DNA from: Halogeometricum limi
Lineage (GTDB): Archaea > Halobacteriota > Halobacteria > Halobacteriales > Haloferacaceae
DNA length: 64,000 bases
Reading direction: 5' to 3'
NCBI RefSeq assembly: GCF_900115785.1
Contig: NZ_FOYS01000005.1
Location: forward strand, 1 to 64,000
The translations under genes and the position numbers were made by a program. Numbering within the stretch: position 1 is the first letter of the stretch; the number at the start of each line of letters is the position of its first letter. A model generated the notes under the pieces. The model searched no databases. It saw nothing but the letters and a program-made list of their open reading frames with translations, and had not been told where the DNA came from. This document shows, one piece after another, positions 1 to 64,000 of the stretch.

Positions 1-196
1 CGACGGAAACCCGGGGGCGGACGTCTCTACACTGCTCCCGAGACGTCGGGACCCCACCTCAGACCGAGAACGACGGAAACGTGGGGTGGGTGTGTCCGGA
101 ACGGCGGAAACGCGGATAACGTCCGCCGAGACTGAAACCGCCGAATTCTGCACCGTGTCTGTTTCATTCGAGAGGAAACGTCGGAAACTCGGGGGC
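1..196 (+). repeat. ORB-like origin repeats upstream of orc1/cdc6
   Basis: Four forward-oriented copies of a GC-rich repeat lie at 1-18, 71-90, 102-115 (weak) and 179-196. The strong copies fit CGWCGGAAACNYGGGG. This resembles the haloarchaeal origin recognition box, a GGAAAC core followed by a G run, bound by Orc1/Cdc6. All point toward the orc1/cdc6 start at 242. The only A/T-rich stretch nearby is 210-222 (a T tract followed by TATAT), which could serve as promoter or unwinding element. More copies may lie left of the window edge. The motif is seen directly; origin function is inferred. Confidence 0.75.
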
Positions 197-241
197 TGTC
201 TCGGGGGTGGTTTTTTGTATATCCGGTCTCTCCTGTGGGTC

Positions 242-1501
242 ATGGAGAAAGATGGGTCACAGGACATCGCCGCAGAGATATTCGCACAGGAGGACCCCAT
301 CTTCAGGAACAAATCGTTGGTCGAAGTCGAACACGTCCCGAGTCCTGAGCGAATCGTGGGCCGCGACGACGAGATTCGCGCTCTGTCGACGGAGTTACGG
401 TCGGCGGTGAACGGTGACTCACCGGAGAACGTCATCCTCTACGGCGAGACGGGGACGGGGAAGAGCCTCGTCGCAAAGCACGTGGCGAAGGCGGCGAAGT
501 CGAACGCGGGGGACGTCAGAATCGGCACCGTCTACGTCGACTGTTCGACGGACGACACCGAGACGCAGGCCATCTCGAGTATCGCTCGCAACCTCAACGA
601 CGAGGCGACGACGGAGATTCGCGTTCCCGAGACGGGACTCGCGAAGGCGGCGTACTACACGCGCCTGTACGCTATCCTCGACCAACTGTACGACGTGGTC
701 ATCATCATCCTTGACGAGGCGGACATGCATCCGGACGACCAGATTCTGATGTCGCTCTCGCGGGCCGTCGAGACCGGAAAGACCGACTGTCGAATCGGAC
801 TCATCGCCATCAGCAACAAGGTTCGATGGGCCGAGGACCTGAACGACCGGGTGAAGTCGTCGCTGCAACCCCGCGAACTGAACTTCCACTCGTACGACGC
901 CAACCAACTCCGCGCTATTCTCAGTCATCGACGCGACGCGTTCCGAGAAGGCGTGCTCTCGGAGGACGTCGTTCCGCTCTGCGCCGCGTACGCCGCGCAA
1001 GACCACGGCGACGCGCGACAGGCCATCGACGTCCTCCGCAACGCGGGGATGCTCGCCCAACGCGACGGGTCGGACGTCGTCACCCGCGACCACGTCGAAG
1101 ACGCCAAGATGGAGGCCGAGAAAGACCGTTTCCGTGACCTCATCGGCGGGTTGACCGTCCAGAAGAAACTCGTCCTCTCGGCGGTGACGGCGCTGCACAA
1201 AGGGACCGAAGACGACGAGTTCTCGATGGCACAGATTATCGAGACGTACACGAAACTCTGCGAGGCGACCGGTACCTCCACGCGGTCGGACCGCCGCGTT
1301 CGCGACTTCGTCCGCCGACTCGCCTTCCTCGACATCCTCGAACTCCGGAAACAGAACCTCGGGCGCGCGGGGGGAATCACCATCTACGCTCGTCTACAAC
1401 CGGACCACGACCTGGACATCGTCCATCAGACGGCGATGGACGACGAACAGTTCGCACTCGCGCAGTCCGACCCCGAAAACGCGTCGCTCGACTCGTTCTG
1501 A
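242..1501 (+). CDS. cdc6: Orc1/Cdc6 family replication initiator
   Basis: This is an AAA+ origin-binding and helicase-loading protein of 419 residues. From the ATG at 242, Walker A is GETGTGKS (residues 68-75), Walker B is LDEAD (157-161), sensor 1 is around AISNK, and a C-terminal winged-helix region (about 310-400) would bind DNA. The N-terminal pattern with ERIVGRDDEI is typical of archaeal Orc1/Cdc6. The reading frame stays open back to 86, but those 52 residues are not acidic and read through the repeats, so the ATG at 242 after the T-rich and TATAT sequence is preferred. ORB-like repeats flank the gene on both sides, which suggests it serves an adjacent origin. Haloarchaea carry several paralogues; which one this is cannot be told here. 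Confidence 0.93.
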   Translation: MEKDGSQDIAAEIFAQEDPIFRNKSLVEVEHVPSPERIVGRDDEIRALSTELRSAVNGDSPENVILYGETGTGKSLVAKHVAKAAKSNAGDVRIGTVYVDCSTDDTETQAISSIARNLNDEATTEIRVPETGLAKAAYYTRLYAILDQLYDVVIIILDEADMHPDDQILMSLSRAVETGKTDCRIGLIAISNKVRWAEDLNDRVKSSLQPRELNFHSYDANQLRAILSHRRDAFREGVLSEDVVPLCAAYAAQDHGDARQAIDVLRNAGMLAQRDGSDVVTRDHVEDAKMEAEKDRFRDLIGGLTVQKKLVLSAVTALHKGTEDDEFSMAQIIETYTKLCEATGTSTRSDRRVRDFVRRLAFLDILELRKQNLGRAGGITIYARLQPDHDLDIVHQTAMDDEQFALAQSDPENASLDSF

Positions 1502-1531
1502 CGAGCGTCGTGTCCGTCTAAGTTCATTCTT

Positions 1532-1619
1532 CCCCCGCGTTTCCGTCGTTCTCGACCCGCCGTCGTTCTCGGCCCGTCATCGTCCCCACGAACCTTCGTC
1601 TCTCCCCACGTTTCCGTCG
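1532..1619 (-). repeat. Inverted ORB-like repeats downstream of orc1/cdc6
   Basis: Two copies of the same repeat lie in reverse orientation at 1532-1548 and 1604-1619. The reverse complement of the second is CGACGGAAACGTGGGG, identical to the core of the copy at 71-86. The first differs from the copy at 1-18 by one base in its 17-base core. Between them CGTCGTTCTCG occurs twice (1544-1554 and 1561-1571). With the forward copies upstream, the repeats point inward around the initiator gene. Inverted ORB pairs are a known feature of haloarchaeal origins. Confidence 0.72.
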
Positions 1620-1684
1620 TTCTTCGCTCTTCGATATCCCGTCTCGGCGACGCGAACGATTTTCGGTCTTGACAGCGACTAGCG

Positions 1685-2110
1685 GTGGTGAATCCACGTA
1701 TCACGCTCGTTACGCTCGGTGTCGACTCGGTCGACGACGCTGTCTCGTTCTATCGCGACGGCCTCGGCTTTCCCATGCAGGACCGCGAGGAGGGAAGCGA
1801 TATCGCCTTCTTCGCGCTCGAGGGGACGTGGTTAGCCGTCTACCCTCGGACGTTACTCGCCGAAGACGCCGGCGTCGGTGACCCCGATGAGGAGAGTCCG
1901 CAGTCCCAGTCACGGTTCTCTGGCGTCACGTTGGCGCACAACGTCTCGACGAAGGGAGAGGTTGACGCCGTCCTCGCCGAAGCGGAAGCGGCGGGCGGCC
2001 GTATCGTCACACAGGCGCGCGAGACGTTTTGGGGTGGATACTCGGGGTACTTCACCGACTTGGACGGACACTACTGGGAAGTGGCGTACCCACCACTCAC
2101 CGGAGAGTAG
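1685..2110 (+). CDS. VOC (glyoxalase/bleomycin-resistance fold) family protein
   Basis: This 141-residue protein has the vicinal oxygen chelate fold. The N-terminal pattern DSVDDAVSFYRDGLGFPM and the C-terminal YFTDLDGHYWEVAY are typical paired beta-alpha-beta-beta-beta modules. The family includes glyoxalase I, dioxygenases and antibiotic-binding proteins; the substrate cannot be predicted. The start is GTG at 1685 or the adjacent GTG at 1688. The 3' end overlaps the convergent aldolase gene by 14 bases. Residues such as the Glu in HYWEVAY could ligate metal, but a full metal site was not verified. Confidence 0.85.
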   Translation: MVNPRITLVTLGVDSVDDAVSFYRDGLGFPMQDREEGSDIAFFALEGTWLAVYPRTLLAEDAGVGDPDEESPQSQSRFSGVTLAHNVSTKGEVDAVLAEAEAAGGRIVTQARETFWGGYSGYFTDLDGHYWEVAYPPLTGE

Positions 2111-2897
2111 GCCGCTCACCCTCGAACGCGTCCCACCACCCGGTCACGGCTTGCTTCAGCGCACCGGTCGTACTGCCGACGTGGAGGAGTTGGTAGCCGT
2201 TCGCGGCTTTCTCGTTCACGTCGTCCATCCCGAAGCCGAGTCCGCCGAGTGGGACACCGGCGTCGACGGCGGCCGCCCGAACGGTCTCGACGGCGTCTTC
2301 GACGTCCGGGTGGTCGAGTTCCCCGGGATGGCCGTACGACACCGAGAGGTCGAGTGGGCCGACGAAGACGAACCCCAACTCGGGAACGGCGAGGATGTCG
2401 TCGATGGCCTCGACGGCCGCTTTCGTCTCGATAGTCGCGCCCACCAACGTTTCGTTGTCCTCGGTCGCGACGTAGTCTTCGACGAGTCCCCAGCGTCGCG
2501 CACGCGGGGCGGCCAGTCCGCGGTTTCCGGGGCCGTCTTCGTAGCGGAACCGCGCCGCCTTCACCGCCTCGCGCACCGTCTCCGCGTCTTCGACGCGCGG
2601 GACGAACACGTTTCGCACGCCCAGGTCGAGTGCCTTCCTGACCGACGACGGTTCCGTATCGGAGACACGGACGAGGAGTTCCGTTCCCGTTCGCTCGGCC
2701 GCCCGGAGGAGGTTCTCTAGTTCGGGTCCATCGTTCTGCGTCGGACCGCCGTGTTCCAAATCGACCCACACGAAGTCGGCGCCGAGTTCGCCGTAGAACT
2801 CGACGAGTGCCGGACTGTACGCGTTCTCCAAGACGCCGAGTGCGACGGTGCCGTCCTCGAAGGCGGTTCGGATACCGTTCGTTTCTGCGTTGCTCAT
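2097..2897 (-). CDS. HpcH/HpaI aldolase / citrate lyase beta family protein
   Basis: This 266-residue TIM-barrel enzyme belongs to the class II pyruvate aldolases that act on 2-keto-3-deoxy sugar acids or 4-hydroxy-2-oxo acids. Typical family sequence is visible: DFVWVDLEHG near residue 42, ELLVRVSDTE near 73, VRNVFVPRVEDAE near 93, and a Glu/Asp metal site around GFVFVGPLDLS near 178. The ATG at 2897 follows no strong TATA box. It converges on the VOC gene with a 14-base overlap. The length fits the family. The substrate is unknown; no sugar-acid genes adjoin it apart from the GH97 gene transcribed the other way. Confidence 0.88.
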   Translation of the reverse strand: MSNAETNGIRTAFEDGTVALGVLENAYSPALVEFYGELGADFVWVDLEHGGPTQNDGPELENLLRAAERTGTELLVRVSDTEPSSVRKALDLGVRNVFVPRVEDAETVREAVKAARFRYEDGPGNRGLAAPRARRWGLVEDYVATEDNETLVGATIETKAAVEAIDDILAVPELGFVFVGPLDLSVSYGHPGELDHPDVEDAVETVRAAAVDAGVPLGGLGFGMDDVNEKAANGYQLLHVGSTTGALKQAVTGWWDAFEGERPTLR

Positions 2898-3040
2898 CTC
2901 TCTCTGTTGTCACGCTATCGACATAGCTTCACTGATGCCCGACGAGACAGTCTCTCGGACGGACGATTCTCCCCGCACTATCTGAGGTTCGTTTTCACAT
3001 CACGAATTCGACACTACGCTTTTGTCGGTCGTGTCGCTCT

Positions 3041-6000
3041 GTGAATATGATGTTTGATGAATTAAGTAATCAGCCGTCCACGAAGCTTCCCCGCAGAGCG
3101 TTCGTGAGTGGTCTCACGTCGCTCGCGGCGGCGTCGACGTTCTCGCTCGGTCTCTCCGAAGCGGCCTCCGCACAGGTCGAGGGGGGCGACTCCGAATCGA
3201 CGCAGACGGTGTCGTCGCCGGACGGCACCGTCGAAGTCGCGTTCGACGTCTCCGACGGCGTCCCCACCTACGCCCTCGCGTTCGACGGTCGGACGGTCGT
3301 TTCGGAGTCGACGCTCGGATTCGAGTTCCAGAACCAACCCGCCTTCGCCGACGGCGTCGAGGTGACCGGGAGCGAACGCGCCACCGTCGACGACCGGTGG
3401 ACGCCCGTGTGGGACCAGTACGACGAGATATCCGAACGCTACGAGGAACTCCGAATCGGACTCAGAGAGACGACGGACCCCGGCCGCGCACTCACTTTCG
3501 AGGTTCGGGCGTTCGACGACGGCGTTGGCTTTCGGTACGTCTTCCCCGAGGAGAGCGGGTTCGGCGACTTCGTCGTCACCGCCGAGAAGACGCAGTTCGC
3601 GTTCGCGGACGACTACGACTCGTGGTGGATACAGAACGACTTCAACAGCTACGAGTACGCCTACGAACAGACACCGGTGAGCGAGATTGGCGACCGAAGT
3701 TCGTTCGGCGGCGCACACACGCCGCTGACGATGCAGGCGGGAGACGACGCGTATCTCAGCGTCCACGAAGCGAACCTCGTCGACTACGCGGCGATGGCGC
3801 TGGAACCGGCCGCCGACGGCGACGCGGCCACCTTCGAATCCGTCTTGGCACCGCTCCCCAACGGCACGAAGGTGACGGCGTCTGCCCCTCACCGGACGCC
3901 CTGGCGAACGGTCCAACTCGGGCGGCGTCCCGGTGACCTCGTGGAGTCGAACCTCGTCGTCAACCTCAACGAACCGTTCGACCCCGAACGGTTCCCGAAG
4001 GGGACAGACTGGATAGAACCGCAGAAGTTCGTCGGCATCTGGTGGCTGATGATAACGGGGCGGGCGGACTGGGAGTTCACCGGGCGACAGTCGGGGAACC
4101 ACGGCGCGCAGACCGGGCGGATGAAGCGCTACATGGACTTCGCGAGCGAACACGGCATCGAGAGCGTCCTCGTCGAAGGCTGGAACGAGGGGTGGAGCAC
4201 CTACCCCGGCGACGGCAGTGCGATGGACTTCGACGACACTTACCCCGACTTCGACATCGAAGCGGTGACCGACTACGGGGCGAGTCTCGACCCGCCGGTG
4301 CGGATGACGTCGCACAACGAGACGGCGGGCAACGTCTCGAACTACGAGTCGCAGTTGGACGACGCGCCGAACCCGTTCGCCGACTACGAGGAGTTGGGGA
4401 TTCGCTCGATAAAGACGGGCTACGTCGCGGACGACGGCGTCACCATCGACGGGACGACGTACAACCACCACTGTCAACCCCTCGTCAACCACCACCGACT
4501 CGTCTACCGCGAGGCGGCCAAACACCGGCAGATGTTGGAGGTGCACGAACCCATCAAACCGACGGGCGAGCGCCGGACGTACCCTAACGTGATGACCCGC
4601 GAGGGTGTCCTCGGACAGGAGTACGACTCCTTCGGGTACGTCAGCCCCGACCACCACGTGACGTTCCCCTTCACCCGGATGCTCGGCGGCCCCGTCGAGT
4701 ACACGCCCGGCATCTTCGACATGGACTCGGGGTCCGGCGGCATCGAGACGACGAGAGCGAAGCAACTCGCGATGTACCCGACGTATCTCAGCGGTCTCCA
4801 CATGGTCGCGGACCTCCCGAGTTCGTACCTCGCCGAACGGGACGCGGTGGCCGAACTCGGCGGCGTTCTGCAGGCGGAGTTCGGCGACCGAGACGGTCTC
4901 TCGCGCGCCGCACGCTGGCCGAACGCCCAGGGCGGTCGGTACGTCGAGTTCGACCCGAACACGGTCGCTTCCGGGTCGTCGCTGTCTTGGACCGTCGAGG
5001 GCGTTCCGGAGGCCGGCGAGTACGACGTCCACCTCCGGTACGCGAGCGACGCCGAGAACAACGCCGTCGCCGCCGACACCCCGCGGACGGCGACGCTCAC
5101 CGCGAACGGCGGCGAGGCGACGCAGGTGACGTTCCAACCGACGACGTACTGGGACACGTGGACGACGGTTGCGGCGACGCTCTCGCTCGAATCCGGTTCG
5201 AACGACCTCTCGCTGTCGCTGGTAGACGGGGACACCGGCGGATTCAACCTCGACGCCGTCTCCGTCACGGAGACGGGCGCGTCGATGCCGGAACCCGACG
5301 ACGACCCGACGCTCGGACCGACGGTGCCCGCGTTCCAGTTCGTCGAGGACGTCCCGGCGGCCGGGTGGAACGACACGCGCGTCCTCGCGGCCGACATCGG
5401 GGAGTACACGCTCACGGCGCGGCGCAAAGACGACGAGTGGTTCGTCGGCGCGATGACGGGCGAAGACGGCCGCGCACTCGACGTTCCGCTGGACTTCCTC
5501 GCGCCCGGCGCGAGCGGTGACGACTCCGGGGGGAACGGACGCCAGTCCGGAAACAACGGCAAGAACAGAAACGACGGAAACGACGGAAACGCGGGGAGCG
5601 CACCCCGCGGTCCGAAGTACGTCGCGGAGATATACTCCGACGGCATCGACGCCGCGTACGACGACAACCTCGCGGACGTTCGCGTGGACAGAGCCATCGT
5701 GGGCCCCCGAACCACGATTCTCGCGTCGATGGTCGGGTCGGGCGGGACGGCGATACGACTTCGACCGGCAGAGGGCGGTGAGCAGGCGGAGTTACCGAGA
5801 TACGAACGACCGACGCAAGACGTCGACGTGTCGCTCCCGGCGGAGACATTCGTCAAAGAGCAGTTCGTCACCGCGACGGGGTCGAACGACGGCGACTACG
5901 TCGGTGGGACGACGGTCGAAGTCGTCGTCGACGGCGACGTCTCGGCGACGGCGAACGTTCGCTTCCCCCCGAACTCGACGGACGACGCCACGACGCTGTC

Positions 6001-6787
6001 GTTCGATATCGAGCGGCCGGGAACGTACGACGTGGCCGTTCGCACGACCGACGGCGATGTTCTCGCACGGCGAGACGTGAGCGTCAAGCCTCCGACGACG
6101 GTGGCTTCGTTCTCCGACCCCGGCGGGGACGACGCTGGTCCCGGCGCGTACACGTACCCGACAAACGACGCGTTCCAACCCGGCGCGTTCGATCTCCGCT
6201 CGTTCGAGGTGTCGCAGACGCCGAGCGTCTACGAGTTCTCCTTCGAGGTGGCGAACCTCTACAACGCCTTCGGGAGTTCCCGTGGCTTCTCCCCGCAGAT
6301 GTTCGTCCTCTGGGTCCGCGACCCGACCGTGGACGGTGGCGCGACGGAGAGTCTGGACGACTTGGTCGCGACGACGGCGTTCGAGAAGCCGTGGCACTAC
6401 CGACTGGAACTCAGCGGGTTCACGAAGAGCGCAGTCGAGGCGTCGGGTGCGCCTCTCCAGACCGCGGACGGCACTCGCGCGGCCGTTCGCGAGAACGTCG
6501 ACGTCGAGAACGGAACGGTCACGCTGACGCTCGACCGGGCGACGTTCGGCGGCGTCGACGCCGGTACGCTCGAAGTCGTCCCGATGGTCCAATCCGAAGA
6601 CCGGGGCACGCTCCGTCCGGTCGCCGAGGAAGCACAGGAGTACGTCTTCGGTGGTGCGAAGGCGGGTGCGGCCGGGCGGACCCCCCGAGTCATGGATCTC
6701 GTCACGCCCGACGGCGTCTCGCAGTCCGACGCCCTGTCGTACTCGGCCGACGAACTGGCGACGGTGCCGTTCGTCTCGCTGGACTGA
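3041..6787 (+). CDS. Exported glycoside hydrolase family 97 protein with inserted CBM and glucodextranase C-terminal module
   Basis: This 1248-residue exported glycosidase begins with a TAT signal (LPRRAFVSGL and a hydrophobic stretch ending SAAQ-like near residue 44). The order is: GH97 N-terminal sandwich (about 48-300), GH97 catalytic barrel (about 315-605), a CBM35/CBM6-like beta module (about 608-755), GH97 C-terminal domain (about 763-910) broken by a Gly/Asn linker (about 824-857), an Ig-like module (about 930-1020), and a glucodextranase C-terminal binding domain (about 1022-1215). Glu503 in VHEP and Glu527 in LGQE are 24 residues apart, as are Glu508 and Glu532 of the SusB alpha-glucosidase. 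That suggests an inverting, calcium-dependent alpha-glucosidase. Most GH97 enzymes are about 650-700 residues, so this one is unusually modular. The start is GTG 3041 or ATG 3047/3050. Confidence 0.9.
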   Translation: MNMMFDELSNQPSTKLPRRAFVSGLTSLAAASTFSLGLSEAASAQVEGGDSESTQTVSSPDGTVEVAFDVSDGVPTYALAFDGRTVVSESTLGFEFQNQPAFADGVEVTGSERATVDDRWTPVWDQYDEISERYEELRIGLRETTDPGRALTFEVRAFDDGVGFRYVFPEESGFGDFVVTAEKTQFAFADDYDSWWIQNDFNSYEYAYEQTPVSEIGDRSSFGGAHTPLTMQAGDDAYLSVHEANLVDYAAMALEPAADGDAATFESVLAPLPNGTKVTASAPHRTPWRTVQLGRRPGDLVESNLVVNLNEPFDPERFPKGTDWIEPQKFVGIWWLMITGRADWEFTGRQSGNHGAQTGRMKRYMDFASEHGIESVLVEGWNEGWSTYPGDGSAMDFDDTYPDFDIEAVTDYGASLDPPVRMTSHNETAGNVSNYESQLDDAPNPFADYEELGIRSIKTGYVADDGVTIDGTTYNHHCQPLVNHHRLVYREAAKHRQMLEVHEPIKPTGERRTYPNVMTREGVLGQEYDSFGYVSPDHHVTFPFTRMLGGPVEYTPGIFDMDSGSGGIETTRAKQLAMYPTYLSGLHMVADLPSSYLAERDAVAELGGVLQAEFGDRDGLSRAARWPNAQGGRYVEFDPNTVASGSSLSWTVEGVPEAGEYDVHLRYASDAENNAVAADTPRTATLTANGGEATQVTFQPTTYWDTWTTVAATLSLESGSNDLSLSLVDGDTGGFNLDAVSVTETGASMPEPDDDPTLGPTVPAFQFVEDVPAAGWNDTRVLAADIGEYTLTARRKDDEWFVGAMTGEDGRALDVPLDFLAPGASGDDSGGNGRQSGNNGKNRNDGNDGNAGSAPRGPKYVAEIYSDGIDAAYDDNLADVRVDRAIVGPRTTILASMVGSGGTAIRLRPAEGGEQAELPRYERPTQDVDVSLPAETFVKEQFVTATGSNDGDYVGGTTVEVVVDGDVSATANVRFPPNSTDDATTLSFDIERPGTYDVAVRTTDGDVLARRDVSVKPPTTVASFSDPGGDDAGPGAYTYPTNDAFQPGAFDLRSFEVSQTPSVYEFSFEVANLYNAFGSSRGFSPQMFVLWVRDPTVDGGATESLDDLVATTAFEKPWHYRLELSGFTKSAVEASGAPLQTADGTRAAVRENVDVENGTVTLTLDRATFGGVDAGTLEVVPMVQSEDRGTLRPVAEEAQEYVFGGAKAGAAGRTPRVMDLVTPDGVSQSDALSYSADELATVPFVSLD

Positions 6788-6880
6788 CGACACCGCCTTC
6801 GGCGCACGCTCTCTTTGCAACGTCGACCGTACGGCTCGCACCCAGAATAGTTATCATCGGATACTGTCGACACTCGACAG

Positions 6881-7099
6881 ATGGCCCATCCGCTAGCGCT
6901 CGTCCCGCTCGCAATCGGTCTCCCGTTCGCGATATGGCCGTACAGAGTTGCTCGCCTGCGAGTTCGATTTCTCACTTTCGGAAGCAAGACACGGTGGTCA
7001 GAGGCAGAACCCGCAGACTCTCACGTGATGCTCGTCCGCGCACTCGGCGTCGTCGTCTCCGTGTTCGGACTGCTGGGTGTCGCTGGCTCGTTCACCTGA
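6881..7099 (+). CDS. Small two-helix membrane protein
   Basis: This 72-residue protein has two predicted membrane helices, at residues 3-20 (ALVPLAIGLPFAIWPY) and 50-70 (VRALGVVVSVFGLLGVAG), joined by a polar loop. I do not recognise a named family. Composition and position fit a real haloarchaeal small membrane protein. It lies between the GH97 gene and a larger membrane protein on the same strand. The ATG is at 6881. Its function is unknown. Confidence 0.6.
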   Translation: MAHPLALVPLAIGLPFAIWPYRVARLRVRFLTFGSKTRWSEAEPADSHVMLVRALGVVVSVFGLLGVAGSFT

Positions 7100-7169
7100 G
7101 TCCGTCCGGAGGACCCGCCTTCTCACCGCGCGCGTCTATTTGTCTTCCCCGGACGTATCTATCGGTACT

Positions 7170-8234
7170 ATGACACCATCTGAACCGCGAACGAATACGT
7201 CCGAGAGCGTCTCCGACCCGCCGGGCGGCGGGAGAACACGAGGTGGTCGATGGCTCCGCGGACGGGAGGGAGGCGACTCCGTGTGGCGTCGGTTCGTCGC
7301 GTTCTTCTCACCTCCGGAGGCGTCTCCACGGGGCCTCTTACAGACCGAACTGGTCATCTTCAGCGTCGGCGTCCGCGACCTTCAGGCCGAACTCGCGAAG
7401 GCGGGTCGACGGTTCAGATTCGACGGCAGCGAACTCGCGTACGACGATGCAGACGTCGCTGTGCAGTTCACGGACTACTCGTTTCGACTGATGAACGTCG
7501 CACAGACCGCACTGAACGAGGGCGACGTGGTGTCGTTCTGGCGGTACCTCGCCGCGGCGAAACACGCGGAACTGGTCGCGTGGGAGTCGTTCGAGGGACG
7601 TAGCGACCGACTGCGACTGCGGGCCCAGCAGGTCTATCTGGCGGCGGTGAGCGACCTTCCCGCGGACCAGACGGCGGCGGTTTCCGCCCTCCTCCTCGAC
7701 GACGACGACCGGGTTCGTCCCGACGTGACGGCCGACGACGTGTACGCGGCGATTCGCCTCGTCCACGAGTGGCAGATCGAACGCTCGCGGCGCGGCGACA
7801 GGACGCTGACGTTAGAACGACAGTTTGTCACGTTCCTCTCGGTCACCGTCCTCGCGTTGGGGGGCATCCTCGCGAGTTTCGGGATGCTCGGCACACTCGA
7901 CGCCGAGACGACGACGCCCGCACTGCTCGTGACCGCCGTCCTCTTCGGGGTCCTCGGTGCGGCCACCAGCGGTATCCTCTCGCTGTCGGACGTACTCGGC
8001 ACCGCCAGCGTTCCCGACCACGTCGGAACGATCTGGCTCTCGGTCGGTCGACTCGTCGTCGGCGGTGCCGCCGCACTCTCGCTGGTCGTGTTCTTCATCG
8101 CCGGTATCTTCGAACTCGTCTTTCGAATCGATTCGGCGTCACCGAGTCTCCTGTTGGCCGTCGCGTTCGTCGGTGGCTTCTCCGAACGTCTTCTGGTCCG
8201 GGCCGTCGAAGCCGTCACCGGCGACGCCGCGTGA
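7170..8234 (+). CDS. Membrane protein of unknown function
   Basis: This 354-residue protein has an N-terminal, probably cytoplasmic helical region (about 50-215) and a C-terminal membrane part with about three to four helices: LSVTVLALGGILASFGML (near 233), LLVTAVLFGVLGAATSGIL (near 253), LVVGGAAALSLVVFFIAGIFEL (near 292) and SLLLAVAFVGGF (near 325). No known domain is recognised. The ATG at 7170 is preferred; the frame is open from 7077 but overlaps the preceding gene. It may be cotranscribed with the small membrane gene upstream (gap 70 bases). A pyrimidine-rich region with a T5 tract follows at about 8334-8346. Confidence 0.7.
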   Translation: MTPSEPRTNTSESVSDPPGGGRTRGGRWLRGREGGDSVWRRFVAFFSPPEASPRGLLQTELVIFSVGVRDLQAELAKAGRRFRFDGSELAYDDADVAVQFTDYSFRLMNVAQTALNEGDVVSFWRYLAAAKHAELVAWESFEGRSDRLRLRAQQVYLAAVSDLPADQTAAVSALLLDDDDRVRPDVTADDVYAAIRLVHEWQIERSRRGDRTLTLERQFVTFLSVTVLALGGILASFGMLGTLDAETTTPALLVTAVLFGVLGAATSGILSLSDVLGTASVPDHVGTIWLSVGRLVVGGAAALSLVVFFIAGIFELVFRIDSASPSLLLAVAFVGGFSERLLVRAVEAVTGDAA

Positions 8235-8333
8235 CGGACTCGCCGAACGCTTCGGTCTCCGAAGCGTCTCGTTGCCTCGTCTCTCTTCGCTCTCGCATCT
8301 CTCGCCTGTCTTGCTTCTCTTGGTTCTCTTGCC

Positions 8334-8350
8334 TAATTTTTCTATCAAAA
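8334..8350 (+). terminator. T-rich stretch, possible archaeal terminator
   Basis: After the membrane-protein gene, the sequence becomes pyrimidine-rich and includes CTAATTTTTCTATC, the usual kind of oligo-T signal for archaeal termination. The gene on the other strand ends at 8439, so convergent transcripts probably both stop in 8235-8438. TTGCTAG at 8367-8373 resembles repeats near parA but is isolated. Confidence 0.4.
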
Positions 8351-8438
8351 CTATCTTGTCTGTCCTTGCTAGCTTTGACTACTCTTCAGTCGCTCTCTCG
8401 CGTTGAACCATCATCCGCCAAAACCAATCTACAGCCGC

Positions 8439-10013
8439 TCAGAACGTCATCTGCGGGTGACGGTCCGTCGGGTCCGGCTCGGAATCGCCGCGCTCTCTCG
8501 GCTCACTCTCTCGGTCGTTCTCGCCGTTTCTCGTCCGGTCGGCGTGCGAGTCCGTCGCTTCGACGGCGGCGGTGAGGTGACGCGCCGCTATCGGTTGCCG
8601 CGTTCCCGTCTCGTACGTCTCGTCGATGGCGCGCCGTGCCGCTTCGTTCGCGACCGACTCGATATCGCTCGCGCTGAATCCGTGCGTCTTCGTCGCGAGT
8701 TCCGAGAGGTCCGAGTCCTCGATGTCGGTCGGCCGTTCTCTGAGGTGGTGCAGGAGAATCGACAGTCTGGACTCGGCATTCGGGAGAGGAACGGCTATCC
8801 ACTCGTCGAAGCGTCCCGTCCGCGTGAGCGCCTCGTCCAACTCCTCCAGTTTGTTCGTCGCGCCGACGACGACGACGTCGTCACCGTCCAACTCGGCCAA
8901 CTCGACGAGCAGTTGATTCTGCATCTGTCGCTCGCTCTGGGTGTTGTGCGTCGCACCTCTGTCGGTTCCGAGGGCGTCGAGTTCGTCGATGAAGACGATG
9001 CTCGGTTGGTGCGCCCGCGCCACCTCGAACACCTCGGCCACCTTGTCGGCGCTCTCGCCGACGAACTTGCTCGTCACGTTCGCGGGGGTGATTCGTAAGA
9101 ACGGTCTGTCGAGTTCGCCCGCGAGTGCGCGACTCAGATACGTCTTCCCGGTCCCCGGCGGGCCGTGCAAGAGGATTCCGTTGATCGTTCCGAGGCCGTA
9201 CGTCTCGAACAGTTCGGGGTCGCGAAGCGGGTCCAACACCGTCTGTCGGAGGCGGTCTTTGACCTCGCGCATCGCCGCTACGTCGTCGAACGTCAGGTCG
9301 GGTTCCGAGAGCCACTGTTCGGCGTCGCTCGCCGTCGCCTCGTCACCCGCGGGTCTGACCGTCTCTGACATCTCCTCCGTCACGTCGGCGGCAGTCGCGG
9401 GACCGCGTTCCTCGCCGCGTTGGAACCGCACGACACCGCGCACGCGCTTGGGGGTGATGTCGGCGAGGACCGTCGCCTCCGCCCACGACGCCCACTCGAA
9501 CTCGGCTTCGAGCGCGTCGCGGAGTTCCGCGTGAAAGCCGTCCGAGAGCGCTTGTTCGAACCGTCCGTCACGACCGATGGGCGTCTCGCCTCGACTCTGT
9601 CCCCAGTACCGCTGTTCGGCCGCACCCCTCGCGGCGTTGTTGACGAACTCGACGGCGTCGGCGGCGTTCGCGCGGAGGGTTTCGGGCCGACACTGCGCGG
9701 CGGCAGTCGACCGTATCTCGTCGGGGCGCGTCTGGCAGGCGTCCGCGAACGTCTCGACGTGTTCGGCGTCGACGACGCGTTCGAAGTGGAGGGTGGCGGC
9801 GACGTTCGCGGCAACCAACTGGCCGTCGCGGACGAGAAAGCCGGCCGTCGTCACGTACTCTCGGGTCTGTTCGCCGTCCCGCTCTCGGTCCCACGCGTAC
9901 TGGATGCGACCGAGGCTCCGAAGCGGCCGCGCGTCGCCGAGTCGGTACCCCTGTCTGACGGTGCCGTCCGCACAGAGGTACGCCATCCCGTCTGCTCGTT
10001 CCCCGACTATCAC
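8439..10013 (-). CDS. AAA+ ATPase of the Vps4/Cdc48 type with unknown N-terminal region
   Basis: This 524-residue protein has a single classic AAA module near residues 240-490. Walker A is GPPGTGKT (284-291), Walker B is IVFIDE (339-344), sensor 1 is GATN, and an arginine-finger region RTGRFDE follows. The C-terminal helical subdomain FSASDIESVANEAARRA is also present. Such ATPases remodel or unfold proteins. The first 230 residues match no domain I recognise and may bind the substrate. The C-terminal 35 residues are charged and probably disordered. The start is GTG at 10013, supported by TATA-like sequence centred 27 bases upstream (10037-10044); the next Met is residue 10. The gene is divergent from an ArsR-type regulator that may control it. 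Confidence 0.85.
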   Translation of the reverse strand: MIVGERADGMAYLCADGTVRQGYRLGDARPLRSLGRIQYAWDRERDGEQTREYVTTAGFLVRDGQLVAANVAATLHFERVVDAEHVETFADACQTRPDEIRSTAAAQCRPETLRANAADAVEFVNNAARGAAEQRYWGQSRGETPIGRDGRFEQALSDGFHAELRDALEAEFEWASWAEATVLADITPKRVRGVVRFQRGEERGPATAADVTEEMSETVRPAGDEATASDAEQWLSEPDLTFDDVAAMREVKDRLRQTVLDPLRDPELFETYGLGTINGILLHGPPGTGKTYLSRALAGELDRPFLRITPANVTSKFVGESADKVAEVFEVARAHQPSIVFIDELDALGTDRGATHNTQSERQMQNQLLVELAELDGDDVVVVGATNKLEELDEALTRTGRFDEWIAVPLPNAESRLSILLHHLRERPTDIEDSDLSELATKTHGFSASDIESVANEAARRAIDETYETGTRQPIAARHLTAAVEATDSHADRTRNGENDRESEPRERGDSEPDPTDRHPQMTF

Positions 10014-10036
10014 ACGCGACCGTTGGTCGACCCCCG

Positions 10037-10044
10037 TTAAAAAT
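10037..10044 (-). promoter_or_regulatory. TATA-like box of the AAA ATPase gene
   Basis: On the minus strand TTTTTAAC is centred about 27 bases before the GTG start at 10013. This is the spacing expected for a leaderless haloarchaeal transcript, and it supports the GTG start over the internal Met. Confidence 0.6.
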
Positions 10045-10128
10045 TCGAGTCTTCGTTCTCACCCGTGATACTCAGATTGTCTCTTCGACCGCTCACGCCC
10101 GCGGGATTCGTCGGCTGACGGCTAAAAC

Positions 10129-10136
10129 GTTTAAGC
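10129..10136 (+). promoter_or_regulatory. TATA-like box of the ArsR-type regulator gene
   Basis: GTTTAAGC lies about 27 bases before the ATG at 10160, consistent with a leaderless transcript. It shares a 146-base divergent intergenic region with the AAA ATPase promoter. Confidence 0.6.
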
Positions 10137-10159
10137 GGCTCAACGGCACAACTACGGCC

Positions 10160-10555
10160 ATGACGATGAACTCCTCGGCGTCCGACGACGCGGCCGTTCC
10201 GTCGGACCTCGAAAAACTCCTTCCGGCGTCGGGTTCGCGGACGCTCGACGACTACCTCGCCATGCAGGCCGCTATCGGCGACCGGACGCGGTTCCTCGTC
10301 GTTTACACGCTGGCCACGGACGGCCCGCACACGCCGGGACAGTTGGCTGACCACGTCGACGTCCGAGCGAACACGCTTCACTACCATCTCAACAAACTCT
10401 CCGACGTCGGACTCGTCGAGACGGGCCAACACGCGAGAAGTGCGGCCGACGCTCAGCACACCTACTACGAACTCACTCCCGCGGGCCGGAAAATCCTCGA
10501 CCACGGTGTGCTGGAACTCATCCGCCGCGACGGCACACCGACCGGAGACTCCTGA
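10160..10555 (+). CDS. ArsR-type winged-helix transcriptional regulator
   Basis: This 131-residue regulator has a winged helix across about residues 38-115. The helix-turn-helix is TPGQLADHVDVRANTLHYHL, followed by a wing with LVETGQH and TYYELTPAGRKIL. The LHYHL recognition helix is typical of haloarchaeal ArsR-like proteins. There are no metal-sensing Cys residues, so it probably senses something other than metals. The ATG at 10160 fits the TATA box at 10129-10136; a second ATG lies at 10166. It is divergent from the AAA ATPase and may regulate it and itself. Confidence 0.85.
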   Translation: MTMNSSASDDAAVPSDLEKLLPASGSRTLDDYLAMQAAIGDRTRFLVVYTLATDGPHTPGQLADHVDVRANTLHYHLNKLSDVGLVETGQHARSAADAQHTYYELTPAGRKILDHGVLELIRRDGTPTGDS

Positions 10556-10605
10556 GGGGGCGTCCACGGAAAGGCGTCTCTCGCCTCACAGCGCGCTCGT
10601 ACGTC

Positions 10606-10613
10606 TTTGCCAG
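10606..10613 (+). repeat. Outlying TTTGCCAG element
   Basis: A single TTTGCCAG, the core of the 9-bp repeats upstream of parA, sits just after the regulator gene in a T-rich tail (TTTTGATTCTTTTA follows). It could be part of a terminator or a distal copy of the par repeat. Evidence is limited to the sequence match. Confidence 0.3.
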
Positions 10614-10727
10614 TTTTGATTCTTTTACGGTTCTGCTCTCTTTAGCTACTCTTCCTCAAAGCTCTCTTTTCTCCTTCAGCGGACACGCCTGCGCGACCCC
10701 CCCGAGCGGAGCCACACATAAATCACA

Positions 10728-10739
10728 CTGTATATACAG
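10728..10739. promoter_or_regulatory. 12-bp perfect palindrome over the TATA box of the PRC-barrel gene
   Basis: CTGTATATACAG is a perfect palindrome containing TATATA, placed 41-52 bases before the ATG at 10781. It can be the core promoter itself. Because the symmetry runs beyond TATA on both sides, it may also be a dimeric repressor site. TSS would be expected near 10760, giving a short leader. Confidence 0.5.
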
Positions 10740-10780
10740 CCACACTCGCCATATCCGTTTCCGGCGAAGCGACAGACGTT

Positions 10781-11020
10781 ATGGCGACAACTGTCACCGA
10801 CGACGAGACCGGTAAATCGGTCGTCGACAGCGACGGAAACAAGATCGGCGTCGTTTCTGCGGTCGAACACGGCACCGCGCACGTAGACCCCGACCCGGGC
10901 CTCACGGACAAACTGCTCGCGAAACTCGGCTGGGACAGTTCGGACGACGAGGACTACCCGCTTCAGGAAGCCCGTATCGACGTCATCACCGACGACGAGA
11001 TTCGCCTGAAAGACCTCTGA
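10781..11020 (+). CDS. PRC-barrel-like small protein
   Basis: This 79-residue protein begins with a beta-strand pattern GKSVVDSDGNKIGVVSAVEHGTA, typical of PRC-barrel and CdvA-like domains, and continues with an acidic loop and the strands RIDVITDDEIRL. PRC-barrel proteins in archaea range from RNA-processing accessory proteins to cell-division factors; the role of this one is unknown. The ATG at 10781 follows a TATA-containing palindrome. It is a single-gene unit ending at a T5 tract (11043-11050). Confidence 0.75.
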   Translation: MATTVTDDETGKSVVDSDGNKIGVVSAVEHGTAHVDPDPGLTDKLLAKLGWDSSDDEDYPLQEARIDVITDDEIRLKDL

Positions 11021-11042
11021 AACGGGCCGTCTGACACGTTCT

Positions 11043-11050
11043 TCGTTTTT
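11043..11050 (+). terminator. T5 terminator-like tract after the PRC-barrel gene
   Basis: CTTCGTTTTTCTG lies 22-30 bases after the stop codon at 11020. It has no stem and fits intrinsic oligo-T termination in archaea. Confidence 0.4.
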
Positions 11051-11066
11051 CTGTGCGAGAGTAGAA

Positions 11067-11088
11067 CTAGCAAAACCAGCTTTGCCAG
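11067..11088. repeat. Par repeats downstream of the parA operon
   Basis: CTAGCAAAA (11067-11075) and inverted TTTGCCAG (11081-11088) share the unit found three times before parA. CCAGCTTTGCCAG also nearly forms its own dyad. These lie 16 bases beyond the end of the parA partner gene, so the repeat family brackets the operon. Confidence 0.5.
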
Positions 11089-11103
11089 CGGTGCCGTCCG
11101 AAC

Positions 11104-11565
11104 TCAGAGTTCGTCTTCGAGACGGGCGCGGACGTCTTCGGCGTCGAGTTCGTCGACCGCTTCCAATCCGAGAGAGACGACGAGTGGGTAGAAGTGCCGG
11201 TTCTTCTCGAATCCCTCCTGATATTCGTACTCGTAGTCGGCTTTCAGCATCGAGTACGCGCGGTCTAAGTCCCGGCGAACCGAGTGCGGGAGATACATGT
11301 ACGTCGGCTTTTGTTCGTCTTTGACGGAGAGTTGCGGTTCGTCGCTCTCGTCCGTTTCGTCGCTCTCGTCCGTTTCGTCGCTCCCGTCTGTTTTGTCCGT
11401 CCCGTCCGTTTCGCCCGTCTCTTCGGTCTCGTCGATTTCGTCCGGTTTTGCCGTCTTTACTGTTTCGTCCGTCTCGTCCGTCTCGTCCGTCTCGTCCGTC
11501 CGCGCGCGGTCTTTCGCACGCCGTCGCCGACGCCGAAGCCTGTCGGCTCGGTCCTCTCCGCTCAT
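11104..11565 (-). CDS. Small ParA-partner protein with DET/DES repeat linker
   Basis: This 153-residue protein is probably the DNA- or cargo-binding partner of ParA. The ATG at 11565 overlaps the parA stop by four bases (ATGA), so the two are translationally coupled. It has a basic N-terminus (RADRLRRRRRRAKDRART), then a low-complexity acidic tract of repeated D-E-T/D-E-S triplets (about residues 20-72), then a folded C-terminal region of about 75 residues beginning TYMYLPHSVRRDLDRAY, which resembles the short partners coded after haloarchaeal ParA genes. No ParB nuclease or HTH domain is recognised. Several out-of-frame readings cover this area and were discarded. Function is inferred from context. 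Confidence 0.75.
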   Translation of the reverse strand: MSGEDRADRLRRRRRRAKDRARTDETDETDETDETVKTAKPDEIDETEETGETDGTDKTDGSDETDESDETDESDEPQLSVKDEQKPTYMYLPHSVRRDLDRAYSMLKADYEYEYQEGFEKNRHFYPLVVSLGLEAVDELDAEDVRARLEDEL

Positions 11566-12362
11566 GCTTCGACCTCCTGGGCCTCGATGCCGAACTGTTC
11601 GTCCAGGCCGGCGGCGATGTCGAGAAACACCTCGCACATGTCGCACTCGGGGTTGAATTCGAGGAGCGAGACGCCGGAGTCGAGCGCTTTCTGTACGTCC
11701 GCCCGTTCTCGAATCTGCCACACCGGGACGTCGTCGAAGGCGGCGTTTATCCACTCGACCATCTCTTGTGCCTGCTTCTTTCGCACGTCGATGCGGTTGA
11801 TGACGACCCCACGGTCTGCGATGTCTATCTCGTAGTCGTACTCCAGGGCGTCGACGTGGTCGAAGAGGAGTTCGAACGCCCGTTTCGAGGTGGACTCCGC
11901 CAGCGCAGGGATGAGGACGTTCTGCGTGGCGAACAGGGCGTTGTCCATCAGGTTCCCGAGGTTGGGCGGACAGTCGACGATGACGTAGTCGTAGTCGTCT
12001 TCTATCTCGCGGAGGACGAGCGACAACTGTTCGCCGCTCCGTCGCGACAGCGTCAACTCCGGTTCGGCGGCGGTCATGTCGATGTTCGACGGGATGACGT
12101 CCATCTCTTCGTGTTCGCGCACGATGTCGGCCACCACGTCTCGCTGTTCGGGGTTCGTGAGACAGTCGAACAGCGTCGGCGGTTCCTCGTCGTAGGCGTC
12201 CATCAGACCGAGGTTCTCCGTCGCGTTGCCCTGCGGGTCTAAGTCGACGAACAACACGTCGTGCCCGCGCGCGTTGATAGCGCCCGCGACGTTGATGGCT
12301 ATCGTCGTCTTTCCGACCCCGCCTTTCTGATTCGAGACGCAGAGTTTTGCCGGACCAGTCAT
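11562..12362 (-). CDS. parA: ParA/Soj family partitioning ATPase
   Basis: This 266-residue deviant Walker-A ATPase has KGGVGKTT at residues 13-20, with the signature lysine, DLDPQGN near 43-49, and IVDCPPNLG near 133. It has no N-terminal DNA-binding extension, as in the smaller ParA group. Such proteins position plasmids, chromosomes or large complexes by binding DNA nonspecifically with ATP. The frame continues to 12383, but the ATG at 12362 is preferred: the TATA-like box at 12385-12396 lies at the leaderless distance and the following Lys-Leu-Cys-Val-Ser strand is the usual ParA beginning. It is followed by an overlapping partner gene and preceded by three 9-bp repeats. Confidence 0.93.
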   Translation of the reverse strand: MTGPAKLCVSNQKGGVGKTTIAINVAGAINARGHDVLFVDLDPQGNATENLGLMDAYDEEPPTLFDCLTNPEQRDVVADIVREHEEMDVIPSNIDMTAAEPELTLSRRSGEQLSLVLREIEDDYDYVIVDCPPNLGNLMDNALFATQNVLIPALAESTSKRAFELLFDHVDALEYDYEIDIADRGVVINRIDVRKKQAQEMVEWINAAFDDVPVWQIRERADVQKALDSGVSLLEFNPECDMCEVFLDIAAGLDEQFGIEAQEVEA

Positions 12363-12384
12363 ACAGCACGGCTTGCCCGTCAAA

Positions 12385-12396
12385 ACTTATACTTAT
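12385..12396 (-). promoter_or_regulatory. TATA box of the parA operon
   Basis: On the minus strand GATAAGTATAAGTTTT contains a good TATA match centred about 27 bases before the ATG at 12362. The three 9-bp repeats lie just upstream (12409-12435), where a partner protein could act on transcription and partition together. Confidence 0.7.
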
Positions 12397-12408
12397 CGAC
12401 AAAGACTA

Positions 12409-12435
12409 TTTTGCTAGTTTTGCCAGTTTTGCTTG
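12409..12435. repeat. Three tandem 9-bp repeats, candidate centromere/operator
   Basis: TTTTGCTAG, TTTTGCCAG and TTTTGCTTG follow each other without spacers; on the parA strand the unit is CTRGCAAAA. Compact iterated sites beside the promoter are typical of parS/operator regions in small-partner par systems. Related units occur at 11067-11088, 10606-10613 and perhaps 8367-8373. Repeats are seen; their role is inferred. Confidence 0.6.
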
Positions 12436-12447
12436 TTTGTTCTCCCT

Positions 12448-12891
12448 CTACTCGCTCGTCTTCCGCCCGGTCAGCGTCGCTATCTGTAACTCGAACAGCC
12501 GGATTTCCACGTCTTCGACCGTCTCGTCGAACACCCGAATCGGGCCGAACCGGTCGTTGAGTTCGGCGGCGTCGTAGTCCTCGCGTTCGTAGTCGGGAAA
12601 CTCCCGAAGCGTCCCGGTGGCGACGATGCTCCACGAGACACCCCGGTCTTCGACGCCGAAGACGACGAAAGACGCCTCCGTCGTCGACTCGGCGAACGCG
12701 AGTTTCTCGCTGTGGTCGTCGTCGCCGAATCGGAAGAACAGCGACTCGCCGTCGTAGTAGTGCGACACCGGAACCGCGTACGCGGTGCCGCCGTCGGCCA
12801 GTGAGAGCACTCCGGCGGCCTCCTCTCGCAGTCGTTCGTCCACCTCGTCTTCGTCCATCCCGAGCGTGTAGACGTACTCGATATCTCGCAT
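12448..12891 (-). CDS. Pyridoxamine 5'-phosphate oxidase-like flavin-binding protein
   Basis: This 147-residue protein has the split-barrel fold of the PNPOx-like family. The N-terminal pattern ends in GVLSLADGGTAYAVPVSHYYDGESLFFRF, followed by a strand with SFVVFGVEDRGVSWSIVATG. Haloarchaeal members bind FMN or related cofactors, and most have no known substrate. The ATG at 12891 is supported by GTATATCA at 12919-12926, inside the end of the P-type ATPase gene. The open frame runs further upstream, but that part is not protein-like. It can be expressed separately from the P-type ATPase 32 bases upstream. Confidence 0.85.
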   Translation of the reverse strand: MRDIEYVYTLGMDEDEVDERLREEAAGVLSLADGGTAYAVPVSHYYDGESLFFRFGDDDHSEKLAFAESTTEASFVVFGVEDRGVSWSIVATGTLREFPDYEREDYDAAELNDRFGPIRVFDETVEDVEIRLFELQIATLTGRKTSE

Positions 12892-12923
12892 GGTCTCCGA
12901 AAGATACGCGAGGAGGCCGTATA

Positions 12924-15653
12924 TCAGTACGCGCGAAGATGGGCGGCCGATTCGCTCGGCGCGTCGTCCGTCTGCGTCTCGGAGGCGTACCGACGAACGC
13001 TCCACCCGACGGCAAAGAGGAGGAGTCCGCCGAACGCGACGGTGACGGCCAGCACCGCCCAGTCGCCGACGGAGAGCGAAACGGTGCCGAACGCGGTTCG
13101 GAGCGGCGTGTACAACGTCGCGAGGTGCGCGAGAATCGAGGCGCCGACGGCGGCGGCGAGCCACGGATTCGAGCGCAGGGGCGTCGCTTTCGTCCACCGG
13201 ACGACGACGAGTTTGACGAACTCTAAGAGGATGAAGCCGGTGAACACCATCGTCATCGCGTACGGCGTCACCGTCGCCGCGCCGTCCAGCGTGTAGTACA
13301 ACAGGCCGAGCATGACCGCCGTCGCGACCACCCCGAACCCGGCGACGAGAAGCAGCATCTCTCCGTCGACGATACCGCGTTCGCGTTCTCTGGGTGGCCT
13401 GCGCATCACGTCTCCCGTCGGGTCGTTCCCGAGTGCCAGCGCCGGGAGTCCGTCCGTGAGGAGGTTTATCCACAGGAGTTGCACCGCGGGAAGGACGAGA
13501 TATCCGAAGAGTGAGGCGACGAACACGAGGAGTATCTCGGCGGCGTTCGCGCTGAGGAGGTAGGCGACGAACTTCCAGACGTTGTCGAAGATACCCCTGC
13601 CGCGCCGAATCGCCGTCCGAATCGTCGCGTAGTTGTCGTCCAAGAGGACGACGTCGCTGGCCTGCTTCGCCACGTCGGTCCCGCGAACCCCCATCGCGAT
13701 ACCCACGTCAGCGTTCTTCAACGCGGGTGCGTCGTTGACGCCGTCGCCGGTCATCGCGACGGTGTGGCCGTTCGCACGCAGTGCGCCGAGGATGCGTACT
13801 TTGTGCGCCGGTTCCGCCCGCGCGAACACGTCCACCGTCTCGACTCGCCGTCGGAGTTCGTCGTCGCTCACGGCCGATAGCTCGCTTCCGGTGAGCACTC
13901 CCGACCCGATACCGACCTGCGCCGCGATTGCCCTCGCCGTCGCGGGGTTGTCGCCGGTGATCATCTTCACGCTGATTCCGGCCCGCCGCGTCTCTGCGAT
14001 GGCGTCGGCCACCTCGGGCCGCGGCGGGTCGAGGAGTCCCTGGAGACCGACGAACACGAGATTCGTGTCGGCCTCTGCCGTCGCCTCCTCACCCGAGGCG
14101 GGCGCGTCGAGCGGTCGGTACGCGAACCCGAGGACTCGCAGTGCGTCGTCAGCCATGTCGTCCAGTGCGTCCTCGACCCGCGCCCGACGGTCCGGCGTCA
14201 ACGCGTCCGTCCCGTCGCGGGTGCGGATGCGGGTCGAACGGTCGAGGACCACGCGCGGTGCCCCTTTCACGTAGACGGCGTCGTCGTGCGTCGTCGCCAT
14301 CCGCTTTCGTTCGGCGGAGAAGGGGAGGACTCCGCGTCGTGGGGTCCCGTCTCGGAGCGACGCCACGTCGAGACCGAACTCCGCGGCGGCGTCGACGAGT
14401 GCGCGTTCCGTCGGGTCGCCGTCGGACGCGTCCGCGTCGGCGTCGTTGCAGACCGCGCCGATTTCGAAGAGAAGACGGAACCGGGAATCGTCCGTCGCGT
14501 CGCCGTCGGCCGTCGTGCCATCGTCCGTCGCGTCGCCGTCGGCCGTCGTGCCATCGTCCGTCGCCGCGCCGTGACTCGCTTCGGGCGCGCGCGTCACGTC
14601 GTCAACCCAGACGCGAGTGACGCGCATCTCGCCCTCGGTGAGCGTCCCCGTCTTGTCCGTACAGACCACGTCGACGGCACCGAGGGCTTCCACCGCCGGA
14701 AGACTCCGGACGAGGGCGTTCTCGCCGGCCATCTGTCGCACCCCGAGTGCGAGCGTGAGCGTGACCACCGCGGGGAGTCCCTCGGGAATCGCCGCGACGG
14801 CCAGCGAGATGCCGGTCAGTGCGGCCTGTACGAGCGACGTTCCGCGGAACGCGAGCAGTGGGACCACGAACGCCGAGAGGACGACGACGGCGACGCCCAG
14901 ACGCCGGCCGAGAACGTCGAGGTCACGCTGAAGCGGCGTTCGACGCTCGGGTGCGGCCAAGAGCGCCGTCGCGATTGCACCCATCTCCGTCTCCATCCCC
15001 GTCGCGACGACGAGGGCGACGGCCCGGCCGCGCGTCACGTTCGTCCCTTTGTAGGCGAGGTTCGTGCGTTCGGCGAGTATCGTCTCCGGCGGTAGCGCGT
15101 CGGTGGTCTTCTCGACGGGGACGCTCTCGCCAGTCAGCGCGGACTCGTCCACCTCGAATGCTTGCGTTTCGAGGAGGCGGCAGTCCGCCGGAACCACGTC
15201 GCCGTCGGAGAGGACGACGACGTCTCCGGGGACGAGTTCGGTCGCGTCTCGACGCGTCTCCTCGCCCTCGCGTCGGACGGTGACGACGGGCGTCGCCAAC
15301 GCTCGGAGTGCGTCGAGGCTTCGCTCCGCGCGATACTCCTGTGCGAACCCGAACAACGCGTTCGCGAGGAGGATGACGGCGATGAGCACCGCGTCGACGA
15401 CGTGTCCCACGACCAACGAGACGCCCGCGGCGACGAGGAGAACCCACACGAGCGCGTTTTGAAACTGTGCGGCGAGGAGTTCGAGCGCCCCTCGTCCGCC
15501 GTCGGTGTCGAGTTCGTTCGGTCCGACGCGCGAGAGACGCGCGCTCGCTTCCGCTTCGGCGAGTCCGTCGAGACCGGTCCCGAGTTCGTCGGCCACCGCG
15601 TCGACCGGCCGAGCGTGCCAATCGGACGTACCGGAGGCGTCGGGAGCGCTCAT
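12924..15653 (-). CDS. P-type cation-transporting ATPase, P2A (calcium pump-like) group
   Basis: This 909-residue membrane pump has an N-terminal cation ATPase domain (1-60), an actuator motif TGES (174-177), and the membrane motif PEGLP (290-294), typical of calcium or H/Na-type P2 pumps. The phosphorylation site is DKTGT with Asp333, and the hinge is GDGVNDAP. About ten helices are expected, including the C-terminal transport block. The ion is probably calcium or another cation; the PEGL motif alone does not decide. The loop after DKTGT carries an exact 33-bp duplication (14488-14553), coding [11 protein letters not shown] twice. The start lies 10 bases after the end of the formate dehydrogenase-type gene, so they may be cotranscribed. 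Confidence 0.93.
14488..14564. repeat. 33-bp exact tandem repeat inside the P-type ATPase gene
   Basis: The unit 14488-14520 is repeated exactly at 14521-14553, and a third copy starts at 14554-14564. It codes an 11-residue acidic, Thr/Gly-rich loop between the phosphorylation site and the nucleotide-binding domain. The reading frame is kept. Exact identity at DNA level implies a recent duplication and possible length variation between strains. Confidence 0.85.
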
Positions 15654-15663
15654 CCGACCCGCC

Positions 15664-17730
15664 TCACTCCGACTCCGCGTTCTCGACGGTGACGCGTACG
15701 GCGGAGTGTTTGTACTCGGGTATCTTCGACACCGGGTCGAGGGCGTCGCCCGTGAGGGCGTTCGCGAGGGGTTCGGCGTAGTGGAACGTCGCGAACACCG
15801 TCCCGCGACGCACGGCGGGCGTCACGTCGGCGACGACGGTGACCGACCCGCGGTCGTTCGCGACTCGGACCCGGACCCCGTCGTCGATACCCCGTTCGAC
15901 GGCGTCGTCGGGGTGAATCTGGAGGGCGTCTTCGGAGCGGAGGCGCGTGAGGAGTCCCGACCGACGGGTGAGCGCACCGCTGTTGAAGTGCTGGAGGACG
16001 CGCCCGGTGGTGAGGACGAGGTGGTCGTCGTCCACCGCGTCGGCGGGGTCGACGTGTTCGACGACGCGCAACGCGGCGCATCTGTCCCCGGAGGCGAACC
16101 GCTCTCGGTGGAGGACGTCCACGCCCTCGGTCGCACCCTCGGGGAACGGCCAGCGCTGGCTTCCCGTCCCCAGCCCCGCGTACGACATTCCGGCGTACTG
16201 CGGCGTCACGCGCGCAATCTCCTCGAACACCTGCTCGGGGCTATCGTAGTCGAACTGGGCGTCGAGTCCGGTCAGTCGCCGCCCGAGTTCGCAGAGGACG
16301 GCGAGGTCCTCGCGCGCGTCGCCCGGGGGGTCGGCGTTCGGTCGCATCCGCTGGACCTGTCTGTCGGTGTTGGTCACGGTGCCACCGCGTTCGGCCCACG
16401 CGCTTCCCGGGAGGACCACGTCGGCGAACGCGGCCGTCTCGGTGAGAAACAGGTCGTGGACGGCGAGGAAGTCGAGCGAGTCGAATTTCTCGGCGACCCG
16501 GTTCGCGTTCGGTTCCGTGACGACGGGGTTCTCGCCGAAGACGAACGCGCCGCGGACGCCCCCGCCGAACGCGTGGGTCGCCTCTACTTCGGTCAGTCCA
16601 GGCACCGCGGGCGGTTCGACGCCCCACTCTCGTGCGAGTCGTTCGCGGGCGTCCACGTCCGTCACCGGGGCGTACCCGGGCAGTACGTTCGGTAACGCCC
16701 CCACGTCGCCCGCCCCTTGGACGTTGTTCTGCCCGCGAAGCGGGTTCACGCCGGACCCGCGCTTTCCGACGTTCCCCGTCAGGAGCGCGAGGTTGAGCAG
16801 GGCGTGGACGTTGTCGGTCCCGCAGTGGTGTTGGCTCGTTCCCATCCCGGTGAAGATGGCGGCGCGTTCGACGCTCGCGTACGCCCGCGCCGCGGCGCGG
16901 AGTTCGCCCGGGTCGACGCCGGCCAGTTCGGCGTTCGCGTCCACGTCGACGCCGTCCAACGCGGCGACGAACGCATCGACGCCGGAGACGCGCTCTTCGA
17001 GGAACGCGTCGTCGGTCAGTCCTTCCTCGACGAGTACCTTCGCCATCGCGTTCAGGAGCGGGATGTCGTAACCGGGTCTGACCGGGAGGTGATGCGCCGC
17101 CAACTTGGTGGTCGCGTTCTCGCGCGGGTCGACGTGAATCAGCGTCGTCCCGTCTCGTATCGCCGGTGCGAGGTACGACTGGAAGATTATCGGGTGATTC
17201 TCGGCGGGGTTCGCTCCGACGACGAAGTAGGCGTCGGCCTCCGTCAGGTCGACGAGGGAGTTCGTCATCGCGCCCGCGCCGAACCGTTCCTGCATCGCCG
17301 CGACGGTAGAAGAGTGACAGAGGCGCGCGCAGTTGTCGACGTTGTTCGTTCCGAGGAGTCGCGCGAGTTTCTGGAAGACGTAGTTCTCCTCGTTCGTGCA
17401 GTTCGAGGAGGCGAAGAAGAACAGTGCGTCGGGACCGTCTCGGTCGCGAATCTCGCCGAACGCCGTCTCGATTCGTTCGAACGCCTCCTCCCACGTCGCC
17501 TCTCTGAGGCCATCGCCGTCGCGGACGAGCGGAGCCGTGAGTCGGTCGGGGTGGTCTACGACGTCGAACGCGGCGACGCCTTTCGGGCAGAGTTCGCCGC
17601 GGGTGTTGACCGGTGCGCGCCATCCCGTCGCTTTTCCGCTCTTCGGGTCGTACGAGAGGCCGCACCCGACGCCACAGAACGGACAGATGCTCTCTCGGGC
17701 CTCGAAGACCCGCTCACCCGGAGTTTCCAT
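15664..17730 (-). CDS. Formate dehydrogenase-type molybdopterin oxidoreductase, catalytic subunit
   Basis: This 688-residue protein is a bis-MGD molybdoenzyme of the FdhF type. The N-terminal 4Fe-4S site is C16, C19, C23 and C48 (CPFCGVGC, then ELCPKG). In CARLCHSS, Cys138 followed by His139 takes the place of the active-site Sec/Cys-His pair of formate dehydrogenases. The C-terminal molydopterin-dinucleotide-binding domain is about 575-688. There is no TAT signal, so it is cytoplasmic. The ATG at 17730 excludes an upstream frame that covers the rhodanese gene. No FdhB, FdhC, hydrogenase or FdhD gene adjoins; electron acceptor and substrate are not settled. A P-type ATPase gene follows 10 bases later. 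Confidence 0.88.
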   Translation of the reverse strand: METPGERVFEARESICPFCGVGCGLSYDPKSGKATGWRAPVNTRGELCPKGVAAFDVVDHPDRLTAPLVRDGDGLREATWEEAFERIETAFGEIRDRDGPDALFFFASSNCTNEENYVFQKLARLLGTNNVDNCARLCHSSTVAAMQERFGAGAMTNSLVDLTEADAYFVVGANPAENHPIIFQSYLAPAIRDGTTLIHVDPRENATTKLAAHHLPVRPGYDIPLLNAMAKVLVEEGLTDDAFLEERVSGVDAFVAALDGVDVDANAELAGVDPGELRAAARAYASVERAAIFTGMGTSQHHCGTDNVHALLNLALLTGNVGKRGSGVNPLRGQNNVQGAGDVGALPNVLPGYAPVTDVDARERLAREWGVEPPAVPGLTEVEATHAFGGGVRGAFVFGENPVVTEPNANRVAEKFDSLDFLAVHDLFLTETAAFADVVLPGSAWAERGGTVTNTDRQVQRMRPNADPPGDAREDLAVLCELGRRLTGLDAQFDYDSPEQVFEEIARVTPQYAGMSYAGLGTGSQRWPFPEGATEGVDVLHRERFASGDRCAALRVVEHVDPADAVDDDHLVLTTGRVLQHFNSGALTRRSGLLTRLRSEDALQIHPDDAVERGIDDGVRVRVANDRGSVTVVADVTPAVRRGTVFATFHYAEPLANALTGDALDPVSKIPEYKHSAVRVTVENAESE

Positions 17731-17791
17731 AGCCTCCGTACGACGGCCGAGAGATAGAGTGTTGTGTAGTTGTCGTGTTCCGGCCGGTCGC

Positions 17792-18223
17792 TCACATCGT
17801 CGGGTCGGCGGGTTCGACCGGTTCCCCGGCGTCGCGCCACGCGGTGAACCCACCTTCGAGACTGGCCACGCGTTCGAGCCCCATCTCCTTGGCTCGCTGT
17901 GCCGCGAGGAGAGAGCGCCCCCCGACGGCGCAGACGAAGACGTACTCGGCGTCCTCGCCGAACCGCGAGACGTAGTAGGGGCTCTCGGGGTCGATACAGA
18001 ACTCGAGCATCCCCCGCGAGACGTGTACCGCGTCGGGGATGCGTCCCTCCTTCCACAGTTCGGGGGCGTCGCGCACGTCGACGAACACCGCACCGTCGTC
18101 GTACCGCCGCGACGCCTCACCGACCGCGTACTCGCGAACTTCGGACCGAGCCTCGTCCAACAACTCGACGTACCCCTTCGTGATGCTGTTCGCCGCCCTC
18201 CCATCCCCGTCTCCGGCCACCAT
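17792..18223 (-). CDS. Rhodanese-domain sulfurtransferase
   Basis: This 143-residue single-domain rhodanese has DDGAVFVDVRDAPE near the middle and the active-site loop CAVGGRS, whose Cys would carry persulfide. The C-terminal strand-helix VASLEGGFTAWRDAGEPVE is typical. The open frame begins at 18343, but the ATG at 18223 is favoured by the TATA-like sequence at 18244-18256. It lies 61 bases upstream of the formate dehydrogenase-type gene on the same strand; sulfur mobilisation for molybdenum cofactor maturation is possible but not shown. Confidence 0.88.
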   Translation of the reverse strand: MVAGDGDGRAANSITKGYVELLDEARSEVREYAVGEASRRYDDGAVFVDVRDAPELWKEGRIPDAVHVSRGMLEFCIDPESPYYVSRFGEDAEYVFVCAVGGRSLLAAQRAKEMGLERVASLEGGFTAWRDAGEPVEPADPTM

Positions 18224-18243
18224 CGCTTCCAGTACGATTCGTG

Positions 18244-18256
18244 TAAGATTAGTTAT
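18244..18256 (-). promoter_or_regulatory. TATA-like box of the rhodanese gene
   Basis: The minus-strand sequence AATAACTAATCTTAC is centred about 27 bases before the ATG at 18223. The 156-base gap 18224-18379 also holds the divergent promoter for the rifampicin-phosphotransferase-like gene, whose box (GATTCATAG near 18353) is weaker. Confidence 0.55.
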
Positions 18257-18379
18257 TTCTACACGTCGTCGTTTTCCGGAGTTTCGGCGTCTGAGACCAA
18301 TTTTCGGCCAGTACGTGTCGGGATAGTGGGGCGAAAGCGTCAATCGCTCGTAGATTCATAGATACTGTGAGCAGTTCCC

Positions 18380-21172
18380 ATGACTTCCGCTTTCGTCGTC
18401 CCACTCGACGGGTCCGTGAGGGACCCTGCACGCCTCGGTGGAAAGGCCGCGAACCTCGTGTCGCTGGTCGACGCCGGGTTCGCCGTCCCCGCCGCCGTCT
18501 GCGTCACCACCGACGCCTTCCGAGAGCTCTCTGCCGACAAAACGAGCAAAGAACTCTTGGACGAACTGGAGGAACTGGACGAAACCGCCGCCGAACGGGC
18601 GACGGCGGTCGGCGCGGAACTCCGCGAGCACCTTCGCGGACGGCCGGTACCCGACGCAGTCCGGGACGGACTCGCGGCGTTTATCGACGAGAACCGGTCG
18701 TACGCCGTCCGTTCCTCGGCGACGGCGGAGGACCTCCCGCACGCGTCGTTCGCCGGGCAACACGACACGTTCCTCGACGTCCGCGGTATCGACGCCCTCG
18801 TCGACGGCGTCCGCGACTGCATGGCGAGTCTATTCACCGACCGGGCAGTCGCGTACCGCGTCCAGAACGACATCTCGCACCGCGAGGTGGCCAACGCCGT
18901 CGTCGTCCAGGAGATGGTCGCCGCCGACGCCGCGGGCGTCCTCTTCACGGTCGACCCGGACTCTGGAAACCGTACCGTCGCTGTCGTGGAGGCGAGTTTC
19001 GGCCTCGGCGACTCCGTCGTCTCCGGCGACGTCGAACCCGATAGCGTCCGTATCGACCGACAGGCCGGCGAGGTGCTGTCGTATCGCGTCGGGTCGAAGC
19101 GAACGGCGCGGTACTCGACCGGTGACGGCGACACTGATACCGTCGAACTCGACCCGACCGACAGGCACGCGCGGGTCCTCCGGACGAGGCAACTGACGGA
19201 ACTCGTCGAACTCGGGGACCGGGTCGAGGACCTGTTCGGGCGGCCGCAAGACATCGAGTGGGCGCTGGTCGACGGCGAATTCGTCCTCCTCCAGGCGCGC
19301 CCCATCACCACGCTGTTTCCCGTCCCGACGCCGGCACCCACCGACGACAGACTGCACGTCTACGTGGGGGTCGGACACATGCAGGCGTTTCCGGAGGCAC
19401 TTCCACCGCTCGTTCGGGACGTGTGGGGCGTCTACATCGAGACGATGCCGGAGGCGTTCGGTATCGACGACGGCGTCTCGCTCGGCGCGGAAGCCGGGGG
19501 ACGGGTCTACATGGACCTCACACCGGCCCTCCGCGTCCCCTTCGTCCGGGAGAAGGTCGTCTCCGGGTTCGACGCGTTGAGCGAACCGGTAGCCGACGGA
19601 CTCTGGGACTTGCTCGCGCGCCGACCTGAGGAGTTCCGGACCGAGATTCCGTCGCCGTCGACTGCCTTCTCGGTCGCCGGCGGCGTGTGGCGGGGGGCCG
19701 AAGTCGTCCTGCCCGTGCTCCCGGCGACGCTGGCGAGCGTCGCCGACGCGTTCGTCGGCGACCCGCGCCCGCCCGAGGAGTTCGAGCGACTGTTTCTGGA
19801 GTGGGGCAGAGAGACGACGGCGGACATCCACGACCGACCCACCGTCGCGGCACGCGCCCGCGCCGCCGCGAACTCGCTCGACGTCTCCGAAGTCATCGCC
19901 GACCTCTACCCCCGGATGGGGCCGTTGCTCGCGGCGTTCGCCGTCGGCGGGTGGCTTCGTCGGAACTTCCCCGACGCCGAGGAAGACGTGAACGCCGTCG
20001 GCAAGGGGTTCGAAGCCGAACTCGTCACGCGACTCAACCTCGGACTCGGCGACCTGGCAGACGTGGCACGGGACCACCCCGCCGTCGCCGACGCGATTCG
20101 GGAGCGGAAACCGCTGGCAGAGATAGCCGCCGTCGAGGGCGGGGCGGAGTTCGTCGCCGCGTTCGAGGACTACCTCGACGAGTTCGGCCACCGCGCGACG
20201 GGGGAGATAGACCTGAGTCGACCGCGGTGGCGCGAGGACCCCGCGACGCTCTTCGGGGCGATTCGAGCCAACTTGGCGAACGAGGGCGCGGGCGACCACA
20301 GAGCGCGACTCCAACGACTCGCCGCGGAGGGCGAAGCGGCGGGAGACAGACTCGCCGCCCGCGCGAACTACGGCCTCCTCGGACCCGCCAGAACCCGCAT
20401 CGTCCGACGGCTGATTCGAACCTACCGAAGCTACGTCCAACTCCGCGAGTACCCGAAACACGGGGCCGCCCACTGGTTCTCGACGTGGCGAGAGACGTAC
20501 CTCGAAGCGGGCGAGACACTCGTCGAACGCGGCGTCCTCTCGGACCGAGACGACGTCTGGTTCCTCCGACTGGAAGAGTTGTTCGCGGCGCTCGACGGCG
20601 AGGAGATTCGAGTCGACGTGACGGCGCGACGCGAGGAGTTCGCTCGTCACTCGAAACTGAACGCTCCTCCGGTGCTCACGAGCGAGGGTGAAATCCCCCG
20701 CGTCGCCCCCGACCTGACCGGCCTCCCGCCGGAGACGCTCGTCGGAACCGGCGTCTCCTCTGGCGTCGTCGAGGGCGTCGCACGCGTCATCTTCGACCCG
20801 ACGGAGGCGACGGTCGAGGCGGGCGAGATTCTCGTCGCGCCGTCGTCGGACCCGGGGTGGACGCCGCTGTTCTTGAACGCCGCGGGGATGGTCGTCGAAG
20901 TCGGCGGGCGTATCAGTCACGGCGCACTCGTCGCCCGAGAGTACGGTCTTCCCGCAGTCGTCTCCGTCGAGAACGCTACCGAGCGCATCCGAACGGGCCA
21001 GCGTCTCCGCATCGACGGGACGCGAGGAACGGTCGAGATTCTCGGCGACGAGGCCGGCGAGAGCGACGACGTGACCGAGAGAAGCAGCGGTACGGACGAC
21101 GGGCCAGCGACCGGAACGGGAACCGGTGGAGGACCCGTCTCGCCCGGTGGGTCTGGAACGACAGCCGAGTGA
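18380..21172 (+). CDS. PEP-utilising dikinase related to rifampicin phosphotransferase
   Basis: This 930-residue enzyme has an ATP-grasp domain like that of PEP synthase (about 1-315; GGKAANL, AVRSSATAEDLPHASFAGQ, FGLGDSVVSG, LQARPITTLF). A central domain of about 450 residues follows, and then a swivelling phosphohistidine domain near 770-890 with GGRISHGALVAREYGLPAVV, His847 being the phospho-carrier. It lacks the C-terminal PEP/pyruvate TIM barrel of PEP synthase. This order (ATP, substrate, His) is that of rifampicin phosphotransferases, which transfer the beta phosphate of ATP to the antibiotic. Whether the substrate here is rifamycin or a native molecule is open. The last 40 residues are Gly/Thr/Ser-rich and disordered. 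Confidence 0.85.
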   Translation: MTSAFVVPLDGSVRDPARLGGKAANLVSLVDAGFAVPAAVCVTTDAFRELSADKTSKELLDELEELDETAAERATAVGAELREHLRGRPVPDAVRDGLAAFIDENRSYAVRSSATAEDLPHASFAGQHDTFLDVRGIDALVDGVRDCMASLFTDRAVAYRVQNDISHREVANAVVVQEMVAADAAGVLFTVDPDSGNRTVAVVEASFGLGDSVVSGDVEPDSVRIDRQAGEVLSYRVGSKRTARYSTGDGDTDTVELDPTDRHARVLRTRQLTELVELGDRVEDLFGRPQDIEWALVDGEFVLLQARPITTLFPVPTPAPTDDRLHVYVGVGHMQAFPEALPPLVRDVWGVYIETMPEAFGIDDGVSLGAEAGGRVYMDLTPALRVPFVREKVVSGFDALSEPVADGLWDLLARRPEEFRTEIPSPSTAFSVAGGVWRGAEVVLPVLPATLASVADAFVGDPRPPEEFERLFLEWGRETTADIHDRPTVAARARAAANSLDVSEVIADLYPRMGPLLAAFAVGGWLRRNFPDAEEDVNAVGKGFEAELVTRLNLGLGDLADVARDHPAVADAIRERKPLAEIAAVEGGAEFVAAFEDYLDEFGHRATGEIDLSRPRWREDPATLFGAIRANLANEGAGDHRARLQRLAAEGEAAGDRLAARANYGLLGPARTRIVRRLIRTYRSYVQLREYPKHGAAHWFSTWRETYLEAGETLVERGVLSDRDDVWFLRLEELFAALDGEEIRVDVTARREEFARHSKLNAPPVLTSEGEIPRVAPDLTGLPPETLVGTGVSSGVVEGVARVIFDPTEATVEAGEILVAPSSDPGWTPLFLNAAGMVVEVGGRISHGALVAREYGLPAVVSVENATERIRTGQRLRIDGTRGTVEILGDEAGESDDVTERSSGTDDGPATGTGTGGGPVSPGGSGTTAE

Positions 21173-21255
21173 CGACGAGACGACTCACGCGAGAGAGCGT
21201 GACCGTGCATCGAGTACTCGTTCGAGCGCGAACCCCGGAGCGGCGGCACGTCGAG

Positions 21256-21561
21256 TCAGTCCACCGTCACCCACAGGAGAAAGCCGACGGCGAACGTCTC
21301 GACGACGTGGACGACCATGGTCGCTCGCCAGACGATGTCCGGAACCGAGGTGGCGAACCACACCGAGAGCGTCGGGTCCAGCGTGTAGTAGTACACAGAC
21401 AGCGCGTTCTCGACGAGGAGCAACGCGCCGAACACGAGGAGTCCGAGCGGATGCTTCGACCGGAACCGGAGCGCGTTTCGCGCCCACACGACGCAGAGCG
21501 CGGCGAGCAACACGACGTTCAGCCCCGACGCGATTTGCGCGACGGCGGCCCACGCGTTCAT
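21256..21561 (-). CDS. Small membrane protein, three helices
   Basis: This 101-residue protein has about three membrane helices: residues 7-28 (AQIASGLNVVLLAALCVVWARN), 38-58 (LGLLVFGALLLVENALSVYYY) and 75-98 (VVHVVETFAVGFLLWVTV). It resembles haloarchaeal membrane proteins of unknown function with a conserved Glu in helix 2 and His-x-x-Glu in helix 3. It may be related to cytochrome or redox-linked membrane proteins, but this is unverified. It stands alone between the PEP-utilising enzyme and the ferritin-like lipoprotein. Confidence 0.65.
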   Translation of the reverse strand: MNAWAAVAQIASGLNVVLLAALCVVWARNALRFRSKHPLGLLVFGALLLVENALSVYYYTLDPTLSVWFATSVPDIVWRATMVVHVVETFAVGFLLWVTVD

Positions 21562-21673
21562 CGGTCGCTCCTCGCGTCGGTCGTCTCGGTCGTCGTGTGC
21601 TGGTAGATTATGGTTCGGGGACCGGAGAGTGAAGCGTATCGAGCGTCGGGGGAACCGGGCGTCTGAGACACGC

Positions 21674-23014
21674 CTACTCGACGATGAACTGCCCGGCTAT
21701 CTCCTCGACTTCCGACATCGTCATCGCCTCGTCGACGGCGTTCGGGAACGGCGAGGAGACGTTGAGTTCGTTGAGGAACGCGGCGTGGCGGGCCTCGACG
21801 CTGTGGATGCCGATGGCCGCCGAGAATATCTGGTCGTTCGCGACCGTCGGCGCGGCACCCGCGTAGGCGGCGACGCCCGTGTTCTCCAGCGCCTTCGCGA
21901 CGCCGAGAAACTCCGAGGGCGTCTCGTAGCCGAAGTCGTAGGTCGCCTCTTCGACGGGCGTGCCGCCGAGGTCTTTCACCGTCTGTGTCAGGGCGTCCAC
22001 GTGGCCCGCCTCGTGGTCGCCGGCCGTCCGGAGGTGACCGGGAACCTTCATCTTCAGTTCGTCACCGTACGGCGACAGCACGTCCGCCTGCATCAGTTCG
22101 TCGTCGTTGAACTCTTCGAGGCCGTCGCGGTAGAAGGCGTTCTCCAGGTGTTCGAGCGTCAGCGCGTAGTTCAGGACGTTCAGGTCGCTCACGTCGTCTT
22201 TCTTCTTGCGGTCGTACGTGACCATCTCGCCGTCCTCCTCGCGTTCGAACGCCGCGGGGTCGACGCCACTCGTGACGAACTGTCCGGCTATCTCCAGGAC
22301 TTCGTCGACGGTTCGCGCCTCGTCGACGGCCTTCGGGAACGGCGACGCGCCGTTCACGAGGTTGAGGAAACTCGCGTGGCGGGCCTCGACGCTGTGGATG
22401 CCCGCCGCGGCGGCGAGGATGGCGTTGTTCGTCACCTTCGGCGCGGCACCCGCGTACGCGGAGACGCCGGTGTTCTCCAACGCCTGTGCCGTCGCGAGGA
22501 ACTCCGAGGGCGTCTCGTAGCCGAAGTCGTACTCGGCTTCGCCGACGGGTTCGCCGCCGAGGTCTGTCACCGTCTGCGTCAGGGCGTCCACGTGGCCCGC
22601 CTCGTGGTCGCCGACGACTTTCAGATACTCCGGGACGTCCATCCGAAGTTCCTCGTTGAACTTCGACAGCACGTCCGCCCCCATCAGTTCGTCGTCGCTG
22701 AACATCTTCAGGCCGTCGCGGTAGAAGGCGTTCTCCAGGTGTTCGAGCGTCAGCGCGTAGTTCAGGATGGGGACGTCGGGATTCGTCGGTTCGGGCGTCT
22801 CCGTCTCCGTTTCCATCTCCGTCTCGGTCATCGTCGGCGTCTCCGTCGCCGTCGGCGTCGACGACTCCGTCGCGGTCGAACCGCCGTCGCTGTTGCCTGA
22901 ACAGCCTGCGAGGCCGACGGCGGCGAGGGTCGCTCCCCCGGCGAGGATGCGGCGTCGGTCGTAGGTGCGGGGAGTCTGCTTCGTGGTGTCGGACGAGGAG
23001 TCGTTCGCGTTCAT
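21674..23014 (-). CDS. TAT lipoprotein with two tandem ferritin-like domains
   Basis: This 446-residue exported lipoprotein has a TAT signal and lipobox (DRRRILAGG, then LAGC with Cys38), followed by a Thr/Glu-rich linker. Two copies of a ferritin-like domain follow, about residues 75-245 and 260-446. Each has NYALTLEHLENAFYRDGL, GDHEAGHVDALTQTV, FGYETPSEFL and IHSVEARHA. The Glu and His in these helices form a four-helix-bundle di-metal pattern. The copies are about 70 percent alike by eye, so this is an internal duplication. Family members are called ferritin-like or DUF4439-type, with unknown activity; metal binding outside the membrane is likely. The ATG at 23014 places the TAT motif correctly. 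Confidence 0.88.
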   Translation of the reverse strand: MNANDSSSDTTKQTPRTYDRRRILAGGATLAAVGLAGCSGNSDGGSTATESSTPTATETPTMTETEMETETETPEPTNPDVPILNYALTLEHLENAFYRDGLKMFSDDELMGADVLSKFNEELRMDVPEYLKVVGDHEAGHVDALTQTVTDLGGEPVGEAEYDFGYETPSEFLATAQALENTGVSAYAGAAPKVTNNAILAAAAGIHSVEARHASFLNLVNGASPFPKAVDEARTVDEVLEIAGQFVTSGVDPAAFEREEDGEMVTYDRKKKDDVSDLNVLNYALTLEHLENAFYRDGLEEFNDDELMQADVLSPYGDELKMKVPGHLRTAGDHEAGHVDALTQTVKDLGGTPVEEATYDFGYETPSEFLGVAKALENTGVAAYAGAAPTVANDQIFSAAIGIHSVEARHAAFLNELNVSSPFPNAVDEAMTMSEVEEIAGQFIVE

Positions 23015-23128
23015 GCTCACTCTGGTCGAGGTACAGGACACGTATGAAGAAATTCCGAGTTCCGACAACATTCCGTCCAGAGTGGTCCCCGCTTCTCACC
23101 CAAATTCCCTTCACCGACGCTCGCGGGA

Positions 23129-24340
23129 CTAGTCCGCGGAGACGTCCGTCGCGGAGTCGTCGTGGTCGGCGGCTTTCTCGGTCACCTGGAAGTCGGTCAC
23201 GGGAACGGTCATGCCGTAGAACGCCCCGAGCGAGTGGACGAGGACGACGAGCGGTGTCGTGAGCAACAGGAGTGCCCACACGGCCGGGCGTTCGCGATAG
23301 AGGACCAGTCCGAGGACCGACCAGCCGTAGACGACCGTGAGCAGTATCATCGTGAGCGGGAAGTACACCTCCGGGAGGAGCACCATATCGAGGGGTAACG
23401 GCACGACGCCCGCGTAGTCGAGCACCGACAGGAACCACAGGAACGGCGCGAACACCGACGTCGCCCACCCGAAATCGCGGATGTAGTACAGCAACTGGTA
23501 GTCGTAGGGGAGCAGGTCGCGTTGCATCCGCGTTCCCGTCAGCCACCGGCGTCGCTGACCGACCATCGACCGAACCGACGGCGGTGCCTGGTTGTGGAAC
23601 GTCACGTCCGAGACGTGGAACGTCGCACCGGCGTCGAGGGCGCGCCAGACGAACACCGAGTCTTCGACGATGGTCTCGACGTCCCACGTCACTCGATCTT
23701 CGAGCGACCGGCGAATCGCGACGCCGCCGCCCCACGCGTAGAGCGGGTAGCGCAACCGTCCGAACCCGCGCTGTTCGGTGTTGAACCCGACGCGGTGAAT
23801 CTCGGCGAGGTACGCGAGTAGCGACCCCGTCCGCTGTGGCCGTTCGCGGAACTGAACCACGTCGGCGTCCGGGATACCGTCCAGTTCGCCGACGAGGGTA
23901 TCTTCGTCCAGATAGAGGACGTACTCTTTGTCTGTAGGGTGTGCTCGCCGCGCCCACTCCACCGCTCGACCTTTGTTGGTCGCCTCGCACTCGAACGTCT
24001 CCGGGACGACGACGACGCGAGCGCCTCGCACGTCTATCGGTTTCTCGGCGACGACGAGGACGTCGTCGAGTCCCTCAGGAAGCGAGTCGACCGTTCGCTG
24101 GACGACCGCTTCGGCGTCGACAGTCAACACTCTCGCTTGCACCGCGCCGAGTCCGTGCACCGACGGCGGTGTCGTGTCTCCTCTGCTCCCGGCGTAGGTG
24201 ACCATCATGTACAGCCAGTATCCGACGGGAAGCGTGTGGAACAGGAGCAACTGCCAGAGGACGAACGAGACGAACACGTCGCCGTCGAAGTGGCGTGCGG
24301 CGGTGGCGAGAACGTTCGTTATATGGGGAGTGTAAGGCAA
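23129..24340 (-). CDS. Membrane-bound family 2 glycosyltransferase
   Basis: This 403-residue GT-A enzyme has one N-terminal helix (about 22-50), a cytoplasmic catalytic domain, and three to four C-terminal helices (about 285-390). LYLDEDT (near 146) matches the nucleotide-sugar/metal Asp motif, EDSVF the acid motif, and GQRRRW the QxxRW motif of processive transferases. It may make a polysaccharide or glycolipid at the cell membrane. The start is TTG at 24340: the first internal Met is beyond helix 1, and TATA-like GTTTATCATATC lies on the minus strand near 24365-24376. No other sugar genes adjoin it. Confidence 0.82.
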   Translation of the reverse strand: MPYTPHITNVLATAARHFDGDVFVSFVLWQLLLFHTLPVGYWLYMMVTYAGSRGDTTPPSVHGLGAVQARVLTVDAEAVVQRTVDSLPEGLDDVLVVAEKPIDVRGARVVVVPETFECEATNKGRAVEWARRAHPTDKEYVLYLDEDTLVGELDGIPDADVVQFRERPQRTGSLLAYLAEIHRVGFNTEQRGFGRLRYPLYAWGGGVAIRRSLEDRVTWDVETIVEDSVFVWRALDAGATFHVSDVTFHNQAPPSVRSMVGQRRRWLTGTRMQRDLLPYDYQLLYYIRDFGWATSVFAPFLWFLSVLDYAGVVPLPLDMVLLPEVYFPLTMILLTVVYGWSVLGLVLYRERPAVWALLLLTTPLVVLVHSLGAFYGMTVPVTDFQVTEKAADHDDSATDVSAD

Positions 24341-24663
24341 GTAGATAATTCAGTCAAATCTGAAGATATGATAAACATTTCGCAGAAATCATACCTTTCT
24401 GTCATATGGCCACGAATGACAACTTTCGACGTGGCTCGCTAGCACAACGACAGACGGCTCTAAACGCCGACGTTCGCGACTCGACCGAATCACGTTCCGT
24501 TCTCAGTTTCCGACGCTCGCCTCTTCTCTGAGTACCTGACAGTAGTCGTGAGAAGAGAGTTCGAGATTCGCAGAGTACGTCGAGTCACCGACGACGCCGT
24601 GACGTACGTACGCGGACCGTTCGGACGCCGTTTCGATGTCGAACCGCGACGCCGAACGGTCGC
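24341..24663. other. Intergenic region with AT-rich promoter of the glycosyltransferase gene
   Basis: This 323-base gap holds an AT-rich stretch (24335-24415), including the promoter of the glycosyltransferase gene on the minus strand. The rest (24420-24663) is GC-rich with no convincing ORF, repeat or RNA gene. The AIM24-like gene ends at its right edge. Confidence 0.6.
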
Positions 24664-25326
24664 CTACTGTTCGGGAGTCGACTCCTCGTACGGTTGGACG
24701 ACGACGAATCCGTCTTCACCGGCGAACTCCAGTTGGAACGTCTCGCCGGACGTCCGTCCAAGGAAGCCCTTGATGTTCAGGTCACGCTTGGAACTGGGTG
24801 AGACGTTGCTGGACCACGCGACGGTCGCGTTCGGGTCGGTGCTCACGGGCGTCCTGACGACTAACGGCTTTCCGTGCGTCGTGATGGCGACGTGTCCGGG
24901 ACCGGTGAGGTAGACGTTGAACAGTCCGCCCGTCGAGGTACCGGCGATACTGGTGAGCATCTTGATGTCCCAGTCCACGGAGTTCTCGAACGCGAGGACG
25001 TCGTTCCCGTTGACGCTGATTTCGTCCTCCTCGTCGAGTTCGAGGATTTGAACCTCCTTTCCCTGGTCGGCGAGGTAGAGGTGACCGGTCCCCCTCGCCT
25101 CCATCATCACGGCCCCCTCGCCCGTCACTCGCTTTTTCAGCATCCCGGTCAGTCCGCCGGCGGATTTGCGCTCGAACTTCACGTCGCCGGTGTAGCCGAC
25201 CATCGACCCGGCTTTCGCCAGGATGGACCCGTCGAGTGCGACGTCGAGTAGCTTCGAGTTCTCCAGTTGGAACGACTCTCCTCCCTCTTTCGGGGCGTGC
25301 GCCGAGACGAATTCGTCGAGATTCAT
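24664..25326 (-). CDS. AIM24 family protein
   Basis: This 220-residue protein matches the AIM24/DUF124 family, a beta-rich fold named after a mitochondrial protein and common in bacteria and archaea. Typical parts are ILAKAGSMVGYTGDVKF, GEGAVMMEARGTGHLYLAD, and GLFNVYLTGPGHVAITTHG. There is no signal peptide or membrane segment. The molecular function of the family is unclear; bacterial relatives are linked to stress or membrane functions. The ATG is at 25326. The gene is monocistronic by spacing. Confidence 0.88.
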   Translation of the reverse strand: MNLDEFVSAHAPKEGGESFQLENSKLLDVALDGSILAKAGSMVGYTGDVKFERKSAGGLTGMLKKRVTGEGAVMMEARGTGHLYLADQGKEVQILELDEEDEISVNGNDVLAFENSVDWDIKMLTSIAGTSTGGLFNVYLTGPGHVAITTHGKPLVVRTPVSTDPNATVAWSSNVSPSSKRDLNIKGFLGRTSGETFQLEFAGEDGFVVVQPYEESTPEQ

Positions 25327-25417
25327 AGTGTATCAGAGTCGGTTGGCGACTCGGCCGGAGAGAGACGGTACTCCAGCATAACTGTGACTCAGAAAACACG
25401 TCTTCCGGACCGTCGGC

Positions 25418-26269
25418 TCAGCGCTTCGGCGCGAGGAACTCGCCGAGCCATCGGTCGAGTCGGGAGAAGTCCACGTCGCCGCTTCGCACGGTGACGACCG
25501 TGTTGTCACAGAGCGACTGGACGATCTCCGTCGTGGACCCGTCGACGAACTCCCGGAGTCTGCCCTTTCGCGGTGCGGCGACGATCGTCGTGTCGTAGTA
25601 CGACGACTGGTCCACGATGGCCTCTGCGGGCGAGGAACCCTCGTAGCGCCACGTATCGAAATCCTCGAAGCCGTCGAGACGTTCGGTGCAGTACTGGAAC
25701 AACGCGTCCGTCTCCCGTTCTCGTCCGTCTCCCTGTACGACGTGGAACAGGTCCAACCACGCGTCGTTCGACTCGGCGACGGCCCGTGCGACGTCGAGTG
25801 TCGCGTCCAGGTGTGGTCCGCGGGTGACCGGAACCAGACAGGAAGAGATGCTGTCGTCTTCGGTACCCGGTGTGACCGTCACGTGCGTACTCCGGGATGC
25901 GAACGCGAGTTCGCCGCCGCCGAGGACCGACTTCCGGTCGCGGATATCGAAGATGATGGTGATATCGAACCGATCCACGACGTCTTTCACCCACGCGTTC
26001 GTGATACGCGGCGGTCGTTCGAGAAACCGCGTCTCGTACGATACCGGGGCGTCCGTCGCCTCCGGTTTCAGCGACTGCGCGACGCTTGCGTTCTCGACGG
26101 GAACGACCAATCTCCCGCCGTTCGCCAACATCACGGCGGTCCGGACGAACCGGCAGGTAGCCTGTTCGCCGGGATCGAACAGACAGAGCACCCGTTCTAC
26201 CGACGTGCCTCCGTCACCACTCGGAGACGCACACCCCACTGCCGAATCCCCCGTGATACGGCTATGCAT
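25418..26269 (-). CDS. UspA-like universal stress protein
   Basis: This 283-residue protein has two UspA-like alpha/beta halves. The first (about 24-135) begins VERVLCLFDPGEQATCRFV; the second (about 140-265) begins SSCLVPVTRGPHLDATLDVARA and ends TEIVQSLCDNTVVTVRSG. No clear G-2x-G-9x-G ATP loop is seen in the second half, so nucleotide binding is uncertain. The ATG at 26269 is supported by the TATA-like box at 26291-26300. The role is probably stress-related. Confidence 0.75.
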   Translation of the reverse strand: MHSRITGDSAVGCASPSGDGGTSVERVLCLFDPGEQATCRFVRTAVMLANGGRLVVPVENASVAQSLKPEATDAPVSYETRFLERPPRITNAWVKDVVDRFDITIIFDIRDRKSVLGGGELAFASRSTHVTVTPGTEDDSISSCLVPVTRGPHLDATLDVARAVAESNDAWLDLFHVVQGDGRERETDALFQYCTERLDGFEDFDTWRYEGSSPAEAIVDQSSYYDTTIVAAPRKGRLREFVDGSTTEIVQSLCDNTVVTVRSGDVDFSRLDRWLGEFLAPKR

Positions 26270-26290
26270 GGTCCTCTGTCATCTCGTAAG

Positions 26291-26300
26291 CTATTAAATC
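26291..26300 (-). promoter_or_regulatory. TATA-like box of the UspA-like gene
   Basis: On the minus strand GATTTAATAG lies about 27 bases before the ATG at 26269, as expected for a leaderless transcript. Confidence 0.6.
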
Positions 26301-26347
26301 TCTGTCTGTTTGGCTCACATGAACTGGGCGTGACGCCCGGGCGAATA

Positions 26348-26536
26348 TCACCGCCATCGTGCCCGTACTACCCGTTCTGCGTGGTCTATCCCAACGTCTT
26401 CGACCCACGACTCCGCGTCGGGCTTCGAGCAGGAACGGACCTCCATGACGGCGGCGACGAGGTCCGCGAACGGCCGCGGGTCTACCTCTTCGGTCCCGAT
26501 GTCGTGGTCGTCGACGCTCGGTGGTGGCACGGTCAT
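26348..26536 (-). CDS. Possible small acidic protein
   Basis: This 62-residue reading frame begins MTVPPPSVDDHDIGTEEVD and ends in a helical segment VEDVGIDHAERVVRARW. The acidic composition resembles haloarchaeal proteins, unlike the Arg-rich frames that overlap it. A GTG nine bases upstream is an alternative start. The small size and lack of a recognised family leave it uncertain. It lies upstream of the UspA-like gene on the same strand. Confidence 0.5.
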   Translation of the reverse strand: MTVPPPSVDDHDIGTEEVDPRPFADLVAAVMEVRSCSKPDAESWVEDVGIDHAERVVRARWR

Positions 26537-26853
26537 CGGCCACACTCGGAACCGGAGACGTAACAGTGGTTCGACGCCGGTTCACTCTCCCGTCGCGTTG
26601 CCTTCCGCCTGCACCTCGATGCCGTGTGTATCGATGTCGTCTGTGTCGATGTCGCGCGTCTCGACACCGTCGCGTCTCTTCTGCCGAGACTCCAAAACCG
26701 ACGCACCTCGCTCAGTTCGGTCACTTCGGTCTGCACCGAACGCTTTGCCAACTTACTTCAGCGAGCGGAGTTTATAACACGTATGTGTTTTTTCACAGCT
26801 ATCGAACCCCGATTCGTTCTCTCCGGGAGCGTCGTCTCCGACTCGGGTGAGCC
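26537..26853. other. Intergenic region before the tetrad-repeat gene
   Basis: This 317-base region contains a short direct repeat (TGTGTATCGATGTCG/TGTGTCGATGTCG near 26624-26654), an inverted repeat with arms GTTCGGT (26715-26721) and ACCGAAC (26735-26741), and a TATA-like TTTATAAC at 26771-26778 followed by AACAC-GTAT-GTGTT. The TATA would start a transcript near 26800, giving the plus-strand gene at 26854 a leader of about 50 bases. No convincing ORF is seen. Confidence 0.5.
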
Positions 26854-27537
26854 GTGAATCCGAGTCGCGTCGACTCCATCGTCGACCTGACCTACGGGTT
26901 GCTGATCGCTGTCTCGGTCGGTCTGATCGTCGTCGCCGGGAACACCGTCGGACTGGCGTTCGGGTTCGGTGTACTGGTCTCCTACATCCTGCACGTCGTC
27001 TGGAAGATGGCCCGGTTCGACCCGAACTGGATGACCACGGCGGTCAAAGAGACGGTCGAAGAGACGGTCGAAGAGAAGGTCGGCGAGACGGTAGAGAAGA
27101 CCGTCGGAGAAACAGTGGAGAAGACAGTGGACGAGACAGTTGAAGAGAAAGTCGGCGAGACGGTGGAAAAGACGGTCGGAGAAACCGTCGAGAAGACGGT
27201 CGGTGAGACGGTCGAGAAGACAGTGGACGAGACGGTCGAAGAGAAAGTCGGCGAGACGGTAGAGAAGACCGTCGGGGAAACCGTCGAGAAAACGGTCGAA
27301 GAGACGGTAGAGAAGACGGTAGACGAGAAGGTCGGTGAGACGGTAGAGAAGACGGTCGGTGAGACGGTAGAGAAGACGGTAGAGGAAACGGTCGGCGAGA
27401 CGGTGGAGAAGACGGTCGAAGAGAAGGTCGGAGAGACGGTCGAAAAGACGCTGGAAGAACAGTCCGCGGCCGAAGACGGAGACGGCGAAGCGGACGACGA
27501 GACGCTCGGAGACGACGAGGAGAAGGCGGATGAGTAG
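26854..27537 (+). CDS. Two-helix membrane protein with long V-x-x-x tetrad repeat
   Basis: This 227-residue protein has two membrane helices (about 8-28 and 32-51), then about 35 uninterrupted tetrapeptides (residues 64-203) of the form V-[EGDK]-E/K-T/K, with Val at every fourth position, and an acidic tail. Most of it repeats VGETVEKT. No known domain is recognised. The strict tetrad puts all Val on a slowly winding stripe if helical; a right-handed coiled coil or a membrane-surface helix is possible. Val/Thr are poor helix formers, so the fold is open. The start is GTG at 26854. The gene overlaps the PiT transporter by eight bases, so the two are probably translated together and may work together. 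Confidence 0.8.
   Translation: MNPSRVDSIVDLTYGLLIAVSVGLIVVAGNTVGLAFGFGVLVSYILHVVWKMARFDPNWMTTAVKETVEETVEEKVGETVEKTVGETVEKTVDETVEEKVGETVEKTVGETVEKTVGETVEKTVDETVEEKVGETVEKTVGETVEKTVEETVEKTVDEKVGETVEKTVGETVEKTVEETVGETVEKTVEEKVGETVEKTLEEQSAAEDGDGEADDETLGDDEEKADE
27043..27462 (+). repeat. 24-bp degenerate tandem repeats coding the tetrad region
   Basis: The DNA repeats a unit of 12 or 24 bases like GTCGGCGAGACGGTAGAGAAG with changes mainly at third positions. Protein periodicity is four residues without a register break. Synonymous divergence between units suggests the protein pattern is under selection rather than being a fresh expansion. Such tracts can vary in length by recombination. Confidence 0.8.
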
Positions 27538-28708
27538 CGTCCTCCTCGTCGCCGGCGTCCTCGTCTCGATGTTCGTCGCCTACAACATCGGCGGGTCGAC
27601 GACGGGTCCGGCGTTCGGCCCGGCCGTCGGTGCCGACGCCATCTCCAAACCCGTCGCCGCGGCCCTGATGGGGGTGTTCTTCTTCGTCGGGGCGTGGACG
27701 CTCGGTCGGAACGTCGTGACGAAACTCGGAACCGAACTCGTCGTCGACACGGGGATTTTCACGCTCGAATCGTCCATCGCGGTGCTGTTTTTCATCGGCG
27801 TCGCACTGCTGGTCGGGAACGTCTTCGGCGTCCCGGCCTCGACGTCGATGACCGCGGTGGGCGCAATCGCCGGTCTCGGTCTGGCCGGCGGCGTCCTCGA
27901 CCTCGCCGTGATGGGACAGATAGTCATCTGGTGGGTCGTCTCGCCCATCATCGGCTTCTGGGTCTCGCTGGTCATCGGCCGGTACTTCTACGCGCGACTG
28001 AACGGGATGGTCGCGATGGAGCGCAGTACCGGACCGCTGTTCGACGTCGACCGGTCCGGCGTCGTCCCCATCCCGCGGGTCCACCAGACGACGAACCGTC
28101 GAGAACTGGCCGGGACGTTCACCGTCGTCGCTATCGGCTGTCTGATGGCGTTCTCGTCGGGCACCTCGAACATCGCGAACGCCGTCGCACCGCTGGTCGG
28201 CAGCGGCGAACTGGCGATGAACCCGGCCATCGCCTTCGGCGGCCTCGCCGTCACTATCGGCGCGTTCACCATCGCTCGGCGGACGCTCGAAACGATGGGC
28301 AGCGACATCACCGAACTCCCCCTGACCGCGGCTATCGTCGTCGCGTCGGTCTCCTCTACGCTGGTCGTCTTCCTCTCGGCGCTCGGCATCCCCGCGAGCT
28401 TCGTCATCATCGCGACGATGTCCATCGTCGGACTCGGGTGGGGGAGAGCGACCCGACCGATGACCGCCCCCGAAGTCGTCGCTGGTGACGGTGGACCGCG
28501 CGTGACGGTCGACGCACTCGCGGCCGACGAAGAGGGCGAGCCGTTGCCTCCCATCGGCGAGGAGGACGTCGAGGACATCCCCAGTCCGGGAGCGCTCTTC
28601 AACCCCGTGACGACCGCTCGGGTCGTCCTGATGCAGAACGTCGTCCCGGCTATCGCGACGGCCGGTGCCTACCTCACGTTCCGATTCGTCCCGATATTCG
28701 GGTTCTGA
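27530..28708 (+). CDS. PiT family inorganic phosphate transporter
   Basis: This 392-residue low-affinity phosphate permease has the two PiT signature repeats: FVAYNIGGSTTGPAFGPAVGADA near the N-terminus and FSSGTSNIANAVAPLVG near 205. About ten membrane helices are visible, with a polar loop near 315-355. Members move phosphate with H+ or Na+, often as metal-phosphate. PiT genes often sit next to a PhoU-like DUF47 gene; here that place is taken by the tetrad-repeat membrane protein, overlapping by eight bases (27530-27537). Confidence 0.92.
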   Translation: MSSVLLVAGVLVSMFVAYNIGGSTTGPAFGPAVGADAISKPVAAALMGVFFFVGAWTLGRNVVTKLGTELVVDTGIFTLESSIAVLFFIGVALLVGNVFGVPASTSMTAVGAIAGLGLAGGVLDLAVMGQIVIWWVVSPIIGFWVSLVIGRYFYARLNGMVAMERSTGPLFDVDRSGVVPIPRVHQTTNRRELAGTFTVVAIGCLMAFSSGTSNIANAVAPLVGSGELAMNPAIAFGGLAVTIGAFTIARRTLETMGSDITELPLTAAIVVASVSSTLVVFLSALGIPASFVIIATMSIVGLGWGRATRPMTAPEVVAGDGGPRVTVDALAADEEGEPLPPIGEEDVEDIPSPGALFNPVTTARVVLMQNVVPAIATAGAYLTFRFVPIFGF

Positions 28709-28817
28709 ACCCGCGCGCGCCGTTCTCGCGCGACGACTCCGAAAGACTTCGACCTCGCGTTTTTCGCAACCGTCTCGGAACCGCGGCGCAGTCGCCGAAC
28801 ACAGACGAGAGACGCGA

Positions 28818-29771
28818 CTACAGCGACCGTTCCGGGTCGCCGTAGCGAAGCATGTCGAGGAACATCGTCTCGAACGTCTCGCCGTCCACGTCGTCGACGA
28901 CGTGCGTGTCCCGTTCGCCCTCGGTTATCGCGTTCTCGTCGACGAGGCTGTAGCCGCGGGTCATCCCTTCCCGTTCGTCCACGTCGACGTAGTGGTGACT
29001 CGACTCGGTGACGAGTTCGGGGTTCAGGACGCACGCCATCGTCAACGAGTCGGGTTGGCTGGTGCTCTCCTCGCCGTGTCGCTCGCGAGCGAACTCCCGG
29101 GCGCGAGTGGAGACGGTGTCGAAGAAGTCGGCGTACTCGGTGTCGATGGACTCCGTCTCGCGCAGCATCTCCGGCCCGAACGTCCCGCGACGGAGCGAGA
29201 GGCCCCAGTCGACGAGCGAGACGTCCAGTTCGTCGACGACGACTTTCGCGGCTTCGGGGTCGACCCAGAAGTTGAACTCCGCGGAGGGCGTGTCGTTTCC
29301 GAGCGTGTTGACGGCGCCGCCCATCACCCACACGTCGTCGACGAGTTCCGGTAACTCGGGTTCGAGACGAAGCGCGAGTGCGACGTTCGTCAGCGGACCG
29401 ATACAGACGAGCGTTATCTCGCCGGGCGACTCTCTCACGCGTTCGACGATGGCGTTCGCGCCGTGACCTTCCGCGGAGGGGACGTCGGTGTCGGCGATGA
29501 CTTCGCCCCCGAGTCCGCCCTCGCCGTGGACGTGGTCGGCGTGTTCGTGGTCCTTCACGAGGGGCGTCCGGGCACCCTCGTAGACCGGCACGTCGGTGGC
29601 GCCGGCCACTTCGAGGGTGTACTTTGCGTTCTCGACTTCGTAGTCGAACTCGACGTTGCCGGAGACGATAGTGAGGGCTTCGAGTTCGATGGAGTCTGCG
29701 AGCGCCGCCATGAGAATCGCCATCGTGTCGTCGCCCGCGGTGTCGGTGTCGATGATGACCCGTCTGCTCAT
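28818..29771 (-). CDS. Inosine-uridine-type nucleoside hydrolase
   Basis: This 317-residue enzyme cleaves the N-glycosidic bond of ribonucleosides to base and ribose. The calcium-binding motif is IIDTDTAGDDT with Asp8, Asp10 and Asp14/15 (usual form DTDPGxDD). ITLVCIGPLTNVALAL and a central VMGGAV are typical. A later Asp with FNFWVDPEAA also belongs to the active site. The minus-strand TTAAGC near 29794 gives a likely promoter. Neighbours are an SDR and a ribokinase-like kinase, which suggests nucleoside or ribose catabolism. Confidence 0.92.
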   Translation of the reverse strand: MSRRVIIDTDTAGDDTMAILMAALADSIELEALTIVSGNVEFDYEVENAKYTLEVAGATDVPVYEGARTPLVKDHEHADHVHGEGGLGGEVIADTDVPSAEGHGANAIVERVRESPGEITLVCIGPLTNVALALRLEPELPELVDDVWVMGGAVNTLGNDTPSAEFNFWVDPEAAKVVVDELDVSLVDWGLSLRRGTFGPEMLRETESIDTEYADFFDTVSTRAREFARERHGEESTSQPDSLTMACVLNPELVTESSHHYVDVDEREGMTRGYSLVDENAITEGERDTHVVDDVDGETFETMFLDMLRYGDPERSL

Positions 29772-29829
29772 GGCGGACGTTCCCCGCGTGGTCGCTTAAC
29801 GGCACGGAATTACGAGCGACGCCTCGCGG

Positions 29830-30603
29830 TCACTCGCTGTTGACGTACCCGCCGTCGACGAGGACGGACTCGGCGGTGACGTAGGAGGCGAGGTCGCTCG
29901 CCAGAAACGTCACGACGCCGGCGACGTCCTCCGGCTTTCCGAACCGTCGAAGCGGCACCGACTGTTCGAGTTGCTCGCCCGCCTCCGTTCCGACGATGGG
30001 CGAGTCTTCGGTGGTCATCGCCGTCTCGATGACGCCGGGATGGACGGCGTTCACCCGAACTCCCTCCGGCCCGAGTTCGCTCGCTAACGCGTACGTGAAC
30101 AGGCGGACGCCGCCCTTCGCCGCCGAGTACGGCGTGATACCGCCGTAGCCGACGAACCCCGCCACGCTCGACATGTTGACGATGCTCCCGCCCGCTCCCC
30201 GTTCGACCAACTTCAGCGCCGCCGCCTTCGACCCGTGGAACACGCCGTCCACGTTGACGGACATGAGCGTCCGGTAGTCGTCGAAATCCAGTTCGGTCAA
30301 CGGTACCTGCGGACCGACGATGCCCGCGTTGTTCACCATCACGTCCAATCCGCCGAACTCGTCGGCGGCGTCGACGGCGGCCACGCAGTCGTCGTAGTCG
30401 CTGACGTCGCACTGCACGAACGTCGCCTCGGCACCCCGTTCTTCGAGGAATTCGTGCGTCGGCGCTCCTCCTTCCCTGGGTTCCTCGCGACGGTCGGCGA
30501 CGACGACCGACGCCCCGTGGTCGGCGAACATCTCCGCGATTGCGCGTCCGATTCCGCTCGTTCCGCCCGTGACGACCGCCGTCTCGCCGTCCAGAAGTGA
30601 CAT
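29830..30603 (-). CDS. Short-chain dehydrogenase/reductase
   Basis: This 257-residue Rossmann oxidoreductase has the cofactor motif TGGTSGIGRAIA (TGxxxGIG), NNAG near residue 93, and the active site Ser with YxxxK in YSAAKGG. Asp at the end of strand 2 (VVVADRREE) suggests NAD(H) preference. The ATG at 30603 is preceded by GATAACAG at about 30628-30636 on the plus strand (CTGTTATC on the gene strand). The frame upstream to 30768 is not credible. It lies between the nucleoside hydrolase (58 bases downstream) and a divergent sugar kinase. The substrate is unknown, possibly a sugar. Confidence 0.9.
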   Translation of the reverse strand: MSLLDGETAVVTGGTSGIGRAIAEMFADHGASVVVADRREEPREGGAPTHEFLEERGAEATFVQCDVSDYDDCVAAVDAADEFGGLDVMVNNAGIVGPQVPLTELDFDDYRTLMSVNVDGVFHGSKAAALKLVERGAGGSIVNMSSVAGFVGYGGITPYSAAKGGVRLFTYALASELGPEGVRVNAVHPGVIETAMTTEDSPIVGTEAGEQLEQSVPLRRFGKPEDVAGVVTFLASDLASYVTAESVLVDGGYVNSE

Positions 30604-30715
30604 ACTGCCTACCTTTCTGGGCGGAAAGTGATAACAGTATGCGTGGGTCGACTCAACAGTCTGCAGTGCGGACGTAACGCCGAAGGGTCTTATCGCCGCG
30701 CCGTCTCGAACGGGT

Positions 30716-31672
30716 ATGGGCCGCGTCGTGAGTCTCGGGAGCATCAACGTCGACCACGTGGAGTACACAACGCGCGCGGAGATTCGGTCGACCGCAACGT
30801 CGTACGACTGGTTCCCGTCGCCGGGGGAGACGGTGACCGTGGGGGCGGTCCCCGACGAGTTCGCACGGCAGTACTCCGAGACGTATCTCGGTGGGAAAGG
30901 CGCGAATCAGGCCGTCGCGGCCACCGCCGCCGGCGCTGACACCTCGCTGTTGGGTCTGGTGGGCGACGACGAAGCCGAGTACGCCGTCTGCGACACTCTC
31001 GCCGAACGCGGCGTCGACGTGAGCGAACTGGGGCAAACGGACGGGCCGACGGGCGCGGCGTACGTCGCCGTCGACGAGACGGGGGAGAACTACATCGCCA
31101 TCCTCCCGGGGGCGAACGGCCGCGTCGACGACGCGTACGTCTCCCGCCACGTCGATACACTCGCGAGCGCCGACTGCCTCCTCGTTCAGAACGAACTTCC
31201 GCCGGCGACGATTCACACGGCACTCGACCGTCTCGCCGAGAGCGACGCGCGACCGACCGTCGTCTACGACCCCGCACCGGCCGCGGGCGCGGCGGAGATT
31301 CTCTCGCACGACTGCGTCGACGTGGTCACGCCGAACCAGAGCGAGTACGCCCGTCTCGAAGCCGAGGTGGACGCGTTCTCCGGCACCGTCGTCCACACCC
31401 GCGGTGCGGACGGCGTCGTCGTCTGGGACGCCGACTCGGGGCGCGACGACCCTCGACTCACCGTCGAGTCGCCCACCGTCGACCCCGTCGACACGACGGG
31501 TGCGGGCGACGTGTTCACGGGGTACCTCGGCGCGGAACTCGCCGACGGGCGGGGCCTCGAAGCGGCGGTTCGACTGGCGACCGTCGCCGGTGCGCTCTCG
31601 ACGGAACGCGAGGGCGTCCAGTCCGCGGTCCCCTCGCGTGAGGCCGTCGACGGACTCGTCGTCGACGGCTGA
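30716..31672 (+). CDS. PfkB family sugar kinase, ribokinase-like
   Basis: This 318-residue kinase has the N-terminal pattern VSLGSINVDHV, signature 1 YLGGKGANQAVA (residues 57-68) and signature 2 DTTGAGDVFTGYL, with Asp265 as catalytic base. The GGKGANQA block is typical of ribokinase, so ribose 5-phosphorylation is plausible. A TATA-like CTTATC lies at about 30689. It is divergent from the SDR and close to the nucleoside hydrolase; together they could convert nucleoside ribose to ribose 5-phosphate. It ends four bases before the convergent PhoD gene. Confidence 0.9.
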   Translation: MGRVVSLGSINVDHVEYTTRAEIRSTATSYDWFPSPGETVTVGAVPDEFARQYSETYLGGKGANQAVAATAAGADTSLLGLVGDDEAEYAVCDTLAERGVDVSELGQTDGPTGAAYVAVDETGENYIAILPGANGRVDDAYVSRHVDTLASADCLLVQNELPPATIHTALDRLAESDARPTVVYDPAPAAGAAEILSHDCVDVVTPNQSEYARLEAEVDAFSGTVVHTRGADGVVVWDADSGRDDPRLTVESPTVDPVDTTGAGDVFTGYLGAELADGRGLEAAVRLATVAGALSTEREGVQSAVPSREAVDGLVVDG

Positions 31673-31675
31673 GTC

Positions 31676-33400
31676 TCAGACTCGCGTCCGCGGCACTCGC
31701 GGCGTTCGTCCTCTCGCTCGTTCTCTCGGTCCGGGTCCGGTCGTCTGTTCGTCTCCGGGGCCGTCCTCGACGGGGATGCACACTTCGTGCGCGAGGTTCC
31801 GTTCGGCGTTCGCGGAGTTTACCGTCTTGTCGACCCAGAACACCTCCCACGTGCAGTCGTCCGGAGTGAACGTCACCACCGAGTAGCCCCAGTGTGCGCT
31901 GTCGAAGAACTCGAAGTCGACGTTGAGTCGTCGCGCCAGACGCCGCATCGCCCGTTCGAGGTAGGCCGGGAACGTGCGGTTCAGCGCGCGGCGATTTCCG
32001 AACCGACGGCTGAGAACCTCCCCGATTTTCTCCGCGAAGTTGACGCTCGTCGCGCCCGGCGTCATGAACTCGACGCCGAGTCGGCGGCGTTCGCCGTCTC
32101 TGCTCCGGATACGACTCACGAGCGTCGTATGCATGTCGCCGGTCAGCGTGACGAAGTTCGGGCCGTTCGCACGTCGTCTCTCTTCGAGGACGGCGAGGAT
32201 GTCCCCTCGCTCGACTTCGTAGCCGTCCCACGAATCCCTCGACGGTCGGAGCCACGGCCGCCCCAGCGTGAACGACCCGAACAGCACCGCGTTGGCCCAT
32301 ACCGTCCACGTCGTCTCGCTGTCGCGAAGTTCGTCGAGGAACCACTCTCGCTGCCGCGCCCCGAGCATCGTCCGCGACGAGTCTCGCTTCCGGTCGCGCC
32401 CCGGTACGCTCTCCGAGAGCGACAGCGGGCGACTGCGGTACAGTCGTTCGTCCGTCAGCAACACCGTCACGAGGTCACCGAACTGTCGGACGCGATAGAG
32501 TTCGAACGAGTCGTGCAGGTGGTCGGCGTCCGGGTCGTACGTGATTCTCGCGGGGACGAACTCCCACCACGCCTGGATGCCGACGCGAGTGAGATACCGA
32601 GTGAACTGAGGTACCGTCCCGCAGGGATGGTCGGGAAACACCGGTGCGTCGGCGTCGTAATCCCAGTAGCGGTCGTTGGCGATGGCGTGGTCGTCCCACG
32701 TCTGCAAGACGGTGTGGCGTTCGTGGAGTTCGCGGAGGTAGGGGTCGCGTTTGTACGTCTCGTAGATGGCTCGGAAGTCGTCCAGACTCATCGGGAGCGA
32801 CGACTTGCTGGGCAACTCGATGGTCCGGTCGCGGTACGGTCCGGACGCTCCCTCGTCGCTGTCGGCGTACTCGTAGACGTAGTCTCCGAGATGGAGGACG
32901 AAGTCGACGTCCGCCGCCGCGAGATGCGCCATCGCCCCGAAGTAGCCGTTCTGATAGTTCTGACAGTTCAACAGTCCGAGTCGCAACCGCCTGAGTTCGG
33001 TGTCGCGCGCGGGGAGCGTTCGGCACCGCCCGGTCCGACTCCTGACGCCGCCGTACGCGAACCGATAGTAGTAGGTGCTGTTCGGTTCGAGGACGCCCGC
33101 CAGGTCGACGCGAACGGTGTAGTTGTCGCTCGGCTTCACGCTCGGTTCGGGGAGTTCAGACCGGAGAATCACGTCCTCGAAGTCGGCGTCGGCCGCGACT
33201 TCGACTCTGAGCGCCGTCGGCGGGTCGTACTGCTCCGGTGCGATACGCGTCCAGAGAATCACCCCCGTCGGCGTCGGTCCGCCGCTGGCGACGGACTGCG
33301 GGAACACGTCGTCCGTCTCCGCGACGCTGTCTCCCCCGAGACGCTCGACGCTCGGAAGCTTCGAGGCGTCGACGGCGGGCCGAATGGTAACGCTCTGCAT
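31676..33400 (-). CDS. PhoD-like alkaline phosphatase/phosphodiesterase
   Basis: This 574-residue enzyme has the N-terminal PhoD_N region (FPQSVASGGPTPTGVILWTRI) and a PhoD metallophosphatase core: GLLNCQNY, LHLGDYVYEY, WDDHAIANDRY, LTGDMHTTLVS. These carry the metal-binding Asp/His/Asn residues. Substrates are phosphomonoesters or diesters. PhoD proteins are usually TAT-exported; here the protein starts MQSVTIRPAVDASKLPSVER with no RR motif or hydrophobic segment, so it may be cytoplasmic or need another start. The ATG at 33400 is supported by GATAAAG at about 33424-33430 (minus promoter). The last 25 residues are Arg/Pro/Gly-rich. Confidence 0.88.
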   Translation of the reverse strand: MQSVTIRPAVDASKLPSVERLGGDSVAETDDVFPQSVASGGPTPTGVILWTRIAPEQYDPPTALRVEVAADADFEDVILRSELPEPSVKPSDNYTVRVDLAGVLEPNSTYYYRFAYGGVRSRTGRCRTLPARDTELRRLRLGLLNCQNYQNGYFGAMAHLAAADVDFVLHLGDYVYEYADSDEGASGPYRDRTIELPSKSSLPMSLDDFRAIYETYKRDPYLRELHERHTVLQTWDDHAIANDRYWDYDADAPVFPDHPCGTVPQFTRYLTRVGIQAWWEFVPARITYDPDADHLHDSFELYRVRQFGDLVTVLLTDERLYRSRPLSLSESVPGRDRKRDSSRTMLGARQREWFLDELRDSETTWTVWANAVLFGSFTLGRPWLRPSRDSWDGYEVERGDILAVLEERRRANGPNFVTLTGDMHTTLVSRIRSRDGERRRLGVEFMTPGATSVNFAEKIGEVLSRRFGNRRALNRTFPAYLERAMRRLARRLNVDFEFFDSAHWGYSVVTFTPDDCTWEVFWVDKTVNSANAERNLAHEVCIPVEDGPGDEQTTGPGPRERARGRTPRVPRTRV

Positions 33401-33478
33401 GAATACTGTTCGATTCTAGACGTGATAAAGCCGCTTCAGCGGTTCGTGACGGTGCGGTTCGCCTGAAGGTACGGCCCG

Positions 33479-34972
33479 TCACGTCCGCCAGAACGACGGC
33501 GTCAGGAGGACGAGTACCGGGATAATCTCGATTCGTCCGATCCACATCAGAAACGTCATGAGAAGCTTCGTCGACCGGGAGAACGGTTCGTAGCTCTCGA
33601 ACGGGCCCGCGATTCCGAACGCGGGACCGACGTTGAAGAACGTCGCCGCCGCCGCCCCCATCGCCTCGAACTCGCTGACGGTCAGTTGGCCGCGCGACGC
33701 GTCGACGGCGACGAATATCGTCGCACCGATGAAGAACAGGAGGCTCACGAGCGCGTACGCGTAGATGTCTCGAATCGTCTGCTCGTCGACCACGGACCCG
33801 CTCAGTCGCACCGGACGGACCACGCGAGGGTTCGAGGCGACGAACAGGTCCCGACGGAACGCCTTCAAGACGACGAGCCACCGGAGCGCCTTGATAGAAC
33901 ACGTCGTACTCCCGGCCATTCCGCCGACGAACATACAGACGAAGAGCAGGTGTTTCGCGCCCGACGACCAGAAGTTGAAATCGGTGCTCGCGTAGCCGGT
34001 TGTCGTGACGATCGAGACCACTTGGAAGAGCGAGTGCCTGACGACCGACTCCGGTTCCGTGTGCGGCCCGCCGTCGAGAAACAGGATGCCCGCGACGGCG
34101 ATGGTGAAGAACGCGAGGATAGCCAGATAGAAGCGGAACTCTTCGCTATCGCGGAGTCGCTCGAAGTGCCCCTGTGAGACGAAGTAGATGAGGATGAAGT
34201 TCGTCGCTCCGATCACCATGAACGGTATGATGACCCACTGCACCGCCGGCGAGAAGGCGGCGATGCTCGCCGCACGCGGAGAGAACCCACTCGTGGAGAT
34301 AGTCGTAAACGCGTGTGCGACGGCGTCGAACAGCGTCATCTTCGGGGCGAACCCGCCGAGGTGGAGTCCGTAGAGCACGGTCACCTGCAGACCAGTCAGA
34401 CCGAGGTACAACCGCCAGATGAGCCCGGCAGTCTCCGATATCTTCGGCGTGAGCTTCGTCACGTCTCGCGTCTGACTCTCCGTCTCCATCAGGTTCCCAC
34501 CGCCGACCCCCAGTTGCGAGAGCACCGCCGTCGCGAGGACGAGGATACCGAGGCCGCCCAACCACTGGAGTACCGCTCGCCACATGAGGATGGCCCGCGA
34601 GTGAGCGTCGAAGTCGATGATGACCGTCGCACCTGTCGTCGTGATTCCGCTCATGCTCTCGAACAGCGCGTTCACCGGGTCCGCGAGCGTCCCCGCACCG
34701 GCGACGACGAACGGAACCGCGCCGACGACGGCGACGCCCAACCAGATGACGGCGACCATCAAGAACGCCTCTCGCTCTCTGAACGTCGTGTCCGTCGTCA
34801 ACCGTTCGAGTCCCTCTCCGGCGACGACGACGCCGGCCATCGGGAGGACGAACGGCGTCACCGCTGTTCCGTCGTACAGGGCGATTCCGAGCGGAAGCAG
34901 GAACGGAACCCACAACCACTTGAGCACCGTTCCGACCAGTCGGAGACTCGTCCGCCACTCGACTTGGTTCAT
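33479..34972 (-). CDS. trkH: TrkH family potassium uptake protein
   Basis: This 497-residue membrane subunit has four pore-loop repeats, with selectivity filter segments such as SGITTTGATVI, TTISTSGFS, IVTTTGYAS and a fourth near FFNVGPAFG. About ten to twelve helices are visible. TrkH moves K+ together with the cytoplasmic NAD-binding TrkA, not coded next to it. Potassium uptake balances salt in the haloarchaeal cytoplasm. The ATG is at 34972 with GATAACG at 35004 as possible promoter. Flanked by PhoD and a lipoprotein gene, all on the minus strand with separate spacing. Confidence 0.92.
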   Translation of the reverse strand: MNQVEWRTSLRLVGTVLKWLWVPFLLPLGIALYDGTAVTPFVLPMAGVVVAGEGLERLTTDTTFREREAFLMVAVIWLGVAVVGAVPFVVAGAGTLADPVNALFESMSGITTTGATVIIDFDAHSRAILMWRAVLQWLGGLGILVLATAVLSQLGVGGGNLMETESQTRDVTKLTPKISETAGLIWRLYLGLTGLQVTVLYGLHLGGFAPKMTLFDAVAHAFTTISTSGFSPRAASIAAFSPAVQWVIIPFMVIGATNFILIYFVSQGHFERLRDSEEFRFYLAILAFFTIAVAGILFLDGGPHTEPESVVRHSLFQVVSIVTTTGYASTDFNFWSSGAKHLLFVCMFVGGMAGSTTCSIKALRWLVVLKAFRRDLFVASNPRVVRPVRLSGSVVDEQTIRDIYAYALVSLLFFIGATIFVAVDASRGQLTVSEFEAMGAAAATFFNVGPAFGIAGPFESYEPFSRSTKLLMTFLMWIGRIEIIPVLVLLTPSFWRT

Positions 34973-35081
34973 ACGACCGTCACGATATCGGACCGTCGTC
35001 GGGGATAACGAAAAGTGTGGCGTGACGCTCCGCGCTTCGGTCGCTAGCCGGGGACGGCTGGGTTCGACGCGTCCGCCCGCG

Positions 35082-35762
35082 TCATTCCAGGAGGACGCTG
35101 AACCCCCAGGTGAACGAGTTCTGGCGCTCGCCGTCGGGTTCGTCCATCACCGCGTAGGAGGACTCGAAACGGTACTCGCCGACGGGGAGACAGGCGTCCT
35201 CGCCCGGCAACGCGTACAGTCCGAGTTCTTGGCTCGTCGACTCGCCCGGTTCGAGCGTTACCATCCGGTACTCCTCGGTGACGGCTATCTGTTCTGCGAG
35301 TCGCCAGCACCCGGCCTCGGCGGGGTAGTCGCCGTCGGTGGGGAGGAGAATCAACTGGTCGTCCGTGTCGGACCGGTACGCGAAGACCACGTCTCTGCCC
35401 TCGCCGATGGTCACCGCCCGGTCACTCTCGTTCGTCACCGTCGCGGTGAGGACCGGTGGGTGTTCCTCCGTCGCCGCCTCTTCGGTCACTTCGACGGTCG
35501 GTCGGACGGGCGCGTCCGGGTCGCCGTCGCGCGAGACGATGGTGACGCCCGGTCCGCCGGTTCCACGCGGACGGGTGCCGCCCGTCTCGTTGTCGGTTCC
35601 ACCCGGACTCAGCGTCTCGTCGGGAGTCTCCGTGTCGTCGCCGTCGCTACCGTCGCTGCCGCCGAGACACCCCGCGAGGAGGGCGAGCGTCCCGATGCCG
35701 CAGGAACTGACGAGTGCGCGTCGTGTCGTGTTCACAGCTACGATATCTCCGTTCGAGGACAT
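35082..35762 (-). CDS. TAT-exported lipoprotein of unknown function
   Basis: This 226-residue protein has NTTRRALVSSCGIGTLALLAGC: a TAT motif followed by a lipobox with Cys near residue 31. A Thr/Gly/Asp-rich linker follows, then a beta-sandwich-like domain (about 75-226) with TATVTNESDRAVTIGEG and EYRFESSYAV, similar to Ig-like secreted haloarchaeal proteins. ATG at 35762 is chosen; GTG at 35768 and an internal GTG nearer the RR are alternatives. Function is unknown. Confidence 0.75.
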   Translation of the reverse strand: MSSNGDIVAVNTTRRALVSSCGIGTLALLAGCLGGSDGSDGDDTETPDETLSPGGTDNETGGTRPRGTGGPGVTIVSRDGDPDAPVRPTVEVTEEAATEEHPPVLTATVTNESDRAVTIGEGRDVVFAYRSDTDDQLILLPTDGDYPAEAGCWRLAEQIAVTEEYRMVTLEPGESTSQELGLYALPGEDACLPVGEYRFESSYAVMDEPDGERQNSFTWGFSVLLE

Positions 35763-35800
35763 AACCACGCCGTAGGCGCAAACGCGTCTTTGTGTCTCTG

Positions 35801-35856
35801 CTCTCTTCTCCTCTCCTTTCCTCTCTTCTCTTTTCTTCTCCCCTCCTTTCCTCTCT
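35801..35856. repeat. 56-base uninterrupted polypyrimidine tract
   Basis: From 35801 to 35856 every base on the plus strand is C or T; with few interruptions it extends over about 35788-35896. It separates the lipoprotein gene from the thi operon (gap 35763-35967). Long homopurine-homopyrimidine DNA can form triplex structures or slip in replication. A regulatory role for either side is speculative. Confidence 0.7.
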
Positions 35857-35967
35857 GCCTCCCCTCGTCATCCTCTCCTCACTCACTTCTCCTCTCGAAC
35901 CTCTCTCCCGTCGCCACCGGTCTTCCAACAACGCTTTACCGCTGCCAACAACTGAACTATACAACCG

Positions 35968-36612
35968 ATGAATAATAGAATGCGGACGTACCTCGTGACG
36001 CAATCGGACCACTCTCTCGACCGGGGGACGGCGGACGTCGTTCGCGCCGCCATCGAGGGCGGAGTCGACGTGGTACAACTCAGAGAGAAACACGCGACGG
36101 CCAGAGAACGGTACGAACTCGGGCGCGAACTCCGCGAACTCACCCGGGAGGCGGACGTCCCCCTCGTCGTCAACGACCGTCTGGACCTCGCCGTCGCCGT
36201 CGACGCCGACGGCGTCCACCTCGGGGACGACGACCTCCCCGTCTCCGTCGCCCGCGAGCAACTCGGTGACGGAGCCATCGTGGGACGGTCGGTGTCGACG
36301 GTCGAAGCCGCCCGCGAGGCCGAACGCGCCGGCGCGGACTACCTCGGCGTCGGGGCCGTCTTCGCCACGCGGACGAAAGACGTCCGCGCTGACGACGCCG
36401 AAATCGGACTCTCGCGGGTCGAAGCGATAGCCGAGGCGGTCGAGATTCCCTTCGTCGGTATCGGCGGCGTCACTTCCGAGAACGCGGGCGACGTGGTCGC
36501 CGCGGGTGCCGACGGCGTCGCAGTCGTCTCCGAGATTACCGCGGCCGACGACCCCGCGGCGGCGACGCGCCGACTGCGTGCGGCCGTCGAGGACCGGAGG
36601 GTCGAAGCGTGA
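35968..36612 (+). CDS. thiE: Thiamine phosphate synthase
   Basis: This 214-residue TIM barrel joins hydroxymethylpyrimidine diphosphate with thiazole phosphate to give thiamine phosphate. The motifs are YLVTQSD, VVQLREK, PLVVNDRLDLAV, GVHLGDDDLP, IVGRSVST and YLGVGAVFAT-KTK-like sequence. A catalytic-region Lys/Arg and DR are in place. TATA-like ACTATAC at 35956-35962 lies 22 bases before the ATG at 35980 (fifth residue), so translation may begin there rather than at 35968. It heads an operon overlapping thiM by four bases. No thi-box riboswitch is visible upstream. Confidence 0.93.
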   Translation: MNNRMRTYLVTQSDHSLDRGTADVVRAAIEGGVDVVQLREKHATARERYELGRELRELTREADVPLVVNDRLDLAVAVDADGVHLGDDDLPVSVAREQLGDGAIVGRSVSTVEAAREAERAGADYLGVGAVFATRTKDVRADDAEIGLSRVEAIAEAVEIPFVGIGGVTSENAGDVVAAGADGVAVVSEITAADDPAAATRRLRAAVEDRRVEA

Positions 36613-37469
36613 GTTCCACCCTCGATTTCGACCTCGCGGAGACGCTCTCGACTATCGAATCGGCGAGTCCGCTCGTCAACTGCGTGACGAACGCGGTGAC
36701 GGTCAACTGCGTGACGAACGCGGTGACGGTCAACGACGTGGCGAACGCGACGTTGTACTGGGGCGGCCTCCCCGTCATGTCCGACGACGAACGGGAAGTC
36801 GGCGACATGGTCGCCGGTGCGCAGGCCTGTCTGCTCAACATGGGCACCGTGAGCGAGGAGGGCGAGGCGGCGATGGTCGCCGCGGGCGAATCCGCGGGTG
36901 AGAACGGCGTCCCCCTCGTCGTCGACCCCGTCGGCGTGGGCGCGACGCCGACTCGGGACCGCGTCGCAGACCGACTCGTGACAGACCTCTCGGTCGACGT
37001 ACTCAACGGGAACTACGGCGAGATAAGCGCCATCGCGGGCGAGGACGCCGACGTTCGCGGCGTCGAATCCGTCGGCGAGTACGCCGACATCGCGGTGACG
37101 GCGATGGCCTGCGCCCGACGGACGGGGGCCGTCGTCGTCGCCTCCGGCGAGACGGACGTGGTGGCGACCGAGGACGAGGCGTTCGAGGTCCACGCCGGTC
37201 ACGAGATGATGGGGCGGTTCGTCGGAACCGGCTGTATGCTCGGCGTGACTCTCGCGACGTTCGCGGGCGCGGCGGACGACGTCGCACGGGCCGCCCTCGC
37301 CGGAACCCTCGCGTACGGACTCGCGGGCGAAGTCGCGGCGGACGGTCAGTTCGGCGACTACGCGGGTCCGGCCAGCTATCGGGTCGCGTTCCTCGACGCC
37401 ATCGCCGGCCTCGACGGCGTCGACCTACCGGACGCCGACTCCCGAATCGAACGCGTGGTGGAAGCGTAG
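36609..37469 (+). CDS. thiM: Hydroxyethylthiazole kinase with internal 9-residue duplication
   Basis: This 286-residue kinase phosphorylates 4-methyl-5-hydroxyethylthiazole for thiamine salvage. GLPVMSDDEREV, LVVDPVGVGATPTR, VLNGNYGEISAIAG and VGTGCMLG are present, the last with the catalytic-region Cys/Gly motif. Residues 23-31 (VNCVTNAVT) are repeated exactly at 32-40, where the family usually has one copy followed by VNDVAN. The extra nine residues lie in the first substrate-binding segment; the frame is preserved, so activity may be reduced or kept. The start overlaps thiE by four bases, and the stop abuts the next start codon. Confidence 0.92.
   Translation: MSSTLDFDLAETLSTIESASPLVNCVTNAVTVNCVTNAVTVNDVANATLYWGGLPVMSDDEREVGDMVAGAQACLLNMGTVSEEGEAAMVAAGESAGENGVPLVVDPVGVGATPTRDRVADRLVTDLSVDVLNGNYGEISAIAGEDADVRGVESVGEYADIAVTAMACARRTGAVVVASGETDVVATEDEAFEVHAGHEMMGRFVGTGCMLGVTLATFAGAADDVARAALAGTLAYGLAGEVAADGQFGDYAGPASYRVAFLDAIAGLDGVDLPDADSRIERVVEA
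36675..36728 (+). repeat. Exact 27-bp tandem duplication in thiM
   Basis: The unit 36675-36701 is repeated base for base at 36702-36728. It adds nine in-frame codons. Complete DNA identity, including third positions, implies a recent event or a sequencing or assembly artefact; neither can be excluded from the sequence. Confidence 0.95.
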
Positions 37470-38195
37470 ATGGGTCTCGTCGTCACCGGCGGGACAGGCG
37501 GTATCGGTCGCGCCGTCGTCGCCGCCGCGGAGACGGACGTGGTGTTCTCGTACCACCGCGACGAAGACGGGGCGGAGTCGCTCGTCTCCGCCGCCGACTC
37601 CTCGACGAACAGACACGCCGTTCAGATGGACGTGACCGACACCGACTCGGTCGAACGCTTCGCCGAGCGAGCGACGGCGACGCTCGACGGCGTCGACGGC
37701 GTCGTCCACACCGTCGGCGTCGTCGAACCCGCCCTCCTCGAACAGTCGACCGACGAGCAGTGGTCTCGCGTGATAGAGACGAACCTCGTCGGGTCCGCCC
37801 GCGTCGCCCGAGCGCTTCTCCCGGCTCTCCGCGAGTCGGCGGGGTCGCTCGTCTTCCTCTCCAGCGTCGGCGGCACCGCGGGGACGGTGGACACGAGTTA
37901 CGCGGCGAGCAAGTCGGGCCTCCACGGCCTCGTCCGCGCACTCGCGCGAGAAGTCGGCCCGGACGGCGTCCGCGTCAACGCCGTCGCGCCCGGTCCGGTC
38001 GACACGTCGATGAACGGCACCATCGTCGACCACTTGGAGTCCACCGAGTTCCTCGGCCACGAGAACGTCGACACCCATCTGCCGGAGTACGCCTGTTCGC
38101 CCGCGGACGTCGCCGAGTCGGTTCGATACCTCCTCGACAGTTCGTTCACGCACGGCGAGGTGCTGAGCGTCAACGGAGGGATGCACTTCCGATGA
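37470..38195 (+). CDS. SDR family oxidoreductase inside the thi operon
   Basis: This 241-residue Rossmann enzyme has VVTGGTGGIGRAVV at the N-terminus, DVTDTDS near residue 52, the active-site Ser in FLSSVGG, and YAASKSG as YxxxK. The usual NNAG motif is replaced by VHTVGVVEP. The C-terminal motif VNGGMHFR ends the cofactor domain. Its ATG directly follows the thiM stop, and its end overlaps thiD by four bases, so it is strictly coupled to thiamine genes. No SDR is part of the known thiamine route, so a role in making or salvaging a precursor is only suggested by context. Confidence 0.88.
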   Translation: MGLVVTGGTGGIGRAVVAAAETDVVFSYHRDEDGAESLVSAADSSTNRHAVQMDVTDTDSVERFAERATATLDGVDGVVHTVGVVEPALLEQSTDEQWSRVIETNLVGSARVARALLPALRESAGSLVFLSSVGGTAGTVDTSYAASKSGLHGLVRALAREVGPDGVRVNAVAPGPVDTSMNGTIVDHLESTEFLGHENVDTHLPEYACSPADVAESVRYLLDSSFTHGEVLSVNGGMHFR

Positions 38196-39028
38196 CTCGT
38201 CCCGACCCGCAGGCGCCGCCGTACGCGCTCACGGTCGCGTCCAGCGACTCCGGCGGCGGTGCCGGTATCCAAGCGGACCTGAAGACGATGACGCGTCTCG
38301 GCGTCTACGGCGGGTCCGTCCTCGTCGCCGCGACGGCGCAGAACACCCGCGGCGTCCGGTCAACGCACGTCCTCCCACTCGCGGAGATTCGCGCGCAGTT
38401 CGAGGCCGTCCGCGACGACTTCCCCGTCGGCGCGGTGAAGGTGGGGATGCTCGCGACGGCCGACGCCGTCCGAACCGTCGACGACTGCCTCGCGGCTATC
38501 GAGGCACCGGTCGTCGTCGACCCGGTGATGGTCGCCACCTCGGGCGACCCACTCCTCGAACCCGACGCGGTGGAGGCGTACACCGACCTGTTCGACCGCG
38601 CGACGCTCGTCACGCCGAACGCCGACGAGACGGAGCGACTGACGGGCGAGTGGCCCGACTCCGCGGAGTCGCGCGAGGCGGCCGCGGCGCGGTTCTTCGC
38701 GTGGGGCGCGGACGCCGTCCTGTTCAAGGGCGGCCACGTCGAGGCGGACGGCGCGAGCGACGAGGTGCGGGATAGCTTGGTTACGCCCCGAGACAGCGCG
38801 ACGTTCGCCGCCGAGCGAATCGAGACGGACACCACGCACGGATCGGGGTGTACGCTCTCCAGCGCCATCGCGGCCCGCACGGCGCACGGCGACGACCTGA
38901 CGACCGCCGTCGAACGCGGCGTCTCCTTCGTTCGCGCGTCGCTCGAACGACCCGCCGCCGTCGGCGAGAACGGGAGCGTGAACCACCTCGTCGACGACGC
39001 CGGGGCGGTTTCGGCGTTCGAGAACTGA
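38192..39028 (+). CDS. thiD: Hydroxymethylpyrimidine (phosphate) kinase
   Basis: This 278-residue ribokinase-fold kinase makes HMP phosphate and diphosphate. Typical sequence includes ALTVASSDSGGGAGIQADLKT, GVYGGSVLVAATAQNTRGV, GAVKVGMLAT, VVVDPVMVATSGDPLLE, LVTPNADETERLTG, VLFKGGH and THGSGCTLSSAIAA; Cys in GSGC is the conserved catalytic-region residue. It lacks the ThiN domain found fused in some archaea. The ATG at 38192 overlaps the SDR stop. It ends the operon, 28 bases before the convergent nrdB. Confidence 0.95.
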   Translation: MTRPDPQAPPYALTVASSDSGGGAGIQADLKTMTRLGVYGGSVLVAATAQNTRGVRSTHVLPLAEIRAQFEAVRDDFPVGAVKVGMLATADAVRTVDDCLAAIEAPVVVDPVMVATSGDPLLEPDAVEAYTDLFDRATLVTPNADETERLTGEWPDSAESREAAAARFFAWGADAVLFKGGHVEADGASDEVRDSLVTPRDSATFAAERIETDTTHGSGCTLSSAIAARTAHGDDLTTAVERGVSFVRASLERPAAVGENGSVNHLVDDAGAVSAFEN

Positions 39029-39055
39029 CCGACACCGACGCAGTCGCACCGCGAC

Positions 39056-40045
39056 CTACCAGTCGAGCGACCCGCCGCTTTGGTACTCGGTGACCTGCGT
39101 CTCGAAGAAGTTCTTTTCCTTGTTCAGGTCGACGGCCTCGCTCATCCACGGGAACGGGTTGTCCGTCCCGTAGCGCTCCTCGATGTCCAACTGACCGAGT
39201 CGCCGGTCGGCGATGTACTCGACGTACTCGGCGAACTGGTCGGGGCTCATCCCCAACACGTCGTCGGGGCAGGCTTCGCGGGCGTATATCTGTTCTAACT
39301 CCACTGCGCGCTCGACTAACTCGCGAACCTCGTCGTCGAACTCGTCGGTCCAGACGTCGGGGTTCTCGGCGCGAATCTGGTTGACGAGGTCCACGCCGAA
39401 CCCCACGTGCAGCGACTCGTCGCGCATGATGTACTCGAACTGCTGGCCGATGCCGACCATCTTGTTCTGCCGCTTCAGCGCCAGCATCATGGCGAATCCG
39501 GCGTAGAAGAACACCCCTTCCATGACGACGTAGAACCCCACGAGGTCGCGGAGGAGGTCACGGACGCCCTCGTCTGTCGACAGGTCGGCGTCGTCTTCGA
39601 GGTTCTTCGTCAACTCGACGACGAAGTCGTCTTTCTCCCGGATGGACGGAATGCGGTCGTACATCCCGTAGAGATGGTCGGGGTCGAACCCGAGCGAGTC
39701 GCAGCAGTAGATGAACGTGTCCGTGTGAATCGCCTCCTCGTACGCCTGCCGGAGGAGGTACTGTCGGCACTCCGGGGCCGTGACGTACTCGTAGAGTGCG
39801 AGGACGATGTTGTTCGCCGTCAGCGACTCGGCCGTCGAGAAGAACCCGAGGTTCCACTCCACTAGCTGTCGCTCCGAGTCGGTCAGGGCGTCGCCGTTCC
39901 ACTGGGCGACGTCCTCCTGCATCGGCACTTCCTCGGGCACCCAGTTGTTGGCGACGCCGTCGCGGTAGTACTGGCGCGCCCACTCGTAGTCTATCGGCAG
40001 TATCTTGTTCGGGTCGTGTTCCGCGTCGTGGTTCAGTATGGGCAT
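39056..40045 (-). CDS. nrdB: Ribonucleotide reductase small subunit, class Ic-like
   Basis: This 329-residue R2 protein makes the oxidant for ribonucleotide reduction. The di-metal ligands by spacing are Glu73, Glu104, His107, Glu176, Glu210 and His213, matching E. coli Asp84, Glu115, His118, Glu204, Glu238, His241. The first ligand is Glu, not Asp, and the radical Tyr122 position is Phe111. This pair marks the class Ic group known from Chlamydia, which uses a Mn/Fe cofactor without a tyrosyl radical. The protein probably does the same. It lies 55 bases after nrdA on the same strand. The ATG is at 40045; the C-terminal tail would bind the large subunit. Confidence 0.95.
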   Translation of the reverse strand: MPILNHDAEHDPNKILPIDYEWARQYYRDGVANNWVPEEVPMQEDVAQWNGDALTDSERQLVEWNLGFFSTAESLTANNIVLALYEYVTAPECRQYLLRQAYEEAIHTDTFIYCCDSLGFDPDHLYGMYDRIPSIREKDDFVVELTKNLEDDADLSTDEGVRDLLRDLVGFYVVMEGVFFYAGFAMMLALKRQNKMVGIGQQFEYIMRDESLHVGFGVDLVNQIRAENPDVWTDEFDDEVRELVERAVELEQIYAREACPDDVLGMSPDQFAEYVEYIADRRLGQLDIEERYGTDNPFPWMSEAVDLNKEKNFFETQVTEYQSGGSLDW

Positions 40046-40100
40046 GTGTGTGTCGTCGGTCGCTGGTGTCTCTCGGTGTCTGTCGTCCGTCTCGGAGTCG

Positions 40101-42557
40101 TTACTGGCAGGCGTCGCACGTCGGGTCTTCGACGCGGGCGAGCGACGATTCGCTCGTCTCTCCCGAGTCGGTGCCGTCGCGTCCCGTCTCTGCGTCCGTC
40201 TCGGCGGACGCGCCGTTCCGTCGTTGCGTCCGGCCGTACTCGGCCATGTCCAGCGTCGACTTCTCTATCTGCGACGCGCCGAGCGTCCGCAGGTAGTAGG
40301 TCGTCTTCACGCCGAGTCGCCACGCCGCTTTGTACACGTCGTCCAGGAGCGACCCGTCCGTGCTCGGGAAGAACACGTTGTGCGAGACGGACTGGTCTAT
40401 CCACTGCCCTCGGTGGGCCGTCAGACGGAGTTGGTGGCGCGGGTCTATCTCGAACGCGCTTCGGTACAGTTCTCGCGTCGCTTCGGGCACGTCGTCCAGT
40501 TCCTGAATCGACCCGTCGTGGAACTTGAGACGGTCTCTCAGGTCGTCGTCCCACAGTCCCGCCTCTTTCAGGTCGTCCACGAGGTGTTCGTTGACGACGG
40601 TGAAGTCGCCGCTCATGTTCGATTTGACGTAGAGATTCGAGTAGATGGGCTCGATAGAGGGCGTCGTCCCGTTGATTGTCGAGACGGTCGCCGTCGGCGC
40701 GACGGCCATCGTGTTCGAGTTGCGCATCCCGTGCTCGGCGACGTGTTCGCGGACGCGGTCCCAGTCCATCGTCTCGGTTCGGTCGGTCGGAATCTCCCGG
40801 CCGCGTTCGGCCTCCAACAGGTCGACCGTGTCGTGGGGGAGGATGCCTCGGTCCCACTTGCTCCCCTCGAACGTCTCGTACGCGCCGCGCTCTCTCGCCA
40901 GTCGCGAACTGTTCAGGATGGCGTGATAGGAGACGAACTCCTGCCAGCGGTTGGCCTTCTCGACGGCTTCTTCGGACGCCATCGGCGCTCCGACCTGCAT
41001 CAGCGCGTCGTGAAAGCCCATCACGCCGAGACCGACCGGCCGGTGACGCATGTTCGAGTACTCCGCTTCGTCGGTCGGATAGAAACAGAGGTCGACGACG
41101 TTGTCCAACATCCGCGAAGCCGTCTCGATGGTCTCCGCGAGGGAGTCGCGGTCCAGTTCTCCGCCCGCGACGTGGTTCGAGAGGTTGACGCTCCCGAGGT
41201 TGCAGACGGCGTGTTCGTCCGCGCTGGTGTTCAGCGTTATCTCGGTACAGAGATTCGACGAGTGAACCGTCCCGACGTGGTCCTGCGGCGACCGGACGTT
41301 ACAGGGGTCTTTGAACGTGATCCACGGATGGCCCGTCTCGAACAGGCGAGTGAGCATCGTCCGCCAGAGGTCGGGGGCGTCGACCGTCTCGTACTGGCGG
41401 AGTTCGCCCGCCTCGGCCTTCGCTTCGTACTCCCGGTAGAGCGCCTCGAACTCCTCGCCGTACGTCTCGTGGAGTTCCGGCACTTCGTCGGGCGAGAACA
41501 GCGTCCACGTCTCCTCGTTCTCGACGCGCTTCATGAACAGGTCCGGAACCCACGCGGCGGTGTTCATATCGTGCGTCCGGCGGCGTTCGTCGCCCGTGTT
41601 CCGCCGGAGGTCCAGAAACGCCGGGAAATCGAGGTGCCACGCTTCGAGGTAGCCGCAGGCGGCCCCGCGCCGCTTTCCGGAGCGGTTGATGGCCGCCGTC
41701 ACGTCGTTGCTTATCTTCAGGAACGGGACCGTCCCCGTCGACTCGACGCCCGTGCTCTCGATGAGTGCGCCCTCCGCGCGGAGGTTCGTCCAGTCGTTAC
41801 CGAGCCCGCCGCTCCACTTCGATAGCTGTGCGTGGTGTTTGTACGAGTCGAAGATGTGCTCTAAGTCGTCTTCGACCGTCGTGAGGTAACACGAGGACAA
41901 CTGCGGGTGCGTCGTCCCGCTGTGGAACAGCGTCGGCGTCGACGGCGTGAACAGGAGCCGAGAGAGCACCTCGTAGAACTCCAGCGCTCTCCGCTGGGGG
42001 TCGTCCGCTTCGAGTGCGAGACCCATCGCCACGCGCATCCAGAACGCCTGCGGGAGTTCGAGCGGGCCGCCGTCGGTCTCTTCGATGAAGTACCGCTGCG
42101 TGAGCGTCGACATCGCGGTGTAGTCGAACAGGTCGTCGCGTTCGAGAGCGAGCGCCTCGGCGAGCGCGTCCGTATCGAACCGCCCGTCGACGAGTCTGTC
42201 GTCGAGCAGTCCGCACTCGACGCCGCGTTCGAGGTTCCGAACGAACGTCTCGCGATACGTGCGGTCGGTGTCGTCCGTCTCGCTCGGCGCGTCGCCGGTC
42301 ACGCGCCGGATGTGTCGCTGGCGGTGGACGTCGGCGGCGACGTACTTGTACGCCGGGTCACGCTCGACCCGCGCCGTCAGCACCTGTTCGAGCGCCTCGT
42401 ACACCTCGTCCGCCGACGCCTCGTCGTAGAGGTTCCGTTCGGTCTCGGCGAGGAGTCCGTCTCGCACCTCGTCGGTGACGACGGCTTCGTAGCCGTCGCG
42501 CGCACCGTCGAGAATCGTCTGTACGTCCGTCGTCCGTGTCGTCTGTGTGTGTGCCAT
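40101..42557 (-). CDS. nrdA: Ribonucleotide reductase large subunit, class I
   Basis: This 818-residue catalytic subunit reduces ribonucleoside diphosphates. The active site includes SSNLCTEI, with the substrate-radical Cys and Glu, and CYLTTVEDDLE with the N-terminal redox Cys; AVAPTATVSTI and PSTPTLFHSGT are further family blocks. The C-terminal end CDACQ is the mobile redox Cys pair. Only a short N-terminal extension precedes the R1 fold (DEVRDGLLAETERNLYD), so a full ATP-cone for overall dATP control is absent or reduced. The frame is open back to 42848, but the likely promoter is at 42770-42778 and the first Met after it is at 42557, leaving a leader of nearly 190 bases. The nrdB gene follows. 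Confidence 0.95.
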   Translation of the reverse strand: MAHTQTTRTTDVQTILDGARDGYEAVVTDEVRDGLLAETERNLYDEASADEVYEALEQVLTARVERDPAYKYVAADVHRQRHIRRVTGDAPSETDDTDRTYRETFVRNLERGVECGLLDDRLVDGRFDTDALAEALALERDDLFDYTAMSTLTQRYFIEETDGGPLELPQAFWMRVAMGLALEADDPQRRALEFYEVLSRLLFTPSTPTLFHSGTTHPQLSSCYLTTVEDDLEHIFDSYKHHAQLSKWSGGLGNDWTNLRAEGALIESTGVESTGTVPFLKISNDVTAAINRSGKRRGAACGYLEAWHLDFPAFLDLRRNTGDERRRTHDMNTAAWVPDLFMKRVENEETWTLFSPDEVPELHETYGEEFEALYREYEAKAEAGELRQYETVDAPDLWRTMLTRLFETGHPWITFKDPCNVRSPQDHVGTVHSSNLCTEITLNTSADEHAVCNLGSVNLSNHVAGGELDRDSLAETIETASRMLDNVVDLCFYPTDEAEYSNMRHRPVGLGVMGFHDALMQVGAPMASEEAVEKANRWQEFVSYHAILNSSRLARERGAYETFEGSKWDRGILPHDTVDLLEAERGREIPTDRTETMDWDRVREHVAEHGMRNSNTMAVAPTATVSTINGTTPSIEPIYSNLYVKSNMSGDFTVVNEHLVDDLKEAGLWDDDLRDRLKFHDGSIQELDDVPEATRELYRSAFEIDPRHQLRLTAHRGQWIDQSVSHNVFFPSTDGSLLDDVYKAAWRLGVKTTYYLRTLGASQIEKSTLDMAEYGRTQRRNGASAETDAETGRDGTDSGETSESSLARVEDPTCDACQ

Positions 42558-42876
42558 CTGGAGATTCGTCTGTCTGTCGTCGGTCAACCGTCGCTTCTCG
42601 TCGGTCGGCCGTCGCCTCTCGTCGCTCTGCGTCGTCTCGTGGGGGTGCGCCGCCGCCGGCTGCGTCGACTCGTCAGCCCAGCGTCGCCACTGTTCGACCC
42701 CCTGCCCGATTCGTCCGCTGTCTGCCGGTTTTCCGTGGCCGGCCGTACGGTATCTTGTTCGGCGACCGGGTGATAAAGTTTTCCAACTCAGTTGTACTAA
42801 GACAAATTCAGTTGTATTCGGGCGACTGGCGACGACACCCGAACGCATTTGCTTTCACGTGCTAACCGCCGAACGA
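42558..42876. other. Divergent intergenic region, nrdA and exchanger genes
   Basis: This 319-base gap has a CGTCG-rich half next to nrdA (42558-42700), probably the transcribed leader, and an A/T-richer centre (42760-42830) with the nrdA TATA box and two direct repeats. No independent gene is seen. The leader is open in the nrdA frame but has no ATG or GTG, so it is treated as untranslated. Confidence 0.55.
42770..42816 (-). promoter_or_regulatory. nrdA promoter with upstream CAGTTGTA direct repeats
   Basis: A TATA-like CTTTATCA (minus strand, 42770-42778) is followed upstream by two plus-strand CAGTTGTA copies at 42789-42796 and 42809-42816, spaced 20 bases apart (two helix turns). The flanks also match partly (T before, T/C-T after). 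They sit where an activator or repressor could touch TFB/BRE. No known NrdR box pattern is met. Confidence 0.5.
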
Positions 42877-43887
42877 ATGAGCGAATCTCTCTCGGTGAAC
42901 GTCGCGCTCATCTTCGCCGCGACGGCCGGTATCTACGTCGGCAGCGGGTGGCTCGAATCGGCAAGCGAGACGCTCTCTCGGTACTACGGACTCCCGCTGG
43001 TCGTCCAAGGTGCCATCGTCGCCGCCGTCGGGTCGAGTCTTCCCGAACTGGCGAGCGTCGTCTTCGCCGCGCTCTCTGGGTCGTTCGGCCTCGGCGTCGG
43101 CGCCATCGTCGGGTCCGCCATCTTCAACGTCCTCGTCATTCCCGCGCTCTCGGGCATCCTGACCGACGAGGACGTGGAGGCGAGCAGAACGCTCGTCTAC
43201 AAAGAGGCGCAGTTCTACATGATAGCCGTCTCCGTCGTGGTCATCACGTTCGCGATGGCGGTCATCTACTACCCGACCGGACCGGGACTGTCCGGCACCG
43301 TCACACGTCCGCTCGCGGCGCTTCCGTTGGCGCTGTACGCGCTGTACGTCTTCATCCAATACGCCGATACGGCCGAACACGAGGCCGACCCGGTGACCGA
43401 CGCGAACGTCCTGCGCGAGTGGGGGACGCTCGTCGCCGGACTCGTCGTCATCCTCGTCGCCGTCGAGCAGTTGGTCCACGCCGTCCAGTTCGTCGGCGAC
43501 GTCTACGGCGCACCCGACTTCCTCTGGGGCGTCACCGTCCTCGCCGCGGCGACGAGTCTTCCCGACACGCTCGTCAGCGTCCGCGCCGCGAAGAACGGGC
43601 GCGGCGTCACCAGCCTCGCGAACGTCTTCGGGTCGAACACGTTCGACCTCCTCGTGGCCATCCCCGTCGGCGTCTTCATCGTCGGGGCCGCCGCCATCGA
43701 CTTCGCCATCGCCGTCCCGACGATGGGGTTTCTGACGCTCGCGACGGTACTGCTCTTCACCGTCTTACGGACCGACCTCTCTTTGACGGACTTCGAGGCG
43801 TACGGTCTCCTCGCCGTCTACGCGGTGTTCGTCGGCTGGATGCTCGCGGAGTCGACCGGTGTGACGGCTCTCATCCCCGGGGCGTGA
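42877..43887 (+). CDS. Sodium/calcium exchanger family membrane protein
   Basis: This 336-residue CaCA-family antiporter has two inverted alpha repeats. The first carries VGSSLPELASV and GSAIFNVLVIPAL, the second AATSLPDTLVS and VFGSNTFDLLVAIP, the latter with the conserved Glu/Asp and Ser/Asn ion ligands (second repeat Asp instead of Glu). About ten helices are seen. Function is probably cation extrusion driven by Na+ or H+. The ATG at 42877 fits a haloarchaeal start; the longer open frame begins in the nrdA leader. Divergent from nrdA. Confidence 0.9.
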   Translation: MSESLSVNVALIFAATAGIYVGSGWLESASETLSRYYGLPLVVQGAIVAAVGSSLPELASVVFAALSGSFGLGVGAIVGSAIFNVLVIPALSGILTDEDVEASRTLVYKEAQFYMIAVSVVVITFAMAVIYYPTGPGLSGTVTRPLAALPLALYALYVFIQYADTAEHEADPVTDANVLREWGTLVAGLVVILVAVEQLVHAVQFVGDVYGAPDFLWGVTVLAAATSLPDTLVSVRAAKNGRGVTSLANVFGSNTFDLLVAIPVGVFIVGAAAIDFAIAVPTMGFLTLATVLLFTVLRTDLSLTDFEAYGLLAVYAVFVGWMLAESTGVTALIPGA

Positions 43888-43989
43888 CTCACGCCCCGCT
43901 AGTCGGACGTTTCCGAGCCTGCAACGCTCGTCTCTCCCCTTTCGAGAACCATCGATAGGCAGTGGCCGCCCGACGACGTATCTGCTATC

Positions 43990-44631
43990 ATGACCACTCG
44001 CTTCACTCGGACTACCGGACGCACCGTCGCTGTCGGTGCCTTCGTGGGACTCGTCGCGAGCTATCTCCCGTTCGTCTCGCTCGTCGCCCCCTTGGTCGCT
44101 GGCGGCGTCGCGGGCTTCCTCGAAGGCGGGAACGTCCGGCGCGGTTCGCTCGTCGGCGGTCTCACCGGACTCGTCGTCGCCGTCGCGGAGAGCGTCCTCT
44201 CGGTGGGTATCGCCGCGGCCACGCTCGGCGTCGGTGGTGTCGAAGGCGTCTCCGCCACCGGACTTCTCCTCGCCGGTGCGCTCTGGATCGTCGCCGCCGC
44301 CGGTCAAGCCGTCGTCGCCGGCGTCGGCGGCGCGTTGGGCGCTGTGGTCCGCGCAGACCGGACGGACCGCGCCGCCCGGTCCGACGCCGACCGGTCGGCA
44401 CCGGGTGTTCGAGCCGTCCCCCTCCTCGCCAGTCTCCTCGCCGCCGTCGTCACCTTCGCCGGCGTCGGTCTCGGCGTGACGGCCCTCCTCGACCCGTACA
44501 TCTGGCCGTCGATGCTCGTCGGTATCCCCGTCGGCGCCGTCACGGGCGCCGCCGTCGGCGTTCTCGGCTATCACGTCCTCGTGACTCGGGCGGGTGACCG
44601 CGGCCCCGGAGGAACGTCCGGCGCGTCGTAG
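43990..44631 (+). CDS. DUF5518-type membrane protein
   Basis: This 213-residue protein has about four Gly/Ala/Val-rich helices: TVAVGAFVGLVASYLPFVSLVAPLVAGGVAGFLEGG (a helical pair), GGLTGLVVAVAESVLSVG, and two C-terminal helices near 145-200. The pattern with VAGFLEGGN followed by a Gly-rich second pair is typical of haloarchaeal DUF5518 proteins, of unknown function. The ATG is at 43990. Confidence 0.78.
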   Translation: MTTRFTRTTGRTVAVGAFVGLVASYLPFVSLVAPLVAGGVAGFLEGGNVRRGSLVGGLTGLVVAVAESVLSVGIAAATLGVGGVEGVSATGLLLAGALWIVAAAGQAVVAGVGGALGAVVRADRTDRAARSDADRSAPGVRAVPLLASLLAAVVTFAGVGLGVTALLDPYIWPSMLVGIPVGAVTGAAVGVLGYHVLVTRAGDRGPGGTSGAS

Positions 44632-44711
44632 GCGACTCGCCTCGCTCGGATTCCGTCGTCGGACCGCCGCCGGGGACGAGCGTAAGTGGTCGGCTCTCGA
44701 AGGTGGCGGAC

Positions 44712-45491
44712 ATGAACTCCGACTCCGGCGAACCCTCCGTCCCCGGAGCCGACTCTCGACCGGGCGGCGACGCCGACTCCCGTCCCGACCTCCGAGTCGC
44801 GACGAGAGAGGCGCGTCGAACGCTCGACGAACAACTCGACACGCTCGAAGACATCGACTCGAAGGCGATTCGACTGCTGCAGTTCGCCGTCGGTCTCTCG
44901 GGTCTCGTCGTCTCGGTTCTCTCGCTGGCGGACGCGGGGGCGAACCTCGACTCGATGCCGTATCTGGGTGCCGGGCTCACACTCCTCGTGGTCGGTGCCG
45001 TCGTCGCCGGCGTGACGTACGCCATCTCGCCGCGGGTCGTCGGCGTCGGCCCGTCGGACCTCGAACGGGTCGCGAACGCAGAGTCGGGTGCGGAACGGCA
45101 GTTCCGACGCACGCTCGTGCGGAGCTACGCCGACTGGATTCGCCTCAACGCCGTCGCGAACGCGCGCGCCGCGTTCCTCATCACGGTGGCCATCCTCTTC
45201 GTCGTCGGCGGCGCGGTGGGGCTCACCTTGGGCCTGATTCGCGCGCTGACCGGTCCGCTCTCGCTCCCCGTCGTCGCCGTCGCCGCGTTCGGATATCTCG
45301 CGGCCGCCTACGGGACCGGCGTCCACAGGCAGTTCCAACGCCTCCGGTCGCTCGACCGGCCGACCACTGCGCTGCGCCCCTCGCTCGCCGCCTCGGACAC
45401 CGAACGACTGTTCGAGGGGCAGCGGTGCCACACCGGCGACGCGGGTCCCGACGCGACGTCGGGTGGTCTCGACGCGCGACCCGAAGAGTGA
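44712..45491 (+). CDS. Membrane protein with N-terminal coiled segment
   Basis: This 259-residue protein has an acidic N-terminal tail (1-35), a helical segment RVATREARRTLDEQLDTLEDIDSKAIRLLQF, two membrane helices (about 55-72 and 80-100), a cytoplasmic loop and two more helices (about 150-175 and 178-200), then a polar tail. The layout of an EDIDSKA helix before a helix pair resembles proteins in haloarchaeal defence or stress islands, but I cannot name a family. ATG 44712 is preferred; GTG 44703 adds three residues. Function unknown. Confidence 0.7.
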   Translation: MNSDSGEPSVPGADSRPGGDADSRPDLRVATREARRTLDEQLDTLEDIDSKAIRLLQFAVGLSGLVVSVLSLADAGANLDSMPYLGAGLTLLVVGAVVAGVTYAISPRVVGVGPSDLERVANAESGAERQFRRTLVRSYADWIRLNAVANARAAFLITVAILFVVGGAVGLTLGLIRALTGPLSLPVVAVAAFGYLAAAYGTGVHRQFQRLRSLDRPTTALRPSLAASDTERLFEGQRCHTGDAGPDATSGGLDARPEE

Positions 45492-45548
45492 CCGGGCGCT
45501 CCGACCGAAGACCTTTGCTCCGTCCCGACCGACTCTCTGCGAGCACTC

Positions 45549-46166
45549 GTGTCCGCCGCCTCCGCCCCGACCCGTGACCGACCCTCCCCCCGGACGCTCC
45601 TCTTCGGCAACCCCGTCGTCGAGACGCTCGTCGCGATGGTCGCCGTCTCCCTCCTGACGTGGGGCGCGTCGTTCGTCGGCCTCGTCGGTCTGTTCGCCCT
45701 CGCACCGCCCGTGTTGCTCCCGCCGTGGACACTGGTCACCAGCGTCTACGCCCACGCCGGACCGGGACATCTCCTCTCGAACGCCGTCGTCGTCGCCCTC
45801 GCGGGAACGCTCGTCTCGCTCTCGACGACGCGACTCCGCTTTCACCTGTTCTTCGTCGTCACCGGCGCGTTGGCGGGCGTCGCACACGTCTGGGCGACCG
45901 GTCTCCTCGGCGGTCCGACCGCCGTCCTCGGTGCGAGCGGTGCCGCGTTCGCGCTGGTCGGCTACGTCCTCGCGGCGAACCCCGCGTCCGGGATGCTGTT
46001 CGACACCCTCAGACTCCCGCCGCGCGTCCTCGTCGTCCTCGTCGCCGCCGTCGCCCTCGGACTGACACTGGCGTTCAGCGCCCCCGGAAGCGCGCTCGTC
46101 GCGCACTTCGCCGGCGCGGTGATGGGACTTCTCGCCGGCCGTCTCCGACTGCTCGGGGTCCGCTGA
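45549..46166 (+). CDS. Rhomboid family intramembrane serine protease
   Basis: This 205-residue membrane protease has six helices. The catalytic Ser130 is in GASGAAFAL and His186 in AHFAGAVMG, with the oxyanion-region HxxxN in HLLSNAV (His74, Asn78). Rhomboids cut substrates within the membrane. A haloarchaeal homologue affects protein glycosylation, but the substrate here is unknown. The start is GTG at 45549. It follows the previous membrane gene by 57 bases. Confidence 0.88.
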   Translation: MSAASAPTRDRPSPRTLLFGNPVVETLVAMVAVSLLTWGASFVGLVGLFALAPPVLLPPWTLVTSVYAHAGPGHLLSNAVVVALAGTLVSLSTTRLRFHLFFVVTGALAGVAHVWATGLLGGPTAVLGASGAAFALVGYVLAANPASGMLFDTLRLPPRVLVVLVAAVALGLTLAFSAPGSALVAHFAGAVMGLLAGRLRLLGVR

Positions 46167-46232
46167 CTGTCGCGACCGCTGGCCGGTCGAGCACGCTCCT
46201 TTTTGTGTAACCGTGACGATATATAACGTCTG

Positions 46233-47195
46233 ATGCCGCACGTCACCGACGACCCGCCGACCGAAATCGCGCGTGACCTCGACGCGTTGGTCGAGACGCT
46301 AGACGCCGAACTCCCCCCGCGAACGCTCGACCGGAACCTCCTCGTCGCGACGTGGAACATCCGCGGATTCGGCGGTCTCACGGAGAAGTGGGCGTCGAGC
46401 GGGGACGACAGTCCGAAGCGTGACCTCCAGTCGGTACGCGTCATCGCAGAGGTGATTCGGCGGTTCGACGTCGTCGCCCTCCAGGAGGTAAAGGGGAATC
46501 TGAAAGCGCTCAGACACACGCTGAAGGTTCTCGGCTCCGACTGGGGCCTCGTCCTCACGGACGTGACGCGGGGCGACGCGGGAAACGACGAACGACTCGG
46601 CTATCTGTTCGACCGGCGGAAGGTACAGATGAGCGGTCTCGCGGGCGAACTGGTCGTCCCGGACGAGGAGTTCGAGGAGATACGGCCGGGTGCGCTCGAA
46701 CGACAGTTCGCACGGACGCCGTACGCGGTGAGCTTTCGGTGCGGCGACGAGACGTTCATCCTCGTCACACTCCACGTCCTGTACGGCGACAACGCGGCGG
46801 CGCGAACGCCCGAACTCCGCGCCATCGCCGAGTGGTTAGACGAGTGGGCTCGCGACGTGAACGCCTGGGGGCACAACCTCGTCGCGCTGGGTGATTTCAA
46901 CATCGACCGGAAGGACGACGAACGCTACGAGGCGTTCACGTCCACCGGCCTCGAAGTACCGAGCCACCTCCACGACGTCCCGCGCACCATCTTCGGCGAC
47001 GGACCGGACAAGTTCTACGACCAAATCGCGTGGTTCACGAAGGGGCGCGGCCGCCCGGCCCTCTCGCTGACGTACCGCGACAGCGGCCACTTCGACTTCA
47101 GAGACGTCGCACTCCCGCGGCGTGACCTCTCGAACCGCTCGTTGTCGTGGCACATCTCGGACCACTACCCGCTGTGGGCCGAGTTCGAGTTGTGA
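46233..47195 (+). CDS. Endonuclease/exonuclease/phosphatase family protein
   Basis: This 320-residue metal-dependent hydrolase has the fold of DNase I and exonuclease III. The conserved parts are ATWNIRG (Asn), ALQEVKG (Glu), VTLHVLYG, ALGDFNID (Asp, Asn) and SDHYPLW (Asp, His). It may cut DNA, phosphoinositide-like lipids or other phosphodiesters. The ATG at 46233 comes only four to fourteen bases after a strong TATATAAC (46219-46228), too close to be its promoter for this start. Either a later codon is used or transcription begins further upstream. Confidence 0.88.
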   Translation: MPHVTDDPPTEIARDLDALVETLDAELPPRTLDRNLLVATWNIRGFGGLTEKWASSGDDSPKRDLQSVRVIAEVIRRFDVVALQEVKGNLKALRHTLKVLGSDWGLVLTDVTRGDAGNDERLGYLFDRRKVQMSGLAGELVVPDEEFEEIRPGALERQFARTPYAVSFRCGDETFILVTLHVLYGDNAAARTPELRAIAEWLDEWARDVNAWGHNLVALGDFNIDRKDDERYEAFTSTGLEVPSHLHDVPRTIFGDGPDKFYDQIAWFTKGRGRPALSLTYRDSGHFDFRDVALPRRDLSNRSLSWHISDHYPLWAEFEL

Positions 47196-47212
47196 GGCCG
47201 ACTCGGCCGGAG

Positions 47213-48361
47213 TCACTCGCTCTCTGACTCGGACGCGGACTCTCGCTCTGCTCGGGATTCTCGCCCGGACGCGGATTTCGCCGGCGACTCGTCCTGCGGG
47301 TCAAGTCGCCGAACCTCGATTCCCGACGCGGCGACGTCTTCGAACGTGGCTTTCCACCCGCCCACCGTCACTCGCTCGTTCGGCGTCTCGACGGTCAGCG
47401 AGGCGTACGTCGGCGGCGAACTCATGTAGTCCGTGCCGTCGTCGGACCCGCTCACGTCGTACGCGACGACGGGTCCCTCCCACGTTTCCCGCTCGCGCGC
47501 TCCGGTTCGCCGCCCTCGCACGACGGCCGAGAACTGCGCTCCCGCGTCGAACTGGTCTCTGAGTTCGATGACGACGCGCCACGGGTCGAGATAGCGACGC
47601 GGGAACGTCCGCGGGCTCTGGACGACGCGCGAGGTGTCCCACACCTGTTCGGCGTAGTTCTGAAAGAGGAGGACGAGGTTCTGTTCCTGCGTGATGATGT
47701 AGGGCTGGCGGTCCTGAATCGGATGTTTGCTGGAGAAGATACCGTACGTCCGGTCGGCGACGACGAACGTGTCCGCCGCGGCGCGATGACGCACGCTGAA
47801 CTGCTCGGGGAACACGCGGCCGATTTCGTCGGGGTCGGTGCCGACGAACAGCACCCGAACGGTGACGCCCCGTTCCGCGGCGGCGACGAGACGCGGTTCG
47901 AGTTCGGCGTAGCGCTCGTTCGGGAGACTCACGGTCAACCAGTACTCCGCGGCGTCTATCGCGCGCTTCGCGTGTCGGAGCGCCGTCTCGTCCCGCTTGA
48001 CCATCGAGACGAAACTCCTCGGTTCGCCGTCGGTCCGTTGGTGGAGTTCTTCGAGGCCGGAGGCGACGGACGAAACCGTCTCGGTTAGGTCGTCGATGCG
48101 CCGTCGCTTCAGGTCGTCGAGCACCGCCTTCGGTGACGGTGCGCTCACCTCCTTGCCCTTCGTCCCCGACCGAACTTCGAGCAGTCCCATCTCTTCGAGG
48201 GCGTCTATGACGCCGTAGATGCGCCCTTGCGGAACGCCCGAGTCGTCGACGAGTTCGCTCGGACGCGCTTCCCCGGCCCGAACGGCCGCGAGATACGTCT
48301 TCGATTGGTACTCGGTCAGGCCGAGATCTTGTAGCTCTTGCAAGAGTTCTCGCTCTGTCAT
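47213..48361 (-). CDS. TrmB family transcriptional regulator
   Basis: This 382-residue regulator has an N-terminal winged helix (about 5-85; LTEYQSKTYLAAVRAGEARPSELVDDSG, PQGRIYGVIDALEEMGLL), a coiled segment, and a PLD-like sugar-binding TrmB regulatory domain (about 110-345). TrmB proteins sense sugars and repress or activate sugar importers and central metabolism genes. The last 35 residues are Ser/Glu-rich. The gene is divergent from a glycosidase and near an ABC importer; a TrmB-like operator lies at 56058-56077. A perfect GC palindrome sits at 48381-48394, 20 bases before its start. Confidence 0.9.
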   Translation of the reverse strand: MTERELLQELQDLGLTEYQSKTYLAAVRAGEARPSELVDDSGVPQGRIYGVIDALEEMGLLEVRSGTKGKEVSAPSPKAVLDDLKRRRIDDLTETVSSVASGLEELHQRTDGEPRSFVSMVKRDETALRHAKRAIDAAEYWLTVSLPNERYAELEPRLVAAAERGVTVRVLFVGTDPDEIGRVFPEQFSVRHRAAADTFVVADRTYGIFSSKHPIQDRQPYIITQEQNLVLLFQNYAEQVWDTSRVVQSPRTFPRRYLDPWRVVIELRDQFDAGAQFSAVVRGRRTGARERETWEGPVVAYDVSGSDDGTDYMSSPPTYASLTVETPNERVTVGGWKATFEDVAASGIEVRRLDPQDESPAKSASGRESRAERESASESESE

Positions 48362-48380
48362 GGCAGTGTTCTCTCCCCCG

Positions 48381-48394
48381 CCCCCACGTGGGGG
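48381..48394. promoter_or_regulatory. 14-bp GC palindrome before the trmB-like gene
   Basis: CCCCCACGTGGGGG is a perfect dyad located 20-33 bases before the TrmB-family start, where a TATA box would be expected on the minus strand. Another C5 lies next to it. It may be an operator for autoregulation, or simply GC-rich sequence; it does not match the known TrmB half-site. Confidence 0.4.
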
Positions 48395-48481
48395 GCCTCC
48401 GTTGTCTCGTCTCTCGTCGCTCCGCCTATCACACCACCGATTTCTCGATTCGTCACCGTCGAGGTGAGAGAGGACGCAGAA

Positions 48482-48490
48482 AGCTATAAC
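48482..48490 (+). promoter_or_regulatory. TATA box of the beta-propeller glycosidase gene
   Basis: AGCTATAAC is centred about 28 bases before the ATG at 48515. It supports a leaderless start there and rules out the longer open frame from 48338. Confidence 0.65.
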
Positions 48491-48514
48491 ATCTCCGAGT
48501 GGTTGTCATCCGAC

Positions 48515-49441
48515 ATGTACGCGACGGCACCGACGGTCGACTTCGGCGAGGCGGAGACGCTCCTCGCCCCCGACGAGACGGGGCAGGGAAACTGGGTCGG
48601 TGCGCCCTGTTCGTACCGTCACGGCGAGACGACGTACCTCGCCGTTCGGGAACGCGACACCGACCGACGCGGGCACCGCGTCGTCGTCTACGAGTACGAC
48701 GACGGTATCGGCGACGTCGCGTTGGAGGTGACCGCCGAAGCCTTGGGCGTCGTCAGCATCGAACGCGCGTCTCTCGTCACGCACCCTCGAACCGGCGACG
48801 TCCAACTGTACCTCCCCTTGGACCGCGGCGGAAACGACTGGGTCATCGCCAAGTGCGCGGACGCCTCGTCCGTCGAAGCGGTGGACCCGACTACCGCGCG
48901 ACCCGTCCTCCGACCCCGACCCGGCGAGACGGACGCGGGCGTCGTGAAAGACCCCGCCATCGTCACCGTCGGCGGTCGGTACTACATGTTCTACGCCGGG
49001 GCCGACGGCGTTTCCGAACGGGCGCACCTCGCGACGAGCGTCGACGGCGAGACGTGGACGCGCGCCGAGCACAACCCCGTCGTCGAACGCGGCTACTGGC
49101 ACGACCACCACACGCGCGTCTCGGCCGTCGTTCCGGCCCCCGACGCTCCCGTCTGGCTCGCGTTCTACGACGGAAGCGGCGTCGCGGACGAGGGCCGGAC
49201 GTGGAACCTCCGGACGGGCGTGGCGGTGTCGACGGACCTGCAGACGTTCACCGACACCTGCCCCGACGGTCCACTGTACTCCTCGCCCGCCGCCGACCGC
49301 CGGACCGGCCTCTCGACGTTCGGAACGTGTCGCTACCTCGACGTACTGAGACACGGCGACGAGTGGGAGTTGTTCGCCGAAGTCGCCCGCGAGGACGGTA
49401 GTTTCGAACTTCGCCGAGCGACGGCGTCCGTACCGTTCTGA
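48515..49441 (+). CDS. Five-bladed beta-propeller glycosidase/phosphorylase-like protein
   Basis: This 308-residue cytoplasmic protein has repeated beta-propeller blades with WVGAPCSYRHGETTYLAVRER, VKDPAIVTVGGRYYMFYAG and HLATSVDGETWTR, characteristic of GH43/GH32/GH130-like proteins. The Asp in VKDPAIV would be a central acidic residue. It may hydrolyse or phosphorolyse a glycoside; the family level is unresolved. It is divergent from the TrmB regulator and stands next to other carbohydrate genes. Confidence 0.8.
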   Translation: MYATAPTVDFGEAETLLAPDETGQGNWVGAPCSYRHGETTYLAVRERDTDRRGHRVVVYEYDDGIGDVALEVTAEALGVVSIERASLVTHPRTGDVQLYLPLDRGGNDWVIAKCADASSVEAVDPTTARPVLRPRPGETDAGVVKDPAIVTVGGRYYMFYAGADGVSERAHLATSVDGETWTRAEHNPVVERGYWHDHHTRVSAVVPAPDAPVWLAFYDGSGVADEGRTWNLRTGVAVSTDLQTFTDTCPDGPLYSSPAADRRTGLSTFGTCRYLDVLRHGDEWELFAEVAREDGSFELRRATASVPF

Positions 49442-49531
49442 GTTCGACTGCGCCGACGTCACCGTTCGTTCTCTCGGGCCGTCGCTAGCTACATATCGGT
49501 CCGAGGCGTCGTCGCTAGCGTTCGCGAACGT

Positions 49532-50452
49532 ATGCCGCAGTACACCGAACTGCTCGGGTTGGTCGACCGTAGACGGCTTCGAGCGATGAACCGAGCGCTC
49601 CGCGTCCGGACGGGCGCGTGGGAGCGAGACCACGCGACGGACTCCGAACTGGTCGAACTCACCGACCGGCCGTTCGAATCGGTCGCCGACGTCCGGACGC
49701 GCCTCGACCGTCTGGAGGAGCGACTGCGAGAACGGAACGACCGGAGAGCCGTGTTTCTCACCGTCTACGCTCGCATGACGCGCGAGATGCAACGGGGTAT
49801 CGAGGACGGTGCGTTCTCGGACGCGGCGTGGATGCGAGCCTACGTCGTCTCGTTCGCGGAGTACTACCGACGGGCGTTCTCGGCCTTCGAACGCGGTCGG
49901 TTCGACGCGGTGCCCGACCCGTGGCGAATCGCCTTCGGGACGGCGGTCACCGGCGACAACCTCGTCGTTCAGGACGCCTTCCTCGGCATCAACGCACACA
50001 TCAACTACGACCTCGCACTCGCGCTTTGCGACGTTCGAATCGACCCCGACCGGCGCGGGAAGTACGCCGACCACGTCGGCGTCGACGACGTCTTGCTACG
50101 TCTCGTCGACGCCCAACAGGACGCGCTGACGGAACTCTACGCGCCGGGAATCGCCGACGTCGACGCGGCCCTCGGCCGGTTCGACGAGACGGTCTCGTAC
50201 CACGCGCTGACCGAGGGCCGAATCCAGGCGTGGCGAATCGCGGTGGTGCTGACGGACTTCGAGTGGCTACCGGTCGAGCGATACGCGCGATGGACTCTCC
50301 GTGCGACCGCCGTCGGCGGTGCATCTCTCGTCCGTTCTCCCGGTCTCGACCCGACCGTGCTTCGGGCGCTTCGACGCGTGGAACGCGTCCGCGGCGAGGC
50401 GGAGATGCTCGACGTCCTCGAACGCCGCCTCGACGCGGCCGTCTCCGCGTAG
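49532..50452 (+). CDS. DUF5995 family protein
   Basis: This 306-residue helical protein contains AVFLTVYARMTREM, WRIAFGTAVTGDNLVVQDAFLGINAHINYDLALALC and a C-terminal helical segment, matching the DUF5995 pattern in which NAHIN-DL is most conserved. His and Asn there suggest a catalytic or metal site, but no reaction is known. The ATG at 49532 follows ACATATC near 49492. Its place between two carbohydrate gene groups may be chance. Confidence 0.82.
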   Translation: MPQYTELLGLVDRRRLRAMNRALRVRTGAWERDHATDSELVELTDRPFESVADVRTRLDRLEERLRERNDRRAVFLTVYARMTREMQRGIEDGAFSDAAWMRAYVVSFAEYYRRAFSAFERGRFDAVPDPWRIAFGTAVTGDNLVVQDAFLGINAHINYDLALALCDVRIDPDRRGKYADHVGVDDVLLRLVDAQQDALTELYAPGIADVDAALGRFDETVSYHALTEGRIQAWRIAVVLTDFEWLPVERYARWTLRATAVGGASLVRSPGLDPTVLRALRRVERVRGEAEMLDVLERRLDAAVSA

Positions 50453-50515
50453 TCCACCTCGCTCGCTCCGTCGTCTTCCGTCCGCGTGTCGTTCCTCAGC
50501 GCTCGCCCGTCCGCG

Positions 50516-51655
50516 CTACGTCTCCGACTCCGGCGCTGGCCGCGACTCGGACGACGTCCGAACCGACGCGCCCGTCTCCCCGTCGAACACGTGGATGTGA
50601 TTCGGAGGCACGGAGACGGCGACGGTGTCGCCCGCGGCGGGTCGAACCGACGGCGGCACGACGGCCGTGAGGTCGCGTTCTCCGACGCTCATGTGGACGA
50701 AGTTGTCGTTTCCTTGGTACTCGCTGACGGTGACTGCGGCTTCGAAGTCGGCGCTCGCGTCGTCTAACCGGAGGTGCTCGGGCCTGACGCCTACCGTCAC
50801 GTGGTCGCCGTCGCGCACGTCGAAGTCGTCTCGCGGGACCGACGCGAACGCGATTCGGCCGTCACCGACGTCCGCGCGGAGGACGTACTCGTCCCCCCGT
50901 CTGTCGACCGTCGCCGGGAGTTGGTTCATCGCCGGATTGCCGAGGAAGTCGGCGACGAAGCGGTCGACCGGGTTCTCGTACACCGCTTCGGGCGGGCCGA
51001 GTTGCCGGAGGACGCCGTCGTTCATGACGGCCACTCTGTCGGCCATCGTCATCGCCTCCTTCTGGTCGTGGGTGACGTACACCGTCGTGATGTCGAGGTC
51101 GTTCTGCAGTTGCTGGAGTTCCGTCCGCATCTCAGAGCGGAGTTTCGCGTCCAGGCTCGCGAGGGGTTCGTCCAACAGGAACACGTCGGGTTCGCGGACC
51201 ATCGCGCGGCCGAGTGCGACGCGTTGCTTCTGTCCGCCGGAGAGGTCGGTCACGTCTCTGTCGAGGAGCGCTTCGATGCCGAACATCTCGGCCATCTCCT
51301 GCACTCGCTCGTCTCGTTCTGCCTTCGAGAGGTCCGTCGAGTGCTTCAGTCCGTAGGCCATGTTCTTCCGAACCGACATCGTCGTGTAGAGGCCGTAGTC
51401 CTGGAACACCATCGCCAAGGAGCGTTCGCTCGGGTGTAGGTCGGTCACGTCGCGCCCCTCGATGGAGATGCGACCCTCCGTCACCGTCTCCAACCCCGCA
51501 ATCATCCGGAGCGTCGTCGTCTTGCCGCACCCCGAGGGACCGAGGAGGACGAGGAGTTCGTCTTCGACGGTGACGGACACCTCGTCGACGGCCAGTTCCG
51601 TCCCCTGTGCGTCGTCGTATCGCTTCGTCACCGCGTCGAGGACGAGTTCTACCAT
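50516..51655 (-). CDS. Sugar ABC importer ATPase subunit (first)
   Basis: This 379-residue MalK/UgpC-type ATPase has Walker A GPSGCGKTT, Q-loop FQDYGLY, signature LSGGQKQR, Walker B VFLLDEP and switch THD, then a C-terminal OB-fold (TOBE) regulatory region (about 240-379). It supplies energy for the importer coded just upstream. The ATG at 51655 overlaps the end of the second ATPase gene by seven bases. The longer open frame starting at 52657 is a shadow of that gene. It ends the operon. Confidence 0.92.
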   Translation of the reverse strand: MVELVLDAVTKRYDDAQGTELAVDEVSVTVEDELLVLLGPSGCGKTTTLRMIAGLETVTEGRISIEGRDVTDLHPSERSLAMVFQDYGLYTTMSVRKNMAYGLKHSTDLSKAERDERVQEMAEMFGIEALLDRDVTDLSGGQKQRVALGRAMVREPDVFLLDEPLASLDAKLRSEMRTELQQLQNDLDITTVYVTHDQKEAMTMADRVAVMNDGVLRQLGPPEAVYENPVDRFVADFLGNPAMNQLPATVDRRGDEYVLRADVGDGRIAFASVPRDDFDVRDGDHVTVGVRPEHLRLDDASADFEAAVTVSEYQGNDNFVHMSVGERDLTAVVPPSVRPAAGDTVAVSVPPNHIHVFDGETGASVRTSSESRPAPESET

Positions 51656-52875
51656 CCGTTCCCACCTCGCCGGAGTCTGCCGCCGTCCGCGTCGAACGCG
51701 TACAGCGAGTCTCGGTCGTAGACGACACCTACTCGGTCTCTGCCTCGGAGTTCGTCGGGAACCGTCCGCGCCCGGAGGACCACCGGACCGGCGGCCGTCG
51801 AGAGCGTCAGTTCGTACGCGCGGCCGATGGGTTCGACGACGTGCACGTCGCAGTCGTAGACGTCGGAGACGTTCGCGGGGCCGTCTCCGACGACGCTCCC
51901 CGACCCGTCGACGAGGAAGAGGTCCTCGGGCCGGACGCCGACTCGCGCGGCGTCGTCGGGGACGGCGGCCGCGAGACCCGCGGCCAGTTCGTCTCCGCGT
52001 TCCGTCCCGCCGGTGTCGCCGTCCCGAGACGGCCCGACGCTCGTCGGGAGGAGGTTCATCGACGGGTCGCCGAGGAAGCCGGCGATGAACGCCGACGTGG
52101 GGTCTTCGTACACCTCCTCCGGCGTGCCTACCTGTTCGACGCGCCCGTCGTTCATGATGGCGATGCGGTCGGCGATGCTCATCGCCTCCTCCTGGTCGTG
52201 GGTGACGTACACCGTCGTGATTCCGAGTCGCTGCTGGAGGCTCCGGAGTTCCGACCGCGTTCGGACGCGGAGTTTCGCGTCGAGGTTCGACAGCGGTTCG
52301 TCCATCAGGAGCACCGAGGGTTCGCGACCGATGGCCCGGCCGATGGCGACTCGCTGTCGCTGTCCGCCCGAGAGCGCCGCCGGTTCCTTGTCCAAGAGGT
52401 CGGCGATGTCGAGCAAGGCGGCCGTCGACTCGATTCGTTCCCGTTGCTCGGCCTTCGACAGGTCGGTCTTCCGGAGGGGGAACCGGATGTTCTCGCGGAC
52501 GGTCTTGTGCGGGTAGAGCGCGTAGTTCTGGAACACCATCGCCACGTCGCGGTCCTGCGGCGGGTGTTCGGAAACGTCGACGCCGCCGATGGCGACGGAG
52601 CCACCGCTGACGCTCTCTAGTCCCGCAATCATCCTGAGGGTGGTCGTCTTGCCGCATCCGGAGGGGCCGAGGAGGACGAGCAACTCTCCCTCCGAGATGG
52701 AGAGCGAGACGCCGTCGACGGCCTCCTCGTCGCCGAACCGCTTCGAGAGCGACGACAGTTCGACCGTCTCGCCGCCCGCCTCACCGACCACGCCGTCGGT
52801 CGGCGTTCGGTCGTCGCGGTGCGGTCTCTCGGTTCCGTCGGCGGACGAACGCGTGTCTCTGTCCTGTTCTTGCAT
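51649..52875 (-). CDS. Sugar ABC importer ATPase subunit (second)
   Basis: This 408-residue MalK-type ATPase has an extra charged N-terminal tail (about 1-35), Walker A GPSGCGKTT, FQNYALY, LSGGQRQR, VLLMDEP, THD, and a TOBE domain with an Asp/Gly-rich insertion near 290. CUT1 importers usually use one such gene as homodimer; here two different ones follow in one operon, so a heterodimer or alternative use is possible. The start is three bases after the end of the permease gene. Confidence 0.92.
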   Translation of the reverse strand: MQEQDRDTRSSADGTERPHRDDRTPTDGVVGEAGGETVELSSLSKRFGDEEAVDGVSLSISEGELLVLLGPSGCGKTTTLRMIAGLESVSGGSVAIGGVDVSEHPPQDRDVAMVFQNYALYPHKTVRENIRFPLRKTDLSKAEQRERIESTAALLDIADLLDKEPAALSGGQRQRVAIGRAIGREPSVLLMDEPLSNLDAKLRVRTRSELRSLQQRLGITTVYVTHDQEEAMSIADRIAIMNDGRVEQVGTPEEVYEDPTSAFIAGFLGDPSMNLLPTSVGPSRDGDTGGTERGDELAAGLAAAVPDDAARVGVRPEDLFLVDGSGSVVGDGPANVSDVYDCDVHVVEPIGRAYELTLSTAAGPVVLRARTVPDELRGRDRVGVVYDRDSLYAFDADGGRLRRGGNGW

Positions 52876-52878
52876 CGG

Positions 52879-53784
52879 TCAGCCCTCCACCGCCCCCGCG
52901 GTCAGTCCTTCGACCATGTACTTCTCCAAGTAGAGGAACATCACGACGATGGGGAGCGTCGTGAGGAACGACGCGGCCATTATCTGCCCCCAGACGTTCG
53001 AGAAGTCGGCGTTCATCTGCTCGATACCGATGGGGAGCGTCAGCTTCGCCTGCGACTTCAGGAACACCGACGCGAAGATGTACTCGTTCCACGCTATTTT
53101 GAACGCGAAGAGGAACGTCGCCACGAGGACCGGAAGCGAGAGGGGGACGACGACGCGGAAGATGGTCTCGACGCGCGAGTAGCCGTCCAGCATCGCCGCC
53201 TCCTCGATGGCGACGGGCAGACTCTCGAAGTAGTTCCAGAGCATGTAGAGCGTGAGCGGAAGCGTGCTCACGGTGTACGTGATGAACAGACTGAGGCGGG
53301 TGTCGACCAGTCCGAGGCGGGCGATGAGTTGGAACAGCGGAACGACCACCGTGATGGCCGACAGCATGTAGACGACGACGACGCCGCGCCGAATCAGCGT
53401 GTTCCCGGGGTACGACAATCGCGTGAAACTGTACGCGCCGATGACGCCGACGAAAAGCGAGAACGTCGCGGTGACGGTGGCGACGATGGCGCTGTTGACG
53501 AAGTACGTCGTGAACGCGAACGTCTCCGAACTGAAGAGCACCGCGTACTGTGACAGGGTGACTTCTCTCGGCAACAGCGAGGGGTTGTTGACGTAGATGG
53601 CGTCGTCGGTGGTGATGCTCGTCGCGAACATCACGTAGAACGGGAACAGCGACACCAAGAGCGTGAGTCCGAGACTCGCGTAGAACCCGGCACGCCGGAG
53701 TCTGGTGTCGCTCCGGACCTGTCGGCGGAGTAGTCTGAGGCCGGTCACGGACTCGCGGGCGACGCTTGCGACGAACGATATCAT
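52879..53784 (-). CDS. Sugar ABC importer permease (MalG-like)
   Basis: This 301-residue membrane protein has six helices and the EAA loop EEAAMLDGYSRVETIFRVVVP near residue 200, which contacts the ATPase. It is in the CUT1 MalG group. Its ATG overlaps the end of the MalF-like permease by four bases. The N-terminal 35 residues are basic. Confidence 0.93.
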   Translation of the reverse strand: MISFVASVARESVTGLRLLRRQVRSDTRLRRAGFYASLGLTLLVSLFPFYVMFATSITTDDAIYVNNPSLLPREVTLSQYAVLFSSETFAFTTYFVNSAIVATVTATFSLFVGVIGAYSFTRLSYPGNTLIRRGVVVVYMLSAITVVVPLFQLIARLGLVDTRLSLFITYTVSTLPLTLYMLWNYFESLPVAIEEAAMLDGYSRVETIFRVVVPLSLPVLVATFLFAFKIAWNEYIFASVFLKSQAKLTLPIGIEQMNADFSNVWGQIMAASFLTTLPIVVMFLYLEKYMVEGLTAGAVEG

Positions 53785-54698
53785 ACCTTATCCTCTCCGA
53801 ACAACAGCACGAAGCCGACGACGAACAGCGCTTGCACGAGAAACAGCAGCAGCGAGATTGCCGCCCCGAGGCCCTGCTCGAAGTTGGCGAACGCCGTCTG
53901 GTAGGCGAAGATGGGCAGCGTCAGAATCTGTCTGGTGAGAAGCCACACCTCCGCGAACGTGTTGAACTCCCAGATGAACCGGAGGAGGACGACGATGGCG
54001 ATGGTCCCCTTCAGTTCCGGGAGGGTGATGTCTTTGAACTGCGCTATCGCGCCCGCGCCGTCGATGCGGGCCGCCTCGTACATCGACTCGGGGATGGCCT
54101 GCAAGCGAGCCACGAACAGCAGGAACGCGAACGGGAAGTTCCGCCACGCGGCGAAGACGATGACCACCGGGAGCGCCGTCGACCCCCGTTCTAACAGGCC
54201 GACGCGGGTGCTGTACAGTCCCCAGTCGGCGAGGACGTTCGGTATCGTCCCCCAGAGCGGACTGAGCATGAACTGCCAGACGAACGCGACGGCGATGATG
54301 GGCGTGACGTGCGGCAGTAAGACGAGTCCGCGGGCGAACCGCCTGCCGCGAAACTCCCTGTCGAACAGGAGTGCGACGCCGAGGCCGACGACCGTCGAGA
54401 GGACGGTGGTTCCGACGGTGAACGTGACCGTCGTGGTGAACGCCGACCAGAACCGGCGGGACGCGAGCAGTTCGACGTAGTTCGCGAGTCCGACCCACTC
54501 GGGCGCGCGGTCCGGGTTCAGCGGAACCGTCGTGAAACTCAGGTAGACGTTGTAAGCGATGGGGTACAGGATGACGCCTCCGATGAGGACGACCGCCGGG
54601 AGGATGAGAACGATGCCGAGCAACGCCTCTCGTCGGTCGACGGGGCTCTCCGTGTACTCGCCGAACAGCGATGCGGTGACCTCTCGGACCGACATCAC
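53781..54698 (-). CDS. Sugar ABC importer permease (MalF-like)
   Basis: This 305-residue membrane protein has six helices, a periplasm-facing stretch VPLNPDRAPEWVGLANYVELL after helix 1, and the EAA loop MYEAARIDGAGAIAQFKDITLP near 220. It pairs with the MalG-like permease downstream. Its ATG overlaps the end of the substrate-binding protein gene by four bases, indicating translational coupling. Confidence 0.93.
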   Translation of the reverse strand: MMSVREVTASLFGEYTESPVDRREALLGIVLILPAVVLIGGVILYPIAYNVYLSFTTVPLNPDRAPEWVGLANYVELLASRRFWSAFTTTVTFTVGTTVLSTVVGLGVALLFDREFRGRRFARGLVLLPHVTPIIAVAFVWQFMLSPLWGTIPNVLADWGLYSTRVGLLERGSTALPVVIVFAAWRNFPFAFLLFVARLQAIPESMYEAARIDGAGAIAQFKDITLPELKGTIAIVVLLRFIWEFNTFAEVWLLTRQILTLPIFAYQTAFANFEQGLGAAISLLLFLVQALFVVGFVLLFGEDKV

Positions 54699-56017
54699 GA
54701 GAGGGCGTTACGCATCTTCTCCGCTTGCTCTTTCGCGACGGTGTCGGGCGCGTGGCCTTTGATGACGACGCGGTTGACCGCTTCGGCGACGAGCGAGTTG
54801 CCGGATATCTGCCCGAACTCGGGCAGCAGGGTCCCGTCCACGAAGTCGAACCGGTCGATGTTGCCGAGCGCGGACGATATCTGTTCGATGGTGTCGCTCC
54901 ACGCGGAGAGTATTTCGTTGTCGAGGTACGCCTCGCTCTCGGAGGTGGACTTCAGCACGGGCATCGTCCCGCCGGGGTTCGTGTGGACCCACTTGACGTA
55001 CTGGTCGTCGCTCATCACGTGATTCAGGAAGTCTCGCCCGGTCTGCTGTTTCGCGTCGGACTTCCCGAAGATGCAGTGTCCGAGCACCTGTCCGTACGTG
55101 CTGCGCCGCTTCTTCTCCGTCGCGGGGGCCAGACCCGTGTCGGAGACCATCTCCTCGCCCTCGTCGGCCAGTAAGTCGGGGAGGAGGTACGACGAGTACA
55201 TGAACATGTGCTCTTGCTCGTTGCCGTAGAGGTTCCGCGTGTCCTCGAACGAGACGGCGCCGGGGACGAACTCGCCGAGGTCCGCGAGGAACTGCAGTGC
55301 CTCTATCATCTCTTGGGAGTCGAAGACGACGTTGGCGTCGGCGTCGAGGACGCGGGCGTCGTTCGACTGCGCGAACTGCGTGAAGCACTGCCGGGCGTAG
55401 GCCGTCACCTTCGTCCCGAATCCGATTCCATACACGTCGTTGTCCGGGTCGTGGAACGTCTCTGCGGCCTCCAAGATGGCGTCCCACGTCACCGGCGGTT
55501 CGAGGCCCTCCTCCTCGAACGCGCTCTTTCGGTACCAGATTCCCTGCACCCACGCATCGGCGGGGACGCCGTAGTAGCCGCCGTCGCCCGAACTCATGAA
55601 CTTCAGCGGCCCCTCACGGAAGTCGTCTTTCCCTATCTCTTCGACGACTTGCGTGGTGCTCTCGGGAGCGAGCGACCCGTCCGCACCCAGACGCTGGATG
55701 GTCTGGATGGCGAGAAGACCCACGGTCGGAAGCGTGTTCGACGCGACGGCGCTCGAAATCTGCTCTGCGATGGCGTCGTTGTCGATGTAGCGCGCTTCGA
55801 CCGTCGTCCCGCTACTCTCCTCGAAACTCGCGACGATTTCGTTTATCGGGCCGCGGAAGTCGTCGCCGTTGTGGATGTTCCAGTACTGTATTGCGTCCGC
55901 CGACCCACCGCTACCGCCTCCGCCGAAACTCCCGACACAGCCTGCCAGCCCTCCGGCGAGGCCGACCGTCCCCGCTCGGAGCACGTTCCGTCTCGTCAGT
56001 CGGTCAGAGTACGTCAT
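54695..56017 (-). CDS. TAT-exported sugar-binding lipoprotein of ABC importer
   Basis: This 440-residue family 1 extracellular solute-binding protein has TAT sequence TRRNVLRAG and a lipobox ending at Cys27, then a Gly/Ser linker. The body (about 40-440) has the MalE-like pattern IQYWNIHNG, IVASFEESSG, GVPADAWVQGIWYRKSAFEEEG and MSDDQYVKWVHTNPGGTMPVL. It delivers a sugar, perhaps an oligosaccharide, to the permeases. ATG 56017 is supported by the TATA box at 56040-56049. It heads the operon and is divergent from the debranching-type enzyme across a perfect inverted repeat. Confidence 0.93.
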   Translation of the reverse strand: MTYSDRLTRRNVLRAGTVGLAGGLAGCVGSFGGGGSGGSADAIQYWNIHNGDDFRGPINEIVASFEESSGTTVEARYIDNDAIAEQISSAVASNTLPTVGLLAIQTIQRLGADGSLAPESTTQVVEEIGKDDFREGPLKFMSSGDGGYYGVPADAWVQGIWYRKSAFEEEGLEPPVTWDAILEAAETFHDPDNDVYGIGFGTKVTAYARQCFTQFAQSNDARVLDADANVVFDSQEMIEALQFLADLGEFVPGAVSFEDTRNLYGNEQEHMFMYSSYLLPDLLADEGEEMVSDTGLAPATEKKRRSTYGQVLGHCIFGKSDAKQQTGRDFLNHVMSDDQYVKWVHTNPGGTMPVLKSTSESEAYLDNEILSAWSDTIEQISSALGNIDRFDFVDGTLLPEFGQISGNSLVAEAVNRVVIKGHAPDTVAKEQAEKMRNALS

Positions 56018-56039
56018 GCGGCAACCATGTACATCGTTC

Positions 56040-56049
56040 GTGATAAATC
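56040..56049 (-). promoter_or_regulatory. TATA box of the ABC importer operon
   Basis: On the minus strand GATTTATCAC is centred about 27 bases before the ATG at 56017, giving a leaderless transcript. The inverted repeat 56058-56077 starts nine bases upstream, next to the TFB site. Confidence 0.7.
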
Positions 56050-56057
56050 TAACGCAG

Positions 56058-56077
56058 AACAACTACTCGTAGTTGTT
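56058..56077. promoter_or_regulatory. Perfect 9-bp inverted repeat with TrmB-like core, candidate shared operator
   Basis: Arms AACAACTAC and GTAGTTGTT are separated by TC. The centre reads TACT-CGT-AGTT, one base off the TACT-N3-AGTA site described for Halobacterium TrmB. It lies between the TATA boxes of the ABC importer (56040-56049) and the debranching-type enzyme (56091-56097), 9 and 14 bases from them. One dimer could therefore control both. The likely ligand is a TrmB-family protein, such as that coded at 47213-48361. Confidence 0.65.
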
Positions 56078-56090
56078 GTTACCCGCAAGA

Positions 56091-56097
56091 GTTAATT
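56091..56097 (+). promoter_or_regulatory. TATA-like box of the debranching-type enzyme gene
   Basis: GTTAATT is centred about 28 bases before the GTG at 56123, matching leaderless spacing and supporting that start over the ATG at 56180. Confidence 0.55.
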
Positions 56098-56122
56098 CGG
56101 TCGCTCCGTAGTCAACAGCTAT

Positions 56123-58180
56123 GTGCCGCGTTCGCGAGGGCGAATCGACGTCGCGGAGGTCCGCGAGGGGGGTGTACAGATGCCGTTAGAGACGCTCGTC
56201 GACGGATACAGTTTCTTCGTCGGGACGGACGCGACGACGCTCGGTCCGGAAGGCGGGTTGTACCACAGAGACACGCGACATCTCTCGTCGCTCGCGGTGG
56301 ACGTGGTCGGAGCGACGGTGACGCCCATCGGGGAGACGTTGGACGCGGCGAACGCGCGGACGGTCACGCTCGCGACTGCCGGTCCGTCGGTCAACGAGAT
56401 GCACGACCAGAACGTCCCGAAACACACCGAACTCGTCGTCGAGCGACGACAGTCCGTCCACGAGGGTGCGGGCTACGCGGAGACGGTGGCGCTCTCCAAC
56501 CACTCGGCGTCGCCGACGTCGCTGACCGTTCGGGTTCGGTTCGCCGTCGACTTCGCCGACCTGTTCGAGGTGCGGGGGTTCGGCAGCGACGTCGACCGGA
56601 CCGTTCGGACGAGCGTCGGCGACCGCTCGGTCACGTTCCGGTACGACTTCGAGACGGCGGACGGCGAGCGAGTCAGCCGAACGTCCCTCGTCTCGTTCGC
56701 CGCGATACCGGACGACCTCTCTTCGACGACGGCCACGTTCTCGCTCCGCGTCGGCCCGCAGGAGACGGCGGAACTGCCGTTCGCCGTCCGAGTCGGCGAA
56801 TCGGGCGAGTCGGCCGAGGCGTCCGGGGCGTCGCTCCCGACGCGGACGCCACCAGTTTCGATTCCCGCCGTCGAGACCGGAGACCCGCAGTACGATGCGG
56901 TCTTCGAACGGGCGGCGGCGGACCTCACCGCGTTGACGACGGAGACACCGCAGGGCCCGGTTCCGTTGGCGGGCACGCCGTGGTTCGTCACTCCGTTCGG
57001 CCGCGACGCACTGCTCACGGCGCACCAGACGGTCGGAGTCGCTCCCGAACTCGTCGAAGGGACGCTCCGATACTTCGCGGCCCACCGCGGACGCGACGAC
57101 GTGGCGTCGACGGGCGAGCAACCGGGGAAACTGTTCCACGAGATTCGCCACGGCGAACTCGCCGCGCGCAACCGGGTTCCTCACACGCCGTACTTCGGCA
57201 CGGTCGACGCGACGCCACTGTGGGTCACGCTCCTCGCCGAGGCGTGTCGGTGGCGCGGCGACGACTCGTTGGCGACGGAACTCGCCGACGCGTTGGCCGA
57301 CGCACTGGCGTGGATTCTCCGCACGAGCGACGACACGACGGACGACCCGTTCCTCTACTACGGCGACGACGGCGTCCTCGACCACAACGCGTGGAAAGAT
57401 ACCGCCGACAGCGTCCGGTTCGCGGACGGAACCGTCGCGGACAGACCGCTCGCTCTCGCCGAGGTACAGGGGTACGCCGCCAGCGCACTCGACGAGGGCG
57501 CGACGCTCCTCGAACGACTGGCGGCGGCCGAGGGCGTGGAGACGGAGACGGAACACCCGCTTTCGACGTACCGCGACCGCGCCGCGGCCATCGAACGCGC
57601 GTTCGACGAGGAGTTCTGGCTACCCGAGCGGTCGTTCTACGGGCTGGCGAAACAGGGAGACGGCAGAATCGTCGACGCCGTCACCTCGAACGTCGGCCAC
57701 TGTCTCTGGACGGGCACTATCCCCGAGTCGCGAGCCGATTCGGTGGCGTCGACGTTCGCGGACGGCCCCCTCTCGTCCGGGTGGGGCGTCAGAACGATGA
57801 GTCCGGACGATGCGGGCTACTCGCCCGTCTCGTACCACGCGGGCGGCGTCTGGCCCCACGACACGTCGCTCGTCGCACTCGGCCTCTCTCGGTACGGCTA
57901 CGGCGACGCGGCGGAACGACTCGCGACGGACGTCCTCGACGCGACGGCGCACCTCGCACACGACCGGCTTCCGGAACTGTACTGCGGATTCGGAGACGAC
58001 CGAGCGCCCGTCGAGTATCCGGCGGCGTGTACGCCTCAAGCGTGGGCCGCGGGCGCGCCGTTCGCGTTCCTTCGGGCGTCGTTCGACGTCTCCGCGGACG
58101 GAGACGGCGTCTCCGCTGGTCGAACGCCGGCACGGTTCGCCCCCCGTGCGGTCGACGTGTTCGGTGCCGTTCGGTCGTAG
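56123..58180 (+). CDS. Glycogen-debranching-type amylo-alpha-1,6-glucosidase
   Basis: This 685-residue cytoplasmic enzyme has an N-terminal beta-sandwich GDE domain (about 20-235; GYSFFVGTDATTLGPEGGLYHRDTRHLS) and an (alpha/alpha)6 barrel (about 260-660) with GTPWFVTPFGRDAL, VDATPLWVTLLAEA, NAWKDTADS and VSYHAGGVWPHDTSL. Acidic residues in GRD and KDTADS are candidate catalytic residues. Such enzymes remove alpha-1,6 branches or act on oligosaccharides brought in by the adjacent importer. Start GTG 56123 fits the TATA; the alternative ATG at 56180 removes 19 residues. No starch-synthesis gene lies nearby. Confidence 0.88.
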   Translation: MPRSRGRIDVAEVREGGVQMPLETLVDGYSFFVGTDATTLGPEGGLYHRDTRHLSSLAVDVVGATVTPIGETLDAANARTVTLATAGPSVNEMHDQNVPKHTELVVERRQSVHEGAGYAETVALSNHSASPTSLTVRVRFAVDFADLFEVRGFGSDVDRTVRTSVGDRSVTFRYDFETADGERVSRTSLVSFAAIPDDLSSTTATFSLRVGPQETAELPFAVRVGESGESAEASGASLPTRTPPVSIPAVETGDPQYDAVFERAAADLTALTTETPQGPVPLAGTPWFVTPFGRDALLTAHQTVGVAPELVEGTLRYFAAHRGRDDVASTGEQPGKLFHEIRHGELAARNRVPHTPYFGTVDATPLWVTLLAEACRWRGDDSLATELADALADALAWILRTSDDTTDDPFLYYGDDGVLDHNAWKDTADSVRFADGTVADRPLALAEVQGYAASALDEGATLLERLAAAEGVETETEHPLSTYRDRAAAIERAFDEEFWLPERSFYGLAKQGDGRIVDAVTSNVGHCLWTGTIPESRADSVASTFADGPLSSGWGVRTMSPDDAGYSPVSYHAGGVWPHDTSLVALGLSRYGYGDAAERLATDVLDATAHLAHDRLPELYCGFGDDRAPVEYPAACTPQAWAAGAPFAFLRASFDVSADGDGVSAGRTPARFAPRAVDVFGAVRS

Positions 58181-58198
58181 ATTCGAATGAAGCGCCCC

Positions 58199-58441
58199 TC
58201 AGTCGGATGCTTCCAGCGAGTAGACGCGCTTTCTGGCGTCGCGGAGGCAGACGTCCTCGTGGACGATGTCGGCCTCTTCGAGTTTCCGGAGTGCGCCGCG
58301 GACCGTCCGCGAGGAGAGTTGCGTTCGTTCGGTCAGTTCGCCCTGCGTCAGATGCGACTCCTGTTCGAGGACGTAGTTGACGAACTTTGCACTCGGGGGA
58401 AGGTCAGCAATCGACGTGGTTGATTGTTGGGCTTGAGACAT
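58199..58441 (-). CDS. Small MarR/winged-helix regulator
   Basis: This 80-residue protein is essentially one winged helix: PPSAKFVNYVLEQESHLTQGELTERTQLSSRTVRGALRKLEEADIVHEDVCLRDARKRVYSLE. The recognition helix is SSRTVRGALRKL. It resembles haloarchaeal single-domain regulators of the MarR/TrmB-like fold. ATG 58441 is preferred; the frame runs on to 58531. TATA-like GGCTATATT on the minus strand near 58529-58537 would give a leader of about 65 bases. Target unknown; next to the debranching enzyme and divergent from an aldehyde dehydrogenase. Confidence 0.85.
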   Translation of the reverse strand: MSQAQQSTTSIADLPPSAKFVNYVLEQESHLTQGELTERTQLSSRTVRGALRKLEEADIVHEDVCLRDARKRVYSLEASD

Positions 58442-58673
58442 AGAGGTGTGTTCGGTTCGATTTCGGGCGTCCACGGACGACTGCTCCGGTTCGACCCGAG
58501 GACTCACGGACCACACTACGGACTCATCCAATATAGCCGTTCTAGGACACCCGTGCCACCCGGTTACACCGCTGTCACCGACCCCGCATCGAACGTGACA
58601 GTTCAGCGAGCTTGCACGCGACTCGATACTTGAACGTACCGCTCCCGCGCGTCCTCGCTGATTCCGTCCCGGA

Positions 58674-58680
58674 TTTTATC
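58674..58680 (+). promoter_or_regulatory. TATA-like box of the aldehyde dehydrogenase gene
   Basis: TTTTATC is centred about 28 bases before ATG 58705 and fixes the start. The 263-base gap 58442-58704 also carries the minus-strand promoter of the winged-helix gene. Confidence 0.6.
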
Positions 58681-58704
58681 CTGTCGGCCGTACGATGCGT
58701 TATC

Positions 58705-60192
58705 ATGCCCGCCGACCTCTCGATAGACGCCGACTGGAACGCGCTCTACGTCGACGGCGAGTGGCGAACCGCAGACGGAGACGACGAACTCGCCGTCGAA
58801 GACCCCTCGACGCGCGAAACCGTTACGCACGTCCCGGCAGCCACCGACTCGGACGTGGACGCCGCGTACGAGGCGGCGGCGGCCGCACAGGACGAGTGGG
58901 CCGCGCAACCGCCCGCCCGCCGCGCCGAAGTGATACGCGAGGTGACCCGACTCCTCGACGAACACGAAGACGACGTCGTCGAACTCCTCGCGACGGAGGC
59001 GGGCGGGACGGAAGTGATGGGACGAACCTCGGTCCAGATATCGAAAGACCACACCAGCGAGGCGGCGACGTATCCGAAGCGCGTGAAAGGCGAACACCGC
59101 GAGTCGAACATCCCGGGGAAGGAGAACATCGTCAAGCGAGTGCCGAAGGGCGTCGTTACGGCCATCTCGCCGTGGAATTTCCCGCTCAACCTCTCGCTCC
59201 GCGCCGTCGCACCGGCCATCGCCCTCGGGAACACCGTCGTTCTCAAACCCGCCTCGAACACGCCCGTCACGGGTGGTCTCCTCCTGGCGAAACTGTTCGA
59301 GAAAGCGGGTCTGCCGGACGGCGTTCTCAACGTCGTCACCGGCCGCGGGTCTGACATCGGTGACCGCGTGGCGGGCCACCCCGAGAGCGACGCCGTCGCG
59401 TTCACCGGGTCCACCGACGTCGGACGCGGCGTCGCCGCCACCGCCGCGGAGAACCTCGCCGTCCAGGCGATGGAACTCGGCGGCAACAACGCTCACGTCG
59501 TCACGGCGGACGCCGACGTAGACGCCGCAGTCGACAGCGCCGTATTCGGGTCGTTCGTCCATCAGGGACAGGTCTGCATCTCGATAAACCGGCATGTGGT
59601 TCACGAGAGCGTCTACGACGAGTACGTCGAGCGACTCGTCGAACGCGCCGAGGGACTGCCGACGGGAAGCGCACACGACGCCGACACCGTCGTCGGGCCC
59701 ATCGTCGACGAGTCCCAACGGGACGAGATGTTGAACTACGTCGAGGAGACGGTCGACGCGGGGGCGACGCTCGAAACCGGCGGCGGTACCGTCGACGTGG
59801 GCGTCGAGGACTCGCTGGTCGTCGAACCCACCGTCCTCTCGGGTGTGACGAACGAGATGGCCGCCGCGTGCAACGAACACTTCGGGCCCATCGCCCCGGT
59901 TATCCCGTTCTCGGACGTCGACGAAGCCGTCGCGATAGCCAACGACACCGAGTACGGCCTCTCGGGGTCGGTCCACGCCGGTGACCTCGACACCGCGATG
60001 GACATCGCCGACCGGATGGACACGGGCCACGTCCACATCGACGACCAACCGATAAATGACGAGGCGCACGTTCCCTTCTCGGGGACGAACGCTTCCGGAA
60101 TGGGTGGCTACAACAGCGAGACCATCCTCGAAACACTGACCGAGACGAAGTGGATATCGGTGCAGCGAGAAGAGCGGGAGTACCCGTTCTGA
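58705..60192 (+). CDS. NAD(P)-dependent aldehyde dehydrogenase
   Basis: This 495-residue enzyme oxidises aldehydes to acids. Cofactor motifs are SPWNFPLNLSLR and FTGSTDVGRGVA; the general base is Glu257 in MELGGNN and the nucleophile Cys291 in GQVCISINR, 34 residues apart as usual. HFGPIAPVIPF marks the C-terminal part. The group resembles benzaldehyde/vanillin-type or succinate-semialdehyde enzymes; the substrate is uncertain. ATG 58705 is chosen by the TATA box; an extra 31 residues upstream are not credible. Confidence 0.95.
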   Translation: MPADLSIDADWNALYVDGEWRTADGDDELAVEDPSTRETVTHVPAATDSDVDAAYEAAAAAQDEWAAQPPARRAEVIREVTRLLDEHEDDVVELLATEAGGTEVMGRTSVQISKDHTSEAATYPKRVKGEHRESNIPGKENIVKRVPKGVVTAISPWNFPLNLSLRAVAPAIALGNTVVLKPASNTPVTGGLLLAKLFEKAGLPDGVLNVVTGRGSDIGDRVAGHPESDAVAFTGSTDVGRGVAATAAENLAVQAMELGGNNAHVVTADADVDAAVDSAVFGSFVHQGQVCISINRHVVHESVYDEYVERLVERAEGLPTGSAHDADTVVGPIVDESQRDEMLNYVEETVDAGATLETGGGTVDVGVEDSLVVEPTVLSGVTNEMAAACNEHFGPIAPVIPFSDVDEAVAIANDTEYGLSGSVHAGDLDTAMDIADRMDTGHVHIDDQPINDEAHVPFSGTNASGMGGYNSETILETLTETKWISVQREEREYPF

Positions 60193-60281
60193 GGCGGCGG
60201 TTAGACCCGTCCCTCGCTCCGCGTCGACGTGGAGTCGCACCCCTCCCGAACCGTTAACGCGGCCCGACACGTCGGCCGCGT

Positions 60282-60680
60282 ATGGACGACGCCGAGGAAC
60301 CGGACGACACCCCCTTTGCAGACCTCACCTCCTACTGTGAGTTCGGTCCCGAACGCGTCTACGTCTACCTCGCCGTCGCTCGGACGAAGGAGAACGAGGG
60401 CCTCACTCAGGGGACCGAGGTCACGTTCTGAGAGGTGGTAAAACACGAAACCGATATTCGAAGGAAGCGCGACGAAATCCGGGCTATCGCGCGTCAGTAC
60501 CGCACCGACGACGGCGAATCGCTTCGGTTCCGTCTCTACCTCTCGGTGAACGCCCGGAACACGATGAGCGCCTACTGGCGCTTCAGAGCGGAGATGGACG
60601 ACTGGGTCAGAGGCCTGTTGCACGGCGACGACGCCGTACCCCGGACGTTTCAGCGCCTCGACCGCTACTGGCTGTCCGAA
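60282..60680 (+). pseudogene. Haloarchaeal conserved gene with in-frame stop and lost 3' end
   Basis: Starting at ATG 60282 (TATA-like GTTAAC at 60253-60258), the frame codes 49 residues up to TGA at 60429-60431, then continues in the same frame with EVVKHETDIRRKRDEIRAIA and LRFRLYLSVNARNTMSAYWRF, to about 60680. The two parts form one coherent acidic protein, as if CGA had become TGA between EVTF and EVV. From memory, relatives in other haloarchaea continue across this position and extend about 50-60 residues further; here the end runs into a different gene in another frame. Loss of function is likely unless the stop is read through. Confidence 0.75.
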
Positions 60681-60681
60681 C

Positions 60682-61455
60682 TCCTTCGCCGACGTTCCCG
60701 ACGACGCGTTCGTCTCCATCCTGTACGACGAGTCGCCGAAGTCCGTCCGCTACCACGTCTCCGAACCCGTCCTCGACGAGTTCGAGTCGTACGTCCGCGA
60801 CGACCTGACGAAGGCGCTCCGCAACAACCTCCTCTCCCGCGACATCGACCGGACGCGCGACCGAACGGCCGTCTTCGAGGCGGAATCGAAGGCCGTCATC
60901 GCCGAACACGCCGCCACCGTCGAGGCCGGGTCCCTCCACAAACTGCTCTACTATCTCCTGCGGGACTTCCTCGACTACGGTCCCATCGACCCCATCATGC
61001 GCGACGGCGCCATCGAGGACATCTCCTGCGACGGCGACGGCGTCCCCGTGTCCGTGGAGTTCCGCGTCGACGACGAGAGGACGGCCCCGTGGCCCGCGGA
61101 CGTCAACGACGGGGAGACCCGCGCGTACACGGTCAGTCGCGACGCCGGCGAGGAAATCGGCGTCGTCGCGTCGGCGGACCTCGGGGGGTTCATCCGGAGC
61201 GTCGATTCGACGGACAGCGCCGGCTCCGCACAGGTCGTCCTGCTCCCCGACGTCGACGGCTACAAAGACCAAGGGTCCGCGGAGGCGTTCCTCCGCCCGT
61301 ACGTCGACGATGAGACGGACACCCTCTCGCTCGCACCGAACCAGGCCATCTACCTGCTCGAGTTGGGTTCCACCGACCCCGAGAGCGGGGCGTTCGACTT
61401 GCAGGACGCCGTCGTCCTCGTGACGCTCTCGGAGAACCGAGCGGAGACGGGCTGA
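60682..61455 (+). pseudogene. Fusion remnant: secretion ATPase N-domain joined to an unrelated C-terminus
   Basis: In frame 60682, FADVPDDAFVSILYDESP through LLYYLLRDFLDYGPIDPIMR and GAIEDISCDGDGVPV is the N-terminal domain of a type II/IV secretion or pilus ATPase (PilB/FlaI type), without start codon and without the Walker domains. Right after DGVPV (about 61046) the sequence switches to an acidic, beta-rich stretch of about 135 residues ending NRAETG at 61455, which I do not recognise. No start fits upstream, as frame stops lie at 60547 and 60562. An internal ATG (60997) could start a 152-residue product. Confidence 0.65.
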
Positions 61456-61506
61456 AATCGACGCACCGAAACGGATTTGTCGCTGTAAAAACACGCTTTC
61501 GTAGAC

Positions 61507-61983
61507 ATGAGTCCACGCCGCTCGTCCCTCCTCGCCAGATACACTCCCGACAGTCGTCGGTGGCGGCGCGTCGTCGCCGCACTCGCCGCCGTCGGCGGCC
61601 CACTCGCCATGTACGGCGCGTTCGCCGTCTCGTCCGGCGTGAAGTCCGGGATGGTGTACAACCTCATCATCCTCGTGTTCGGCATCCTCGCGGTCACGCT
61701 CCCGGCAGTCGCGGCGACGGTCCTCCTCGCGCCTGACTCGGGCCTCGCCCGGACGAACGCCGATTCGGACTCCCCGCTCGCGACGCTCAAAGGGCGATAC
61801 GCGGCCGGCGAGATAGACGACGCGGAGTTCGAACGGCGCGTCGACTCACTCGTCGAACTGTCGGAGACGCGGTCCGTCGGTGCACCCCCGCCGTCCGCAT
61901 CGTCCGCATCGGCCGCGTCGTCCGCGTCGCACTCGCACCGTCCCTCCCCACGGGACCGTGAACGCGAGTCGGCCGACAACTGA
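61507..61983 (+). CDS. SHOCT-domain membrane protein
   Basis: This 158-residue protein has two membrane helices (about 20-43 and 48-74), followed by a SHOCT motif, LATLKGRYAAGEIDDAEFERRVDSLVE (about 94-120), and a Ser/Ala/His-rich tail. SHOCT is a short helical oligomerisation or scaffold motif common at the C-termini of haloarchaeal membrane proteins. The function is unknown. The ATG at 61507 follows GTAAAAAC near 61485. Confidence 0.85.
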   Translation: MSPRRSSLLARYTPDSRRWRRVVAALAAVGGPLAMYGAFAVSSGVKSGMVYNLIILVFGILAVTLPAVAATVLLAPDSGLARTNADSDSPLATLKGRYAAGEIDDAEFERRVDSLVELSETRSVGAPPPSASSASAASSASHSHRPSPRDRERESADN

Positions 61984-62008
61984 CGCGGTCGGTTCCGTCG
62001 GTTCGACC

Positions 62009-63154
62009 TCACTCCAGCGGGAACCGGAGGAACGCGCCGACGCCCTCGAACGCCTCGACGAACTGTTCGCCTCGCTCTACGTCCACGGGGACGACGGTGA
62101 GTTCGCCGCCCTGTTCGGTCGTGCGTTCTTCGAACGCGCGCAGTCGTTCCACCTCGACGGCCTCGGAGACGAGTACCGTCTCCACGGCGTCGTACTCTAA
62201 GGCTTCGCCGACGCCGTCGTCGCCGTACCGAACCTCGTTCTCCGCCGCCTCGTCGGAGAGCGCCTCGAAGAACGCTTCCAAGGCCGCCTCCGGCGCTCGA
62301 CGTTCGAGTTCCTCGAGTCGGTCCGCACCGCGTTCGGCCAGCGTGCTCAGTCCCTGTTCGGTCGCGTACTCGACGGGGATGGGGTCGCCGAGGACGGCGT
62401 CGTCGAGGCGGGAATCGACGTAGTCGCCGTCGCAGAACTGGTCGGCGGTGACCGCGGTGCCCCCGACGAGGACGCCGTCGACGCTCGGCGTGGCCGCCCC
62501 GTCGTTCGGGTCCGCGGTCGATTCGCTGTCTCCGCCTCCCGACGACGCGTCGAGAAACCGGCGCGACGCCGCTTCGCCGACGCGTTCGAAGAACTCCTCT
62601 TTCGCGCGTTCTCGCTCCCTCTCGAACCGCTCTGCGGACTGGCCGCCCGCTCTCGTCTTGCCGGGAACCTCGCTTTCGAACTGTTCGGCGTCGGTCACTC
62701 GCCCGCCGTCCAGTCGACCGAGTGCCGCCCCGCCGCGTTCGACGACGACGAGACCGAACGTCTGCTGTGGGGCGACGGCCGCTTCCAACGGTTCGACGTC
62801 GAACTCGTTGTCGAACGAGTACGCCGTCTCGACGGCCAGTCCGGAGACGTCGTCGAACACGTAGTCCTCGACGTCGCCGTCGACGACGCCGACGTAGAGG
62901 ACGAGGCCGTGCTCCGGCGTCTGCTCGTAATTTCTGAGGACGCGAACCGCTCGCTCGAACGCGTCGCGTCGGTGCTGGTCGGTGTTGTCCTCCTCGATGT
63001 ACTCGGCTTTCGCGCGCTCTTCTTCGACTCGCTCTCGAACCGCACCGACGGACTCGTCAGCGGCGACGCCGAGCGTCAACAGTCGGTCGTCGTCGGCTTC
63101 CGCGTCCGAAACGGCGTGGATTCGTCGACGAAGTGTGGCGTGGTCTGCAGACAT
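62009..63154 (-). CDS. Vms1-like aRF1 paralogue with GGQ motif
   Basis: This 381-residue protein has the three-part layout of archaeal release factor 1. An N-terminal domain (1-125) has degenerated NIKS-region sequence (EYIEEDNTDQHRRD instead of NIKS). A central domain has KTRAGGQSAERFERER with GGQ at 170-172, the peptidyl-tRNA hydrolysis motif. A C-terminal eL30-like domain (about 240-381) follows. Such aRF1 paralogues are grouped with the Vms1/ANKZF1 peptidyl-tRNA hydrolases of ribosome quality control. It probably frees stalled chains without reading a stop codon. A Ser/Gly/Asp insertion lies near 200-222. ATG is at 63154. Confidence 0.85.
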   Translation of the reverse strand: MSADHATLRRRIHAVSDAEADDDRLLTLGVAADESVGAVRERVEEERAKAEYIEEDNTDQHRRDAFERAVRVLRNYEQTPEHGLVLYVGVVDGDVEDYVFDDVSGLAVETAYSFDNEFDVEPLEAAVAPQQTFGLVVVERGGAALGRLDGGRVTDAEQFESEVPGKTRAGGQSAERFERERERAKEEFFERVGEAASRRFLDASSGGGDSESTADPNDGAATPSVDGVLVGGTAVTADQFCDGDYVDSRLDDAVLGDPIPVEYATEQGLSTLAERGADRLEELERRAPEAALEAFFEALSDEAAENEVRYGDDGVGEALEYDAVETVLVSEAVEVERLRAFEERTTEQGGELTVVPVDVERGEQFVEAFEGVGAFLRFPLE

Positions 63155-63302
63155 ATGCGTGAATTTGCTCCGTACGACCGCACCGAACGGAGGGGGGATT
63201 TCACTACTGCCTGTTCATTCAGGGTCGTTCGGTGTACCCGGTGGGCGCCGATTCGACGTGACCGACGAAGCGTTCAAATGTCGGTACAGAGTGGGACATC
63301 GT

Positions 63303-63878
63303 ATGGAACGGGAGATGCTCGAACGGGCGTTGGAGTACGCCGACCTCACCTCGTATCAGGCCGACGCCTACCTCACACTGCTGGAGATGGGGTACGCACC
63401 GGCGATAGAGGTCGGACGCGAGAGTTCCGTTCCCGTCTCGCAGGTGTACGACGTACTCCGAAGCTTAGAATCGAAAGGCTACGCCGAGACCATCGACCGC
63501 GAGAAACTCTACGTGCGTCCGTGCGACCCGGCCGAGGCGATGGCCGACTTAGAAACGCGCGGCGAACTCCTCAACGACGCCGCCATAGCGGTCAGAGAGC
63601 GTTACGAAGCGCCGGTGCGGATGGACTCTCGCGTCGGCGTCACGAAACGCGCGGAGACGGCCACCGAGAACGCCCGTTCCCTCATCGAAGACGCGGAGAC
63701 TGTCGTCGAAATCGCCGGTACCTTCGAGCAACTGGAGTCGTTGGAGCCGGCACTCCGGGCCGCCAGAGACCGCGGCGTCGTCGTCCGCGTATCGGTCTAC
63801 GTGGGCGACGCTCACTCCTCGTCGGCCATCGCGCTGAACACCTCGTCGGCGTCACCCGGCACGTCGAAGTCGTGGTAG
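63303..63878 (+). CDS. TrmB-family regulator, truncated at the C-terminus
   Basis: This 191-residue reading frame has a TrmB winged helix (LTSYQADAYLTLLEMGYAPAIEVGRESSVPVSQVYDVLRSLESKGY) and a helical linker, then only the first strands of the regulatory domain (VVEIAGTFEQLESLEPALRAARDRGVVVRVSVY). After VYVGDAHS (about 63814) the frame reads antisense through the end of the convergent thioredoxin-reductase-like gene, giving Ser/Thr-rich, meaningless sequence to 63878. Full family members are about 250-350 residues. It may be a pseudogene or a regulator reduced to its DNA-binding and dimer parts. ATG 63303 is clear. Confidence 0.75.
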   Translation: MEREMLERALEYADLTSYQADAYLTLLEMGYAPAIEVGRESSVPVSQVYDVLRSLESKGYAETIDREKLYVRPCDPAEAMADLETRGELLNDAAIAVRERYEAPVRMDSRVGVTKRAETATENARSLIEDAETVVEIAGTFEQLESLEPALRAARDRGVVVRVSVYVGDAHSSSAIALNTSSASPGTSKSW

Positions 63879-64000
63879 TTCTCGCCCTTCTCTGTCGAGA
63901 GGATGTTGAGTGCGGCGGCCGCCCCGTCGCCCGCGGCGATGACGGCTTGCCACTCCTCGGCGCGGACCATCGCGCCCGTCGCGTACGCGCCCTCGACGCT
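63812..64000 (-). CDS. Thioredoxin-reductase-like FAD oxidoreductase, 3' end only
   Basis: The gene enters from the right edge; the last 62 residues are visible, starting SVEGAYATGAMVRAEEWQAV and ending VFSAMADEE with stop TGA at 63812-63814. VEGAYATGAM and VIAAGDGAAAALNIL form the FAD-binding C-terminal motif of thioredoxin reductase-like NAD(P)/FAD proteins. Its end overlaps the convergent TrmB-like frame by 67 bases. Catalytic Cys residues lie outside the window. Confidence 0.82.
   Translation of the reverse strand, partial: SVEGAYATGAMVRAEEWQAVIAAGDGAAAALNILSTEKGENYHDFDVPGDADEVFSAMADEE

Follow-up and report, generated by a model that had tools for sequence, protein, structure and literature searches.

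The stretch of DNA analysed here (the window, 64,000 nucleotides of Halogeometricum limi) encodes a small membrane protein built largely of valine-led four-residue repeats, whose gene overlaps that of a transporter annotated for phosphate. Is this repeat protein a functional partner of the transporter, which ion does that transporter carry, and what could so regular an array do beside it?

Gene organization and domain architecture

The tetrad gene (26854..27537, + strand) begins with a GTG start and encodes a protein of 227 aa. Its N-terminal domain (residues 1–63; 26854..27042, +) contains two membrane helices followed by a conserved WKMARFDPxWMT junction; residues ~10–50 form a hydrophobic helical hairpin, which leads through WKMARFDPNWMTT into the tetrad array and then into an acidic tail. 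The array (27043..27462, +; TRF period 12/24/96) consists of exactly 35 consecutive, uninterrupted V-x-x-x tetrads at residues 64–203 with a period of 4.00, and the first position is V in 34 tetrads and L in one. The most frequent types are VEKT (12), VGET (11), VEEK (4) and VEET (3), and the array as a whole is strongly acidic, with 46 D/E versus 18 K/R. The C-terminal tail (27463..27534, +) comprises 24 aa, including 13 D/E and a single K/R. The downstream gene (27530..28708, +) encodes a PHO4/PiT-superfamily permease of 392 aa from a CysP-like branch (PF01384, 6.4e-41), and the two ORFs, 26854–27537 (+) and 27530–28708 (+), overlap by 8 nt. Both the unbroken run of tetrads after a helical hairpin and the eight-base overlap with a PiT-family gene had been described in the original prediction, and both were confirmed. 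Antisense and alternate-frame ORFs over the array (e.g., 27044–28084, minus strand) were rejected as spurious by-products of the repeat.

Profile searches against Pfam and NCBIfam returned no family for the tetrad protein, only compositional matches inside the array, in agreement with the earlier statement that it could be assigned to none. One such match, to the CdrL middle region (PF24252), reached 28.8 bits against a cut-off of 27, but its 30 residues lie entirely within the array and it was judged compositional. A sequence search of solved structures yielded ribosomal L17 as the sole match, attributable to chance, and a candidate paralogue in the same genome (L029) was likewise a chance match that lacks an array.

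Distribution and conservation of the family

Of 194 haloarchaeal genomes, 133 contain a homologue of the N-terminal 72 aa. Sampling 148 genomes across the phylum gave 18 with a homologue, all haloarchaea of the same order, and none was found in that sample outside the order. Among 21 diverse sequences 16 positions are invariant, including D7, D11, Y14, G15, G33, G39, H47 and W50; the remaining invariant positions of the N-terminal domain are K51, M52, R54, D56, P57, W59, M60 and T61. A second, distant subfamily, marked by the motif WEKMSIYE and found in 17 of the 194 genomes, carries tetrads of its own.

Array length varies freely across the family, by whole tetrads, from a few up to 62 in one uninterrupted run. 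The longest array, that of L021 (G021:C1), ends in an apparent frameshift, perhaps reflecting slippage or an assembly error. Short forms of 97–127 aa retain the hairpin with only a few tetrads, and their C-terminal end is a conserved stretch of type QVESVEERVDRRPREDEVEE, which lies before or after the array in long forms of other clades. Loci L011, L013, L016, L025, L046, L050 and L058 carry this stretch, and it is absent from the window protein and its clade. Because the short forms keep the hairpin, the array is an expandable part of a two-helix protein, and because these forms are almost devoid of array, a rod cannot be the core function. In sequence, conservation of the tetrad protein resides in its two-helix domain.

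Periodicity and selection on the array

The tetrad periodicity exceeds chance, with a Fourier peak at period 4.00 whose power was 7.4 compared with at most 1.5 in 200 shuffles. Across homologues, a period of ~4.0 was recovered in 45 of 55 rows, the remainder falling between 3.84 and 3.93 (a few rows are duplicated). The leading V (or I/L/M) of each tetrad is kept across genera in which the other residues are quite different. Differences between tetrads of the array affect 0.16, 0.18 and 0.51 of sites at codon positions 1, 2 and 3, respectively, where free mixing of third positions would give 0.50. Third positions are thus freely mixed, which indicates old tetrads maintained by selection at the protein level; the same differences rule out a fresh expansion of satellite DNA as the origin of the array.

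Association with PiT genes and mobility of the gene pair

The PiT association anticipated for other archaea holds far beyond this genome, with 82 of 141 family genes lying within 3 kb of a close PiT. Of these linked genes 50 are arranged in tandem and 30 divergently, alongside one tandem pair with PiT first and one convergent pair separated by 2.8 kb; in the tightest tandem clade the genes overlap by 8, 4 or 1 nt. When neighbours were compared at 33 loci, PiT alone recurred broadly. The WEKMSIYE subfamily also adjoins PiT in 11 of 18 loci, mostly downstream and on the same strand. Repeat proteins apart from PiT, which had been named as evidence against a coupled pair, do occur in that 59 of the 141 genes have no close PiT inside 3 kb, but nearly all of their genomes encode one. 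Some of these apparently unlinked genes adjoin a more distant PiT.

A close PiT was detected in 126 of 133 genomes with the tetrad protein versus nine of 61 without it, although these genomes are related and not independent, so that a Fisher test exaggerates the significance. Co-occurrence with the close PiT clade persists where the genes are unlinked, joint loss or gain of the two was observed inside eight genera, and in a quick PiT tree the PiTs from genomes without the tetrad protein fall mostly in one branch. On this genomic evidence, a functional link of the tetrad family to this PiT clade appears well supported.

The gene pair is also mobile. On all eight plasmids that carry the tetrad protein, a PiT lies no more than about 1 kb away. 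In Halegenticoccus and Haladaptatus, which belong to different families, the PiT genes are 97–98% identical in DNA while flanks slightly further out cannot be aligned, and one of the cassette copies lies on a plasmid. Array gaps between near-identical cassettes measure 12, 108 and 120 nt, whole tetrads in each case. These comparisons indicate that the tetrad gene and PiT move as a unit between archaeal families. Mobility raises the alternative that the two genes are neighbours without a common function, both riding mobile haloarchaeal cassettes with the repeat as a slippage-prone passenger. We regard this as very unlikely: the cassette is mobile and does occur on plasmids, but linkage recurs in several gene orders and in two subfamilies, co-occurrence survives the loss of linkage, and the codon positions bear the mark of protein-level selection.

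On plasmid pHH406 of Haloarcula hispanica (L171), a more distant PiT adjoins TrkA-like, TrkH, universal stress and APC permease genes, a neighbourhood that hints at ion-homeostasis clusters.

A conserved upstream element

Most tandem-type loci share an element, TTGCCAANNTACTTG, positioned 104–117 nt before the tetrad gene. In the window it lies at 26745..26759 (+) with one mismatch, and it may be a regulator site. With up to three mismatches it was found in 21 of 55 upstream regions versus one of 59 shuffled regions. Genome-wide it matched only two sites, equal to or below the reversed control, so a regulon under TTGCCAANNTACTTG is not supported.

Identity of the transporter and its likely anion

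Membership of the permease in the PHO4/PiT superfamily is clear from its score against PF01384 (140.9 bits, cut-off 33.7) and its alignment with the Thermotoga PiT structure 6l85 (TmPiT; E 8e-13). Its sole curated NCBIfam match of note is CysP (NF053884), at 157 bits, short of the equivalog cut-off of 400; relatives of the partner score 149–175 bits against the same model. Where 6l85 has GAND twice, the partner has GGST and GTSN (in GGSTTGPAFG and GTSNIANA), and both signature aspartates are lost, with Thr and Asn in their places. The GAND motif was absent from every homologue examined: the window's PiT clade carries GG(S/A)TTGPAFG with SGTSN, and its sister clades GGS(S/N)TGVAFG with AGASN. 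In human PiT2, phosphate transport depends critically on the GAND aspartates (PMC3126765), and their replacement has been an argument for sulfate, not phosphate, carriage by CysP-type PiTs, with Gly and Asn taking their places in Bacillus subtilis CysP (PMC5840216). The partner thus resembles the CysP branch (PiT, PHO4, TC 2.A.20) in its superfamily and in the C-terminal Asp-to-Asn replacement. It differs in having Thr rather than Gly at the N-terminal signature, in a score below that of an equivalog, and in its surroundings, no sulfur-assimilation genes being found at the window locus. Elsewhere in the same genome (L097; G000:C8:64000–82000), two tandem PiT-family genes from sister clades of the partner lie beside two O-acetylhomoserine sulfhydrylase genes, both of which pass the cut-off for O-acetylhomoserine aminocarboxypropyltransferase, and a PiT beside an O-acetylhomoserine sulfhydrylase gene also occurs in genomes G003, G009 and G011.

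With neither GAND aspartate retained, and with CysP as its NCBIfam match, albeit below cut-off, the partner is unlikely to be the canonical phosphate transporter that the original prediction had taken it for. Its sequence makes sulfate or another oxyanion a likelier substrate than phosphate. That the permease is a true phosphate carrier despite its altered motifs, with the tetrad protein as a haloarchaeal phosphate-uptake accessory, is a real possibility although we lean against it, and it would be compatible with an accessory role. The PF01384 match is over cut-off, public records name these genes inorganic phosphate transporter, and a survey of haloarchaeal genomes counts PHO4 proteins, annotated partly as anion permease, as phosphate carriers (PMC4230888). 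However, no clade member examined retains either of the two aspartates found to be critical in human PiT2 (PMC3126765), and the best curated model is CysP.

The same considerations bear on whether the tetrad protein occupies the place of a DUF47 partner, as had been proposed. No profile match to DUF47/PhoU_div (PF01865) was found in the tetrad protein, and none of 20 relatives gave a DUF47 match above the Pfam cut-off, compared with positives in six of 14 control genomes. The proposed absence of DUF47 therefore stands for these 20 relatives, but because the partner is probably not a canonical phosphate PiT, a replacement of DUF47 by the tetrad protein is not supported. A PiT with a DUF47/PhoU-like partner constitutes the orfA-pit type. 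The present locus is similar in that a small gene directly adjoins the PiT gene and co-expression is probable; it is unlike that type in that the small protein is a membrane hairpin with repeats and the PiT lacks the phosphate signature.

Structure and topology of the array

With K51 and R54 as positive residues following the second membrane helix, both the N and C termini would lie inside, which suggests that the array is cytoplasmic. An AlphaFold2 monomer model (24 sequences) had a mean pLDDT of 55. Helices at 3–28 and 30–55 form the hairpin at pLDDT of about 60–70, and the array was modelled at low confidence as helices 62–127 and 136–208, falling below 50 in places. Foldseek matched no chain to this model, as expected given its low confidence.

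An undistorted helix has 3.63 residues per turn, and coiled coils are bounded at ~3.33 and, by expectation, near 3.9, with 3.8 the most extreme known (PMC4786415). At 4.00 the array lies outside this range, and its valine spacing is too wide for any coiled coil known so far. By simple geometry, the right-handed pitch needed is about 59 Å at period 4.0 versus 122 Å at 3.8. The arrays are like right-handed coiled coils (hendecad 3.67, pentadecad 3.75, YadA 3.8) in having a hydrophobic stripe, a period above 3.63 and predicted helix, but they keep a period of 4.0 over at least 140 residues, beyond the expected limit of ~3.9 (PMC4786415). A straight helix lying on a flat membrane would have its valine stripe rotate off the surface after only a few tetrads, which makes a membrane-parallel rod unlikely. 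Of the two forms first proposed for this array, the strict period accordingly fits poorly with the membrane-parallel rod, and also with a right-handed coiled coil of the ordinary kind. Arrays that instead build an extended helical assembly at strict period 4.0, with a very tight right-handed supercoil (~59 Å) or a new packing, and that serve a haloarchaeal anion permease as its membrane-anchored rod, are in our judgment improbable.

The array may otherwise be an unstructured or single-helix acidic spacer that forms no oligomer and serves as a tether or entropic brush, for which composition and regular spacing suffice while the hairpin alone acts on the permease. We consider this rather unlikely. 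Array length differs widely, with single runs of about 20 to 62 tetrads, and short forms occur; the period exceeds both the expected coiled-coil limit and the most extreme example (PMC4786415); and the low pLDDT of the array and its excess of D/E over K/R are equally in keeping with a spacer. Yet a mere spacer has no need of a V (or I/L/M) in each tetrad, a feature retained by 34 of the 35 tetrads here and by genera whose other residues are quite different.

A possible role beside the permease

At about even probability, we propose that the tetrad protein is a small membrane-anchored accessory of CysP-like PiT-family permeases particular to haloarchaea, and that its array is a cytoplasmic rod or tether. 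The N-terminal hairpin would sit in the membrane beside the permease, and the array would form a long helical rod or tether reaching into the cytoplasm, where it may self-associate or space permeases. The effect might be a tuned amount, clustering or activity of the transporter. Of the new kind of PiT accessory or scaffold first suggested, the link to PiT is well supported and the phosphate PiT is not; the scaffold role is one that we infer. YtxH and ElaB/DUF883 are membrane-anchored amphipathic-helix proteins with a short membrane anchor and a long repetitive helix, an architecture that the tetrad protein shares. It is distinguished from them by an anchor that matches no family over cut-off, by two membrane helices, by its strict tetrads and by its linkage to PiT.

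Accessory genes adjoining permeases are often regulators, and the tetrad protein could be a sensor or regulator of the permease, responding for example to ionic strength or acting as a DUF47-like gate, and not a scaffold. The relatives lack DUF47, a charged array could respond to salt, and the conserved element ahead of the gene suggests that expression of the tandem operon is regulated. However, no sensory domain was detectable in the tetrad protein by profile searches and the upstream pattern does not rise above its control genome-wide, so we judge a sensor or regulator unlikely.

An accessory of this kind would supply a partner for a large, vaguely annotated class of haloarchaeal 'phosphate' transporters, and its gene would be a means of finding out genetically which anion is transported. 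The arrays also offer a natural sequence series, with periods of 3.84 to 4.00 and lengths of 20 to 62 tetrads, against which the stated upper limit of coiled-coil periodicity can be tested directly.

Other features in the window

Repeats were also observed in other ORFs of the window. A P-type cation ATPase-like ORF (12924–15653, −) contains a 33-bp repeat at 14487–14572 that encodes an acidic insert. A secreted-looking protein at 21674–23071 (−) has two similar halves, with LNYALTLEHLENAFYRDGL... occurring twice, and apparently carries a duplicated ferritin-like domain. The ORF at 36609–37469 (+) reads by eye like hydroxyethylthiazole kinase (ThiM) and contains an in-frame 27-bp tandem duplication (repeat at 36675–36749), which places NCVTNAVTV twice in an N-terminal conserved motif.
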